Below, one piece after another: positions 1 to 64,000 of a DNA stretch of 64,000 nucleotides (the first letter of the stretch is position 1; each line of letters opens with the position of its first letter). A model generated the notes under the pieces. The model ran no database searches, was not told the DNA's origin, and saw only the letters and a list, made by a program, of their open reading frames with translations. Location: assembly GCA_021432605.1 (NCBI GenBank), contig MU271148.1, positions 1,371,362-1,435,361 of the forward strand, given 5' to 3'. Source of the stretch: Coniochaeta sp. PMI_546 (lineage: Eukaryota > Ascomycota > Sordariomycetes > Coniochaetales > Coniochaetaceae). Made by a program: the position numbers and the translations under genes.

Positions 1-937
1 CAAGTGCTGCGATGGTCTGCAGGAACTCCTGATATTCCGGCTCCCGCGAGACCTGGGAAGCCGCCATGGTCCGCAGAAACACCCAAACCGACTCATTAGT
101 CCAGCGTAGACTAGAGGCCAGCCTCAGAACGTCCTTCAAGGCACATGCTACAGACTCTTGCTCGTACCGGCCCTCCGTCAAGAGCAGACTTTGTAGAAAG
201 GACCATCCCGAGGTGTCGTCGTGATGCCTTTTGCACCAATCGAGAACTGCTCGCAGGATATCCTGGCCCGTTGCTTCGCTCTTCCAGTCCACGAGCGTCA
301 TCAGATATCTGGCATGATGCCAAGCGTAATAGTTGCGAGGATGTTTCTCGCCAGCCACCATGACCACCTCGGTCAGGTCTTTGACTATATCCACCAACCC
401 AAAGTGTATAAGGCGAGGGACTAGCCATCGACGGTGTGACCAAAGTGTAGGCGATTTGTTATGTTTGTTCAGAGGACTTGTGAGCAAGCTGTCGATGAAC
501 TTCTTCTCAAGCTGGACAAGACTCCGACATCTCGCCAGACCCGGCCCAGCCTCTACCCAGACCGATAAGAGAAGTGATTTCCGCAAGTTAACAGCCATTA
601 GATACTCCGGCTGCAGCAAGACGAGTATAGCCAGTGACTTGAGCTTTTCAGCAGTGTTGTCATGGTTGGCCGGATCTTCACCGACATCCTCCACATATCT
701 GGAATTTCTGACATCCTCGAGGACCTCGAAGTAGGCAGCCTGGAGACCGAACTTGTTGATGGCAATGGCTGGACCGTCTCTTAGTACAGATACTCGCGGA
801 GGGAACATCGTCTGCCCTAGTAGCTCGATCTCCATAAGTCCGTCATGGCCGGCAGGGTCGACTGCATCTGATATTGCCTGTAGTGCCTCGCGCCTAAGCT
901 GCTTGTTGCCCAGAACACTATCGAAAAGGTCCACCAT
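1..937 (-). CDS. Protein prenyltransferase alpha-subunit-repeat protein (PTAR1-like), partial
   Basis: The frame opens at the ATG at 937 and stays open for 312 codons to the left edge, so the C-terminus is outside the window. No intron is needed. Two segments match the prenyltransferase alpha repeat pattern (N-x-W-x-x-R): LWSHRRWLVPRL, and downstream NYYAWHHARYLM. Known members are the alpha subunits of farnesyl-, geranylgeranyl- and Rab geranylgeranyl-transferases and the orphan PTAR1 proteins. The long N-terminal region before the first repeat and the loose repeat spacing fit PTAR1-like proteins better than RAM2 or BET4. Function is therefore inferred only at family level: a helical-repeat protein probably linked to prenylation. 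It is divergent from GET1, sharing a 267-nt promoter. Confidence 0.72.
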   Translation of the reverse strand, partial: MVDLFDSVLGNKQLRREALQAISDAVDPAGHDGLMEIELLGQTMFPPRVSVLRDGPAIAINKFGLQAAYFEVLEDVRNSRYVEDVGEDPANHDNTAEKLKSLAILVLLQPEYLMAVNLRKSLLLSVWVEAGPGLARCRSLVQLEKKFIDSLLTSPLNKHNKSPTLWSHRRWLVPRLIHFGLVDIVKDLTEVVMVAGEKHPRNYYAWHHARYLMTLVDWKSEATGQDILRAVLDWCKRHHDDTSGWSFLQSLLLTEGRYEQESVACALKDVLRLASSLRWTNESVWVFLRTMAASQVSREPEYQEFLQTIAAL

Positions 938-1204
938 TGTGCACGCTCATACTCCAACAAAATCCCAAGTATTGCACTGTTCTTGGTTCTAGATTTGAGG
1001 TATTAGCACGTTTTGTGTTAAAGTGTCGAGCAGGCGAAGCTGCCAGTTTTGCGTGTTAAACCCTAACCCTGCGCGTGCTTCCGTCGTGCTCGGAGCTCGG
1101 AGCTTTGGTGGGGTGAACAGCTGGCTGCCAGCAAACATGACAACCAGCATTCTACGTCAAACATCCAACGACTCCTACATCTCTGTAGCATCACGACGGA
1201 CAAG
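938..1204. promoter_or_regulatory. Shared promoter between the PTAR1-like gene and GET1
   Basis: The two start codons diverge across 267 nt, so both promoters must lie here or overlap. The stretch holds AAACCCTAACCC at about 1058-1069, a telobox-like motif (two telomeric half-repeats). No TATA box is evident. The regulatory role is inferred only from position. Confidence 0.4.
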
Positions 1205-1940
1205 ATGCCCTCACTTCTCGTCGTGATATTTGCTGTCGAGCTTGCAGTACAAATCATCAATAACTTTGGTGCGGCGGCTATCAACTCCTTGGTATGTAGT
1301 GCAAGAAAAGCACACTCTTTGCAAATGCATCCGATGGCTGACCAGCGATTCTGCAGCTTTGGCGCATATACACATCACTTCCAACCCAGCTTTCGAAAGA
1401 CTATGCACAGCAACGGAAGCTCCAGGCGGAGTACCTCGCCTGCCGGAAGGAGTTGAACGCAACAAGCAGCCAAGATCAGTTCGCGAAATGGGCTAAGCTG
1501 CGCCGGAAGCACGATACTCTTTTGGAGGAGTTGGAGAAGAAGAGTACGACTACCTCTCGTTGATGCCTGAATTTCAGATGCTGACCATACCCGTTGCAGA
1601 AAAATCCCTCGAAGCAACGAAGAGCGGGTTTGACCGATACGTCACGGGTGTGCGATGGGTGTCGACGAGGGGCCTACAGTGGTTCCTACCGTTCTGGTAC
1701 GCCAAGGAGCCGATGTTCTGGCTGCCCTACGGATGGTTCCCGTACTACGTCGAGTGGTTCCTCTCCTTCCCGAGAGCGCCGATGGGGAGCGTCAGTATCG
1801 TGGCATGGCAGTGGGCTTGCACGGGCGTGCTGACGCTGCTCGCTGAGACGGTTGGGGCTATAGTTGGTCTTGTGGTAGGGTCGAAACAACAGAAGCAGGG
1901 CGTCCCTGTTGGGGCACGAGGAGAGAAGAAGACTTCGTAG
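1205..1940 (+). CDS. GET1: GET1, ER receptor subunit for tail-anchored protein insertion
   Basis: Three exons (1205-1291, 1357-1543, 1600-1940; introns of 65 and 56 nt) give 204 residues. Get1 with Get2 forms the ER membrane receptor that takes tail-anchored proteins from the Get3 ATPase and inserts them. Exon 1 encodes the first transmembrane helix, starting [16 protein letters not shown]. Exon 2 encodes the charged cytosolic coiled coil, with the family motif [14 protein letters not shown]. Exon 3 holds [19 protein letters not shown] and then [17 protein letters not shown], the other membrane helices and their conserved loop. Length and order match fungal Get1. Both junctions keep the frame (phases 0 and 1). 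The C-terminus ends in a basic KKTS tail. Confidence 0.95.
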
Positions 1941-2683
1941 GCGAGCTAAGCACGTAGCCGTATTCTCTAGAGTTTGACCAAGGTAGCTAATGATTGATTC
2001 ATTTGTGGAATCAAGAGCTGAGTTTACAGGTACGGAATGTCTCTCATCATTAAAGACGCAAAGTCGGTCATGGCCGGAGCTGGAGACTCTGCAACACGTG
2101 TGAGATGACTCTTGGCAGAGTACTTGGGCTTGTTCTAGGCATTCTTTTTGACTCTGACGACCACGGAAGAGTGATGGTTGCCAAAGCTTCGAAAGTGCCA
2201 ACTCTTGCTTCAAGAGTATTCACATGCGCACCACGCGGGGATAGCAAGGCAACTATTGCGACCCTCGTTCTTACCTGCTGACCAGTAATCTGTAATCTAT
2301 ATAGCAACAGATCTTCTATCGCATTCTGGCCTCGAATGCAGCTGTTGTGCTCACATCGCAAGTTTGGCGTTAGTGGGAGAGAGGAAGAAAATTGAAGCAG
2401 CCAAAATTCAAATTTATGTTCAGTGCAAGGCTGAGCATTTACAGCCCGTCCCAATGTGGGTCTCTAGCGCGCGCCTCACCCGAAAGTCGTGGCCAATAAT
2501 ATTTGACTTTCACTACTTTGATATCAGGGTGCAAACATCAGCCTTGTTGTCACTTTCACTAAGGTACCTTTGGTACCAATGACAACTGGCCAGATCAACG
2601 ACCAGATCCAACAAGACTCTGACCGCGGCTCTACAGCCAGCTTTCCGTGGCAATCGCAGGGAAATTAATATGAGAAGGCGATA
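1941..2683. other. Intergenic stretch between GET1 and the membrane-protein gene
   Basis: No gene is visible in these 743 bases; the open frames have no family resemblance. Near 2560-2580 there are two close GGTACC palindromes. The right end holds the short upstream reading frame described separately. Confidence 0.5.
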
Positions 2684-2684
2684 A
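2670..2684 (+). promoter_or_regulatory. Four-codon upstream ORF whose stop overlaps the main start
   Basis: ATG-AGA-AGG-CGA-TAA (Met-Arg-Arg-Arg-stop) lies just before the membrane-protein gene. The last A of its TAA is the first base of the main ATG at 2684, giving the TAATG arrangement typical of termination-reinitiation coupling. A run of arginines before the stop could slow ribosomes. It acts only if the transcript starts upstream of 2670, which the sequence does not show. Confidence 0.4.
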
Positions 2685-3803
2685 TGGTGTCAATATCCTG
2701 GGGGACGTAAGTATCTCCAACTTTGACTCAATAACCGGCGATCTTGAGACAGCCTATTCACTAACCCCTTGTCCAGCATCAAGTCCCTCGTCATCTTCTT
2801 CGGACCGCTAGTCTTACCCAAAGCAATAGCCTACTACCGCTCCGTCCGTGCTGCGCCTTCTCAGCATGGTCTCGCAGTCCGACCCCTCTCGCCGACCGTC
2901 TTCCGCTCTCTCCTCGCCCTCATCCTCGTCTCTCTAGTCTTCCTCGTCAAGACCCTCCCCATATTCGCTCCAGAGAACATCTTCCGCACAACCCAGTCCC
3001 GCCTACAAATCCCAGTGGACGTCCTGTTCACACGGCTCTCCACCCTTCGGCCCCTAACAGCAGAAGACACAACCCTCCGCTCCCGCTTCGTCAACCTCGA
3101 GAGCCGCCTCTTATACCTCCAGTTCGGTCCCGACGCCCTATCCACCTGCCCCTTCTGCACAGCCGACGAGCCGCGCTCCTACTTCTTCTATGCGCTGCCC
3201 TCCATACTGGCACCTCACCTCTTCAATCTCGTCATCCTAGCGTTCGCCACATCCTCCACCTTCGCCGGCCGCGAAGCAGCCTCCTGGCGTCGCGCCGCCA
3301 CACTCGCAGCCATCACCCTCGCCGCGGTGGACGTCTACCTCGTTTCCACCTACCCGTATCAATCCAACGCGCGGGCACTGCGGCTCGACGAGATCGACTT
3401 CTTCTTCTGGTCCGCGCGCGCGAGACGCTACTTCTGCCTCGCCCTGCTGGACGGAGCGCTAGGATGGGTGCTCTACCTCTCTTCCACCAACCGCGCCTTC
3501 GTGGTACCGCCTACCCCCGCGGAGAGGGTTGAGAGCGCGATCAGGATACTCGGCGCGGCGAAGAGTAAGCTCAATGCCGTCGGCATCGTGAAGAACACCG
3601 CCATCCGGGATGAGGAGCTGCGCACGCGGACGCAGGCGTACTGGGCACACGAGGGCATCGTGATGAGGGATGTCATGGAGGAGAGGGAGGTGATCGAGGG
3701 GGTCACTGATGCCTTGACGAACAGGATTGATATAAGGGGCATCGAGAGAGATGCCGAGATGTATGCGGCTAACGTATTGTTACCCAGGCAGAGTTCATCT
3801 TAG
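2684..3803 (+). CDS. Conserved fungal four-helix membrane protein, function unknown
   Basis: A 23-nt first exon (2684-2706, MVSISWG plus two bases) joins at phase 2 to a long exon (2777-3803), giving 349 residues. The intron is GTAAGT...CAG, 70 nt. A TTG at 2769 lies inside the intron and is not the start. Four hydrophobic segments are visible at roughly residues 50-75, 140-165, 180-200 and 220-240. Between the first two is a Cys-rich patch, CPFCTADEPRSYFFYALP, that looks conserved. The C-terminal third is charged and probably soluble (EEREVIEGVTDAL). I recognise the general type as an uncharacterised ascomycete membrane protein and cannot name a function. Confidence 0.82.
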
Positions 3804-4070
3804 AGGAGAAGAGGGGGATAGAACAAGATATTGTTTCAAATTTTCGAATTGTCACTGGCGCTGAGAATTCCATGACAAATCTGATAATGCGTATCCCCTG
3901 GGTTCAAGCGAACCCCAGGTTGTCGCTTCCATGAGCTGATATACTGATCTGCCTCGACGCCTCCCAAATGTCGTAAAATGCTACACCCTATCAAAAACAG
4001 TGGCCACTGATGGAAAGAAAACCAAATCCCAGATTAAATGGTATATCACGCCACCGAACCTGTAATTTTA
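3804..4070. terminator. Convergent 3' region with a hairpin
   Basis: The membrane-protein gene and the golgin gene converge across 267 nt. Around 3898-3920 a stem is visible: CCTGGGTTC, loop AAGC, then GAACCCCAGG, nine pairs with one bulged base. Being nearly symmetric, it would form in either transcript and might help 3' processing. That role is inferred. Confidence 0.35.
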
Positions 4071-5924
4071 CTATGGCCCGCCGCTCGTATCCGGCCTCGC
4101 TGTCGTGGTCGTCGAGAAGCTGGACACGCTGCCCTTCCTCGACCCAGCCGTGCTAGCCTCCTCGACACTCTTTTCTAGGAAGCCGGCCCATAGGTCAGCC
4201 AGCGACTCGTGCTTTCCGCTCGGCGTTGGCTCGGAGAAGAACTCCGTGTTCAGCGCCGGCGAGCTTGGTGTGCGGTGGAAGGGCGAAGTGGGTAGGCGGA
4301 GGGTATTGTTTGCTCCTCCCGGCCGCGCAAGACCGGCTTTCTCGCGCTGCTCCTCGCTCCAGTCGAGCAGGCCGGCGATGACCTGCAGGATCTGGAACTT
4401 GCGCGGATCCGAGCGGTCCAGGGAGAGGAAGTGGATGAAGTGGTTGGTTACGATTTGTCTGGTATTGCGTTAGTAAACCAGCTTTCATCCTAGACTCTTG
4501 TGAGGAAAAAGAAAGCACAAGCATACCTATCAATCATCTCCTCCGGCTTCATCTTTTTGATATACTTGAGCGCCTTGGTCAAATGGTCGTTCAGCACAAT
4601 GGCCTCATGCCTCAGCTTCCCAATCAATAGGTTCTTTTCCTTCACCTCCTTCTCGAACGGCGCCGTCCTCTCCAGCTCCTTCGCAAGGCCCTCCATCTCC
4701 CTCTCCGCCTTGGCCGCCTTCTCCTCGGCCTCTTGCGCCCGCTTCTTCAGCTCGGCGACCTGGCTCTCGGACGTCTCGACCATCTCCCTCAACTCCTTCT
4801 TCCTCGCCTCTTGTATCTCCTGCAGCGCCCTCTGCAGACCGTCAACGGCCTGACTATGCGTATCCCGCTCGGCCACGACACGCTCGTACGCCTCTCTCAG
4901 TGACCCGACCTGCTCCTCCAAGTCGGCGACCTTGTCGCTCAGACTCTCCCGCATGCTCCGCTCCTCCATGGCAATGACCTCCCACTCACCCATGGCAGCA
5001 GCCGTAGCTTCCAGCTCGTGCTTCAGATGCGCCGTCTGCTGCGTGAGATCGTCCTTCTCCTTGAACCAGTTCTGCTGGCTCAGGTTGCTCCTACTCCTGA
5101 GCCCAACGAGTTCGCGCCCTTGCTCCGCCATCTCGCCCTTCAACCTCTCGACCTCGTCCTCCAGCGTCCTCCGGCCGGACTTCAGCTCCTCGTTCGCGGC
5201 CTTGAGCTCCTCGTTGGCGGCTTCCAGCTCCTCGACCCGTTGGTTGGCCTCGTCGAGCTCGGCCTTGTCGCGCTTCAGCCGGTCGCCAAGCGTCTCTTTT
5301 ATCTTCTCTACCCGGCCCAGGAGGTTCTGGTATTGCGTCTCGGCGTGGTCTTTAGCCGCCTCGCTCTCCTCCAGGTCGGTGCGGAGTTGGGACACCTCCT
5401 CCGTGTGCGAGGCGCTGATGGATTCCAGTTGGCGCCGGAGCTGTTCGACTTCTTGCCGGAGGGCTTCGCGCTCGGCCGACATGGCTTCTAGTTTTGCGGA
5501 TGTGGAGGATGATGAGGAGGGGGAGGGTTGTGTTTCGTCTTCATCTGCTGGTCTGGGAGGGTGGTTGTGGCCGTTTGTTATCGTTGTGGTTGCAAGGCCG
5601 TTTGTGTTGGGGGTAGGCTCGGGTTGGCCTGATGGCTCGTCTTGGGACGCGGACTGTTCCACGACTGGTGTTTCTGGCTCGTCTGCAGATAATTCATCTT
5701 GCTCGGGTTGCTCGTCGGGCTGCTTTTGTTCTTCGACGGAATCCTCCTTTTCTATCTCGGCCACCGGCTTGGCTTTATTCGCATTGTTCTTCTTCTTCTT
5801 GTTGTTCTTCTTCTTGCTGGCGCCCGCTAGTGATGATGTTAGTTAGTCTTTAAGAGATTCAAGGTAGCTGTCGCTCTTAGGTGCACGAACCTTGCTGGGC
5901 CGATTGGGCGGCTTCTGGGGACAT
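4071..5924 (-). CDS. RUD3: RUD3-type Golgi golgin with a C-terminal GRAB domain
   Basis: Three exons on the minus strand (5891-5924, 4527-5826, 4458-4071; introns of 64 and 68 nt) give 573 residues. The short first exon encodes MSPEAAQSAQQ; exon 2 opens with a Lys/Asn-rich tract. Residues about 35-110 are acidic and low-complexity, about 110-400 form a long heptad-rich coiled coil, and the C-terminal part carries the GRIP-related Arf-binding (GRAB) region: LIGKLRHEAIVLNDHL, then across the second intron IVTNHFIHFLSLDRSDPRKF and WSEEQREKAGL. Yeast Rud3 is a cis-Golgi tether recruited by Arf1. The first intron has a GTTCGT donor, unusual but in phase. The tail is Ser/Thr-rich and ends SGGP. Confidence 0.88.
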
Positions 5925-6744
5925 GGTTCAATTGGTGTGCTGTTATAACGAATGGCATCGACGCGGAGATCGATAGTAGGACGAGATCAACAGCGTCTTC
6001 GTCGTGAATTTGTTTACTCGTAGTGGAGCGTCAGGCGTTTTGGTCATTGGAAACACTGGACCAACAACTTCCACGTAATCTTTCCAGGGCGCTTTAGCGA
6101 GCCATCTTGAGTGGCATGTCCACTGTAACACGAGTTCCCGGACTGAGTTCAACAAACGCCTGCAGTGGCAGCTGGCAGAACCTGGCCGAGTATTCGAGAC
6201 AGGTGACCACTACAACGAGCTGTATAAAAAATACTCATAGCTACCTTGAATTTTCTCCCTTTTTCCCTCTTTTCTTTCTTTACCATATTTGACATCTTCC
6301 GCCAGCAGGCAACCGATTCAACGCCTTACAATGGCATTAATCTGCGTTCGTGTGGAAGTAGAGTATTGAAAGCGCGCTTTATAATTCTGGAGGCGTCCGA
6401 GCTGTTGCTCAATGGATCCTTCGGTTTCGCTATGTGCGTACATCCCGTGTTGTAGCCACATATTGTACACTGTAGGTGCCTACCTACCTCATAAAAAGAA
6501 GAAAGCAGTAGACCAGGTGAGACAGGAAGGGACGTTATGTGGCACCCTCTGAGACGCACTCGAGAAGTGGTTGTGGATGTTGGTAAAGGGCTCGACCTTG
6601 ATGCTCGTCTGTAACCTGCTCGTAGCATGATCAACCATGAAGATTGAAGCCGATATTGTAATAACAGGTTCATTACAGGATGCTAGACATAATTTTCCCA
6701 AGGTACTACTAATGGCAAGCAGCTTAAGCTCCAGTGTCAAAGAG
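5925..6744. other. Intergenic stretch upstream of RUD3
   Basis: No gene is supported in these 820 bases. A pyrimidine-rich run lies at about 6250-6290 and could belong to a promoter. A GTAGGTGCCTACCTACC palindrome-like element lies at about 6472-6488. Small open frames look random. Confidence 0.5.
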
Positions 6745-6924
6745 CTAATCCTCAAACCCGTTCCAATACTCCTCTTCCATGGATGTCTTGGTCTTCTTGG
6801 TCTTCTTGGTCTTCTTCCTCTTCTCCTTCTTGCTCGCACCTCTGAGCTTCTTGAGCTCTTTCACCGGTGCCTTTGACTCCTCTGCCAGCTTAGCAACCTC
6901 TTCCGGTAAGCCTGCCTTGGCCTC
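6745..6924 (-). other. Open 59-codon in-frame extension after the NOP15-type stop
   Basis: Directly after the TAG of the upstream RRM gene the same frame stays open for 59 codons to a second TAG at 6745-6747. The extension is Lys/Glu-rich. It contains VKELKKLRGASKKEKRKKTK, a near copy of the gene's own tail AKETKKAKGASKKKGKKAKA, and ends MEEEYWNGFED. It therefore looks like coding sequence. Either the first stop is read through or removed in some transcripts, or it is a recent nonsense change. Confidence 0.6.
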
Positions 6925-8142
6925 CTAAGCCTTGGCCTTCTTGCCCTTCTTCTTGCTGGCACCCTTGGCCTTCTTGGTCTCTTTCGCCGGTGACTCCTCC
7001 TCCGCCGCCACAGCCTCTTGCGGCTGCTCCTCACTTACAGGCTCAACCGCCTTCTCAGCCTCCTTATCTTCGCTCTCAGCAGCCGGAGCCTCAATAGCCT
7101 TGGTCTCCTCTGCGACCTCGAGAGCCTTAGGCTTAGCCTCCGCAGCCTTCAGAGCAGGGGCCTCAAACTCGTAGCCGAACTCCTTCAGCTTCTCCGCACG
7201 TGCAGATCTCCTCTTCTCCTCCTTGCCGATCTTGGCCTCCCACTTGGACTCACTCAGCGGGCGCTCTAGCTGCTTGGCCGCCATCTTGTTCCAGGGAACC
7301 TTCTTGAACCGCCTGTTCGCGCCCTTCCACAGCTCCTCGTGAATCTGCGAGTCAGGGACGAGCTTGCAGCGCAGGATGTGACCAAAAAGAAGGTAACCGT
7401 CCATAGTCTTGGACACAACCTCGGCTGTAGAAGCGTCGGCGAACTCGATAAATGCAAAGTGCTTGCTCGCGCCCGTCTTCTTGTTGCGCGACAGCCGCAG
7501 GCGGGTGATGGGGCCGAACTGGGAGAAGTACTGCCGCATCTCATGCTCGTAGAAACCGTGGGGTATCCTGCCCACATAGACTGTGCCGGTGCCCGTTTTT
7601 GGGCCGTCCGTGGTAGCTTTGCTGTCTGACTTCTTGGCCTTGGGTATCTTGCCGACATCCTGACCTTGCTTAAATGTGCTCTTGGTTGTGATCTCCGCAT
7701 CGTCGTCATCGCTGTCAAAGCGTGCCATCAGGTCTTTGGTCCTGTCGTCGGCCTCTTCGACTTCTTCCTCGTTTTCCACGGCCTCTGACTCCTCGACAGC
7801 CTCTTCCTTCTTGGCTTTGGGTGCCTTCACTTCTGGCTTGGATTTCTTGGCCGGCTTCTCCGCGGCTGACTTCTTCGCGGCGGCAGGTTTCGCTTTCGTC
7901 TCAGCGGCTTCCTTCACGGGCTTTTGCTTCTTTGCGGCGATGGGAGATGCGACTGATGCATCCTCGGCAGCTGGACAAAGGGATGTTAGTCTTCAATTGC
8001 ACGCAACGCTGGACCGTGACGGGACAAGCTCACCCTTTCTCTTGGGCGCGGCAGCAGCCTTCGCAGCCTTCTTGACAGGGGGCATGTCCTCGGCCTTGGC
8101 TGGAGGAGCCTTCTCTTTTCTTTTACGGAGTTCTGCTGGCAT
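6925..8142 (-). CDS. NOP15: NOP15/NIFK-type nucleolar RRM protein, 60S ribosome assembly
   Basis: Two exons (8034-8142 and 6925-7970; 63-nt intron, phase 1) give 384 residues. The first ~145 residues are Lys/Ala/Glu-rich. A single RRM follows, with RNP2 GTVYVGRIPHG and RNP1 SKHFAFIEF. After it comes the family's signature C-terminal extension, HILRCKLVP and then ANRRFKKVPWNKMA. Yeast Nop15 and human NIFK bind pre-rRNA at ITS2 and are needed for 27S processing and large-subunit maturation in the nucleolus. The Lys/Ala tail ends GKKAKA at a TAG that is followed in frame by a second, similar tail (separate entry), so the true C-terminus is uncertain. Confidence 0.88.
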
Positions 8143-9401
8143 TGTGGCGGTTGGATGAGGTACAGGTTGAAGTACCAGTTGTTATGATTGTCAGTGAGCC
8201 AAGTACGGTCTGGGCGGGGACGACTGTTCAGCAAAGTTGGGAAATTCTCAGAAAATTTCTGGATTCTGCCGCAGGCGGTGACGGAGCTGCTGCGCTGAGA
8301 TGCAGGGGTCGCGGCGATGTTCCAGCAGGGGTTAGTAGCTACACTGTCCACGTTCCTTGCTACAATATTGATAACCAATACCGTGTTCAATGAGAACGAT
8401 CGGATAGAGTGACGGTATAACAAGCTACCACTATGGTCGACTGCTTATCCGTAATTGTCTTCACCCGAGGTACCAAAGATAGGGATATCGCTACCTACGC
8501 TACCAATGGATTGTCCCACCAAAGCTCAACAGCTTGGTGCCTTCCAGCTTGTTGAGCACATGCCCGACCGCTCGGCCTAGATGAGAATCCTGTGCAGTTG
8601 CCAATTTTATAGGGTATCGATGCTCCAAGTCAGAAACCCTTGCTGCACCACGTAACACCACTCCGGACTGTTCGCTGGCAGTTCTCCATATCCGGTAGCA
8701 CCTGGCCAGCTTCTTTTCTCTCTCTTTCTTTTTGAATCATAGAGTCGTTCTGAAAAGGTCAACCCACACTGCGCTGGAGAGATTCCTTAACGAAAGCTAG
8801 CGATTGGACGTAATGTACACAGCACCTGCTTCTAGCCTCGTGCAATGATAGGTGGCAGCTTGGCAGGACGAGGTGCCCTCATATCGCTGAATTTCGACTT
8901 TGTTTCATCGTCCCGCAAGTCGTTACGTATTTCAAGAAAGTCACTTGATTTTTCTTCAGTTTAGTTTTGATTCACCTGCAGTGGCCGTGGTCATCTGAAC
9001 GGTGCCTTGCCTCGCTGAAAATTCGTGGGCCTTCTCCCTTTACTGTGTGGTATGCCTCCCACCCGTGTATGGCCTGTCTTCTCCGAATCAATCCTTAGCG
9101 GCCTGAATCAACCTTGAACAAGGTATGTTTCTAAGACATTGAGGGAGCCCTCAAGAAAACTACCGCGCAAGTCTGGAATCTGGGATCTGAATTTCTGCTG
9201 TGCGCAGCCACACCCACCATCACCACCACCTGGCCACACCTGATGACGCACCTGCCTCCCTCCCGTCCATTAACAGCTCAGCCTTCGCTGGTGTCCAAGA
9301 CATATGTAGACAGCGCGAATGTCTGCCAAACCTCAGAAGGACGGTTTTTCTTGAGAGAAGCGAGTTTTCCCGAGGCGTAGGTTCACAGGCGACTACCAAA
9401 T
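8143..9401. other. Intergenic region between divergent genes
   Basis: This 1.26 kb stretch lies between the NOP15-type start (minus) and the next gene (plus). It must contain both promoters. A CT-rich tract at about 8710-8735 is the only clear feature. A His-rich small frame near 9203 has no support as a gene. Confidence 0.5.
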
Positions 9402-11846
9402 ATGAGCGATGAGAAGGAAAGGAAGGGATTTTGGGGCTTGTTCCGCTCCAAAAGCTCGGCCATAAGAAATGGAAAACTTGTAAGCCAGATTGTTACTTAT
9501 ATCGGAACTTTGATTTGTTGATTAATACGATATAGGGAAAAGAACCACCGCGCAGATTCAGTGAAGGAGGACGAAGGAAATCGGACCTTCCACCACCCGC
9601 TCGGATCCACGGCCGGGATCAAGACCGGGAGCCAGTCACCAGTTCACGACGAAGGACACGTCGTGCAGATCTAGGCGCCGCAAAGGGCAAGGGTCGAGCG
9701 TTGCCTGACGGCCAGCAGTATGAGTCCGGTCCGCTCACAGAATGGCCGCCCTCTGGAATGTCTAGCAGAGAGGAGCTGTCCCTCGGCCAGGCCATGGAGC
9801 TCATATCGCGCGGCGTCCCGGCTTTCAGGGGTCACAAGCGCCCTATACCTCACGTCTCTGACCACTACTACGCCCTCTATGCCTCAGCCGCTGGCAACAA
9901 AGGAGAGGAAACCGACGTCGCCAACCAGCATGACGCCATGACCCAGCTAATGACCCTAAGGCTTCTAGGTCCTGGTCCTGCCGTCTACCCCTGGGAGACC
10001 CTGGAGCAGCCGAGCTACTCCTTCTACTTCGGCAACCGACCAGGCACCATCACTATCAACCAGTGGGCTGCCTTATCAAGTGTCATACCTCCATCAATAG
10101 CACTGCGCGACCCAGGCGTTGCCCCAAGAGAAGTCGAGTTAGATCAGATTCTGGAACGGATCATGGAACTCGAACGCGGCCTCGAAGACGACGACGAAGA
10201 ACTTCTCTACAGAAACCTCTATCGTCGCTTCCTCCGCGACCCAGATAAACTCTTCAGCCCGCACAAGACCCTCGACAAGCAGATCACCGATCTGATCTTG
10301 GTCCTCTCGGCACCGACCTGGATCGACTTCACCATTCCGCGCCACCAAATAGTAACACGCTTCATCTTCGACACCGACGCCGAGAACCACAAGACTCATC
10401 TCAGATTCTTCCACCAGCTTCTACTGAGCATGGAACTCGACCTCCGCATCAACTCGCAGCACCACCTCCCCGAAGCCAAGGAGAAACTGCTCTCCCAGAT
10501 CCCGCCGACCATCCAATGGTCCCTCGCCCTCGCCCGCCGCTGGCGCGACTACGTTCGCATCGAATCCTACGGCAAGACAGCCGACGCCCTGCGGCTGCGC
10601 TTCAAGCTCAAGCGGCGGCAGGTAAAGATGCTCAAGCGCTTCGCGCAGATGATGAAGTGGCCCAACCTCTCCGACACCCTCGACGTGCTGAAGCGCCGCG
10701 ACCAAGACTCGACCCTCGACCTCGTCAGCTCGCACGCCATGGCCTTCTTCTCCGGCCTCGTGCTTCCCGGACCGACCTTCCCCTTCTTGATAATGAACTC
10801 GCTCATAGACATGGATCCGGACCGCGCAACCGACGATCTGGCTCTCCTAACCCACCTCCACCCGGCCTGCGGCTTCCAGTACCGCAACAGCTACACCTAC
10901 TGGTCCGCCAGCTCCATCGTCGGCAGAGTCCTGGCCCCGACGTGCCACTCGGTCGCCGGGTGGGTGGGACCGGCGCGACCGACGCAGGACCTGAACCGCA
11001 GCCAGATAGCGCGGATCCGCTCCCGCCGACCGCGCCAACGTCTCACCGCCGAAGACGTCGCTTCGATGGCCGAGCGGAGCGACCCCCTCGGCCCGCCCGC
11101 CGAGGTCTTCCCTGTCAAGGAATACGAGCTCGTGACGCCCGACAGCGACGGCTCGAGCGACGGGTACCCCGTAGACACCGTGCGGATAGAGCTGCTCGGC
11201 CTCAAGCCCTGCGCGGACAAGGCCGCCGAGCCCGGACCGACGTGGTTCGACGCCAGCGTGCAGTTCGCCATCGACGGCGTGTCGTGGCCGCTGCGGCTGG
11301 CCTTCGACGTCAACTTCATTGCCGCCTGGCCGTGCAGCGACGGCCCCCACCCTCTGTTCTTCGACTACGCCTGGAGCTCGGTGAAGGCGGACGAGCTCGT
11401 GGCCATCCGGCACTGGAACGGGAGTTTTGGCGCCGGGGCCGGGAAGAGCAGTGCCACGCTGGGGGGGTATGCGAGCGCTAGGTCGTCACCTGCTGTTGCT
11501 GTCGGGGGTTCGTCGAAGCACAATGGACAACACGGGAATGGGAAGGTGTCGGATGCGAAGGGGGGTGACTATGATGATGAGGAGAGGGTGCTGGTGGTGG
11601 AGGCTTTCGGGGTGCCGGACAACGAGGTCCTGGCTAGGGCTTGGTGTGCGCACTGGGGGCTGAATGCGGTTGTTGCTGATGTTGGCAAGACTTGGTGAGT
11701 TCCCTCTTTTCTCTTTTCGGCGGTGGCTTGGGTGTGGCTAACGTGTTGTCCACAGCATGGCATGTGCTATCCGCGAGGCGTACGCGGCCACTCTTACGGT
11801 GGTTATACTGGTCGATGATGAGCAGGACTCTAATGCTGATGACTGA
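9402..11846 (+). CDS. Uncharacterised 775-residue fungal protein
   Basis: Three exons (9402-9479, 9536-11694, 11756-11846) join at phases 0 and 2 through introns of 56 and 61 nt. The start MSDEKERKGFWGLFRSKSS looks like a basic, possibly membrane-associating N-terminus. Residues about 27-85 are Arg-rich and disordered. The middle is helical, with LVLPGPTFPFLIMNSLIDMD as a striking, probably conserved block. The last exon completes CMACAIREAYAA followed by a hydrophobic TLTVVILVDDE end. I have seen this general protein type in filamentous ascomycetes but know no function. No signal peptide and no catalytic motif are evident. GC at third positions is high across the long exon, supporting coding. 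Confidence 0.85.
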
Positions 11847-12549
11847 AACGACGGCAACGAGCGACAGGATGGATGGATGAATGAATGACAGCGTACGGAC
11901 TACATGATGTACGATTGATGGATTCTGATTGACTCCAGTAGGCGCGAGTGTCTTTCCTTCGGTTCGCTTCTCTCTATACCAGTTCTCACTGCTGCGTGCG
12001 TGATGTGCGATACTTCTGGCATGGCGATTGGTCTTTCATTGCTAGGGAATACCCAAGAACGAGTGCTTTCTGTATCCTAATTCAGTCCGTTATGGACTTT
12101 TGTTGTCCTTCAAGACTTATGTCCTTCAAGACTTACCATTTGTCCCGTGAGAGCATGTCCCTGTTCTTTTCGCTCGAGCAGTGCCATTGTAGCGACACAG
12201 AGTTTCGTGCCGGACTAGGTAGCGAATGGGGCTCAGGTATATGGGTGCCCCTTGGCGTAGCGACGAATCTCTGTCCTTCGGTATGCGCAATGTCTCGTGT
12301 CAAGTGCTGTTTTATGTGACAAATTGAATGTGACCCGGTACAACACCATTGGTGATAGCTGTCTCTTGAACTGGGTATTCTTCCCTACCTAGACTACAAT
12401 AAGATAAAGCCCAGCCTCTCCATAACGCCGTGCAATGCAGCCAAACCAAACAACACAGCAGCCCATTTTCCTCCCTTTTCCATATGTCCAAAGTGGCGCC
12501 TGATCTTCTTCTCTTGTCCTTTCATTTTCTCTTCGATAAAATGCTGCTC
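11847..12549. other. Convergent intergenic region with a 16-nt tandem duplication
   Basis: No gene is visible in the 703 bases between the two convergent stops. At 12104-12135 the unit TGTCCTTCAAGACTTA occurs twice, perfectly and back to back, which suggests a recent slippage duplication. Confidence 0.6.
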
Positions 12550-13948
12550 TTACTTCTCCCTGGCCAGGATCATCTTCTCTCTCTCACTCTTCCTCTTCTC
12601 AAACTGCTTCTTGGAATGCTTCCGCTCATTCTCCTCCCTCCTCTTGATAGCAGCCAGCTCCTCGTTCTTGATCGACTGCGCCTTCTTCACAACCGCGGGT
12701 ATGTGCCTGTGCCTCTTGATCCGCCTGATCTCAGGCATATGTCCGTACCGCGAGACCAGAGCCTCGTTGTACTCGAGCGCCTGCCTCTGTCTCGCGGACT
12801 TGATGCCGGACCGCTCGGAGGCATTCGCGCGCCACAGCCTAACATTGCCGTCACCCGATCCGGACAGGATGTACTTCGAATCCGGGGTCCAGCGCGCGCA
12901 GAACACACGCTGCATGCGCTTGGTGTGGTAGATGTCGCGCGAGTGTCCGCCGTCGCGGCTCCAGAGGCGTATGGTCCTGTCGTACGAGGCCGAGACTAGC
13001 TCCTCGCCTGTGGGCGAGAACTCGACGTCCATGACGGCGGCTACGTGGTCCTTCAGAACGTTCAGAGCGCGGTCGAACTTGCGCATGTCGAATATGTAGA
13101 TGTTGTGGTCCTCGTTTGCGACTGCTAGGTTCATAGCCTCCATTGGGTTCCAGACGATCTTGTTGGAGGCGAAGTTGAGGGTAGTCTTTAATAGGGGCAT
13201 CGAGGTGCGGAGATCGTAGAGGATGATGGACCTGTCTGAGGCAACTGAGCCTAGGATGGATGTCTCGACGGGGTTGAAGCAGACGTCGGTGATGGTATCG
13301 GTTTGGGTTGGCCATTTTAGCACCTCTGGGGCGGCTGTGTGTCGCTCTAGGTCGTAGATAGATATTACGCCGGACGAGGCGGCGAAGGCGTTCCGTTGGC
13401 GGTGGTGTGATAGTGATGTGAAGGCACTTCCCCCAAGCCATGTTGAGATAGGTGCCGAATCGGGCTGTGTGTTATATGGGTCGAAGAGTTTGATAGACTT
13501 GTCGGCTGCGCAGGTGAGAAGCTTGCTATCCTTCGTCCAGGTCATACCCTTGACCAGGTTCTCGTGCGCTGTTGCGTTCCATATCTGTTCCTTCGTGCTC
13601 AAATCCCAGACCTTGACGACACCGTCTGCAGAACCGCTCGCGAACCGTTGAAGGGAGCTGGGGTCCTTGGCCATGGAGACGATACCTTCGACATGACCGC
13701 GGCCTAGCTGGCACAAGAACGGCGCAGCAAACATCCGCTCCAGCTTGACAGCGTTCATGGCCCTTTGGTACTCGCGGGCCCGCTCGAACGGATGGTGTGC
13801 TGGGTCGAGGTTTCGAGGAAGTTTGGCCGAGTCGGAGCCCGGAGGCTGCTGGGCCACGGTCGAACGGGAGAGCGCTTTGATTTTCTGTACATCTGTCAGA
13901 CCACACATATACCAATACACTGCGAGATTCTATGAGCTAACATACCAT
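12550..13948 (-). CDS. SOF1: SOF1/DCAF13, WD-repeat protein of the U3 snoRNP
   Basis: The first exon is only the start codon (13946-13948); a 61-nt intron separates it from 12550-13884. The product has 445 residues, the usual Sof1 length, and begins MKIKALSRS. WD40 blades run from about residue 60 to 350, with WD-type ends such as GVVKVWDL, DRSIILYDL, DRTIRLWSRD and GNVRLWRA. After the propeller comes the Sof1-specific basic tail with YGHMPEIRRIKRHRHIP and a Lys/Arg/Glu-rich helix. Sof1 is an essential nucleolar component of the small-subunit processome acting in 18S pre-rRNA processing. It is divergent from RPN6. Confidence 0.95.
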
Positions 13949-14409
13949 CTTGTCTCCAGGGCTGGGTTTAACGTTGAACAAGGTGGAAGATCGTCGAGGT
14001 CGTGGGTTTTGGCGGGGAACTTTGTCTCTTCTGCTGCACCGACGGTAACTTTTAGGCGGTGAGAATTTCCTGCCATAAGCGCACTCGCCACAACGTGGTT
14101 AGCACCTTCTGATACCTAGTGACTAAGGTACCTACTAGTCCTCTTGAATAGCCCCACCAGCCACACTTGGAGCGTTTACGTCGTGCTCACGGCAACCTGG
14201 AGCTTCCATTGGATTTGGGACCTGCATCAAGAAGAGGCTGAAGCTTTTGGGAAACCACAACGACAATCAAGTTATCATCAACCAACAACTCTCACACAAC
14301 TTCCATCTCGTGCCTGCTATAGATTGTGCACATTTCCGACCTACTCGGACGTCCCTTGCCCCCGACAAATCCACGACAAGGTTCTCTCGAGGCACCCTGA
14401 GACGTGACG
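13949..14409. promoter_or_regulatory. Shared promoter of SOF1 and RPN6
   Basis: The two genes diverge across 461 nt. A GGTACC palindrome lies near 14130. I did not find a clear Rpn4-type GGTGGCAAA element, which marks proteasome promoters in many ascomycetes. Promoter function is inferred from gene orientation. Confidence 0.4.
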
Positions 14410-15745
14410 ATGGCTCAAGGCGATTCGTTGGACAGGGTGAAGGAGGCACAGAAGGTCGCAAAGTCAGATCCACGGCAGGCCGAGCAAATTTACAAGGAGA
14501 TCGTCTCCAAGCCGCCCTCTATCAACTCAGATGCCGCCACCAGAGAATATGAGACAGCCCTGATCAGCTTAGGAGAGCTGTACCGCGACGAGAAGAAGAT
14601 CCAGGAGCTCGTTGACCTCATAACCAGCAGTCGGACTGTGCTTTCGTCCTTTGCAAAGGCAAAGACCGCAAAACTCAGTAGGTTTACTTTCACCTTTCTT
14701 CCTCGGACGCGGTCTAACATGGGTCTTCCTTCTTCTAGTCCGCAACCTACTCGACCTCTGCGAAGAGATCCCCGACACCACCGACGCCCAGATCGCCGTC
14801 ACAAAGTCATGCATAGAATGGGCCGTCTCCGAGCGCCGCGGCATCCTGCGCCAGAACCTTGAGACGCGCCTGGTGCGGCTCTACATGGCCAAGCGGTCCT
14901 ACTACGATGCCCTCACCCTGATCAACAACCTACTCCGCGAGCTCAAGCGCCTCGACGACAAGCTCGTCCTCGTCGAGGTCCAGCTCCTCGAGTCGCGTGT
15001 CTACCACGCCCTCGGCAACATCGCCAAGGCCCGCGCCGCCCTCACCTCGGCCCGCACCAGCGCTGCCTCCGTCTACACCCCGCCCCTCCTGCAGGCCAAC
15101 CTCGACATGCAGAGCGGCATGCTGCACGCCGAGGACCGCGACTTCAACACGGCCTACAGCTACTTCATCGAGGCGCTCGACGGCTACCACGTCCAGGACG
15201 AGGCCGCCCGCGCCCAGGCCGCGCTGCAGTACATGCTGCTCTGCAAGATCATGCTCAACGCCGCCGACGACGTCAACACGCTCATGGCGTCCAAGCAGGC
15301 GCTCAAGTACGCCGGCACCTCCCTCGAGGCCATGAAGGCCATCGCTCGCGCACACAGCAACCGGTCCCTCGAGGAGTACGAGCGCGCGTTGGCGGCGTAC
15401 AAGTTCGAGCTGAGCAACGACGGGTTCATCCGCAACCACCTGATCAGGCTGTACGACACCATGCTGGAGCAGAACCTGATCAAGGTCATCGAGCCCTTCA
15501 GCCGGGTGGAGATTGACCACATCGCCAAAATGGTCGGCCTAGATACGCAGCAGGTGGAGAGGAAGCTGTCGCAGATGATTCTGGACAAGGTCATTATCGG
15601 TGTCTTGGACCAGGGTGCCGGGTGCCTGATCATTTTTGACGAGACGGAGCGGGACGAGTCGTATGACGCGGCGCTGGCCACGATCGACAAGCTGAGCAAT
15701 GTCGTCGACGTGCTCTACACGAACCAGGCGTCTCAGCTGGAGTAG
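14410..15745 (+). CDS. RPN6: RPN6/PSMD11, 19S proteasome lid subunit
   Basis: Two exons (14410-14677, 14739-15745; 61-nt intron, phase 1) give 424 residues, the usual length. Rpn6 clamps the proteasome lid to the base and the 20S core. The N-terminal helical repeats include the very conserved TKSCIEWAVSERRGILRQNL, YYDALTLINNLLRELKRLDD and LVEVQLLESRVYHALGN. The PCI domain fills about residues 270-390, with LEQNLIKVIEPFSRVEIDHI and VERKLSQMILDKVIIGVLDQ. The C-terminal helix contains DKLSNVVDVLYTNQA. The start is the first ATG in frame (MAQGDSLDR). Confidence 0.97.
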
Positions 15746-16160
15746 ATGGGTCGGAAGGGTTTTAGGGGGGATTGGTCGTTTACGAGACAACTGTAATATC
15801 ACACTTAGAGCCAGTTGAGCTTCCTGCAATGGATGGCAGGGGCACATGTTCATTTCCCATGCTCAATGCTAACGCCTAGCCTATTGTGATGACACATGAT
15901 AGCCTTGCGCCCGAGTGACGAGTGACCGCATGTTTACTTTTGGGTTTTACCATCGATCTGGCAAGACCTTGAATCAGATCTGTGGGCAGTGCCAGGACTG
16001 CAGCGAGATGAAGTCTGTTTTGCCTTCCAGTGCCACTCACATGATATTCGCCGGGTATACTCAACCTACATTTTCTCTTCGATGACATGCCGCCAGCCCG
16101 AACCTTCCACTAACAGTCCGTGGCCCGTACGAAGAAGTCCTGCTTGGCCACCTACAAATA
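15746..16160. other. Convergent intergenic region
   Basis: These 415 bases lie between the RPN6 stop and the stop of the KPWE-motif gene. I see nothing beyond presumed 3' untranslated sequence. Confidence 0.5.
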
Positions 16161-17066
16161 TCAAGGCTCGACGGCAACGCCCTCTTGCTTCTGATCATCC
16201 GGTGTCCCGTCGTCCACGGGTGGGAATTCTTGATCCAGATAGTCTTGTGGTAGTGATGGCGACTCCTCTTTCTCTTGGCCTGTGGTCTCTGTCGCACTGT
16301 TCGTTGGCTTCTCCCAAGGTTTTCGCGGAGCCTGCATCTTGCCAACCGGTGATATGCCCTGTACAATTGTCAACATTGCTCAGCACCTTTCCTTCATTCA
16401 AGTGCTCAATAGCATGTTCAAGTATATGATGAGTGGTAGGGGCAGGGAGAATGGACATTGCACATACCGGCAACCTAACCACCGTGTTCGGAATCTCCTT
16501 GATACCGGGAACCGGCTTCCCCTGCGTAACAGCCTCGATAACAGCCTTGAAGTGCTCCGGATACGGCGCATCGTCCCCACCGCCATCCTCCCGCGCTACG
16601 CCATCAGAGGCCTTGACCCTCAGATCAGCTTTGGGAGCATGGACCTGCCACGAGGGCACGTTGGACGGTCCGGTCACGCCCATGCGCCTCTGGACATCCT
16701 CTATCCGCGCCAGGATCGCGGGTTCGGGGGTGTGGGTGTCTGGGTGCGAGGAGAGGTAGGCTGTGTAGGAGTCCGGGGTTAGGGTGACGCCTTGCTTGGT
16801 GCTGAACCACCAGATGCGTGCTTGGAGGCTTATGGAGGCTGCGCGGGCCATGTCTGTGCTGGGGAGGGTGGTGCCGAGCATTGCTGCAAGGCCTTGCTAT
16901 GCAGTGTGAGACGGGTGTGTGAGATGGTGAGAGGTGAGTTGAGGTGACTTACAAGGAATTGGCGGTCTTTTATCCAGGGGTAGTCGTTGAACGACTTGAT
17001 GAGAGCGGGTGTCACTGGGGTGGGCTGTGATGACCCTCCATCTTGGGGTGATGTGCTGGTTTCCAT
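16161..17066 (-). CDS. PEX39: Probable PEX39, KPWE-motif factor for PTS2 import into peroxisomes
   Basis: Three exons (16953-17066, 16468-16896, 16161-16358; introns of 56 and 109 nt, both phase 0) give 246 residues. The N-terminal domain contains SFNDYPWIKDRQFLQGLAAM and ARIWWFSTKQGVTL. Later comes YPEHFKAVIEAVTQGKPVPG with IKEIPNTVV, and after the second intron APRKPWEKP, placing KPWE at residues 194-197. Peroxins PEX13 and PEX39 (yeast Yjr012c, human C6ORF226) share an R/K-PWE motif; PEX39 binds the receptor Pex7 and aids import of PTS2 cargo. The identification rests on this motif and on remembered family features, not on an alignment. The acidic, Gln-rich C-terminus is probably disordered. 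It is divergent from the PP2C gene. Confidence 0.65.
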
Positions 17067-17689
17067 TGTGTAGTTCTTGTAGTCAAGTAGCTCAAGATCA
17101 AGATTTACTGAAAATTCTTGAAGTGAGTCTCAGGCTTGAAATGGCTGGATGCTATTGACAGCTCTCAGTTGGTTTGAGGAAGGTACAGTACAAACACCGA
17201 GGGGGGTGTAATCGATAACCGATAAGATGTCCGAAGCTCCAGGTACCTCCGTTGAGCATGTGACAGAACTGATCCAGAGCAATACAATTATGTATTTATT
17301 CCCTGGTTTCTCCTTATGCAACAAACGATTGAGATGTATGTGAGAGCTGGAAGACTAAGGTCTACATAGACTGAAAGTGGAAATACAGGACATTGCCATA
17401 AAGTAAATGAAAGCCCTTCAGTCGACGGTATCACGCATAAGGTTGTCCCTCTCTTGCACAGGTACAGTACATTGGTGAGGGTGACGTTTACAGCGCAGCA
17501 GGTACATGGGTACCTCTAGGCTGCACGAGACCCACATCCCCGACCATTCGAGCACAGTGCACACGGTCGAATTCCTACAAGACCACACTGTCATCCTTGA
17601 CCTCGTCTCGCAGCCACACCCCATTCTATCGACACTAACCGCCTTCCTGACGTCTCATCTTGAGACGTAGCTCGCCAGCGACCTTCGCC
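17067..17689. promoter_or_regulatory. Shared promoter region of the KPWE-motif gene and the PP2C gene
   Basis: The two genes diverge across 623 nt. GGTACC palindromes occur near 17243 and 17510, and the sequence just before the PP2C start is CT-rich. No other element stands out. Confidence 0.4.
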
Positions 17690-19597
17690 ATGCGCCGTGC
17701 AGCTGCCCGAGCCCTCCGGACATCCCTCCAGTGCACCGTCCGAGGCCTCTCACGCACCAGCAGGCGCGGCTCCATCGTTGCCCCCGTAGGCGCAGCCCGC
17801 TTCTTCTCGTCTACCTCTTCCTCTCATTCCCGCATACGACCCCGACCAGAACATGCCCTAGGTGACCCGCTAAAGTCATCAATGTACTACCGTCGCGCCT
17901 CAGTCGCTCTGGTGTCCGCGTTAGTCGGCTACGGAGCGTATAACTTCTACAGCGGCAACGGCACCGAATCGCCGCAGGCTTCCATTTCGCGTGCCTACAG
18001 CTCCGGCAAACCCACGGGTGATGATGTACCGTTGCGACCGGTCCTTATTATTGGTGCGGACGAGATCGCTACCGGCACCTTTGCTGGTGAGGGACCGATA
18101 TCCAAGACGACGGATGAAGACGGGCGCAGGGTGCTCGAGATGTTGACACCCGAGCAGGCGACGCAGAAGCTGAGGAAGAGCGAGCAGAGTTTCTTTGTCA
18201 ACCGTGGGAAGGGTGTGGTCAGATACGACCTCGATCAGCTACCGAGTAACGATCCGATCGAAGATGATCATGCCGAGAAGATTGTCGAGGTGCCGAGCAA
18301 GAGCGACAAGGGGAACGACGACTGGATGTTCTGGGGTGTGTTTGATGGCCACTCGTGCGTATTGAGCTACCACTCCTCTCGCTGATGTGATGTCTTGCTA
18401 ATATATCTACCAGCGGTTGGACGACATCAGCCAAACTCCGCCAAACACTCATCAACTACGTCGCTCGGGAGCTGAACGACACATACATGGCGTCCCAGGG
18501 TCTGATGCCTTCCTCGAGCGCCATCGACTCAGCCATCAAGACCGGCTTCGTCAAGCTAGACGACGAGATCTGCCACCAAAGCGTACAGAAGGTTCTTCAA
18601 GCCAACAACAAGATCGTCGCTGCCGAGCTCCTAGCCCCAGCGCTTTCGGGTTCCTGCGCTCTCCTCTCCTTCTACGACACCCGCTCACAGATGCTCCGCG
18701 TCGCTTGCACGGGCGACTCGCGCGCTGTCCTCGGTCGTCGCTCGGCCTCGGGCAAGTGGACGGCCACGCGGCTGTCGAACGACCAGACGGGCAGCAACCC
18801 CGATGAGGTCGCGCGGTTACGGAAGCAGCACCCTGGTGAGGAGTCTGTGGTGAGAAATGGACGAGTCCTAGGAGGTCTTGAGCCCACGCGCGCGTTTGGT
18901 GACGCCACGTATAAATGGAGCCGTGAGGTATCCGACCGACTGAGGTCAAAGTTCTTTGGCCGCACCCAGTCGGCGCTCGTGAAGACGCCACCCTACGTCA
19001 CCGCAGAGCCCGTCATCACAACCACGAAGATGGAGCCCGAGAAGGGCGACTTCGTCGTTATGGCCACGGACGGCTTGTGGGAGATGCTGACGGACGAAGA
19101 GGTGGTCGGGCTGGTGGGCAAGTGGATCGAGACCCAGAAGGGCGTCTCGTCAAATTCGCAGTTCGACGCCGCGTGGTCCAAGGTCTTCGGCTCGAAGAAG
19201 GGCGGCGGACTGCCCGTCGAGGCTGCCAAGGGTCAGGGACCGGACGGCCAGAAGACGCCCATACGCGTCGAGCAGTGGGGCAGCGGCAAGGACGAGAACC
19301 GCTTCGTTGTCGAGGACAAGAACGTGGCTACGCATCTCATTCGCAACGCGCTGGGTGGCAAGAACCAGGAGCAGGTACAGGCTCTGCTGACGTTGCCTGC
19401 TCCGTCTTCGAGAAGATGGCGGTAAGTGCCATATGTTGACTCCATTGTGATGATGTGATGCTAATAGCCTCTTCTTTTGCAGCGACGATCTCACCGTCCA
19501 AGTCATCTTCTTCGGATACGGCGAGAAGACGGGCGAGGTTGTGGTCAATAAGGAGGCGAGTGCTTCGGTCAAGCCCGCCGTGCAGGCGAAGCTTTGA
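17690..19597 (+). CDS. PTC5: Mitochondrial PP2C phosphatase (Ptc5 / pyruvate dehydrogenase phosphatase type)
   Basis: Three exons (17690-18354, 18414-19421, 19483-19597; introns of 59 and 61 nt) give 595 residues. The N-terminus MRRAAARALRTSLQ is a classic Arg/Ala/Ser presequence, followed by a membrane segment ASVALVSALVGYGAYNF near residue 70-85, fitting an inner-membrane-anchored enzyme. A Ptc5-type lead-in, LTPEQATQKLRKSEQSF, precedes the PP2C core. Metal-binding and catalytic motifs are present: WGVFDGHSGW (split by intron 1), CTGDSRAVLGRR, VMATDGLWEML and DDLTVQVIFF (made by intron 2 splicing). Yeast Ptc5 dephosphorylates the E1-alpha subunit of pyruvate dehydrogenase. The first in-frame ATG is used; an upstream TTG is not a start. 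Confidence 0.92.
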
Positions 19598-19802
19598 AAT
19601 ATGTTAGAATACCCTTCCTGACGGGCGGCGCGGCGTATTGGTTCTTATGACTGGGACATCGGTTTAGGCTTCTCGCATCTTGGGGATAGCACATTATGTT
19701 ATGTTTCTTCGTCGGTATTGCGGTTATTGCCACCAGTACATTACTCTGCTAAGGGAGCTAGACCTGTCATTTCTTAAAGCTGCTGGCTCTTCCGCCCTCC
19801 GG
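19598..19802. other. Region downstream of the PP2C gene
   Basis: No gene is visible. It is presumably the PP2C 3' end running into the decayed glucanase. Confidence 0.4.
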
Positions 19803-20425
19803 CTACCTCTGGATATACCAGCTATCTTCAAGAAGCCTCCAATAGCCGCTCACCATTCCGCCAGAATTTTGTTCACCGGTGGCAACGACATCGTGTTCAA
19901 TCATCAACAGGTTATCAACGAATCTTATGTTGGACCCAACGTAGTACAGCCCCTCGATGCTATCAGTTCGCACCGCCGTGCCTTGACAGTCTCCGTCGCA
20001 CGGCTGGTTCTGGTTGAAGAACGTTCAGAAACCGGGACTGTCTAGACTCAGATTCTTCGACCCGCTGATGCGCTTAATGCTAATGTGGAAGTTCTCTACC
20101 GAAATATGGCTTGGGTCCTTGGCTCGGATCATGATATCGCCGTTGAAGGTGGAAGCTGCTTTAAGAGTCGTCATTCTGATCGGATCCCCCATGACGATGG
20201 TACCGACGTATATCTGAGGTGGGTTCTTGATGAGGTAGACGACGGCTGGACCAGATGAGACCCAACGAAACAGGACCAAAGGCAATGTTGTTCGAGAAGC
20301 AATGGCTGCAGCACTCGACCTTGGGACGAACGTTCATGCGCGCATCTGAGACTTTGGTGCATGTTCACGAGAGCTGCTGCTAGCCAACACGACCAGCAAG
20401 AGCCAAGGCAGGAAAGACCAACCAT
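19803..20425 (-). pseudogene. Decayed GH55-like (exo-beta-1,3-glucanase) gene
   Basis: Two fragments in different minus-strand frames resemble the ends of a glycoside hydrolase family 55 beta-helix protein. The upstream one (about 20025-20285) reads VVYLIKNPPQIYVGTIVMGD and LKAASTFNGDIMI, the usual first-helix coils. The downstream one (about 19803-20024) reads FFNQNQPCDGDCQ, LYYVGSNIRFVDNL and GEQNSGGMVSGYWRL, like a C-terminal region. A normal family member has 700 or more residues; the catalytic middle is missing, so this is a gene with an internal deletion and frame breaks. The family call is from memory of sequence style. A possible secretion signal-like MVGLSCLGSCW lies near 20425. Confidence 0.5.
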
Positions 20426-21095
20426 TCTGATGGTGACGGCTAGAACACGACGAGTGCATCAACTGGTATTGGGACGACTTTGAAGAGACGCTGGTCCCAC
20501 TTGGAACTCAACATCGGACAGAATAACCTTCAGTCAAGGGATTAGCCGTCAAGAATAATCAATCGCAGCTTTTCTTGCTTATTGCCCCTGAGATTCGTCC
20601 GACAGAAGTGCCGCTTCAGTTCGTACGAACCAACTGCATTGAGAAGAAGCCTGGAGATGGGAATGATCTTGAACTGAAAGCCATACGGCTCGGAAGACAT
20701 TGAGCCTTTGCTAAGGCAAGCAAAGCATCCAGAGTCTAGGCTTGCCAACAAGCATATTTGCCAGTCAATGTCCTAGACGAGATTGCTACTAAATGCAGCT
20801 CTGTACGGAGCCTAGCAAAGCAGCTTCTTCTGGCTGTGAGACTGGCAGTTTGCTCATTCCACGCCACCGCAAGGGAAATATGCGCCAAAAGAGTGTAGAC
20901 ACGGATAACAGCTCTGAATTATCGTGGATATGTCTGAGTTTGTAGTTGAGGTCTGGATGTCATCGGTTGGTATAACACCTACCAAATATAGAGTGGCTGG
21001 CGGCATTTCACAATATTTTGCCTTCCAACCTATACCTGTGTCCTTTGCGAGACTCTATGAAGTCTTGTAAGCAATAACGGCATAAAATAGAACGA
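20426..21095. other. Gene-free stretch upstream of the decayed glucanase
   Basis: These 670 bases contain only short open frames without family resemblance. They may hold eroded promoter sequence of the dead gene and the LSM1 3' end. Confidence 0.45.
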
Positions 21096-21766
21096 TTATA
21101 ATAGTGTCTCTCCCAGATTCTCCCCCTCGAATCCCAGTGTCGATAGCTTCTTGACCTTTGCCTTCTCCTTCGTCTTCTCGTCCTGGTGCCGCCGCTTGGC
21201 TAGTGACTTGACCAGGGTCGGATCGGCCTGGTCATAGCCTGCTGGCGGGTCGTCGTCTTTGTCGAGATCGATTTCTCCAAGCAACATGACATTCTCGCCC
21301 CGAACTAGGAATATGCCTTGAGGGACATCTGCGTATAAGCCGCGCGGGTTGTTGGGTCCGGGCGGCACGAATATTCTCTCCACTGTCGACTGTAGTACCA
21401 GGTTGGCTATGCCGGTTAACACTCGTAACGCGTATGGCCGTAGCTTAGCCAAGACATACCGAATTGATCCCAACTCCGTAATATTCCAATAAGTTTTCGG
21501 CCGTCGCGGAGAACAAGCATCAGCTTCTCTGTACGATGTTAGCAAGTGTATCAATAGAAGCAGGACTACTTCATGCCCCAAACGATGGAGGACATACTGT
21601 CGGTAAGATCGAGAAGCTGGGCAGCAGTGGTGAACATCTGAGCGGGCAACTGCTGCTGCTGTGGCGGAGGTCTTGCACCGGGCCCGAGAGGCATCATTGG
21701 GACGGACGGCACAGCAGCACCTCCTCCCTGTTGGGGGGGCGCATCGGAGATGGTTAGGTTCTCCAT
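21096..21766 (-). CDS. LSM1: LSM1, Sm-like subunit of the Lsm1-7 mRNA decay ring
   Basis: Three exons (21598-21766, 21460-21528, 21096-21406; introns of 69 and 53 nt) give 182 residues. Lsm1 is the specific subunit of the cytoplasmic Lsm1-7/Pat1 complex that binds deadenylated mRNA ends and promotes decapping. The Pro/Gln-rich lead, with PPPQQQQLPAQMF, comes before the Sm1 motif (KKLMLVLRDGRKLIGILRSW, spliced across intron 1). After intron 2 come ANLVLQSTVERIFV and the Sm2 motif GIFLVRGENVMLLGEID. The C-terminal extension is basic and helical, then LSTLGFEGENLGETLL, as in fungal Lsm1. All junctions keep phase 1. Confidence 0.95.
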
Positions 21767-22510
21767 TGTATGATCATGAGGGCGATGGCTGGGATTGTTG
21801 CAAGCTAGAGTTGAGCCAGTCCATCGATCAGTCGACAGACGAGAATTGGAGGTGTCGAAGAGTGGTTGTTAGGTTCGAAGCTTCACAGCATGCAAAGCAC
21901 CATTGTCAATTCCGATGCCTTTGCGAGATGCGACTGGACTTGCAGACGTCAAGGTGGGTCCTCTGGCTGTTCTATGTATACATTATTACCTTAGGTACCT
22001 TATGCAAGGGATCAGATGGCCTGTGCACCGCTCTCAATCAAGCCACGGGAAAGACACAGACGCAAAGCAGACAAGCTCAAAGATTGTGGGGGCCAAGGCT
22101 GACAGCAACAAGGCCGCAATCCGCCAGCCCTCACTGCTGCCGATTGCCCCAATTGCCAATTCTTTCCATCCTGGCTGCTATTGTTGCGACTTACACAACT
22201 TTCACCTCAGCCAGCTATTCACCAAGTATCGACAATAGCACGACTAACACGGATGAAATGTGACACAGCAGCACTTAAATATACCATACTCTTCTTCGTT
22301 GTCCATCCTGTCACTCTTACCACGACGTCGTCTTCTTCCGATAATCCTCGGAAACTCCCCTTCTCCGCACTTTGGGTCTCTTGACCTTTTACTCTACGAT
22401 CTTCGCCTCTTCCTCCCAGTTTGCACCTACCACGCACCTCCACGCAAGATCGTCTTACAGAGTCTTACACTGGAGATCAGCCACATATCATTACGCACAT
22501 AAACCAAAAT
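21767..22510. promoter_or_regulatory. Shared promoter region of LSM1 and the Sds3-like gene
   Basis: The genes diverge across 744 nt. A palindrome-rich spot, ACCTTAGGTACCTTA, lies near 21990-22004. The approach to the Sds3-like start is CT-rich. Small open frames look random. Confidence 0.4.
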
Positions 22511-24317
22511 ATGGCAACAAACGACGCTGCTATGGCAGATGGCCCGGCCGCTGGCCGGCCCGATCGCCGAGCCAACAACTCTCCAACCCTCCTCTCCAAG
22601 CGTGACAAGAAACGCCAAATGTTGATAGACCGGCTTGCCGCCCTTGGTGACAAGTTTGGTCTGGATAGAGACCGCGCCTACCGTGAGCAGCTTCAGAAGA
22701 TCCAGGTCGACACGAACCTAGTCATGCGGGTAGACGCCCATGCCGAACGGCCTCTCGATGCCCTCGACGATGAGCACCTACAACTGTCCCGCGCCAACAG
22801 CGAGGCTAACAACCACCCCGGACCCCGCACTCTGCTTGAGATGGCTGGCCCACGGTTCCAAGACTGGATTGTCAACGTCCAGGATCTAGTCGAGGAGAGA
22901 GACTACTACCTCACCAAGTATACAGTCAGTTTACCCGTTGTCTTTTTCGTCCTCCCCATAGCTGTTGCGGCTTTCAACCGAAGGTACTGATTCTTGTGTG
23001 CCTCTGCAGAACGACTTCGAGAAGAAAGTCCAACAATACCATAACGTCCATATCCACAAGGTCGAAACAGCGAAAAGGGAGCACAAAGCCCTCGCCCAGA
23101 CCCTCCGAGACCGTCTCATGAACACCATCACGTCCAAGAAGTTTCGTCTCAACAAGGAGAAGGAGGCATTGGAGATCAGTGACGCCTCTGCCCTTCTCCT
23201 GCACCCCAATCAATTCAGCCTGACCAACCCAGCCAGCCCGGGTGGCACTCACACTAAGCGAACGACTCGCCTGAGGAGAGAAATGGACGACATGTCGGGT
23301 CTCGATAGCAAGAAGCGGAAACGCAATCCTGCCGACGATGACGGTTCCCCGGCACCCCAGCGTCGGGCTCTCGACCCTTCGAGCACAACTCCTCTGTGGC
23401 AGGGCGATAGGCTAGTTAACAGAAAGACCACCGGCCCGGTGTACAGCATCGACAAGCTCTTCACCGACAAAGAGCTCTCAATGACCTACAACGCGGCAGC
23501 TGTAGCAGCACACAAGTATATCCTCACCCACAAACCTAAACTCGACGAGAACGGCCAGGTCGTGGCATCCCCCGACGGAAGCGACTCCGGCAACGGCGAG
23601 AACGAAGACTCGGAATCGGTACCCTCCGCACCAGCGATGGAGCGGAACGTTTCGCACGCTACGCGTAGTGCTCGTGGCGCGCCTAACTTCACCGACGACA
23701 AGTTGCTGGGTCTCGAGGCCCTGTCGAACCTTGACTTCCCGAATAACTTCGAGAAGGTCCTTGGAAATGATCCGAAGTTACCACCCATCTTTCCTTCCAC
23801 ATACGTCAGAGGTCCTCCGAAAATATCCGACTACAGCCAGCCGACACCGCTACCGCCAGACGAGCAGAACGCGGACTGGATGGTAATGAACGTGCTGAAG
23901 CAATACGACGAGCAGCATGGCCTCGGTGCCAACCTAGACAACGAGAATGGCAGCCGGAGAATCCTTGAAGCGGTGGCACATCCGGCGAAGCAGAATAGAT
24001 ATGCTGCCTACCTGCAAGGAGAACGGCCAGCAGAGAACGATATCCGCCAGCGGTTGGGGATGCCTGTTGTGATCGAGCCTGAGAGGGCAGCCGCAATTGG
24101 CTCTGCCATTGATAGGATAGGGACGCCGTCCAAGGGGATCAGGTCGGGGAGGTCCGCCACGCCGAACCAGTCGCCTGCTAAGGCTGGCGTTGGCCAGGGG
24201 CCAACCAGTGTACCCATGGCCGGTGTCGGTGGCGTGTCGATGAGTCGGCAGAGCAGTGCCAGTGGTGCACCGATGAGCAGGAGTAGCAGTCGTAAGGGGC
24301 GGGTCAGGGGTGCCTAG
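22511..24317 (+). CDS. Sds3-like subunit of the Rpd3/Sin3 histone deacetylase complex
   Basis: Two exons (22511-22924, 23010-24317; 85-nt intron with a GTCAGT donor, phase 0) give 573 residues. The N-terminal half matches the fungal Sds3-like family: KRDKKRQMLIDRLAALGDKF, then a coiled-coil region ending FEKKVQQYHNVHIHKVETAK, RLMNTITSKKFRLNKEKEAL, and the characteristic SALLLHPNQFSLTNPASPGG. A basic stretch SKKRKRNPADDD may be a nuclear signal. VYSIDKLFTDKELSMTYNAA follows. Sds3, Dep1 and BRMS1-type proteins scaffold the large Rpd3/Sin3 deacetylase complex. The C-terminal third is Ser/Gly-rich. I cannot tell from sequence whether it fills the Sds3 or the Dep1 role. Confidence 0.85.
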
Positions 24318-24608
24318 TGTGAACTATTTCAGGGGTGGCAGGATTCTTTCGTGCTTGATGGTTAATGGAATACATGAGTCGACTCTACGGTGTCAAGGAC
24401 TCCACAGCATGGATTTGATCTGTTCAGTTTGCTTAAACGTCACGTCAAAATGCTCGTACGTTATCAACAGACTGCATCGGGGTGTGGGCGTTTCAGTGTT
24501 TATGGGAATACCAATGATATTACTCGAATAGGACTATAAGCATACCTCAACTCCCTTTGTCAATGCAAGTTCGCTCTACATGTTTAACATTCAGCTCGTC
24601 TCTCTGCT
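24318..24608. other. Convergent intergenic region
   Basis: 291 bases between two converging stops. Nothing beyond presumed 3' untranslated sequence is seen. Confidence 0.45.
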
Positions 24609-25460
24609 TCACGGTCCAAAAACCAGCGCCCGGACCTCAATACTCTCCCGCCCGGGAGCATCAGGCCTCGTCCTCGGGTCCTCAAAAGCAGTATGCGCCA
24701 CCCTGCCGCCCTTAACGCCCGATCCCTCCTTCAGCGCCTCCGAGTCGAAACACTCGAGCAAAATCCTCTCATCGCCAGTCATACCGCTCAGATACCACCA
24801 CTGCTGGCTGGGACTATACTTGATACCCGCCGTCTGGCCGATGTACCCATTCCGATACCTGTGCTCCACCGGCACGACATCCTCGTCCGCCAGCGTCGCG
24901 CTGGATGCAAACGCCAAAGGGAAGGACTCGACAGGCGCCTTGTTCAGGGGCCGCCAGACATTGATGATCCTGTACCGTCCCTGCAGCAACCTCTCCGCCT
25001 CGTCGCCGAGGTGGCGCTTCACGCGCAGCGCGGCCGAGGCGGCGGTCTGATCGATGTGCACCCTCGTCACGGGCGCCCTGTCGGCGCCCGGTCGGGCGCG
25101 ACGGATGGTGTGGTCGAAGAAGACGACCTTGGTCGACCCCGGGACGTGGTCGAGCAGGAGGCGCTCCAGTTCCGGGTAGTACTTCTCCTGGATGGAGGAG
25201 TCGTCGGCGAACTCCGTCTCGGCGGAGGGGGCCACGCCGCGGATGATGGCGAAGGCGTCGTTGTCGAGGGTGAAGCTCGACTCGCGGCCGCGGGCGTCGT
25301 GGATAACCACCGGGTGCGACTCGGCGTCGAAGTTGCGCTGGGGCTGGCCCTCGGGCGGGTCTTCGACGTAGTTGAAGGGGGCAGCGCCGTCGGCCGGAGG
25401 GGAGTAGAAGTTTAGGGTTGCGGTTACGTCGCCGCGGGGGATTTGGGATGAGATTGCCAT
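24609..25460 (-). CDS. CmcJ/AsaB-type oxygenase-like enzyme (GA4 desaturase family)
   Basis: A single exon of 283 residues starting MAISSQIPRGDVTATLNFYS. The layout matches the fungal family related to 7-alpha-cephem-methoxylase (CmcJ) and AsaB: FNYVEDPPEGQPQRN, then VVIHDARGRESSFTLDNDAF, VFFDHTIRR, TRVHIDQTAASAALRVKRHL, NVWRPLN and WWYLSGMTGDERILLECFDS. The RVHIDQ and WRPL motifs with the late Arg/Tyr region suggest an Fe(II)/2-oxoglutarate-type fold. Members modify specialised metabolites, but here no other biosynthetic gene lies within 20 kb on either side, so the substrate is unknown. The start is the first ATG; no secretion signal is present. Confidence 0.85.
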   Translation of the reverse strand: MAISSQIPRGDVTATLNFYSPPADGAAPFNYVEDPPEGQPQRNFDAESHPVVIHDARGRESSFTLDNDAFAIIRGVAPSAETEFADDSSIQEKYYPELERLLLDHVPGSTKVVFFDHTIRRARPGADRAPVTRVHIDQTAASAALRVKRHLGDEAERLLQGRYRIINVWRPLNKAPVESFPLAFASSATLADEDVVPVEHRYRNGYIGQTAGIKYSPSQQWWYLSGMTGDERILLECFDSEALKEGSGVKGGRVAHTAFEDPRTRPDAPGRESIEVRALVFGP

Positions 25461-26402
25461 GCTTGATGTGAGAATGGGCTGTGATAGTAGCTCGGAAAGC
25501 TGTGGCAGATGTCTCTTATGAAGGGCTTCTAAGTGGTTCCGGTACTTAGGATCACCACGAGGTAATTTAGGAACTCAGTAAGATGCCTGACGGAGAGAAC
25601 TTAGAATACTGAAAAGGCGAGCAAGATAAGATGATCCTCTTGGGAACCAAGCTTGTGATACAATATGAGACGGTGATATGCTGCTAGACTTAGAGTTGAG
25701 AGGCGCCTCTTATACCAGTGAGCTCTTACAATTCAAAACTTGAGGCTAGCGATTTCAAAGCATCGACTCTGCAAGACGGTTTTCGACGGACATCACTTGA
25801 CTTCCTGATGGGTAAGACGGTTAAGAGAGGATCTCTGGAGTCTGATTGATCGGTGCCATGCCGAGCTCGATCACGTCATGGAGCGGAGGGCGTAAGAAAT
25901 GCATCTAGAAGCTAAAGGGGGTGTGTTTCTTCCCCGCGATAAATTCCATCCTTACAAATGTGAAGGCGCACTCGGTTCCTTCCCACCGGTACCTCTAGAG
26001 GTAACAATATGTCAGAGACGCTGATGAATCTCGGCGGTCCACGTCACAATCGGCTTGCCTCGGCATGTCAGGTTACTAATCAGCCATGTTATTAACAACC
26101 CTAACCCTTGCTCAAATCTGGCGGGTTATATTGTCCCCGTGTGCTCGCCCCGCAGACATGGCCGTGATTGGTTGGCTGGTCAAAGCTCAACCTAGACTAG
26201 TCCAGCTACCCTGGGCTTGAATGTAAACAAAGTGGAGGGCAGCAAAATAGCAACGCACACAGGGCACATCGTGCTTCGCGCATAGTCCAGAACTTCGAGA
26301 CCCATGCCCTGTATCGCGGGCTAAGCTTCGCGCCTGTCTCACTTGGATGGGTACTAGTTCAAGATAATCACTATTCGTCGTGTTATCAACCATTTTCCAG
26401 CC
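25461..26402. promoter_or_regulatory. Promoter region between the CmcJ/AsaB-type gene and the AT-hook gene
   Basis: This 942-nt stretch separates two divergent genes. It holds a perfect 14-bp palindrome, TACCTCTAGAGGTA, at 25990-26003, and a telomere-like AACCCTAACCC near 26097-26107. Both are candidate protein-binding sites; the role is inferred. Confidence 0.4.
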
Positions 26403-29400
26403 ATGGACATCATGTCGTCGCCCGATCCCCTGAACGCCTCTCTCCAGGATGCGGCCCCCATGTCGTCCCGTCGCGTGACTCGAAGCCAATCTCAAGCATC
26501 ATCTAGACTCTCATCCGTCAACCCATCGCCTCGGAAGCAGACCTTTGCGCTGGATGTCGGAGATGAGCGCTCGCCGCAGAAGATCCTGGTTACGGTCGAA
26601 GCGGACGACAGAGGCACACACAGCAGCAATGTTAAGCGGAAGCTATTCCAGTCGCCCACACCGAAGAGGGTTACTCGACGGAGGGAGAAGATAACGACGA
26701 CAGTAGTCCCTTTGAAAGGGCTTACAGACGATGAGGGCGGTGAACCTTCCATTTCGGTCGCACCGACGCGGAGGCGACGAGGCAGACCACCAAAGCCAGC
26801 TGGCACTCCAGCAACAATAGCAAAGAAAAAGGCCACCCCGATCCGCAAGACTCCCGGGCGGCCACGACGGACGAGAGCAAGTGAATCTGAAGACCTTACG
26901 TCCGAAAGCAGCGTGCAGGATCCCGACGCGACGCCGAAGCCGTCCCGGACCAGAACGTCGACCAAGCGCAAGAACGCGACACCGGCGAAGGATGCAGGAG
27001 AGACGCCAAAGCCTAAGAGACGAGGGCGCCCTCGGCGGGTGTCCATGACTGCTGACGAGATAAGGGTTCTCGCTGCTCAGTCAGAAACTGCGGATGCCGA
27101 GATGGAGGATAATGCATCAGTAGCCACAGCCAGCGACAACATTTCGGTCACAGAGAACTATAGCTCTGCGCCGCCCTCAAGTCACGGAGGCGATGATGAC
27201 GATATCTGGATGGCTACGTTGTCAGACCCACCCGCACAGCCAGTCATCAGACGGCAGTCGTCGGTCGACGAAGAACGAGTCGATGCTGGCGAGCAAGGCC
27301 GGGCGCGGCTGCCCTCTGTTGATCGACAGACAGAGACCGACGATGAGAGCGGGTCGAACGTGGAGCATGGTGTTACTGGAGGGTACAGCGAGACTGGGTC
27401 CGTTGCCAGCGGTTCACGCGCTGACAGCGTAGACAAAGACACCATCATGGTACAGGAGGAGTTCACCATGATCTCCATTCACTCACTGCCATCGATGCAG
27501 GGAAATCTGAGTGTGGCTGCTAGCCAGCACGAGATCGGCGACGAGACGAGTCTGATCATCAACCAGACTCTGGAATCGTTGCGACAGAGCCGCAGTGAGT
27601 CTCGGCCGAAGACGCCCTATGAGGATGAGGTGTCATTTGTCGGTCCGTCACCAGAAAAGGCTGACCCACCGCTACCGACAAATAAATCACTATTCGCCCA
27701 GTCTGGCTCCTCATCAGGCATCAGACCTAGTCCTCGGAGGGCTAAGGTGCAGGATCTGGGAAGACAATTAGCTCTAAAGTCATTGCAGAAGCAGCAGGAT
27801 CCCGAGTCACCACAGCGCCTTCCTGTCGAAGGCGAGGCGCAGGCGCAGGCCGCCGACGAGCAAAGTGTTTATGACGACTCTTTCTCAGAGATACCAGAGG
27901 CAGTACTCGAAGCCGCTACTCCAAAACCGATACGTCGTGCTATGGTCGAGGTTCATGACGACTCCTTCTCAGAGGTCCCGGATGCGGTACTTGACACTGC
28001 CACCCCCAGGCAATCACGCCAGCCTGTGGTCCAGAATCCAGAGGACGCAGAAACATCTATTCAACCGTCCATTGAGCGGCCTTCGAGGGTGAATCCTCCT
28101 AATCCCCAGTCAGATTCGAATAGACTGTTGACCCCTGATGAGACGCCCTCGCCAGTGCTTTCCGAAAACGACGGAGACAAAGTTCTAGGAAGTGCAATGA
28201 AAGAACAGAGCGAACTGGAGATGCAATCCTCCCCGCCAGTCCTCAACTTTCCCCCACGAGACCAGTTCTCTGTTGTCCGGCCTCCAAGGCGTGGGTCCTC
28301 AGAAACACCGGCACTACAGGTGCCTCCTTCGCGGTCTCCGCCTCGCATACAAGTCGACAAGGCGGACGCACAGACACTGGCTCCGCCAGAGAGCACCACC
28401 CGTCCGACGTTATCGCCCATCGTCAGAGCTGGCCGTGCGCTTCAAATGGTTACTTCAGACCCGCCGTCTCCCCCGGCACGGTCACCTTCTCTCGGAAGTC
28501 CGTTCCGGGTCTCCATCAGCAAGTCTCCGGCGCCCTCGATGGCCGCGACTCAACCAGCACGCTCGCCACAGCCAGTACCCATATCGCAGCCAGCGCCTAC
28601 ACCGCAACCAGCACTGGTGGCGCAGTCAAGCCCCGCCGTTCAACCCACCCCAGCGGCTCCAACAGCACACACAGCACCAGCACCGGAAGAACAACAGAAC
28701 AGTCCCTGGTCAAGCGCCTTTGCACCCTTCAAGCAGATTAAGAACCTGGTCGTTCAAGGAGCTCAGGTGTTCTCTCCTCGAGCTGTACCAGCACCGGCCG
28801 CTGAGGATCCTTTTGTCGTTCCTGCCACCAATAACGCAGCGCAAGAGAGACAGGATACCTTAAGTCTGCACAATTCCATGTTTAGCCTGGGTGGCGGATC
28901 GATGGACCGAGCCAGCAGGACGAGTTCTGTCCAGGCCGAGGCCGCATACGAAGACGAGATGAGCTGGCAGGCGGATGAGACACCTGCACCCCAGTCATAC
29001 GAGCGTCCAGATTCGGTGACTTCGACAATGCGGGCAAGGGGAGGCTCCGAGGTTGGCGAGATGTCAGACGTAGACATGGAGTCGCTTGTGGAGGAATCGT
29101 TTGTCGAGCAAGAAGACGATGAAGAGGAACAGGACCCAGCCAATGACCTTGACGACGATATCTGGGTCATTGAAGCCCAGCGTCCCACTCCCGGACGCCC
29201 TCAACCCAAGATCACGGATAGTGAGCCGGTCTTTAATCCTCCACGGCGGAGCAAGCTGCCAAGTCCATGGAGGCAGAACAGCAAGCGATTAGTGTACAAC
29301 GACGAGCAGCATAAGTTGGCCAGTGATACTGCCGATAAGGAGGAGGAATTCAGCTTGCTCTCGCAGCTGAGCAGCAAGGAGACTGAAGTGGTCGCGCAAC

Positions 29401-30731
29401 CCGCTCAACCACCCAAGAAGGTCGACCTCTCGGCTTTCTTCTCGTCTCCGGCACTTCTGCCTGAGGTCTTGCCGCCCGGGGTTAGCTATCCCCAGCCTGC
29501 TCAAGGTCTCCTCACGAGAGAACTGCCGAGCAGAGCATCGCTTATAAGCAGGGTTGATAAGCCTGCCGAGCATGCTGCTCAAATGGAAACACAGAGCCAG
29601 TCTCGTGATACGCCGTCTGTCGCGCGGAGGATCTTCTCTTTTGGTCGCCGTGCCGGAGAAACCCAGTCGAGCCTCACTGGAGCCCCGTCCCTTCCTTCAG
29701 TTCCTCAGAAGGAGCTGCAGATTGGTGCCCAACGTCGTGTGGACCTCTTCTCGCCAGTGAAGCCTGCGGCGAGAGAGGAGCCTGAACCTGTGGAGCACTC
29801 ATCATCGCCTAGTACGCCGCCACGACAGCTCTTCGCTCATATTCCCCAGAAGAGGAACTTCACACCTCGATCTGGCCAGACTGGAAACTCACTGTTTGCC
29901 CCGAGTCCCGCGAGTCGAGAGGCTGCGTCTCTCGAGCCAGCCGATGTCTACACTGAGGCTGAAGATGATGCCGAAGAGACACCGTCACCAGCGCCTTACA
30001 GCTCCTCTCCAAACCAGGAGTCGAGCTTCATCGCTCCTGTCCTCAAGCCTCTTCCAAGCCGGGCCCAGTCGCCGACAAAGTCTTGTATTCGCTCTCCTCT
30101 GAAACCCAAAACGCCCGGCCGCGTCGTGGAGTTCACGAGTAGCACCCTGTCACCCTTAGCTCAAGCTCAAGCTCGGGCCGAACAGCGCGCATCGTCTGCC
30201 AGCCAGGCTTCTCCGGAAAAGGTCATAGCCGGCGGATCCAACAAGGAGAACCAACCTACCACATCCGCTCAGCACGAGATGGACCTTGACAAGCCAACAA
30301 CGTCGAAACCCTCGTTCCTGTTACCCAACAACATTCCCAATCTCCCACCGCCAACCACATCAATCATCAAACCCGCCGCGCATCTCAGCCCGACAACCTG
30401 GACCCGTTCGCACTGGGAACGTCTCGACGCACTCCTCCAGCAACGCCGCCGCTCCGGTGCTCTGGCCTTCCAACTCGCCCACCCGGTCGCAAAGACAAGT
30501 TCGACGCGTCCGAAGCTGCTGGGCAAGCAAGTCACCGCGCAGGGAGAGACCATGACGCTCGAGCAGTGGCATTTGGACGTCGTGGACGCCTTTGCCGCCG
30601 AGGTCGGGCATGCGAGCGTGTGGGACGAGAGGGTGCTGGCCAAGAGGGTGTTTGCGCTGCTGGTTGGGGAGGAGAGGAGGCGGAACGGGGAGGTTGATAG
30701 GCGGAGGCGTGGGGAGATGGGGGTTGTATAA
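26403..30731 (+). CDS. Large AT-hook nuclear protein, function unknown
   Basis: A single exon of 1,442 residues. Two clear AT-hooks are visible, RRRRGRPPKP near residue 122 and KRRGRPRRV near 204, with a hook-like PGRPRRTR between. Such motifs bind the minor groove of AT-rich DNA. Most of the protein is disordered, rich in Ser, Pro, Glu and Gln, with many SP/TP sites. A tandem repeat near residues 490-540 contains DDSFSEIPEAVLEAATP and DDSFSEVPDAVLDTATP. A second pair, DDDIWMA and DDDIWVIEA, lies far apart. Near residue 1220 there is a block SCIRSPLKPKTPGRVVEF. The C-terminal ~110 residues are ordered and probably helical (WTRSHWERLDALLQQRR, TLEQWHLDVVDAFAAE). I do not recognise its role. Confidence 0.88.
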   Translation: MDIMSSPDPLNASLQDAAPMSSRRVTRSQSQASSRLSSVNPSPRKQTFALDVGDERSPQKILVTVEADDRGTHSSNVKRKLFQSPTPKRVTRRREKITTTVVPLKGLTDDEGGEPSISVAPTRRRRGRPPKPAGTPATIAKKKATPIRKTPGRPRRTRASESEDLTSESSVQDPDATPKPSRTRTSTKRKNATPAKDAGETPKPKRRGRPRRVSMTADEIRVLAAQSETADAEMEDNASVATASDNISVTENYSSAPPSSHGGDDDDIWMATLSDPPAQPVIRRQSSVDEERVDAGEQGRARLPSVDRQTETDDESGSNVEHGVTGGYSETGSVASGSRADSVDKDTIMVQEEFTMISIHSLPSMQGNLSVAASQHEIGDETSLIINQTLESLRQSRSESRPKTPYEDEVSFVGPSPEKADPPLPTNKSLFAQSGSSSGIRPSPRRAKVQDLGRQLALKSLQKQQDPESPQRLPVEGEAQAQAADEQSVYDDSFSEIPEAVLEAATPKPIRRAMVEVHDDSFSEVPDAVLDTATPRQSRQPVVQNPEDAETSIQPSIERPSRVNPPNPQSDSNRLLTPDETPSPVLSENDGDKVLGSAMKEQSELEMQSSPPVLNFPPRDQFSVVRPPRRGSSETPALQVPPSRSPPRIQVDKADAQTLAPPESTTRPTLSPIVRAGRALQMVTSDPPSPPARSPSLGSPFRVSISKSPAPSMAATQPARSPQPVPISQPAPTPQPALVAQSSPAVQPTPAAPTAHTAPAPEEQQNSPWSSAFAPFKQIKNLVVQGAQVFSPRAVPAPAAEDPFVVPATNNAAQERQDTLSLHNSMFSLGGGSMDRASRTSSVQAEAAYEDEMSWQADETPAPQSYERPDSVTSTMRARGGSEVGEMSDVDMESLVEESFVEQEDDEEEQDPANDLDDDIWVIEAQRPTPGRPQPKITDSEPVFNPPRRSKLPSPWRQNSKRLVYNDEQHKLASDTADKEEEFSLLSQLSSKETEVVAQPAQPPKKVDLSAFFSSPALLPEVLPPGVSYPQPAQGLLTRELPSRASLISRVDKPAEHAAQMETQSQSRDTPSVARRIFSFGRRAGETQSSLTGAPSLPSVPQKELQIGAQRRVDLFSPVKPAAREEPEPVEHSSSPSTPPRQLFAHIPQKRNFTPRSGQTGNSLFAPSPASREAASLEPADVYTEAEDDAEETPSPAPYSSSPNQESSFIAPVLKPLPSRAQSPTKSCIRSPLKPKTPGRVVEFTSSTLSPLAQAQARAEQRASSASQASPEKVIAGGSNKENQPTTSAQHEMDLDKPTTSKPSFLLPNNIPNLPPPTTSIIKPAAHLSPTTWTRSHWERLDALLQQRRRSGALAFQLAHPVAKTSSTRPKLLGKQVTAQGETMTLEQWHLDVVDAFAAEVGHASVWDERVLAKRVFALLVGEERRRNGEVDRRRRGEMGVV

Positions 30732-31419
30732 TCATTAGGATAGGACAGAGAGAGAGAGAGAGAAGTTGTTAAGTTTAGTGGACTTTTCTACCCGCGGTTA
30801 GGGATGGCGTTGTGGGATATCTGAGTTAGGATTACCCCTGGACTGGGAATTGGTGGTATTGTTATTCTTTTGCCGGCGCATCTTATTATGAAAGGCTACT
30901 GTCCCAATCTGGGGCACAGTAAGCTAAAGCAGACTTAATTCCAATCAAGACTTCCTCGGCCTTCGAGACGTATATGTCAAACGTTATATCTGGCTTTCTC
31001 TCATGCCGTACCACAACCGGCGGTGTGACCTACTCGTCGTGGGCTGTACTGTACCTAAGAAGCTTCTGCCTCACGGTACGACGTTATACCGTTCTTAACA
31101 CAAAGAGGTGATTTCATTAGCACTGTGATCTCAGCTCTCTGCCGGTGGCTAAGGCCACACTGAGATGGTCAGAGCCAAACATTGCTACGGGCCAGCTTCA
31201 TCCAACGCTTCAGCGGGGATCACAGCTACGCCAGTTGGTAGACAAGATGAGAGACATAGCCTTGCGCAGACCATATGTGCCATAAAACGTCTAACTCAGT
31301 ACTCCCGTAATATATACAGATGCAGGCCAACATCACAAACGAGACAACTGGGAGCTCCCAAGACCATCAAACCTTTTGGCCACCCTACTCACCCCTCACA
31401 GGTATCAACCTCCCCCCAT
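30732..31419. other. Convergent intergenic region with a GA repeat
   Basis: 688 bases between two converging stops. A short (GA)n microsatellite lies at about 30748-30763. No gene is supported. Confidence 0.5.
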
Positions 31420-33945
31420 TTACACACCATACTCAACCTGTCCCATCGGCTTGTCGTCCTCGATACCCGGAGCCATGAAGTTAGTCCGCGGGTCACCCGT
31501 TGCCTTGGCTGCTGAGCAGCGAGCCATCGTCGGTGAGCTACAGATACGTTAGCAAGAATATTTCCGCAGGGCAGATGGAAGTCAGCTGCCGAACGGTTAC
31601 TACTAACCTCCTTGAAATAACATCAGTGAAATAAAAGTTCTCAATAGGCTTCTTGAGCGGCGTGTTTGTAGGCTTCGATCCCTTGTTCTGATCAACGAGC
31701 TGCACCTTGCTCAGCTGCTGGAGCGCGGCCGGCTCGACGACGTCGTAAGCGGCCAGTGCGGGGCTGATCTCGACCATGCGGTCACGGAGCTGGGCGACGT
31801 CATCGTAGGCAAGAGGAGCGCCAAGGAACTCGCTCGCAGCCCGGATGATCTTCCAGTCCGTCCGCGAAGCGCCGGGAAGACCGGTGGCGGCCCGTGTCAT
31901 CTGCGTGCGTCCCTCGGTGTTGACGTACGTGCCGGCCTTCTCGGTGTACGCGGCACCGGGAAGGACGATGTCTGCCATCTGGGCACCGGCGTCGCCGTGG
32001 TGGCCCTGGTAGACGATGAAAGCGTCCTTGGGGATGTCGGCGGCGTTGACCTCGTCGGCACCGAGAAGCCAGACGAACTTGGGCTTGGTTTCGGCTACCT
32101 CGGCTGAGGGGGTGACGAAGCCAACCTCGAAGGCGCCAGCTCGCGATGCCTCGCGGTGGAGAATGTTGTAGCCGTTCCACTCCTCAGTCAAGAACTTGGA
32201 GGCATTCTTGTCAACGAAGCCGCCGATGAGCTCGTAGAAAGCCTTGGCGTCGGGATGATCGGTGACGGCAGAGCCAACAATGATCATTGGGTTCTTGGCG
32301 GCCAGGAGCTTCTTGCCGAACGGTCCTGCGAGGGCCTTCTTCAGGGCAGCGTAGTCGGTGCCGAGGTGCTCGACGTCGAAGGTAGAATCGAACGTCTCGC
32401 CAACAAGACCAACCTCGAGGTCAGAGCGCAGCCAGGTCTTCCTGATGCGAGCATTCAGCACGGCAGCCTCATGCCTCGGGTTTGTTCCGACCAGAAGTAT
32501 GCAGTCAGTGTGCTCGATACCCCAGATCTTGGAGTTGAAAATGTAGTTGGACCGCACGTCGATACCGTGGGCGACGGGCTGGCTACCATTCGGTGTGTCG
32601 AGCGCAAGATTCTCGGAGCCAAGCTTGTTAGCGAGATCCTTCATGGCCACCAGTGACTCAACCTCGGTCAGGGCACCAGCAATAGCCTTGAACTCGTTGC
32701 CTTTGGGGGCAAGAACCTGGTAGGCTTGCGAAATCTCGGTCAGAGCCTGCTCCCAGGTAGCCGGCTCGAACTTGCCTTCCCGGCGAACCAATGGCAGAGT
32801 GAGCCGCTGGGTCTTGAGACCGTCGCAGGCAAACCGAGTCTTGTCGTTGATCCACTCCTCGTTGACGTCGTCATTGAGCCTAGGTAGAACTCGCATGACC
32901 TCGAGGCCGCGCGAATCGACACGGATGTTGGAGCCCAGACCGTCCAGAACATCAATCGACTCTGTCTTCTTCAACTCCCAGGGCCTAGACTTGAACGCCC
33001 AGGGCTTTGCCGTAAGAGCTCCGACAGGGCAGAGGTCGATAACATTACCAGACAGCTCCGAATCGAGATTTTGTTCGAGGTAGGTGCCGATCTGGATGTC
33101 GTTGCCACGGCCCGTCGAGCCCATCTCCGGGGCACCAGCGATATCGTTGGAGAACCGGATACACCTGGTGCAGTGAATACAGCGGTTCATCGACGTCTTG
33201 ATCAAAGGTCCGATATTCTTGTCTTCCACGGCACGCTTTCCTCCAATCTCGTGGAACCGGCCACGGTCCCCTCCGTACCTCATAGATTGATCCTGAAGAT
33301 CGCACTCGCCACCTTGGTCGCAAATCGGGCAATCCAAGGGGTGGTTTGCGAGGAGAAACTCCATCACGCCTTCTCGTGCCTTGTGTGTGAGGGGCGAATT
33401 TGTTTTAACGACCATTCCTGGTTGTACTGGCCACGCGCACGACGCGACCGGCTTTGGTGCCCTTTCGACTTCGACGAGGCACATGCGGCAGTTGCCTGCA
33501 ATCATGAGCTTCCTGTTATTTGTATGGTCAGTTTCCGGATATGTTCTCGCGGTCGTTCTGGCTCGGTTTCAGGCACATACTCGTGATAGCAATATCTAGC
33601 AAACGTTAGCAGAGGCCACCAAGAGCTGACAGTGGTTTAATTGGGCATACCTAGGGATGACAACACCAGCCTTCTCGCATGCTTGAATGAGCGCAGACCC
33701 AGCTATGGAGCAGGTTAGTCAAGCTCCTCCCAAGCGTCCACGATGCTCATACCTTCTATAGACACCTTCTTCCCGTCTTGTCAAACAGTTAGCAATTGAA
33801 TCCAGCACCTTATATCGGCTTGTGGCTCACCAATGGTAAGCTCAACCTCGGCATTCCTGCTCGGCGTGGTCGAGAAGGAGCGGCTGGCCACCGCGGCCTG
33901 CCGGCTGGAGCGCCATGCTGTGCGCCCTAGAGCCTGCCGCAACAT
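31420..33945 (-). CDS. nuo78: NADH:ubiquinone oxidoreductase 78-kDa subunit (NDUFS1 type), complex I
   Basis: Six exons (33831-33945, 33753-33776, 33651-33702, 33581-33595, 31608-33512, 31420-31537) give 742 residues; exons 2 and 4 are only 24 and 15 nt. The protein is the largest subunit of the matrix arm, holding the N1b, N4 and N5 clusters. MLRQALGRTAWRSS with RSFSTTPSRN is the mitochondrial presequence. The [2Fe-2S] ligands fall at Cys66, 77, 80 and 94, the usual 11-3-14 spacing. N5 is in HPLDCPICDQGGEC; N4 is in CIHCTRC with the later DLCPVGALT. The molybdopterin-fold part follows, including HTDCILLVGTNPRHEAAVLN. The last exon ends with TNFMAPG and DDKPMGQVEYGV. Every junction keeps frame. 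Confidence 0.96.
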
Positions 33946-34685
33946 TGTGTCGTATCCTCACTTGCGAAAGAGAGAGAGTTTGGCAAGTTCGTTGGGGCAG
34001 GAGGTGGCGGCAGTGAAGGGCCCTGTGCGAAGGGAGTTGACGTCGTCCAGTTGGATTTGGATTGCCAGAGCTTGGGGAGGTTCGGATCAAAAGTGGCGCT
34101 AGCGCGCATTATAACGCCACGCTTCTCATTCGTCGACAGCTTTACCTAGGCTTTTCTTAGTCAGCATGATTTCCTCGACATTCAAAAGTGCACAGATTTT
34201 TGGAGCTTCTCTTTCCTCTCTTCTTCTTTTTTCTCGATATTTAAATTGTACTGGGCACATTTTATTGTAGGTGAGCTTGGGTTGCTTTTGGGCAGCTTCT
34301 ATCAAGTCCTCCTCTATCTTGTGCTCTAGATCACGCAAAAGGCTCCGTTATGGATACGTGCAAGAGATGTTTTACAGCTCAATGAGCAATGTTTCTTACC
34401 GCCGGTAGCCACATTTCACCACTGTGAACCTGGATCTTGAGAGTAGAGTAGCATGGACGAGAAGAGTATTGGCGCTCTTAGCTGTATTGCACTGCTGTCA
34501 CCTAATGATGAAAATAAAACGCGTTGCAGAGTATACTCTGAAAACGCGCCGGCGATGGTCCCAATCATATCCTGACACGTCGTAGACAATATCTTCGCAG
34601 ACCGAAGCAGACTCACAGGTGCGAAATCCCGGCATGCTATGGTAAGGAACGACATCGGCCCAAATCTAGAGCTTCCACGATGTGA
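33946..34685. other. Intergenic region upstream of nuo78
   Basis: 740 bases without a supported gene; the first part must contain the nuo78 promoter. A 70-codon charged frame at 34126-34338 (minus) has no resemblance I can name, and AT-rich runs suggest it is chance. Confidence 0.45.
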
Positions 34686-35381
34686 CTATCGTTCCTCCGG
34701 TCGCTTGCCGGCATCCTCCAGCCTTCTCTTCTCCTTCTCCAGCAGCACCGAGTGATCCTTGATCCTCTTGTCGACTTCATCACAGTAGCCCTTTGCAGTC
34801 TGGGCGGCTCTGTTGACCGTGACCAAGAGTTCCCTGGCGACCTGCTCTCGGTTCGTCAACTCAGCCTCCGGCGGCATCCCCGGCAAAGTGCGCAGTAGGA
34901 GCCGTTGTAGGTCTCCCTCATCCTTGATATTCAGGTCCCTGTCCTTCGGAGCGGGAGCCGCCATATTGTTCATGATCCAATCTACCTCGTCCGGTGGCAG
35001 ACTTGGACCAGGTCCATATGGGACTCCCGTCATCGCTTCTCTCTGGCGCCCATACTGCAGAACAGACCGCCTGTCGTGCTCGGCCATGAAAGCTATGTTC
35101 TCCAGCACGCCCGCGCGCTGGGCTTCCGCAGACGCGATGAGACGCTCTATTCTCTCGACGCGGTTTCGGGGGGGATCTCTTGGTTTGGTGATGTCCGTCT
35201 CCAGAGGCACAAAGATGCAAGGAGCGATAGTCTTCATACGAGGTATCGGCTCTTCGTCAAGCACGCTTGCCTGAGGCCGGACAGCGGTGGCTGGTGATAT
35301 GGGTGGCAAATCATAAGAATTCCTGCGGTCGAATGAAAGCCTGTGGTCTATGGAAGGCCTGCGACTATTTGGTTGAGCCAT
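34686..35381 (-). CDS. Uncharacterised 231-residue fungal protein
   Basis: A single exon. The ATG at 35381 (MAQPNSRRPSID) is used; an upstream TTG in frame is not a start. The first ~50 residues are Arg/Ser/Pro-rich. A probably folded, helical part follows: TIAPCIFVPLETDITKPRDP, RVERIERLIASAEAQRAGVL and EHDRRSVLQYGRQREAM. Then come ELTNREQVARELLVTVNRAA and a basic coiled-coil end, KDHSVLLEKEKRRLEDAGKR. No known domain, signal or membrane segment is evident. Length and helical content would suit a structural subunit of a complex, but that is a guess. Confidence 0.75.
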   Translation of the reverse strand: MAQPNSRRPSIDHRLSFDRRNSYDLPPISPATAVRPQASVLDEEPIPRMKTIAPCIFVPLETDITKPRDPPRNRVERIERLIASAEAQRAGVLENIAFMAEHDRRSVLQYGRQREAMTGVPYGPGPSLPPDEVDWIMNNMAAPAPKDRDLNIKDEGDLQRLLLRTLPGMPPEAELTNREQVARELLVTVNRAAQTAKGYCDEVDKRIKDHSVLLEKEKRRLEDAGKRPEER

Positions 35382-36023
35382 TGTGAGGCTATTGTAGAGG
35401 CATTCAGGTGCCAAGCTTGCCCCCAGACGAGATAAGATGTGACAGCTGTAGCAGAGTGATTGCGAGACTAGAACAAGTACTTATCCCAGGCAGCTAACAG
35501 GAGCGCAGCAAGGTGGCTTGAAGAAATGTGTAGAACGCGGTTTGTGCAAGATCTCCAGACCGCTGATGCGAGTTAGCGACTGTTTCTTATATGCATCAAA
35601 CAGGAAATCGTTACCTGGGCTTAGGAACAGCTGGTGTCAACAGATGCAGGATTCTGTCTCCGAAACACTTTGGTCATTGCACAACAGACCGGGCTGTTGG
35701 ACGCGAGTTGAGCCTGGAAAGGCGGTTGTGACGAGTTGTCGAATTTTGAGTAGAGGGTGAAGATGTTGTGTCGAGTTCGGAATACTTGATGCAGGTTTCT
35801 TATTCATGCATGTCGCTTCATTCCCTACGAGATCAAGGCACCTAAGTATATCGAGTGGTAACATGGAAGACCATGATCAGATTATATAAGAAGTCACGAA
35901 AGCTGCGAATAAACCTTGTTTATCTTTGAGAAGCTATTCACTTCGATATCTAGTTCTTTCTAAGGGTATCGGTGTTTCACAATTGAGAGTCTCGGTATTG
36001 GCTCGTTCGCCAGCCATTTGACT
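35382..36023. other. Intergenic region downstream of ELP1
   Basis: 642 bases between the ELP1 stop and the start of the small unknown gene. Both are on the minus strand, so it contains the small gene's promoter. No further feature is seen. Confidence 0.45.
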
Positions 36024-39000
36024 TCAACCCAAGAGTGAAAGCCTCGCAAATCCAGTTATAACAGGCGGCTCCTGCTTCACCGTCTTGGCCTCGAGACTCT
36101 CAAGGAAGACTCCCGCACCACCGGCAGCCCTATAACCATTCTCTCCTTCGCCCTCATCTCCAGCGACAGCCTCCTTGGGAGCCGGTGGCCACACCTGCTC
36201 AACGGCAACCCTGCACCCTTCCACCACCTCAGCAACCAAGGCCTCAACCGCCCTGGCCCGCTCCGCCATCCCCCGCCTCACAAGCCCAAACACGAGCCGT
36301 TCAATCTCCTCTCTCGTACCATCCACCCGCTCAATCAACCTCCGAACACTATTAACCAGATACTCCTCCTCATAAACCGTTCCCTTCCTACCCCTCGCGC
36401 GCTTCTTCTCCTCCCTTTTCCGGTTCTTGCTCGTCGCGCGCGACACATTACTCCCCACCGTACCCACACTGCCCGCCTTACCCGTATACCTGGTGAACAG
36501 ACTAGCGCTCGTGCTGACCCTCGACGTCGCTACCGAGACATCGTCCGGAATATCGCCGCCGCCACCCCTGACATCCCCCTCATAAAACCCTAGCGGGTCC
36601 TCAACCGCCTTCCGACGCAGCTCGATGATCCGCGGCACCTGCGCCTTCAGCTGCGCCTTGCAGTCAGCCAGAAACTCTGTCGTGCCGGACAGCGCGTCCG
36701 CCAGCCCGCCATCGACGGCCGTCTCGAGCAGCTCGGGCCGGCCGTGCAACACGGCCAGCCTCATCGCGTCGGCGAACAGCGAGCCCTTGCACAGACACCT
36801 GATGGCCTCCCGCACGTCGCCGAGGTGCTCGGCGTGGATGGCTGCCGCGCCGGCGTAGTCCTTCGCCTCGTACAGCGCTTCGGCCAGATCGGTGGCGAGC
36901 GCCGCGACGGCCTCGGACGAGAGAGCGGGCTTCTGCTGCGAGGCGGCGAAGAGACACTCGCGCCACGAGGTCGCGCCGGCGGATGAGTAGCAGCTTGTCG
37001 CCTTGGCGAAGTTCTGGACGGACTCGTAGGCTAGCCCGGCCTCGCGGAAATTGGAGACGGATTCGAGGTAGGAGGCGTAGAGTTCTGTGAGGATCTTGTG
37101 TGAGGCTTCGTCGTAGCGGTAAAGGTTCAGGGCCGTCTTGTAGAGGTTGTGTTTGACGGTGTACTGTTGCACTTCATCGAAGACGCCGAGGGACTTGAGG
37201 TGGCCTAGCGCTTTCTCGCGGCGGCCGAGGTGGTCGTCAATGGCGAATTCGCGCCTGAGGGGTGGGAGCTGGTGGAGGTTTTGAATGAAGGGTAGGTACT
37301 CTCTCGGATCTCTCTGAGACTGCTGGGCTACGAGGAGGGCAAGGTCGAGGTTGTAGAGCCCAAGAGCGTGGTCGTAAAGTTTGTTGACGTCTGCTAAGAA
37401 GCAGATGTGCTCCACCGCCCTTTCTACCAGTGCTTCGTCTTCGCTCATCAGGCCTGCGACCATCTGAAGTGCATCGTCTAGTGCAGGTGGGCTCTTGCAG
37501 ACGTGGGCAGTGATGATGTTTTGGAGGTTGGCGTTCTTATGGGTTTGTAGCGTCTTGAGAACAGCGTCGCAAATGGAGTTGACTTTTGAAGATGTGCCGG
37601 TTGTTGAGGTCGCAGCGCTGGCAGCATCCTGCTTCGGTATGCCTAGTTGCTGATTCTTCGACGGCCGTGTATCCTTATACATCGCTTGTGTTACGTCCTC
37701 CTCCCGCAACGATGACAGGAATAGGTCGATGTAGGTGGCATCTTGTAATTGCTCAAGGAAAAGACTGACGTTGTCGAGAAACATGTCTGGTCGGTGGTCG
37801 TAGAGGATATTCATATCCACTCGCTGCGTTCGGCATGTAGCGAATGCTTTGTCGTACCTTTTTTGGTCGATTAGCTGCCTGATACCAGCGACCACCATCG
37901 CTCGCGGGAAGATCGTTTCCAAGTTCCCTCTCGGCATCTGGAGCACCACGCTCATATTTGTTGGCATAGCAGTGACAAGCTTTGCTCCTCGCTCGATGCT
38001 CCTGCAACGCTCGTCGACTTCGGGGTCATCAGCCGGCACCTCGATATCTGGACGTCGTTAGTGAAATCTAACCAAGCACAGAAGCGGTTGTAGATCATAC
38101 CATCGGCCCGATCCAAGTGGGCAAACTTGAGCAGATGATTGCTTGTGGTGTAAATCAGATGACTGGGCGTGACCAAGAATGAGGTGCAGTTCTTGACGAG
38201 TTGGCGTGAGTTGACATATAAATGGCCGCCTTTCGAAAGCCCAAATGCCAATAACTCGCCATCATGTTCAATAATTTCAGTCCATGGCAGGTAAGCCGGG
38301 AAGCTGACAGGTAGTGGCATAGTGTCGTCTAGGGACACTTGTATTAGCCTTCCAGAGTGCTCTTGCGCAAATATCCTAGAACTGTCATTCGTAGTATACA
38401 GTCCCATACTGGAGACTGAATCCGCATGAACCTCGCTCACAGTCGCGTTATTGGACTCCGGTGAGGAAAGGTCCGAAGAAATAATTGTCGACTCTTCGCC
38501 AACAGAGAGGATGCGGACCTCATGATCCCCTGAAATGGCAAGTTGAAGCGGTAGTCTCTCATCTGTCCCTGTGAAGGCACTCCTTGTTAAAACTCTTGGT
38601 GCTAGGCATCGATTATTTTTCGTTCCGAGCGAGTAAGTGTTGATCCCGCCGTGGTGCAGCACCCAGAAGTCGGAGTTATCCGGGGCAAAAGCAACGTCTA
38701 TGATACTTGACTCGGTCTCGATCTCAAACATAGACATGGGCGGTGGTACATTGGCTGTTCTGAAGGGCGTGATCATCAAGGTCTGACCATCGATAACTCC
38801 GACGACTCCAAAATCGTGAGGAGGGGTCATTGAACCTCTGTGCGTGAAGAAGATGTACTCTTGCACTATGATTTTGCCTGTGTCATTTTTAGCAGGGCAC
38901 GTTCGATGGGTTGGCCTCCAAAAACTTACTCGATGTCGCTGCGACAAAGCGAAGAGCCTTCTCCGGATGCCATGAGAAATACGACCGCCTCGATCCGGTC

Positions 39001-40096
39001 ATAATCTCCTGCTTTAGATACCAGTGGTAGTTGCCCGTGGTCCACAGCTGTATCCTGTCCTTCAGGATGACAGCAAGAACGGTAGAATCCGAGTTCCATT
39101 CCAGACTAATGTCGTCAGCAGCACCTTTGCCATCGGCCGGTATCCGAAGCTCAAACTGGCCATGTCTCAGTCCATTCCTCTCGAAGAAGACTATCTCGAC
39201 CCTACTGTCAGAGGTCCTCCGAACACCGGCCATGAGGTTGCCGGCGGGTCGCCAGCTGAGACTGCCCTCCAAAAAGTCGACCGGTTCGCTCACACTGTCC
39301 AAGACTCCTTCGCGGGTGTAGACCCGGATGACCCTCCTGGACCCTGGTTGAATGGAATTGATGGCAACATATGCACCATCTCCTCTCCAGCTAATGGTCT
39401 CTCGACCGTCGTCTCTGCTGGATAGGAGCCCCTCGTCAACCCTTTCAGGTATCGTTGGGTCGCGGAGTGCCTTGGCCTTGGCCCCCTTCCCTTGGAATTG
39501 AGTCTCCTTCTTGCCCCATCCAACAGACACATGCTTGGATGCTTTCAGGTCCTCCGCCGTCATGTTCGCCTCAGTGATGCCGTCAAAGGTCCTGCTCATG
39601 TACAGGACCGTGTTCGCCTTGGTGGTGATGAGGAGCAGCTCCTCGTCCGGCGACCATCGCGCAGCAGTAACACCAGCATCGATAGAGCCAACGATCTCAA
39701 TGTGAGCATCTTTGGATGCATCTGTTTCCTGGACAATGACAATATCACCTCCTTCGAGCACGAGACATGTGGTGAGGTTCTCGCCGAAGTGATGGAGGCT
39801 CACTATCCTGTCGACGGTGAGATCTGGGTTTGGGCTTGGCGCATCCCACGATGCTACCGTCTTACACAGCCTGTGTGGATGAGGTCAGTCTCACCGAGAC
39901 CATGTCTAGGGGTGGTGAGATCTCACAATTTGGGGGATGCATTGCTGCTTGACAGTCGAACTAGTTCTATTCTTGAGTCCTGCTCGGTAGGTCCGAAAGT
40001 GGCGAGAACCTCGTCGTTAGCAGCATCCCAGCATGTCGCTGTGAAATCCGACTCTCCCCTCCAGAGGCTGTGCCGAATGTTGCGTAGATTCCGCAT
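36024..40096 (-). CDS. ELP1: ELP1/IKI3, scaffold of the Elongator tRNA-modifying complex
   Basis: Four exons (39927-40096, 38930-39870, 38101-38877, 36024-38047; introns of 52-56 nt) give 1,303 residues, the usual length. Elongator puts the carboxymethyl group on wobble uridine of tRNA. The start is MRNLRNIRHSLW, and exon 2 gives ASWDAPSPNPDLTVDRIVSL and TTCLVLEGGDIVIVQE. Two beta-propellers fill about residues 1-700, with EELLLITTKANTVLYMSRTF and SWRGDGAYVAINS. The C-terminal helical-repeat half contains MPRGNLETIFPRAMV, DMNILYDHRPDMFLDN and YIDLFLSSLREEDVTQAMYK, the clearest Elp1 signature, and later a basic region SKNRKREEKKRARGRKG, which matches the tRNA-binding patch known from yeast Elp1. 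Confidence 0.96.
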
Positions 40097-40777
40097 TCTT
40101 TCGAATCAAGGCTCAAAAAATGAATGTAGACGGAGGATGCCGGAACGGACCAGTTGCTAGGCGTGGGATCTTACCACCTCAGCGTTGTATGAGCTGTTTG
40201 ATGGCGATATGTCATTTCGTGATGTTAGTCACCGCATTGATCTGAATTTTTTGAAGTTCTGGAGCTGTCGTTGCTACCGAATGCTACAGGAGCTTCGCTG
40301 GTGTGTACCGGGTACCTTGTCGTAACAGTATTTGCAGCATAAAGAGGTAAGCTTTTGTGGGTTCCCGGTACTTGGGACCAAGCTGCACAAGTTGCACAAA
40401 ATCATGTGTACGGACCGTACTATATGTGGAGTGACGGTCTGGAACCAGCAGTGCGCGTCGACATGAGCAAATCACAAGCAAGCCCGGTCCTCGGTACGGC
40501 TATTGCTCTAGGCAGGGATGAGATGCGGGCGCCCCAGACCTTTTCCGTTCAATTCCCCATTCTCCCCAACACGCGATTCTCCTTCCGCCTTCAAAAGCTC
40601 AGCTCCCCGGGTTTGCAGCTTCTCGCTCCATCTATTATTTTAAATGGATTGAACATCAGCTGTGCTCGGACCTGGGTGAGTGTGTTCAATTGTAGCGTGC
40701 GTTTTATCGACTGGGTATACTGTAACCTGATCTCCGGTGCAACCACTCGGTTTCTATACCATACCGAAGCAGCAAAC
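40097..40777. promoter_or_regulatory. Divergent promoter of ELP1 and the DUF3984-type gene
   Basis: 681 bases between the two starts. The frame of the DUF3984-type gene stays open upstream as far as 40355, and an in-frame ATG lies at 40424, so part could be coding (see findings). GGTACC occurs near 40312. Confidence 0.4.
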
Positions 40778-41986
40778 ATGGATGTTGCCTACAATCAACA
40801 CGCGGGCCATGTCAGGCGGAAGAATAGGTCCACCACGAATCTCAACCGGCTGAGTCTGGCACCGCTCACCTCTAAGCTGCCGTTGGACGACGGCACGGAC
40901 CTTGATGATTACCATGCGGAGCCTCTATCGGCACCGCCGTCCTACCTGCAGGGCAAGTCGGCACCCACTACTCCGCGTCTACTGTCCAGATCTCCCGGTC
41001 CTTTCCCGCGGTCAACCCGGTCCAAGTCACATACCCGTGGCACATCTACACCGGTAGCTTTACCCAAGTCCAAATCTACGACACATTTACATCAACCATC
41101 TGCCTCGTCCCATGTTACGCAGAGGCCAGGCCAGAGGCGCAGGAAGACAGGTGGTGTTGGTCATGACGATAATGAGACGTCCGCAATTGACACGGATTGG
41201 CTTTTACGTGCAGGAGCCCTGATATCCACCGAGACACGCGAGTCTAAGGGCCAGTCTTGGCTCGTTTCGAGGGCGAGTTCGGTCAGCCTAGCTGGTAGCG
41301 ATCCGGAACGGACGGAGGAAGAGGCTCATCTGGCCCGTGAACGCGAGTATTTTGCCAGCCGTCACGCCAGCCGCAGGGGCAGCTTGAACGCGGATGAACC
41401 AGTGTATGGGCCTTCTCCGTCGGCAAGTCGGCTAGGTAGTCGATCGCAGAGCCGGACTGGTAGTCGAGGAGGCTTGATGACACCCTCAGAGCAGCGGCGC
41501 TCTGTCGACGGCTACTTCGCCCAGCACGCCCACAACTATCAGCATGTTCAGTTGGAGGACGAGGATGACGAGAACGCAAGCTATGTTGCCGGTCCGGACT
41601 TCGTCAGCTTGGACACGAAGCTCGAAGCTGTCGAGCCGGACACGAGCTACGAGGACGAAGCGCACGTTCGGCGGCTGGTCAAAAACGGTGGGGCCGGTGC
41701 TGGGACTTGGTTCGGCAATGTTCTCGGCTGGGGCTTGTTCTCCGTCGAAGAGAACGAGGAAGAGTCGGATGATGATGGTGAACGGGAGGCCGGCGATGAC
41801 GACGACAGTCAAGCTGAAGGCGATGCTGTTGAATTTGCCGCTGACGGGAGACGGAGGTCGACAGCTCGGCATTTCGAGGGAATCTCATTGCCCGTCCAGG
41901 AACGAATTCCGCCGCCCAAGGCGGACGAAGGCGGTTGGCAGGATGCTGCCTGGCTACTCAGCGTGGCTTCCAAGGTCCTGCTCTGA
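40778..41986 (+). CDS. DUF3984-type fungal protein
   Basis: A single exon of 402 residues from MDVAYNQHAGHVRRKNRST. The N-terminal block TTNLNRLSLAPLTSKLPLDD is typical of fungal proteins carrying DUF3984. It is followed by a Ser/Arg-rich disordered region with SKSKSTTHLHQ-like motifs. Later comes TDWLLRAGALISTETRESKG, then EEEAHLAREREYFASRHASR, a probable conserved helix. The C-terminal part has ARRLVKNGG-like and WFGNVLGWGLFSVEENEEES motifs, where a hydrophobic patch is followed by an acidic stretch, and the end is WQDAAWLLSVASKVLL. Function is unknown. Alternative starts exist upstream; this ATG is chosen because the protein then begins like its family. Confidence 0.8.
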   Translation: MDVAYNQHAGHVRRKNRSTTNLNRLSLAPLTSKLPLDDGTDLDDYHAEPLSAPPSYLQGKSAPTTPRLLSRSPGPFPRSTRSKSHTRGTSTPVALPKSKSTTHLHQPSASSHVTQRPGQRRRKTGGVGHDDNETSAIDTDWLLRAGALISTETRESKGQSWLVSRASSVSLAGSDPERTEEEAHLAREREYFASRHASRRGSLNADEPVYGPSPSASRLGSRSQSRTGSRGGLMTPSEQRRSVDGYFAQHAHNYQHVQLEDEDDENASYVAGPDFVSLDTKLEAVEPDTSYEDEAHVRRLVKNGGAGAGTWFGNVLGWGLFSVEENEEESDDDGEREAGDDDDSQAEGDAVEFAADGRRRSTARHFEGISLPVQERIPPPKADEGGWQDAAWLLSVASKVLL

Positions 41987-43629
41987 GTGGTCATGAAATC
42001 CAGCCGGATCCCATCCGTCCTTCCTTCACACTTTCCGGTTGCCCGACATAGCAGCGGTCTGCTCGGCCAACTTACGAGCAGGCGCCCTGAGTCGGCAATG
42101 CCGCTAATGCACAAAGGGAGCTCTTGTCTCACCTCTACGAAGATAAGGAAGGCCCCTAGCCAGGGCTACTAGCCGCTTGAAAAAAGCCGTCTCGGCTCGG
42201 CCTCCTGTGCGGCTTGGATGGATGGGTTATCTTTGCCGTCATCACAGCCTTCTGCCGAAGAAGCCCAAAATTATCTGCTGCAAGTCGTCGATCTACATGT
42301 CGCTTGTTCCTCAGGGGGCCATTGCGCAGATGTGGTGTCTCTTCACGGGGGCTTCATTTCAAGGAATTTGCCGGTTGCAGGGTTTGGATTTCACATGGTA
42401 GCTGGGACTTTCACCTTCGATGGCTCGTCACCGTCCTCCTGCTTCGGTGAGTTGGCACGCATCTGCCGGACCGTTCCTCGTCTCGCAAGCCATCACTTTG
42501 AGATTCTATAGAAGTTTCTAGCAGAAATGGAAAGTTGTCTCGCCTTGCGTTGGCTTCGAACCCCCTTCAACATGCACCAATAGGCCGTTTCTTGATAGGC
42601 CCGGCCAGGCCGGTGGGGAGAAATCGAGTGGTGGTGAGCAGCAGAAAAACCGGTTTTGAGAGTGTAACTATGCAGTTTCCATGCAGGTTCAGACGGAAAG
42701 TCCATCCAAGGCTGTGCCCCGAAGAGAAAGTGACCAGAGAAGAAAACGCTCGAGCTAGACCAGGGGATCCTGTTGTTGCAGTGAGCCGGTGATATGGCGC
42801 ATGTGGTCCAGATGTCACCGTCGTGAAGAACTTTTATACACATGAATTTCGGTATCACTGAAAACTTGGTTTGCTGGACAGGTTCCGTGAGAACGCCGCA
42901 GTGAGTGTTTTCCAAATTCGGTCGAATACAAAATAACATCGATGCTTGAAAGAAGTTTTTGACCAAGATATCCAGGGTGGTCACATCACAGATGGTAGTG
43001 ACCTTCAAAGATTGGGTCCTGTCGGCATGGATGTCGGCCAACGGGCTTTGCAATATACTAGTGTAGTGTACATAGCCATGCGGCACTTACCAAGAGACCC
43101 TGGGTGCATAAGCCAAATGCGAACAGTCACTGCGTGAGCCAGGTACTGTGCTGTTGCATTGGGTTACAGTACAGGGATGGGTGAAGTGTGGGCAACGGCA
43201 GGTGAGCTGCTTGGTTTGAACATGTATACAAGGGTTCTCGATATTCACTCCTGCACCATGAGTGCGAGTGTGGAAATAACGCAAAAGGACCCAGTGAAGC
43301 AATACACATTCATTTGCGGAAGGTAATCATGATGAGGTGTGCATGTCAGTTCGATGATGGCGATGAATCACGATCCTCGCGAGCCAACTGGGGACCTCCC
43401 CAGATCAGATCAGCGATTTCTTGGGACGGGAAGCCATGGTTCGGCGATCCAAGGAATCGTCTGAAGATGCAGAAAAAAGGGGGGTAACTGTCAAGGCGTT
43501 CAAAAGAAACGGCGCGAATGCAGGGACTTGCCTCGCAAGGTATTGATTTGAGCACGAGCGTGAGGGAGCACCGTGCAAACCCTCATTGAGGAAACATGGT
43601 TTTATCTTTGCTGTGCTATTTCACCCATC

Positions 43630-43639
43630 TACACGTGTA
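43630..43639. promoter_or_regulatory. TACACGTGTA palindrome, copy 1
   Basis: Exact palindromic decamer with the CACGTG E-box core, inside the 14-mer CTACACGTGTACTA that recurs at 44575. Cores like this are bound by bHLH factors. Binding is inferred. Confidence 0.45.
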
Positions 43640-44575
43640 CTATACACTTACACTTGAACGTACAGAACGTGTACACTTACACATAGGAACGCTGTTGTGT
43701 GCCTTGTTTCCCGAGTCGTGGCCATTGGGGGTCGCTACGGCGAAGTTGCCAACACTGGTGCCGATATCCGACCAGTTTCAGTCGTTACAGATTCCGAGAG
43801 TGAGCCGTGGCGCCAGTACACTACGCCTATAAAGCGGAACGCTTTAGCTTAGACGAACGCACTAAATAAGATACCAGTAGTTTTCAACCCTGCAACAGTA
43901 GCTAGCTAGCTGGTGGAGCAGCAACGGAAGGGTAAAGAACCCGCCCCGAGTATTGACTCTTCGGATTTTCACGGCCAGACCACGGCAGAGTCGTCCTGGT
44001 AGGCGTGGTGTTGAAAGCCACTGTATGAACACCGAGGCCCATCTGAAAGATCGAGCGTAATACCGCAGTACGCGCTACCCATAGGGCGAGCCTCGAAGTC
44101 GTTTATGGAAACCCAGGGGCTGCATTACCAAGAGCTCTCAGACTTTGAAGGGAGGATGATAGACCGGGTGTAAAAACGTCGTCTTCTGTGGGCCATTGCT
44201 AAAAGTCGCACAACATCCAGCCAATAGCAGCACACGGAGCGACCCTGTCATGCAGGTATTGTGCAGCCTATGACGCTACCTAGTCATTGCGGAACAAAGC
44301 GGTATGACGTCGGAAAAACCAAGTTCGCTTTTGCGTTTTCACCCCACCTTGCGCCTTCCCCAGTTGGTCTGACTGGGTTGGTAGGACACAGAGCTCAAAA
44401 GCGGAATGCTGCGGGGCATAATGCACTTTGGTGGGAATAGTGGGGTCGAAGCCCTGCTGGACCCTTCGAAGTTTGAACCCTGACCGGACCTGCGCTTTCA
44501 GGTCCGGCGGCAGCTGATAGGTTCATCTTATCTCCTTCACTGTGTGGTGAACTTGAAAAATCGAGGTTCTCTCCC

Positions 44576-44585
44576 TACACGTGTA
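44576..44585. promoter_or_regulatory. TACACGTGTA palindrome, copy 2
   Basis: Same decamer in the same 14-base context, CTACACGTGTACTA, as copy 1, 946 bases away. Confidence 0.45.
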
Positions 44586-46053
44586 CTACCTTACACAGTC
44601 CTAACAGTAGGGACTCTTGATCCACCCAGGTCACCTTCACTCAGCTCGTGATATTCGCCCGTACCTCCGATTATTCCACAGTTAGTAAACATAGTGTGAC
44701 CACAGTAAGCGCAACTGCAACGGGGCGCTGAGCCATGTGGGCACAGGGTAGCTGGCCACTTCAAAACAGTCGCTGGGGTATTCGGCGCCCAGGGTTCTCA
44801 GCTGTCTCAGATACCAGTACTGGCAATATCGTCGAGGCACGACCCATCTTGGAGGTTTCAAGATCGAGTCTCATTTGTCGCACTATCCGTTCGCGGGTAC
44901 TACACGTACAGTATGGGAAAGGGTTGTAGCTCGTCTCTCGTAGGGGTCCAGGGCAGTACTTCAAAAGACAAGGCAACTTCTCACTGTATCACGCGGCCGC
45001 AATCGTGTGCATGCTCGGCCCAGACACTGCATTTGCGTAGTGCTTTCAAGCTCTCAGCTTTCTCACGGCGAGGACCGTCGGCTAGTGACCTCAAGGAGCT
45101 CGGGGGGCCTGCCATCTGCACAGCTACTCATGAGCAAGCATACATTACTCGGCATTGTGTGCAGGTATGGTTGTCTGGTTGCACCGTGTTTTCAATCCTT
45201 CAGCAACTCCGTTTGGGGTAACTCCCGTTGCCACCGATAGCGACTCGTGAAAGCATCATGGCGCCGCCTCGGAGGGCCGCATGACCCTTTTAGGTTTTCC
45301 GGCCGGCATTATGTCGAATATTCTTTGATCGTCCTTTTAGACGCTATGACGAACGTGTCCGGTCGATCTTCTGCGGCTGAGAATGTTCCTCAAGACACGA
45401 CCCCTTATGTCATTTGAGGATAGTCCCCGTTGATCGACACGGTTGAGCTCCCTTGGTTCCACAACTGGACCTTCCAATGATCAGCACACCTTGATTGACC
45501 GAGCGATTATAGACATACTTCTCGATCGCAAGGTCGTGCCTCACTTGCGACTCATCTGGACGTGTCCCCGGTCCGGCGACACTTGTTCTATGGTAAGGTG
45601 GTGATATCGCCCCGTCTGACTTGCGTCACTTGCGCGCCCACGCGATATTGCATCGCATACTGTGGTAAGCTTTAGCTCACAGCTTACCGCTGATCACCCT
45701 CGGGGAGACGCCTTCTCTGTGAAGAGGCTGACCGGTGAGGAAGAATGTCGAAAAGCTTCGAAGCGACGATCATTGCTCCAAGGGGATCAACCTAATCCAC
45801 AAGCTCTATGGCGGCTCTTTCCATACCCTCAGAGCTCGTGAATGGTTACACCGTACCCGAGACGAGAGTTGCGGGACGCAAGTGTAGCGTACATGTACAT
45901 ACTGTACACATCGTATCTAGCTTGTGGCAAGTTTCCAAGGAAAAGGACAAAACGAAGTGCTCGATGGATATGTGTGCCCGAGCTGCAAGGCTGCCAGTTT
46001 CTTGTTCCTCGATGTGCAACCCCGTGACATTTGATGGATATGTCGTAACGTCT

Positions 46054-46069
46054 ACGTACACGTGTACGT
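46054..46069. promoter_or_regulatory. 16-bp perfect palindrome containing TACACGTGTA, copy 3
   Basis: ACGTACACGTGTACGT is a perfect 16-bp palindrome with the decamer at its centre (46057-46066). Half-similar CGTACACGTA lies 58 bases downstream, at 46114-46123. Confidence 0.5.
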
Positions 46070-46813
46070 TGATATATGCCGTCACTCTGTAGCAATATTG
46101 TTCAGGAGAACAACGTACACGTATATGGACAACATGGTGGGCGAGGTAGTTGAATTCGGTCCGGCATAAGATCAGTGGTAAGACACGTTTAGGGTCGAAG
46201 ATGGCTCGGGAGGCAAAAGCATATATAAATGTATTGATGAGTCTGTCGCCGAGGTGTCGTGCAGTATTGCCGGTGACCCTGCATACCAGAGCCGCCGAAC
46301 CGGAGCAGATTTTATCAATGTGCAAGTGTAAGGTACCTTAGGTAGGTAAGGTACACCCGACCTCAAGTTCCAGAAGCGGAGGTGGGGTAAGAGGAAAACG
46401 GACTCGCTTGCCATGGCAATGGAAACAAACCATCCTCGAACTCACGGCAGGGCAGGACCAGGCTTGATTTCGCTCCGTTATGGTCCAGGCGACTGGCACC
46501 AGGCGAGCTCTCATGGCGTGGGACTGCCAGAGCTCCAAGAAGCTCTACACGTATAAGAGTCCAAATTCTTTGTCGCACTTCTAGTGTAGTCGTGCAGGTT
46601 GGCAGTTGCGAATTGTTTCCAATCCAGTGTGAAATGGACCGTGCTTTAATATGCCTTACCTTGGGTTCGATGACGAACATGAAGTTGAAGTCCCGGGGTA
46701 GCGTGTCCGATATCTAACACCCATTTCCACGAGCTCGAGCAGCAGGAATGGATGTGAGAGACTAGGGCGCATGAACATTACAGAGTATTAGCCGTAGGGG
46801 CGTTGAAGACACA

Positions 46814-46823
46814 TACACGTGTA
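46814..46823. promoter_or_regulatory. TACACGTGTA palindrome, copy 4
   Basis: Exact fourth copy of the decamer, about 1.3 kb before the YPD1 start. A shorter TACACGTA lies at 46546-46553. Confidence 0.45.
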
Positions 46824-48142
46824 GGTTCAGTCTCGAGAATACATCGGCTCCGTCCGATCTGGCTGCCGAGAGTTGAGGCATCGTGACGTTTTGGACAAAG
46901 GTGTTGACCCTGAGGTATTAACATGCTTGCACTGTGTCACAAATAAAATACACTGTATGAGGAGTGGAAGGGTCGAAGCGAAGAAGGCGTGACTTCGTAC
47001 CTTTTCCGGGTACACCCTTGGGATTTGGGCCAAACAACTATGAGTATATACCTTTTCCCTTTTGAAGTCTTTTCCCGCAACACAGTGTCCATATCTGGGC
47101 TTGACATAAACCCTGCTAGCACCCGTCCGTCTCGTCAGCCCACGCCTCCACTCTTGACAGATCGCTCCTAGTACCGGTATCGAGAAACTCATTCTACAAT
47201 CTTCCCGGCTCCCTGCAAGGTCCTTGTCGGTTACTATCAGCCTTCCCCATCTCCGTAGCCGTCACCGTCACGCCTCTTGGCAAGACGCCCAACAACCGAC
47301 CCAGCCTTCAAACGTCCACATCCACGTCCGTCCTCCCCGTCTCGACACGCTCCGTCAAATCCGTGCTTGGATCGGCACGATCCCATTCTCCTCTTTCTCA
47401 CGCATTCACCACAAGGTACCTCACCTTCTCCTCCGCTGCTAGCTGGACCCCACCGTAAAGTCCCACGCTCGCTCTCCAGGACACTGACTCCCGGTCCTCT
47501 GGACAGTTTGTCTACCGTTATCCTGCTTTTACGCACAGAAAGTCATCCCTTTGGTGGATAAAGCAGAAAATCTCTTAACGCAAGCCGACCACCACTCTCC
47601 GCCAAGCTGCCCCCAGACGGCGTGTACTGACCTATCAGCTAGGTATCCTGAACGACAGCGTGTCGTTAATCACGGAATCAAGCCAAAGGTACACTACATA
47701 CTTGTGGGTTGTGGTGCAGTGCGCCCGTTTTGCAACCGCTCCGCATCGTCCCTCTGTTGTCTGTGCTGCTTTGGAACGGGCTTCTGTAAGCCCTTGTCAA
47801 TCTGCCTGTTCCCCATACCGCCGCCGCACTTCATCCTGTTTCCGTACAATACGTACCTCCTCTCCCGCGCATCCTGGCAAGCCTGGGAACCTAAAGAACC
47901 CAATCCGCGTGGAGTCTTACCTCGCTTTTCTGCTTGCCCGTTGCTTTGCATAACCAAGACTACATAACCGCACCGACGGCTTCATCCCCGGGTCTGTGGT
48001 AGCCACAGCCGCTGGGCAGCCGATCTACACCCCTCCCTCGATCTCAACCAAGCCTCCTTCCTCCCCCCCCCCCACCGTCCTGTCGCTTTCCCCTAAAGCT
48101 TGTCCGGGACTACAGCCTTGATAAGCTACCCCTATCCCAACG

Positions 48143-48855
48143 ATGCCTGATTCAGACAACAGAGTTCGTTTACCCCAAGCCAGCCTCGATGCCACAGTCT
48201 TCCGTATTGACCTCCAACAACAACCATGGCGTGGATCGCTAATCATCGCGGCAGACCGACGAAGGCTCAGTAGAAATGCCTGACTTCGGAGACAATGTCG
48301 ACCTTGCGACCTTTTCGCAGATCCTCGAGATGGACGACGATGAAGCCGACCGCGACTTCAGCAAGCCGCTAGTCTTCAACTTCTTCGAGCAGGCCGAGGA
48401 AACCTTTGGCAAGATGGACACGGCCTTGTAAGTACATTATCGACACATGACTAGTTGCTCGTGATGTTCCTCCTGTATCTCTTCTCATTGTCCCGGCAAC
48501 AGCGTCTGCCTGTCCTGAACCGGGTCCCCGACCCTGTCATGAAACTGAGATGCCTAGACGACATCGAGCACTAACGCGGTTTCCGTGTCTCAACAGGGCC
48601 AACAAAGACCTTGCCGAGTTATCCAGCCTTGGCCACTTTCTGAAAGGCTCTTCAGCAACACTGGGTTTCATCAAGGTCAAGGATAGCTGCCAAGTGATTC
48701 AGCAATACGGCCACAAGTTGAACCTTGACGGATCACCGGAGCCGGACGAGCAGGTCTGCCTTGCGAAGATCACCGAGGCCCTCCAGGCGGCCAAGGACGA
48801 CATGGCCAAGCTCGAGACGATGCTGAGGAAGTTTTTCGGAGAAGGATCGGACTAA
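48143..48855 (+). CDS. YPD1: YPD1-type histidine phosphotransfer protein
   Basis: Exons 48255-48427 and 48597-48855 are well supported by DLATFSQILEMDDDEADRDF and FNFFEQAEETFGKM, and across a 169-nt intron by LSSLGHFLKGSSATLGFIKV. The phosphorylated histidine is in the LGHFLKGSSA motif (residue 78 in the model). Ypd1 relays phosphate from sensor kinases to the regulators Ssk1 and Skn7 in the osmotic and oxidative stress pathway. The four-helix HPt fold fits the ~150-residue length. The first exon (48143-48163, MPDSDNR, GTTCGT donor) is less certain; an alternative start is the internal ATG at 48276. The last residues are FGEGSD. Confidence 0.88.
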
Positions 48856-50055
48856 TTTTCGCCGGAGCCACCGATAACCTGTCGCGTCGCACTACTGTTT
48901 CTTCCCAGCATACGCCCTAGCCGGCTGACAGCACTAGCAATGATGGCTGTTGTCCAAGGGGCATCGAGAAGTCTCTGGTGGAACGCATCGGTGTGGACGT
49001 GGAGGGACAGTACCTAGCCAGGCGACGCGGGGAGACGAGCTAGCCGCGCGTGCCTGTCATTTTAACCTGGCTAGATTTTGCCCCTTTTCAGGATCAGAGA
49101 GCACGGCAGCATCGGAATGGGACCCATGACGAAACGAGATTCATTACGAGAAGTGTCATTACGGGATTGGGATTTGATCGATCACGGCCATTGTTGTTGG
49201 GATTTGCGAAGGAGACCAGGCGCACGTCGCATTTGCAACGACAGTCAATACCTCTGGGAAGCCCAGCGAACAGGATGGGAGAAGCTATGTCCGGGATACA
49301 CGACCTTCTTCAACCCAGGGGATCGGGGTTTTTTGATAGCCTTGGTGGTGCTGTTACCTTTCATAATCACAATCGTTGAGTCGCCGACGTGAACTCAGTC
49401 CACTCTTTTGAATTCCAGCCCGGGAATGATACTTTTGGGACACACAAAATACGCCCTTATTCCGTTCGTTCAGTTTTGCTCTTCTTGTGCGTCCGCCGGT
49501 TTCCCTCCTTCGTTCTTGGCCGGTGACGTACCGGTGATGTCACATCAGTATTTTGTCTACAAGCTTGTATATACCTAGCTTGAGTCAAGATAAAGTGAGG
49601 GGACTTGGTACAGCTTGGCTGGCGAGGATGGTGAATCGGTGGGATGGATAGATAGGATAGATGGTATAGGGAGCTCAAACATAGGTGGGATGAGGCCTTG
49701 TATCGAGCAATTTTTTAACACTTCGTCCTGCACTCGATGTAAGAAGCATATCGCTCTTTTGCCTGACACCATGCCACGGTCTCGATGTATGCCAAGTAGT
49801 TAAGATCTCTAAATATCCGCCCTAAGCACTACCTCTTGGTACGGATATGAATGTACGGGTCTGACAGACTTGATACTACAGCAGGTTTACGCTTCGAGGA
49901 CCTTTGCAGCTCCGACCCGGCAACTAAAGAGTAGGCAGTCTAAGCGCCCCGAAAAGAGGTCGAGATAGTTACATTAAATCTACCACGTATCATCCCTCAG
50001 ATGCGGATGCCGTCGTAACAGCTATGCCAAGAAAAAGAACTATGCTTATCCAGGC
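48856..50055. other. Convergent intergenic region
   Basis: 1.2 kb between the YPD1 stop and the stop of the 2H phosphoesterase gene. Two overlapping ~105-codon frames near 49050-49390 read in different frames and look random. No gene is supported. Confidence 0.5.
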
Positions 50056-50826
50056 TTAGAACTCGACCTCGGCTACAGACTCGTATGCCTCGTCAGCGAC
50101 GCCGTCTACCTCGACCTTCTTCGCGCCCATTCGACACAACGCGATCTTTTCGACCGGAAAGTCCTTCATCCATATCTGATCCTCGTACCTGTCTATGATA
50201 GGACGCGCGTCGAAAGACAGCTTCTCTCCGCGCCTGCCCCTCTTCTTCTTGCTGCCTCCTCCCTCTCCAGGCGGATCCTTCACGTAAACGGTATTCCATA
50301 TTGTAGCATGGAGCAGTAGCGGCCGGTTCTCATCCTGCATCAACCCGGCCTCCAGGAAAACTCCCCTGAGCCTCTCGCAGAAGGCCTGTAGCACGCCTTG
50401 GTCGTCCACCGGATGAGCATAGAGGACGGAGGACTTGGACGCCGTCTGCATAGAAGCCAGACCGCGTAGCGTGATCAGCAGCGGCTGCGGCGGCTCTGCT
50501 TTTCCTATCGTCGCTTGACTAGCAATTTCTCCTGGCAGAGTCCTGGCTGCAACTTGCTGCCTTGCGCTGGCTAGAATCTCCCTCGGGCGGAGTGACTTTA
50601 GGAGGTCGGTTGCTTGGTCCAGCCCTTCGTTCTTGGGGAAGCTGCACACACCGAGGGTCAGGTGCATGGTGCCGACCGGCCGGATGGCATCCGGTGGTAT
50701 GCCGAAGCTGTCTGGGGCGGTGACATCGGCGGCGAATGCTGCCAGGCTTTGAGCTAGTTGGACTCTGGATGAGGCATTGACTAGCGGTATGCAGAGGAAG
50801 TGTGTTGGGAATGACTTGGGCGGCAT
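50056..50826 (-). CDS. 2H phosphoesterase-fold protein (AKAP7/ASCC1-like)
   Basis: A single exon of 256 residues starting MPPKSFPTHFLCIPLVN. Two HxT motifs define the 2H fold: MHLTLG with His55 and Thr57, and LLHATIWN with His173 and Thr175. FLCIPL at the N-terminus and the following Pro-rich linker fit the AKAP7 nuclear-ligand / ASCC1-type branch. Family members hydrolyse 2',3'-cyclic or 2'-5' phosphodiester bonds in RNA ends or small nucleotides; the substrate here is unknown. A basic insert KKKRGRRGEKLSF after the second motif could serve nuclear entry. IDRYEDQIWMKDFPVEKIAL forms the last strands of the fold. No other gene of the pathway is adjacent. Confidence 0.88.
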   Translation of the reverse strand: MPPKSFPTHFLCIPLVNASSRVQLAQSLAAFAADVTAPDSFGIPPDAIRPVGTMHLTLGVCSFPKNEGLDQATDLLKSLRPREILASARQQVAARTLPGEIASQATIGKAEPPQPLLITLRGLASMQTASKSSVLYAHPVDDQGVLQAFCERLRGVFLEAGLMQDENRPLLLHATIWNTVYVKDPPGEGGGSKKKRGRRGEKLSFDARPIIDRYEDQIWMKDFPVEKIALCRMGAKKVEVDGVADEAYESVAEVEF

Positions 50827-51886
50827 CTTGTGTCCGAGGTGATGGCGAAGTCTAGGTTGTGTGGTATTGCTTAGTTCATGGGGAGGGAAAGGGGGTATGT
50901 ATTTCGATCACCCTGATAGGTCATTCCACAAGGACAGCAAACGTGATGTCCAGCTACTGAAACAAATGTAGTTCTGAAGAGGATGCCCAATATTCTCAGC
51001 TCAGTCCCAAGTACAGTCCAGCTGGTGTTGATAATGGCGGCAGGAGGCTTAAACCACCAAGTTCAACGACTGCTTCTTCATCATCTCCTGAGGAACGCAC
51101 TGTCGAGTTTGTGAGCGATTGATGACGTCGGGTGCCAATGTACGAACTAACCAGCAATCTGGAATTCTGGTGTCGGGAATTACGACGTGGATAGTGTATA
51201 TGAGTATATCTGAGAACAAATTGGACCTCGGGCGATTTTCCTACTCTTTGTGGAGTTTGAGCTGGACAAATGTGGTGATATCTGGCGTGTCTTCTTTGAC
51301 GCCATAGCAGTTGACGTGCGAGCAAGGTTGATCCGACTGGTACAGTTCACCGATCGGGCCGCTACCGAACCTTGGACAACCAAGCCGTTGGACCGTGCTC
51401 CCGCAGCTCGCCGTTACTTTGTACAGGGCATGCCGGGGGGGCGAAGGTAGGGAACTTTCCATCCTTCAGGGACGTACATGGACGCTGTCAGCCCCACCAC
51501 AGCCGCAGCTTGAGCCCATCCGCCGCCAAAAATAACGGGCATAATGGCCAGCCAATGGCCCCAAGGCGCTTTTGGATTCGGTGCCACTTTCAAGTGTCGC
51601 GGAGGCTCCTCCTTTGATCACAACTACACCACCACCTGCCAGGCAACCATCATTCGAGTTTCGGTTGCACAACTCTCACATCTGCTGGCAGATGGACAGG
51701 TCTCGGTAGGCTGACATATCGTGGCAATTATCAATATGCCTTTTGCCCGCTGCAAGCATTGTCCGCTGGCGACTCCGTCTACACAACCTTGCTCTATCGC
51801 ACCGGTTTGAGGCCTGGCTTCATTGCTATCATTTGCTGCATAATCACCCGATTTTGAGACCGAGAAACCTACTGTAGCATCTCTTG
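50827..51886. promoter_or_regulatory. Divergent promoter region
   Basis: 1.06 kb between the 2H phosphoesterase start (minus) and the coiled-coil gene (plus). Several short open frames show no resemblance. No motif stands out. Confidence 0.4.
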
Positions 51887-53439
51887 ATGCCAGGCAAGGA
51901 CATGAGCTCTTCCGACAAGCGTCGAGTGCCCGCGGCGGGCAGCGGCTCTCCCTCCCACCTCATCCGAGGTACAGCGTCCAACAGCTCTCCACCACCGCAC
52001 TCGAGCCCCTCCAAAGCCGTCGTGTCTCGGACTTCGAACCTCATAGCACCGCCGCCTCGGGTAGCCCTGAGTGGCAGCTCATCCCCGGCGCCAGACGACC
52101 GCCGCAACCGTGAAAGTGGCGGTGGTGGTGGTGGGCCGCACCAGAATGCGGAAACAAATGCGGATGGAGGGGGACAAAACGGAAACAATAACAATAGCGG
52201 CGGCGGCCTTCTCGGAGCAACGCCGCGGGTGCCCACGGCGACAACGGCAATGGTGCACGCGTTGAAGGAGAAGGACAGCCGCATCGCCTATCTTGAGCGC
52301 GAACTCAGTATCATGGAGTCCGAGTTCCAGCGCGAGCTAGATAAGCTGAGCGCCAACGAAAGCGAGACAGCGTCCTTCTGGCAGGCGAAGCACAGCGCGC
52401 TGAATCAACAGTTCCTGCGGACCGACACGGAGCTGCGTCTGCTCCGTGCCGAGGTCGATGTCCGCGGGGCTGAACGCGAGGAACTCCGTGCCGGCTGGGA
52501 AACCCTCCGGCGCAGCCTACGAGATCGGGATGACGAGGTACGCGATCTGCGAGCTCAGGTTCGGGGGCTGAAGGAGTGGGTTAGCAACAGCACGCGCTCG
52601 GATGGCCAGACACAGACTAGTGACGAGGTCTTTGGCGATGGGATGGCACGGCTGGGAAATGGACTGCAGAACTGGGTGATTGTCAACTTTCGGAGGGCCA
52701 AACTAGGTAAGCAGTTGCTGCTTGCTTCTCTAGAGAAATCTTGACTGCTGACAGATCACGTATGCAAGACTTGTCGAGGGCTTCGGATTCTACTTTGGCA
52801 GAACTAAATCGGCTGGTTCCGTCGTTCGAGGAGTTGGTTGTGAGCGCCAAAATCCATCTTATCCAGTCCATAATATCAAAAATACTGGTGGAGCTGGTCT
52901 TTGACGCCTATTTTGTTGGCCTGTCGGCCGATCAATCAGGAGAGTTCGCCCAGATGGAACGATTTCTGGCATCCTTCTCGTCATCGGCAGAACCAATCAA
53001 CCAGTGGCGCTCATCGACCCTCACCATTCTCAAAAAGGAGGCCGCCACCAAAATGCAGAACGAGACGTCACACATCACAGAAACCATCGTTTCTCGTGTG
53101 AACGCCATGCTCGACTCTATAACAGATGCCAAGAGCAGCGACAGTCGCGACCAGGCGCTTAGGACGCTCATAGCCAGCTCCATAGAGCTGTCACGGCTCC
53201 TCGTGGTACAGAAGGCTGTACTCAAGGTGTGTATGCCCGACGTCCTTCCGTACCAGAAGACTTTGTTCGATCCAGCCACTATGGAGGATATCGGGGGGGA
53301 GGACGAGGAAACTCTAGCCGACAGAGAAATATGTTGCGTCACGTTTCCCGGCATCATAAAAAGAGGTGACGAGAATGGTGGGCAGCTTCAATATCGCAAT
53401 GTCATTTCCAAGGCGCGGGTGCTGTGCAGTCCGGAATAA
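51887..53439 (+). CDS. Uncharacterised fungal coiled-coil protein
   Basis: Two exons (51887-52706, 52769-53439; 62-nt intron, phase 1) give 496 residues. The first ~120 residues are disordered with Gly/Asn tracts (NNNNSGGG). A coiled coil follows, ALKEKDSRIAYLERELSIME and WETLRRSLRDRDDEVRDLRA. The block DGMARLGNGLQNWVIVNFRR then joins over the intron to DLSRAS, and the second exon is helical, with HLIQSIISKILVELVFDAYF. To keep the frame the intron must end at an AAG, which is a weaker acceptor than CAG. The protein type is found in filamentous fungi but I know no function. The first ATG is used; a second at 51902 is an option. Confidence 0.8.
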
Positions 53440-55539
53440 GGGCCGTGCTTCCCCGACTCGATAATACGTGTCGGCTAATAGTATGTGTACCTGTTTTACG
53501 GAGTGGTTTGGGAAGCACGAATTTGGTTGCAAGTCATACCTGCACAGACTTGCAAATCGTAACTCGACGGCCATGCGAGCTTGGCGAGCTGGTGATGTGA
53601 TTTGCCTGTCCTTCGGACAAGTGCGCAATCTTCCCGCGACCTTCTTTCACAACATGAAGTTGTCGTGGCAGAAGTTACAGTCAACACAGTCACGAGAGAG
53701 ATGTGTGCAATGGCAAATCAGAAAGGCGCCTGCGTCGTGTGCTCATTGCGGTGTCTCACCAAGTTCATCGGAGGGGGGCCACACGTATTACGGCAGACGA
53801 CATGACAAAGTCTTTCCAAACCTATGTCGATCAAGGTCGGTCCCAAGATGTGATTCGAGCATCTCGCAGAGCATTATCATCATTTTTGCTACGTATGCTA
53901 TCAGAACGATCAGCATTGGCCGTTGCCGGCGACTTGCAGGGCCATCAGTTAGGTCAAGTGGGGGATGTACGAAGTACGACGCATGCATGAGGCAATGCAA
54001 AGCAGAGCACGCAGCGAGAGGATTGCATGATACCCCAAGAGCGTGCCACGATCGAGCACTTTATTGGCATTGCAGAGCCGCAAAGCTCCATCGCCCATCC
54101 TAGACAGGAGTAACCGGAGGGTCTGTTGTGTCCATTGCTGGTGGTCCCCAAGCTTCCTGTGTGCTGTTTTTCCCTGCACGGAACTTGTGCCTTCCTTTCG
54201 CCGAATGTCTCGCATGAAAGACCTCTGATCGACGGAACGAGACTAAACATACCCTGTCGTTGACTTCAACTATCTCGTAAGGCGTGATTTTGACGCTGCC
54301 GTAAAGCTGGTTCCTGTTCGATAACAACCCATGTATCGGGACAGTTGGTCAACTGCCGTTGTAACTTCACGAGCAACACTATAGAGTCGAAGCCAAACCT
54401 GGTTGACCATATGACGATGCGTACACACGACTTGTCTGGCGCCGCCTATTACACTAGGGCAATGCCACGTCGTCTTTGACGTAGCCAACTATATTACAGA
54501 CAGGACGATTATCGGGATGATATACTGGGACCACGGAGAGGCAATGAAGGCCTTCGAAGTGCAGCAATCTAGACGATGCCAATCTTGTGGTGTGGAAAAC
54601 AGCGCCGTGACTGGTTGGGCCAATACCTTAGGCAGCTAGGTCGGGGGCATCTCGACCGGTGAGCATGATCAACAACCGCAGCCTCTTAACTCTTCGGAAA
54701 GGTGGATGGTAGGCGACATGTCGCACCCCTGGCGTCGCAGGACTCGGATATGCCTCTCTCTGAGTATATGATGGTCGTGATTGGTATAGCCTCGACTTGC
54801 AAACCGGTAGATGTGGCATGATTCCCGTTCCTTCGCGTAGGTGGCAGGGGTAAAATCAGTTCGTGACTGCATTGTAAGAGGCAAGAATGACAAGAGTCGG
54901 TTGGCTGTGTTCACGGCTACGCGCAGAAAGTCGAGGTATATGGGTCCTTTGATGGGAGAGGGTGTGCTGCATGCTGCACGACTGTCAGGCCGTCGGTACC
55001 GTCTGTCTGTACCGTCTGTAGAGAAGCCCGCATGCCTCCTGACATGCTCTGACCGCCAAAACAGAGAGTGACGCAAGGAGCTGCCGGCTGCGGCAGTGCC
55101 TCTTTGTTCAAAAGACTCGAAAGAGATGAATGCAGAGTCGTGTCGGAGGGCGGGAACTCAATAAAAGGCATCGTCTCTACCCCGCCATTTTTTGGACGTC
55201 GACGCCCTGGGTTGTTCCTCAAGCTCGACTTTCCGCTTCAGAGCGACAAGAAAGTAGAAGCAAATTCGAGAGTTGATTTTCTTGACGCCAAACTTCCACT
55301 CCTTCCGATACGCGCTGCTTAGCTGGACTCAAGCTTCCCTTCACTCTTCCGCATCCCGTCAGCTTGCTCAAAGTCGCGCAATCGAGGGGGCACACGTCCT
55401 ATCTTGTGCCTTCAATAGCATACTGTTGTCCACCTGTCGTTCCCTTCCTTCAGCCGAACTTTCGGTACGAAGGGTAATTTATTCGAGATACAACATCGGC
55501 CGTGCACAAGAATCGTCGGAACCTCTAGTAAATGCCAGG
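53440..55539. other. 2.1-kb stretch with no recognised gene
   Basis: Contains several 60-210-codon frames, none recognisable, overlapping on both strands. A duplicated CCGTCTGT unit occurs near 55002-55019. The zinc-finger-like gene's frame is open back to 55273. Confidence 0.5.
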
Positions 55540-56583
55540 ATGGCCTCACGGGATGAGATCGACCGCCTCCAGCGTTTCCTAGATGATCAAGATAGAAGTA
55601 TTGTATCCTTCCATGCCGGATCGCCGCTAATCCCTCGCGGCAATCCGCTCGCCGTTTTGGCCGACCAAGTCCATCGTCTGGGGGTGTCCATAGAAACCGA
55701 GGCATGGATCCCATCTGCTGACTCCGAGTACGACATATCTTCCGCAGGCAATCGTACATCCAGCGTTATCGCAGATGAAGATCATTATCAGAAACCATCC
55801 GACTTTATGCATATCTCCAATCGAGCTGGATACACAGCGTCGTCAGCAGTATACCGTGCACCCAGTACACGTTCGTCCGATGCCTCTTCGCTCGCGCCAA
55901 GCATCTTTACCTACGCTTCAGTCGGAACCTCAGCTGGAGTGTCATCGCAACCTCCACCACGACCGCACATCAGGAGTTTTGTGCAGGTTCTCACAGCGGG
56001 CGCACCGGACGACCACACGGCCGTCACCAACGCCCCGCCGCTCGTTCCAGCACCGGCATCGCACCCGCTTTGGTGCGAGCTCTGTGTTACCAAGAATTGC
56101 TCTGCCATATTTCGAATCGACCAGACACGCGAGTGGATCGACCATCACTGCCGTCACTTGAGGGATCGCTACCCTAGCCAACTAGTCTGCTGGTTCTGCG
56201 ACCACGTGCCCTTTGTGGCTACCGGGCAGACAAAAGGAGAACGATATGCCAACTTTCTTGACCGAATGGAGCATATTCGGGAACACATCTCGGACGAAGA
56301 TCGGACTATGGATCATATGAGGCCTGACTTCTCAATGATCAATCATCTGGCGGACAATCACATCATTGATGAAGGCATGCGGCGTATTTGCCTCAAGTAT
56401 TCCGAGGTACCTGACGCGTTGCGCTTGCCTGACAGCAGCGCGAGTGGGAGTACACAGGCGAATCAGGCGGCACGACGGCCTCCCGGGCCTGGCCTGGCGC
56501 ACGATCTCGACCGTGAGAAGAGACTTCAACGGCGGGTAGGCCGGCATCCACAACGTGCTCCTATGCCAATTGCCAACGTGTAG
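55540..56583 (+). CDS. Zinc-finger-like fungal protein
   Basis: A single exon of 347 residues from MASRDEIDRLQRFLDDQDRS. The first half is disordered and Ser-rich. The second half has spaced Cys and His residues suggesting zinc binding: LWCELCVTKNCS, then WIDHHCRHLRDRYPSQLVCW and FCDHVPF, and later NFLDRMEHIREHISDED. This resembles the divergent C2H2-like fingers of Sordariomycete proteins, but the spacing is not a textbook C2H2. The tail is basic (RRPPGPGLAHDLDREKRLQR). The start is placed at the ATG before MASRDEI; the frame is also open upstream. Transcription-factor function is possible but not shown. Confidence 0.7.
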   Translation: MASRDEIDRLQRFLDDQDRSIVSFHAGSPLIPRGNPLAVLADQVHRLGVSIETEAWIPSADSEYDISSAGNRTSSVIADEDHYQKPSDFMHISNRAGYTASSAVYRAPSTRSSDASSLAPSIFTYASVGTSAGVSSQPPPRPHIRSFVQVLTAGAPDDHTAVTNAPPLVPAPASHPLWCELCVTKNCSAIFRIDQTREWIDHHCRHLRDRYPSQLVCWFCDHVPFVATGQTKGERYANFLDRMEHIREHISDEDRTMDHMRPDFSMINHLADNHIIDEGMRRICLKYSEVPDALRLPDSSASGSTQANQAARRPPGPGLAHDLDREKRLQRRVGRHPQRAPMPIANV

Positions 56584-58465
56584 GTGAACTCGCTTCACCG
56601 TGGATGTCGCGACACGCTGCCTTTAGCCGATACGCCTATGAAGGACGCACTTCGGCAGTCGTTGTGTCGGATCGGGCATTGGTGGGTCCACCCCGGCGCC
56701 GAGCCGGGTTAGATATCGGCAGGAACCGAGCGCCACGATTGTCGATCACGCCGATCCCGATCCTTACTGCCGGGATCGGCAGGGACGAGGAAACATGGAA
56801 AGAAAGTTGAGTGAAAAGAAAGGATTGGGACAGAGGTTCTCTTTATGGATGTGTTCCGTTACACTTCTCTCGCGTCTCCCCATCCGACGTTGCTCGATGC
56901 GACGTCCACGCCGGTCGCCCAGGTGCATCGTAGCCATGTGGTCGGAATGCAGGAACCCGCTTGGCACCGGCTTTGGGGTTGACAGTGCATGTATCATGCA
57001 CTTTTCCATTTTTGGGAGCATATTGGGATTCTCCGACTTCGGGTTGGGGGAGGGTTAGCCTAGGCAGACTTCGACCGAAGGGCGTGTCTCCCTGCCTTGC
57101 TTCTCAGGTCGCCAGGCACACCATTTTGCTTGCTCTTCCGCGCTTGCTCTACTCCTTAAATGCTTACGGCTGGATATTCACAGCCAGACTGACACGGCAG
57201 AATCTCTGACAATATGAACCGGACTGTAGGAGAAGGATTTCCTTACTTGTTGTCGTGGCTCACTGTTCTGGAGCACTTGCTTTCTGCTTTCCGAAACTCA
57301 TCTCTTCCTGCGAACTCTTTATACTTTTCTTTTCTCGAAAGTTTCCATGTGCCGGCTGGAACCGGTGGTCTTGAGGTCCAACCAATGCTCCGCGAGCACT
57401 GGCTTGCCTCGGTCACCCGCAGAAGAGTGGCATCATGCTCCGCTCCCTGTCCTTGTTGTTGCTGGGTGGAAATTTGATCTTTGGACGGACGGTTGGTTTC
57501 AAACTCTCATAAGGCATGATATTACAAGGGAGGACAGCCTATCGAAGACGCAAAATTGTATCAGGCAACCATGCCGGGACGAGGCACCTTCGCGAGACAG
57601 CGGGGCCCTTTTCACCTAAGTAAGGCCAAGTACGGGTAGTGACGAAGATTATGAACACAGATACCCCATACTATATAATCCAAGCGCAACGAAAATCCAT
57701 AGACTTTGACCGCCAGATTCGCTCACCGGTGGTGGCGAACACGGACCTTGTTTGTGGCATGTAAAATGCAGGGCTTTCTCTTGTGGCGGGCGGTGAGGAA
57801 AACCAGCCCAGCCCTGAAAATGTGCGGACACGGCCCTCTTCCTATCCTCAAATCCAGCAGAACAGGACAAATGGCTTCTTTTCATTGCATTTCCCGTGTC
57901 TCGGTGGCAAAGATGCTCGAGTCTTGACGAGTGCAATGGTATAAATGAATGGTTCGCCCCACGAAGTGACTCAAGAAAGCCTCGTTGACTTGAGTGGTCG
58001 CTTTCCCTCTACTCGACCGAGCACAGCCCCATTTTCCAATGTCGCGCAAGGGCAGCGTCAGCTGGTGCGCCCCTGAGAACTACATCGAGAAGAGTCATTC
58101 TCGGCAGTCACGGAACTGGTAGGGGCGATGGATAAGGGTCGCGACTGGGATATATTGCCTCGATTTTCGTACCACTACCCGCGTCTTATTATGCTACGCA
58201 GTTGCACGCCGGCTGTACCTTAAGGCCCTTATCTGTCAACGTATATGTCTTGGCCTCACATCTTGATGGGAAATACCCTGGAGACATATGATCCCCTCGT
58301 CTAGCTCTCTTCCCGTTCCTCGTTGTGTTCTTCTCTGCCGTCTGTGATTCATCACCTCGTCTTCTCCCGGATTACCACATCCTCACATCAGCTGCTCTGC
58401 CCGATAGAATGTCTTTCAGAGTCTATATACCATCGCCAAATCCAAGGCGTTCCCGCCTCTCCTCC
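56584..58465. other. Convergent intergenic region
   Basis: 1.9 kb between two converging stops, without a supported gene. It includes two GC-rich hairpins at 56692-56780 (separate entry) and otherwise random short frames. Confidence 0.5.
56692..56780. terminator. Two GC-rich hairpins downstream of the zinc-finger-like gene
   Basis: The first stem is CCCGGC-GCCGA-GCCGGG (56692-56708, six pairs, five-base loop). The second is GCCGATCCC (56750-56758) with GGGATCGGC (56772-56780), nine perfect pairs around a 13-base loop. Their place about 110-200 nt after the stop suggests a structured 3' end. Role inferred. Confidence 0.4.
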
Positions 58466-60829
58466 CTAATGAAACTCAGCTTCGACCCTCCCGTACCTGA
58501 CCCCATCGACTTTTAACTCGAAACCCAACCCAGCACTATCAACAATCATCTCGAGTGTAAAGTCAAGGTTATCAAACTCCACTCCTCTCGTCGTGGTAAG
58601 TCGCGTGAACAGACTCCTCGGCACCGCATTCAAATCCGTAGTCAGGGTACACACGTGCACCAGGTCCCTCGAGTATGCCGCCGGCGGCTCATCCGCTTCG
58701 CAGGCGATCAGGTCGTCCGTCACGACGAGCGACTGCCCCGGCCGGAAGTTTCGCGTGTAGTGAAACGCGATCGGACTTAGTGGCGATATCGCGTCTCCCT
58801 GTTCCGTCATTATCAGCACAAGCTCTTTTGAAGCAATTCTGGGCGGGCATCGTGAAAGGCTTACCTTGGCAATATGCCACTGCATCCGATCCGAAACCAT
58901 CCACCTCTCCCATAACGGGCTCCAGTACCGCTCGCTGACGGAGTGCTTCTCCTCATCATACACGGTCGCATACGACGTGCCGTAGTGCATCCGCGACTTC
59001 CGCGATATGACCATGTTCCCCTCCAAGCCCCTCAGCACCGCACCGCGCACGACCGCCGTCCACGCGTACACAGGCTGCATGACCTCTATGGACCCGTACT
59101 CCTGCAGCGATGACGAGCTCGTGTGCGTCGGCCGCTCGCTGTACGGCGGCGGGGCGGCGCTGGTGAAGTGGGATTTGAGTCTGCGGTAGAGGTAATCGCT
59201 CTGCCCGAAGCCGCCGACGAGGATGATGCCCGACACGATGCCGCCCTTGGATCGTAGGGTGTCGACCTGCCCCTGGACGAGGTCGCAGACCTCTTTTACG
59301 ACCGGCTCGAAGATCTCCTTTACCTGGGCTGCGGTCATGACGAGGAAGCCGGAGTCGAGACCGACTTCTTCGTCGTCTGGGAGGCCTGGGAAGCTGTCGA
59401 CACTGTTAGACCAAAGCAACCATCGCAAAGAGTAGGAGGGGGCTACTCACGGAATGTTAATCTCCTCATCCTCATCCTCGTTGAAATTCCGCTTCACAAA
59501 CTCGTCAAAGTATCGAAGACCCATCTGCCACGTCTTCCCCTTCTTGACCTTCATCTCATCGAACCGGCTATGCCCTATCCGGTTCCTGACATGCTCCTCA
59601 AACCTGTAATTCAGGAACGCACTGCCGCAAAGGCCACCGGTCCCAACAGCCGACTCCTCGACCCGCAGCGGTTTAAGAGATATTATCTTGTAAGCAATGA
59701 GACTAGAGCAATCGTCAGTTTCCATGCCCTCTCTCAGGCCAAGACGAGAAAGCACCTACTCGACAGTACCACCACCACCATCACAAACGATAAAATTATC
59801 CCCCACGTTCAAGTGATTCGGCTGTATGGCCTTGAGCGTGTAGACCGCCGCCGCCTCAGGCTCGCTGATCATCTGAATGGCGCTCTTGGCGCCCATGCCC
59901 GCCCTTTCAGCAGCCTGCAGCGTTGTGTTCTTGGCCGCGTCGGACCACACGGCCGGACAGGTGAGTACGAAATCCACCTTTGTGCTCGCCATGAACGACT
60001 CGCCGTACCGCCTCGTCAGAGTGTCCATCGTGTGCTTGTAGATCTGGGTCAGGTAGTCGCTCACGGCGTCGACGACCGTCTTGTTGAACCGCTTCAGCTG
60101 CGCCGCCGTCTCGAGCGGGCTGACGTAGAAGGGCAACTTCTGGGAGCGGTCCAGGAACAGCTTGATGCATCTCAGGCGGGACTCCTCGGGCCGGAACTGG
60201 AAGCCCCATTTTACCGTGGGCGCCGTGCCGACAGGCGCGTTGGGCGGTAGATCGTAGGCTATCTCGGTGGGCACCTTGTCTGAGGTGATGCCGTTGCCGC
60301 CTGGCCAGGTCTTGATGATTTCGACGTCGTCCGGGGTTGATGTGTACACGGCTGCGACTCTGTGAGTGGTGTTAGTTGGGAGGCATACGATGAGTAGACC
60401 ATTTGCGCGAACGGGCACAGTAGCCATGCAACATTATCCTCATCATGCGTGTATTTGAATCTCATCACGTCCCTGGCTCGCACTCTCACGGTCTGCTCCT
60501 TCGAGTCACACCCAAAGCTCCTTCGCTCTCACTCACCAAGACATCACACGACTCTCGAGGAACCACGGCCCCCGGACATAGGCATCGCAAAACACCATCA
60601 CAGAATAACGGCCGCTGAAGGCCCAAGAGACTTACCCAGAAAACGTCGTCCCAAAATCGACCCCTACAATAAGCCGATCGCTGACCGGCGCGGGCTCCCG
60701 CGCGGGCTCTCTGACGGGGCCATTAATAGCCTCGGTCGACGACGGCGGGGTATAATTGGTGAAATAATTCCTGCTGTCCTGGTTCCTCCTGCTCGTGGGA
60801 GACGATCGAATGGGTAGGTTGAGATTCAT
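58466..60829 (-). CDS. Hsp70-like ATPase (fungal HSP12A-type)
   Basis: Five exons (60636-60829, 59760-60359, 59451-59702, 58865-59393, 58466-58798) give 635 residues. The first 50 are disordered, then the ATP phosphate-1 loop VGVDFGTTFSG, which is split by a 276-nt intron. The second phosphate motif reads CDGGGGTVDLIAYKI, with Gly where Hsp70s have Ala (DAGGGT). The adenosine motif is GIILVGGFGQSDYLYRRL. FMASTKVDFVLTCPAVWSD and ISEPEAAAVYTLKA match the actin-like ATPase lobes. The C-terminal ~130 residues replace the usual peptide-binding domain with no clear match, as in HSP12A-type proteins. A chaperone-like ATPase is likely; clients are unknown. Confidence 0.9.
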
Positions 60830-62851
60830 ATTTAATGGGGAAGTGGGCAACGTGACGTGCGTCGTCGTCGTCAGTCGTGGTTCCCTTAACTGCGACTCAC
60901 GCCCCCCTACAACAGCTAGCTGCTGTGCGAGCGGGCGGACACTTCATAAACTGAAGCGAGCACTTCCAGTACTTCAACGAGTGAGAACGCGAAATATATT
61001 CACCGCGATGAGCGTGCAACACGAGTGTCCCGCCTTCCAGCCAGTTTTCGAAGCCGTGAGACGAAGCTAGATGAAGCTCGATCGCTGCCAGAAAGTAATA
61101 GGGTGATAAGGGTTCATGAAAAACGGCGGACGTAGAATGTTACCTCCCCAAAATCGTCGTTCCAACAAGACCGCGTGTCCAATAGTCGGGATGACGTACG
61201 AAAGTAAGCCGAAAAGGGCAAACTCAATTGACAAACAAGACACAGGACCCTAAGGGGGGAAGGCGAACTGTCGAATCCTGAGATCTCGAATGTTGCTGCC
61301 TGTCCTGCACCAGCGGCGGTTGCTTCTCCCCCATAGCGTCCCGCCCTCGGTCTACAGGTACTTCGTAACTTGTGGCCTTACTCGGCTAACGCTCCGCTCC
61401 GCTGGGTGCTTGATGATGGCGGGGCTCGTACACACAGGCACAGCCTGCTGCTGCAGACTGGGATTGTCTCGAGGCCCTTGACGGGTTCAGCTGCGTTCAC
61501 GTGATCTCGTTTCGATGGCTGTGCCGACTCTTCGAGGCAATCAGAACATGTGCCAGGAGGAACAAATGAAAAATAAAATATAAGATGTCTAATTACCAGC
61601 ACAAGTTGGAAATGACGGAAATATGGATTTCCAAGAATATAGGGTCCAATCCATGCCGCTAGACGTCGCCTCGAGCAGGTCTACTTCGAGTAACGCAAGG
61701 TACCTCTACCGCAAGAAAGGGCATAAAATGTGGGACGTGAACGAGACGGCTCCCTGCATCCCAATCCAGGCACCATCTTTTCAGATATCGTTTGTGCCTT
61801 GGCTGATACAACGCTCCGATGCAGTGGCCTAGGCAGAAGAGTTTTGCATCTCATGGCCGTCCTCCTTGGATCCGTGCGTGACTGACAGATATAGCACCGT
61901 TGTGACATTGTCAATGGTTCCAACCAGGTGCAAGGGCTTGATATGCGTTTGACAGGCTCGACTTCAAGCGTAGTACGGGAACAGCTCTCTCCATGTCCAA
62001 CCTGTCTCGGTCATATTTCCGTCACAGATATCACCAGTGAAGACGCAAACAAGGTCAGCAGTAAAGTTCAATCCTTGGTATTGAGAAGGTTGATGTACAG
62101 TGTGTGTACAAATGCCACGTCGGCTCCTATATGGGCAAAGTAGATAGCTCCAGGCGACACCATCCGTCCCTCGCAAGTAAATCCGGAGATTCTTCCACCA
62201 TTTTCTGTTTCCTGTCCACGCAGCATCCGGCACGAGCCCGTCCCTCCCCTCACTATATACACAGGTGTCTGGAGAGAAAGGCCAACACGCTGCTCAGTTG
62301 CAGCCGATGAACAGCTTCACGAGGCTAACCGAGGACAATCGCCTGGAAGGTAAGGATAGATATGAAATTGTGACAAACGAGATCCCGCCCACGTCTAACA
62401 AATGAAAGTCTTTCTCTCTCTGTCGCTAGAGCTGCACCAGAGCGACCGGTGCCCGCCGAAACAAAACAAATAGTAAAAAAAAAGGCAACTTTCAATCTAT
62501 AAGGGGGGTATTTAGGTAGAGACGACAAGAAACACAATGCTTTGTGCATGATTATATGCCCCGCCCGCTCGGGGACGAAATCCAGTTGGGTATTCAAATC
62601 GACAACAAGTGTGAGCGGGAAGATATCGAAGAGCAATAGAAAGATTGTACGCGAAAAATAAGATGTGATGCACGGTTGCCGCCGACTTTCGACCGTCCGT
62701 AGAACCAGAAATCCCGGGTCAAAAGTGAGCGTCAACCGTGTATGATGGGACGCGAATCCGTAACACCAAAAACGCCGTGTCGATGATGGAATGAAGGGTA
62801 AAATGAACTTTTGTTTTGCCAAGTGCCTCTGTGGTTCAGATAACACAAGCT
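60830..62851. other. 2-kb stretch with no recognised gene
   Basis: Lies between the Hsp70-like start and the kinase-tail stop, so it contains a promoter and a 3' end. A 173-codon frame at 62325-62846 (minus) is not recognisable. A run of A at 62476-62484 and other low-complexity spots are present. Confidence 0.45.
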
Positions 62852-64000
62852 TTAGAACCTGCTTCCGGCCGCCCAGATGCTCGCTGATGCCGAGGCCGCC
62901 CAGTCGCTCTCGTCATAAGGCGGCGTGGGCCACTTATATTCCGTGTTCTTATTCAGGTTCAGAGGTTTGGGAGTGACGGCCTCCTGTGTGTCGCTGAAGA
63001 GGATGGCATGGCCACTCGCGGAGGGTGAAGGCGTCGGATACGGGTTCGAGAAACCGATATTGCTAGCTGTCTGTCTCAGGGGCTTCCCGTTGTGCTCGAG
63101 CCTGTTCATTGCTCGGTGAGTGGATGTGAGCACTTCATCAAGCAACTCGTCCTCCTCGTCTGGGGCGTCATATTGATGGACTCCCTGTGTAGCCTGGGCT
63201 CTCCGTGTACGGCTCGAGATCGGGCCCGTCCCACGTGCCGCAACGATTAGGTTGTCAACTGACCGTGGTTGATGGTGGGGTAGAGAATGATGGCGCTTGA
63301 GGCTTGGAGAACTTGTGACCGCTTGATGTGCAGGAGGTGCGGGTGGCACATCCAAGTTCTGGTGCACGTCGCGAAGTGCCTTATCCAGAGACTCATATGT
63401 GTCTTTGGGAACAGGTGCCGGAATCTGTTGGTCGAGAACCATCGAGGACCGATTGCTGGCCCATGGTCCACATCCTGCCTGCGCTTCGATGTCATCGTAA
63501 GTAGGCGACATTGGCGTCTGATGTCGCCCAGAGAACCTCCTCGCCCTCTTGCGAAGATGCGAAAAGAAGCTCTCCTTTTGGCTGCTTGGTGGCGAGGATA
63601 GACCGCTATTCCCGTTAAGGGCTCGCTCCGCTTGTTGTCGGTGGATCTCAGCGTAGTGGTTGGTGCTCGAGTTCACAGAGAGCTGTCGTCCTATCTTCTT
63701 TGAATTCTTCTCGTCTGTCGGCTGTAGTCTGTGAGCACCGTTGGCGTATGCATCGTTATACGATGAGGTACGGCTGCTTGCTTGAGCAGTCACCGCGTCA
63801 GATAGTGGCGAAATTGGGCGGATCGTGGGTAGAATCGGCATCGGAGCGACGTTTGAAGGGCCGTTGGTCCATGTTGTCCGCTTGTTGGCTGTCGCCCGTG
63901 GTTTGGGAGGCGCCGTTTCTGTAACTGCATGAATCGGTGAGGGTCTTGGCGCAGGCGCTTCCTTTACTGCCGCCGGTGGAAGAACAGAGGCTTCCGCATT
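62852..64000 (-). CDS. C-terminal tail of a probable CMGC (CDKL-type) protein kinase, partial
   Basis: The minus-strand frame is open from the right edge for 382 residues to TAG at 62852; the N-terminal part with any kinase domain lies outside. The visible part is disordered, rich in Ser, Pro, Arg and Asn. The block KKIGRQLSVNSSTNHYAEIH with RQQAERALNG, ESFFSHLRKRARRFSGRHQ and GCGPWASNRSS resembles the conserved tail of large fungal CDKL-like kinases. This is from memory of that family and the kinase cannot be confirmed here. The end reads YKWPTPPYDESDWAASASAS and AAGSRF. Many SP sites fit a phosphorylated tail. Confidence 0.6.
   Translation of the reverse strand, partial: NAEASVLPPAAVKEAPAPRPSPIHAVTETAPPKPRATANKRTTWTNGPSNVAPMPILPTIRPISPLSDAVTAQASSRTSSYNDAYANGAHRLQPTDEKNSKKIGRQLSVNSSTNHYAEIHRQQAERALNGNSGLSSPPSSQKESFFSHLRKRARRFSGRHQTPMSPTYDDIEAQAGCGPWASNRSSMVLDQQIPAPVPKDTYESLDKALRDVHQNLDVPPAPPAHQAVTSSPSLKRHHSLPHHQPRSVDNLIVAARGTGPISSRTRRAQATQGVHQYDAPDEEDELLDEVLTSTHRAMNRLEHNGKPLRQTASNIGFSNPYPTPSPSASGHAILFSDTQEAVTPKPLNLNKNTEYKWPTPPYDESDWAASASASIWAAGSRF

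Follow-up and report, generated by a model that had tools for sequence, protein, structure and literature searches.

A tandem copy of the C-terminal tail in frame behind the stop codon of a Coniochaeta NOP15-type gene: a candidate for stop-loss RNA editing

Background

In the fruiting bodies of Sordariomycetes, A-to-I RNA editing is carried out by Tad2-Tad3-Ame1, which favors a U at -1, particular bases between -2 and +4, and hairpin loops, and often targets UAG stop codons (PMC9600606, PMC11156358, PMC4817773). Stop-loss editing has been described for hundreds of sites or genes (PMC4817773, PMC11156358), including 323 genes in F. graminearum (PMC4817773); in S. macrospora stop-loss peptides are described for 15 transcripts, and white collar 1 acquires a 131-residue extension with peptide support (PMC6794485). 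FgRID of F. graminearum is likewise described as an edited-stop gene, and the same 2024 review states that for no stop-loss event has a function in sexual reproduction been reported (PMC11156358). On the side of the machinery, the replacement of KN by MV in Ame1 is reported to be a Sordariomycete innovation that is critical for editing and lets Ame1 bind Tad3 (PMC11087585).

Here we describe a NOP15-type gene of Coniochaeta sp. PMI_546 in which a TAG stop is followed, in the same frame, by an open extension that resembles the gene's own tail. In those parts of the fungal editing literature available to us we found no description of a tandem copy of a gene's own tail serving as a stop-loss extension. 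No title among the literature matches listed concerns editing of NOP15; the one listed paper that mentions both NOP15 and editing is on a plant nucleolar protein (PMC10267116).

Results and discussion

A NOP15-type gene with an open frame behind its stop

The window, the whole stretch of 64,000 nucleotides that was analyzed, lies in contig C6 of a genome of 33.48 Mb in 24 contigs. The gene, read from the minus strand like all of its features given below, comprises two exons separated by one inferred intron, with 384 codons and a single RRM. Exon 1 (8034..8142) begins with the ATG at 8142-8140 (MPAELRKRKEKAPPAKAED...) and, when joined to exon 2, gives a predicted in-frame ORF of 384 amino acids plus stop. 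The putative intron 1 (7971..8033; 63 nt) reads GTGAGC ... ACTAAC ... CTTTGTCCAG / TTTGTCCAG, and served as a yardstick for the rival introns considered below. Exon 2 (6928..7970) codes for the RRM domain (PF00076 RRM_1, 59.3 bits) and a K/E-rich tail ending in KGASKKKGKKAKA. Its best PDB match is 8i9p_CI (E 1.9e-94), which we take to be from Chaetomium thermophilum; the match spans almost the whole of exon 2 (residues 9-329 of the 330 given). Further matches are 8esq_o, presumably of S. pombe, 11aa_o (Ribosome biogenesis protein 15), presumably of budding yeast, and 8fkp_SH (MKI67 FHA domain-interacting phosphoprotein), presumably human. Membership in the Nop15/NIFK family is indicated by the RRM and by likeness to Nop15 orthologs outside the RRM as well. 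Scans of GTDB genomes and of viral contigs with the residues encoded at 7100-7650 of the window recovered no fungal relative, the sole GTDB match being a Desulfobacteraceae contig at 31% identity.

The first stop, a canonical TAG, occupies 6925..6927 and is followed by a 59-codon in-frame extension (6748..6924) that ends in TSMEEEYWNGFED and is closed by a second TAG (6745..6747). The first-pass annotation had described this arrangement of stop, 59 open codons and second TAG, and its coordinates agree with ours (6927..6925, 6924..6748 and 6747..6745); the motifs it quoted, including the terminal EEEYWNGFED, are all present in the translation, EAKAGLPEEVAKLAEESKAPVKELKKLRGASKKEKRKKTKKTKKTKTSMEEEYWNGFED. 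It had also put the chance of such an open run at about 6%, but considered chance unlikely in view of the repeated composition and motif. As a control we took 95 ORFs at least 200 codons long, none overlapping another, from the window and 200 kb of the same genome, a set in which genuine genes stand beside exons and perhaps antisense ORFs and which includes the NOP15-type ORF itself. In 12 of the 95, the NOP15-type ORF counted in, the frame stays open for 59 codons or more after the stop; thus the length alone is not rare, and some of the longest of these runs probably read across introns.

What stands out is the content of the run. The extension has a coding log-odds of +0.30 per codon, and its two other forward frames score -0.40 and -0.30; among the 25 longest post-stop runs, none of the remaining 24 exceeds +0.09. 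GC3 is 0.73, equal to the value for the CDS, and falls to 0.46 over the 300 bases past the second stop. AAG outnumbers AAA by 15:1, and the strand skews typical of the tail persist across the extension, weakening near the second stop. Pfam returned no family above the cut-off for the extension, and a PDB search with the extension alone gave just two chance matches, both to Z-DNA-binding protein 1 (E 0.51 and 0.87). A match of the read-through tail to methanol dehydrogenase subunit 2 (PDB, E 0.023) was dismissed as chance.

The extension as a tandem duplication of the tail

At the DNA level the tail ahead of the stop (copy 1, coding, 6930..7023) and a segment inside the extension (copy 2, 6804..6906) share 73 of 94 aligned bases, with a repeat period of about 117-126 bases; copy 2 lies in the same frame and differs from copy 1 by gaps of 6 and 3 nt. 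This bears out the earlier view of the extension as a homologous, coding-like second tail. When the codons of the extension were shuffled 1000 times, no shuffle attained the score of 89 that its DNA gives against that of the tail (mean 41, maximum 81), and a search of the genome itself with the extension at E <= 10 returned only the extension. As the repeat of the coding tail is seen at the DNA level and the search finds nothing but itself, the extension most plausibly arose from the coding tail by tandem duplication followed by divergence.

Duplication alone does not prove translation, because the differences between the copies fall at codon positions 1, 2 and 3 in the numbers 9, 7 and 5, and because a copy evolving neutrally in simulation often stays open, in 42-64% of cases when the repeat is considered and in 16-39% when the extension is taken in full, depending on the number of changes assumed. 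The 9/7/5 pattern carries no signature of purifying selection.

A long, coiled-coil-looking ORF elsewhere in the window (4490-5830, minus strand) has a GASKKKNNKKKKNN stretch at its upstream end, as read by eye. Its likeness to the Nop15 tails probably reflects composition.

Which of the two stops is normal

In 8i9p_CI, which has 414 residues, the alignment with the Coniochaeta tail extends to residue 411 and ends as the short form of the protein does. In global alignment of the tails to this ortholog, the short form scores 162, the read-through form 109 and two hypothetical spliced forms 115-119, with a slight bias towards forms ending at the first stop, as the aligned letters of 8i9p_CI themselves end at residue 411 of 414. 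Copy 1 scores 60 against 8i9p_CI, a value equaled in 3 of 500 shuffles, and the extension 46, equaled in 64 of 500; Lys/Glu-rich tails align easily, and this comparison rests on a single ortholog. Since this closest ortholog reached ends there, we read the first TAG as probably the gene's normal and older stop.

The stop codon as a predicted editing site

The bases around the adenosine at 6926 are -2U, -1U, +1G, +2G, +3A and +4G (context CUUAGGAG), so that all six match the preferences of fungal editing, with the qualification that the context was scored post hoc, the stop being already known, and that the GAG after the stop is expected because the surrounding DNA is Glu-rich. A hairpin is predicted at 6914..6936, GGCUU-AGG-AGGCC with outer GCC/GGC pairs, in which the UAG adenosine is the first base of the loop; its predicted probability of lying in a hairpin loop is 0.88 with flanks of 30 nt and 0.96 with flanks of 50 nt. 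A loop probability of at least 0.8 is found for 15.7% of 300 random UAGs of the window, and its combination with all six preferred bases for 7 of the 1139 TAG triplets in the window and for 2 of the 37 TAG-ended ORFs among the 95, the NOP15-type ORF being one of the two. The loop position and the preferred neighboring bases are the grounds on which we propose that the UAG may be edited to UIG in some transcripts.

Two other stops drew attention in the same survey. At the end of the plus-strand ORF 2769-3803 in the window, the TAG at 3801-3803 has five of the six preferred bases and a loop probability of 1.0. In contig C1, at about 561073, the TAG of a 635-codon ORF has all six, with a predicted loop probability of 0.97, and may be regarded as a candidate for stop-loss editing.

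Editing machinery and hallmark genes in the genome

The genome holds three DUF726 genes. In an alignment made by eye, the gene at C11:79431-80548 reads NPWSVGMVRADKAG, with MV at the diagnostic site of Ame1, the paralog at C7:1744175-1745215 reads NPFSLAKNRSEKAG, with KN at that site, and the third, in C2, reads NPWAVSLDRATMAG. We count the MV pair at 30 residues ahead of the Ser; the published numbering puts it at 31. These residues suggest that the C11 gene is Ame1-like and of the editing (MV) type. Together with the closeness of the Nop15 protein to 8i9p_CI, an Ame1-type gene points to the genome being that of a Sordariomycete.

A search for kinases returned 141 matches, eight of which have one TAG as their sole inside stop; seven of these were set aside by eye, the stops being presumed to reflect intron or frame effects. 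An NDR/CBK1-like kinase at C2:1760874-1761062 (region C2:1760100-1761600), has an in-frame TAG-TGG in its DWWS motif, reading MAPEVVAGKPYDARCD, stop, WSIGV. At the position of the TAG the best PDB match, CBK1, which we take to be of budding yeast as well, carries W. The TAG has five of the six preferred bases and a loop probability of 0.98. The match of DWWS motif and TAG points to this kinase as the ortholog of PUK1, and hence as a probable target of premature stop correction; NCU03242, the N. crassa ortholog of PUK1, is described as having UAGUGG at the same motif (PMC4817773).

Two other hallmark genes gave no such sign. None of the four DNA-methylase matches contains an inside stop. A GATA gene at C12:569718-570195, which we take to be white collar 1 on account of the letters of its GATA finger and the length of its ORF, ends in a TAG followed by an open run of 16 codons, compared with the 131 residues added in S. 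macrospora.

Weighing the alternatives

The duplication, the frame and codon use of the second copy, the base context of the stop, the predicted hairpin and the machinery-type genes are features of this genome, and in our tentative reading, which we hold to be quite possible though short of probable, they reflect a normal UAG stop placed in a near-ideal predicted editing site, where stop-loss editing (UAG to Trp) would add the second tail in sexual tissue. It counts against editing here that single sites are described as often varying between species (PMC5381528). We infer the editing and the translation of the extension, together with their timing, and because translation is a matter of inference the strongest rival is a relic of duplication: the event would have taken in the stop, copy 2 would be 3' UTR without meaningful translation, and its frame and codon use would be inherited from the coding copy. 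This is possible, if somewhat doubtful. The repeat at the DNA level with its period of 117-126, the end of 8i9p_CI at the first stop, the 9/7/5 differences and the simulated chance of 0.16-0.64 of staying open all agree with it. Against it, both gaps are multiples of three, the open frame goes on for about 18 codons beyond the repeat, and GC3, skew and coding score are maintained towards the second stop and drop thereafter.

The first-pass annotation, right about the in-frame stop and the homologous tail, had offered readthrough, a nonsense change, an assembly error and a cryptic intron as explanations, and its list lacked A-to-I editing of the UAG, which fits best. A cryptic or alternative intron, by which splicing from 7038 or 7034 to 6925 or 6882 would drop copy 1 along with the stop and make the two tails alternatives, can indeed be drawn as far as donor and acceptor go. 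One candidate of 114 nt (6925..7038; GTAAGT...GCTTAG) takes the stop as its acceptor, in phase with the donor, and another of 153 nt (6882..7034; GTGAGG...GGCAG), with a branch-like CTTAC, keeps the frame as well; intron gain by tandem duplication has been published (PMC4974935). The shorter candidate comes first in a mechanical list ranked by flanking coding score, and it is among the 14 of 30 candidates on that list that have no CTNAY. Nevertheless, it lacks a CTNAY in the stretch 8-45 nt ahead of the TAG, with only 2 T in the 50 nt that precede this triplet, and in the longer one CTTAC is the sole CTNAY 8-45 nt before the end; the candidates have 7% and 8% T, respectively, against 27% in the inferred intron 1. 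Phase-0 GTRNGT donors occur within the last 60 codons of 10 of the 95 ORFs, the spliced forms match 8i9p_CI less well than the short form does (115-119 against 162), and the 59 codons leading up to the stop are themselves of coding type (+0.35). Of the two intron models derived from the genome, the first (92 candidates, 16 after selection) was too noisy, and the looser one (54 branch-selected and 30 strong-donor candidates, 13 with CTRAY and 16 with CTNAY) is an untrained, rough yardstick. On balance we consider splicing unlikely. No better placed is the idea that the triplet at 6925-6927 stems from a recent nonsense change, or from an error in the assembly, in a gene that truly ends at the second TAG: the extension is coding-like, and the stop sits in an AAG/GAG-rich stretch one base away from a sense codon, but the ortholog 8i9p_CI ends at the first stop and its tail best matches the short form, and if the older of the two stops is the first TAG a recent change is disfavored. 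Programmed ribosomal readthrough of an unedited UAG would also account for an extension that is open and coding-like. Known contexts that stimulate readthrough include UGA-CUA and UAG-CARYYA; both are absent here, with GAG GCC following the stop, and this option appears very unlikely.

Conclusions

Under the stop-loss editing model, an old tandem duplication would have put a second Lys/Glu-rich tail in frame behind the stop, with the UAG adenosine in a predicted hairpin loop and flanked throughout by bases that Tad2-Tad3-Ame1 prefers. Some of the transcripts in sexual tissue would carry UIG in place of UAG and be read as Trp, giving a form of Nop15 longer by 60 residues (the Trp, the second basic tail and the acidic-aromatic EEEYWNGFED); vegetative cells would make mostly the short form. 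A more speculative extension of this model, which we think rather improbable, is that the hairpin-placed UAG acts as a developmental switch, in which editing in fruiting bodies, during sexual development, equips a ribosome assembly factor with a second basic tail and thereby alters its nucleolar or pre-60S behavior. If editing does occur, the extension of this ribosome assembly factor would be a recognizable copy of a known tail and the case unusually testable, since what sets the long form apart from the short one is a defined, homologous module. The analysis also suggests that editing candidates can be flagged from a raw genome by stop context, hairpin, coding-like extension and machinery genes.

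With the Nop15/NIFK RRM family of 60S assembly factors the gene shares an RRM whose flanks also align with 8i9p_CI, 8esq_o, 11aa_o and 8fkp_SH, but it differs in having a second in-frame tail past the stop, the match to 8i9p_CI ending at residue 411 of 414. Premature stop correction of the PUK1 type offers a parallel in the reading of UAG as Trp, and a TAG of this sort is present in the PUK1-like kinase of this genome; however, the NOP15-type stop stands at the conserved end of the protein, whereas that of PUK1 lies inside a domain. The closest resemblance is to the stop-loss editing of F. graminearum, N. crassa and S. macrospora, with which this locus shares a canonical UAG, a U at -1, a purine-rich 3' side, a predicted hairpin loop, an in-frame C-terminal extension and an Ame1-type gene in the genome; it is set apart by an extension that duplicates the protein's own tail in tandem and by editing that in Coniochaeta is a prediction.
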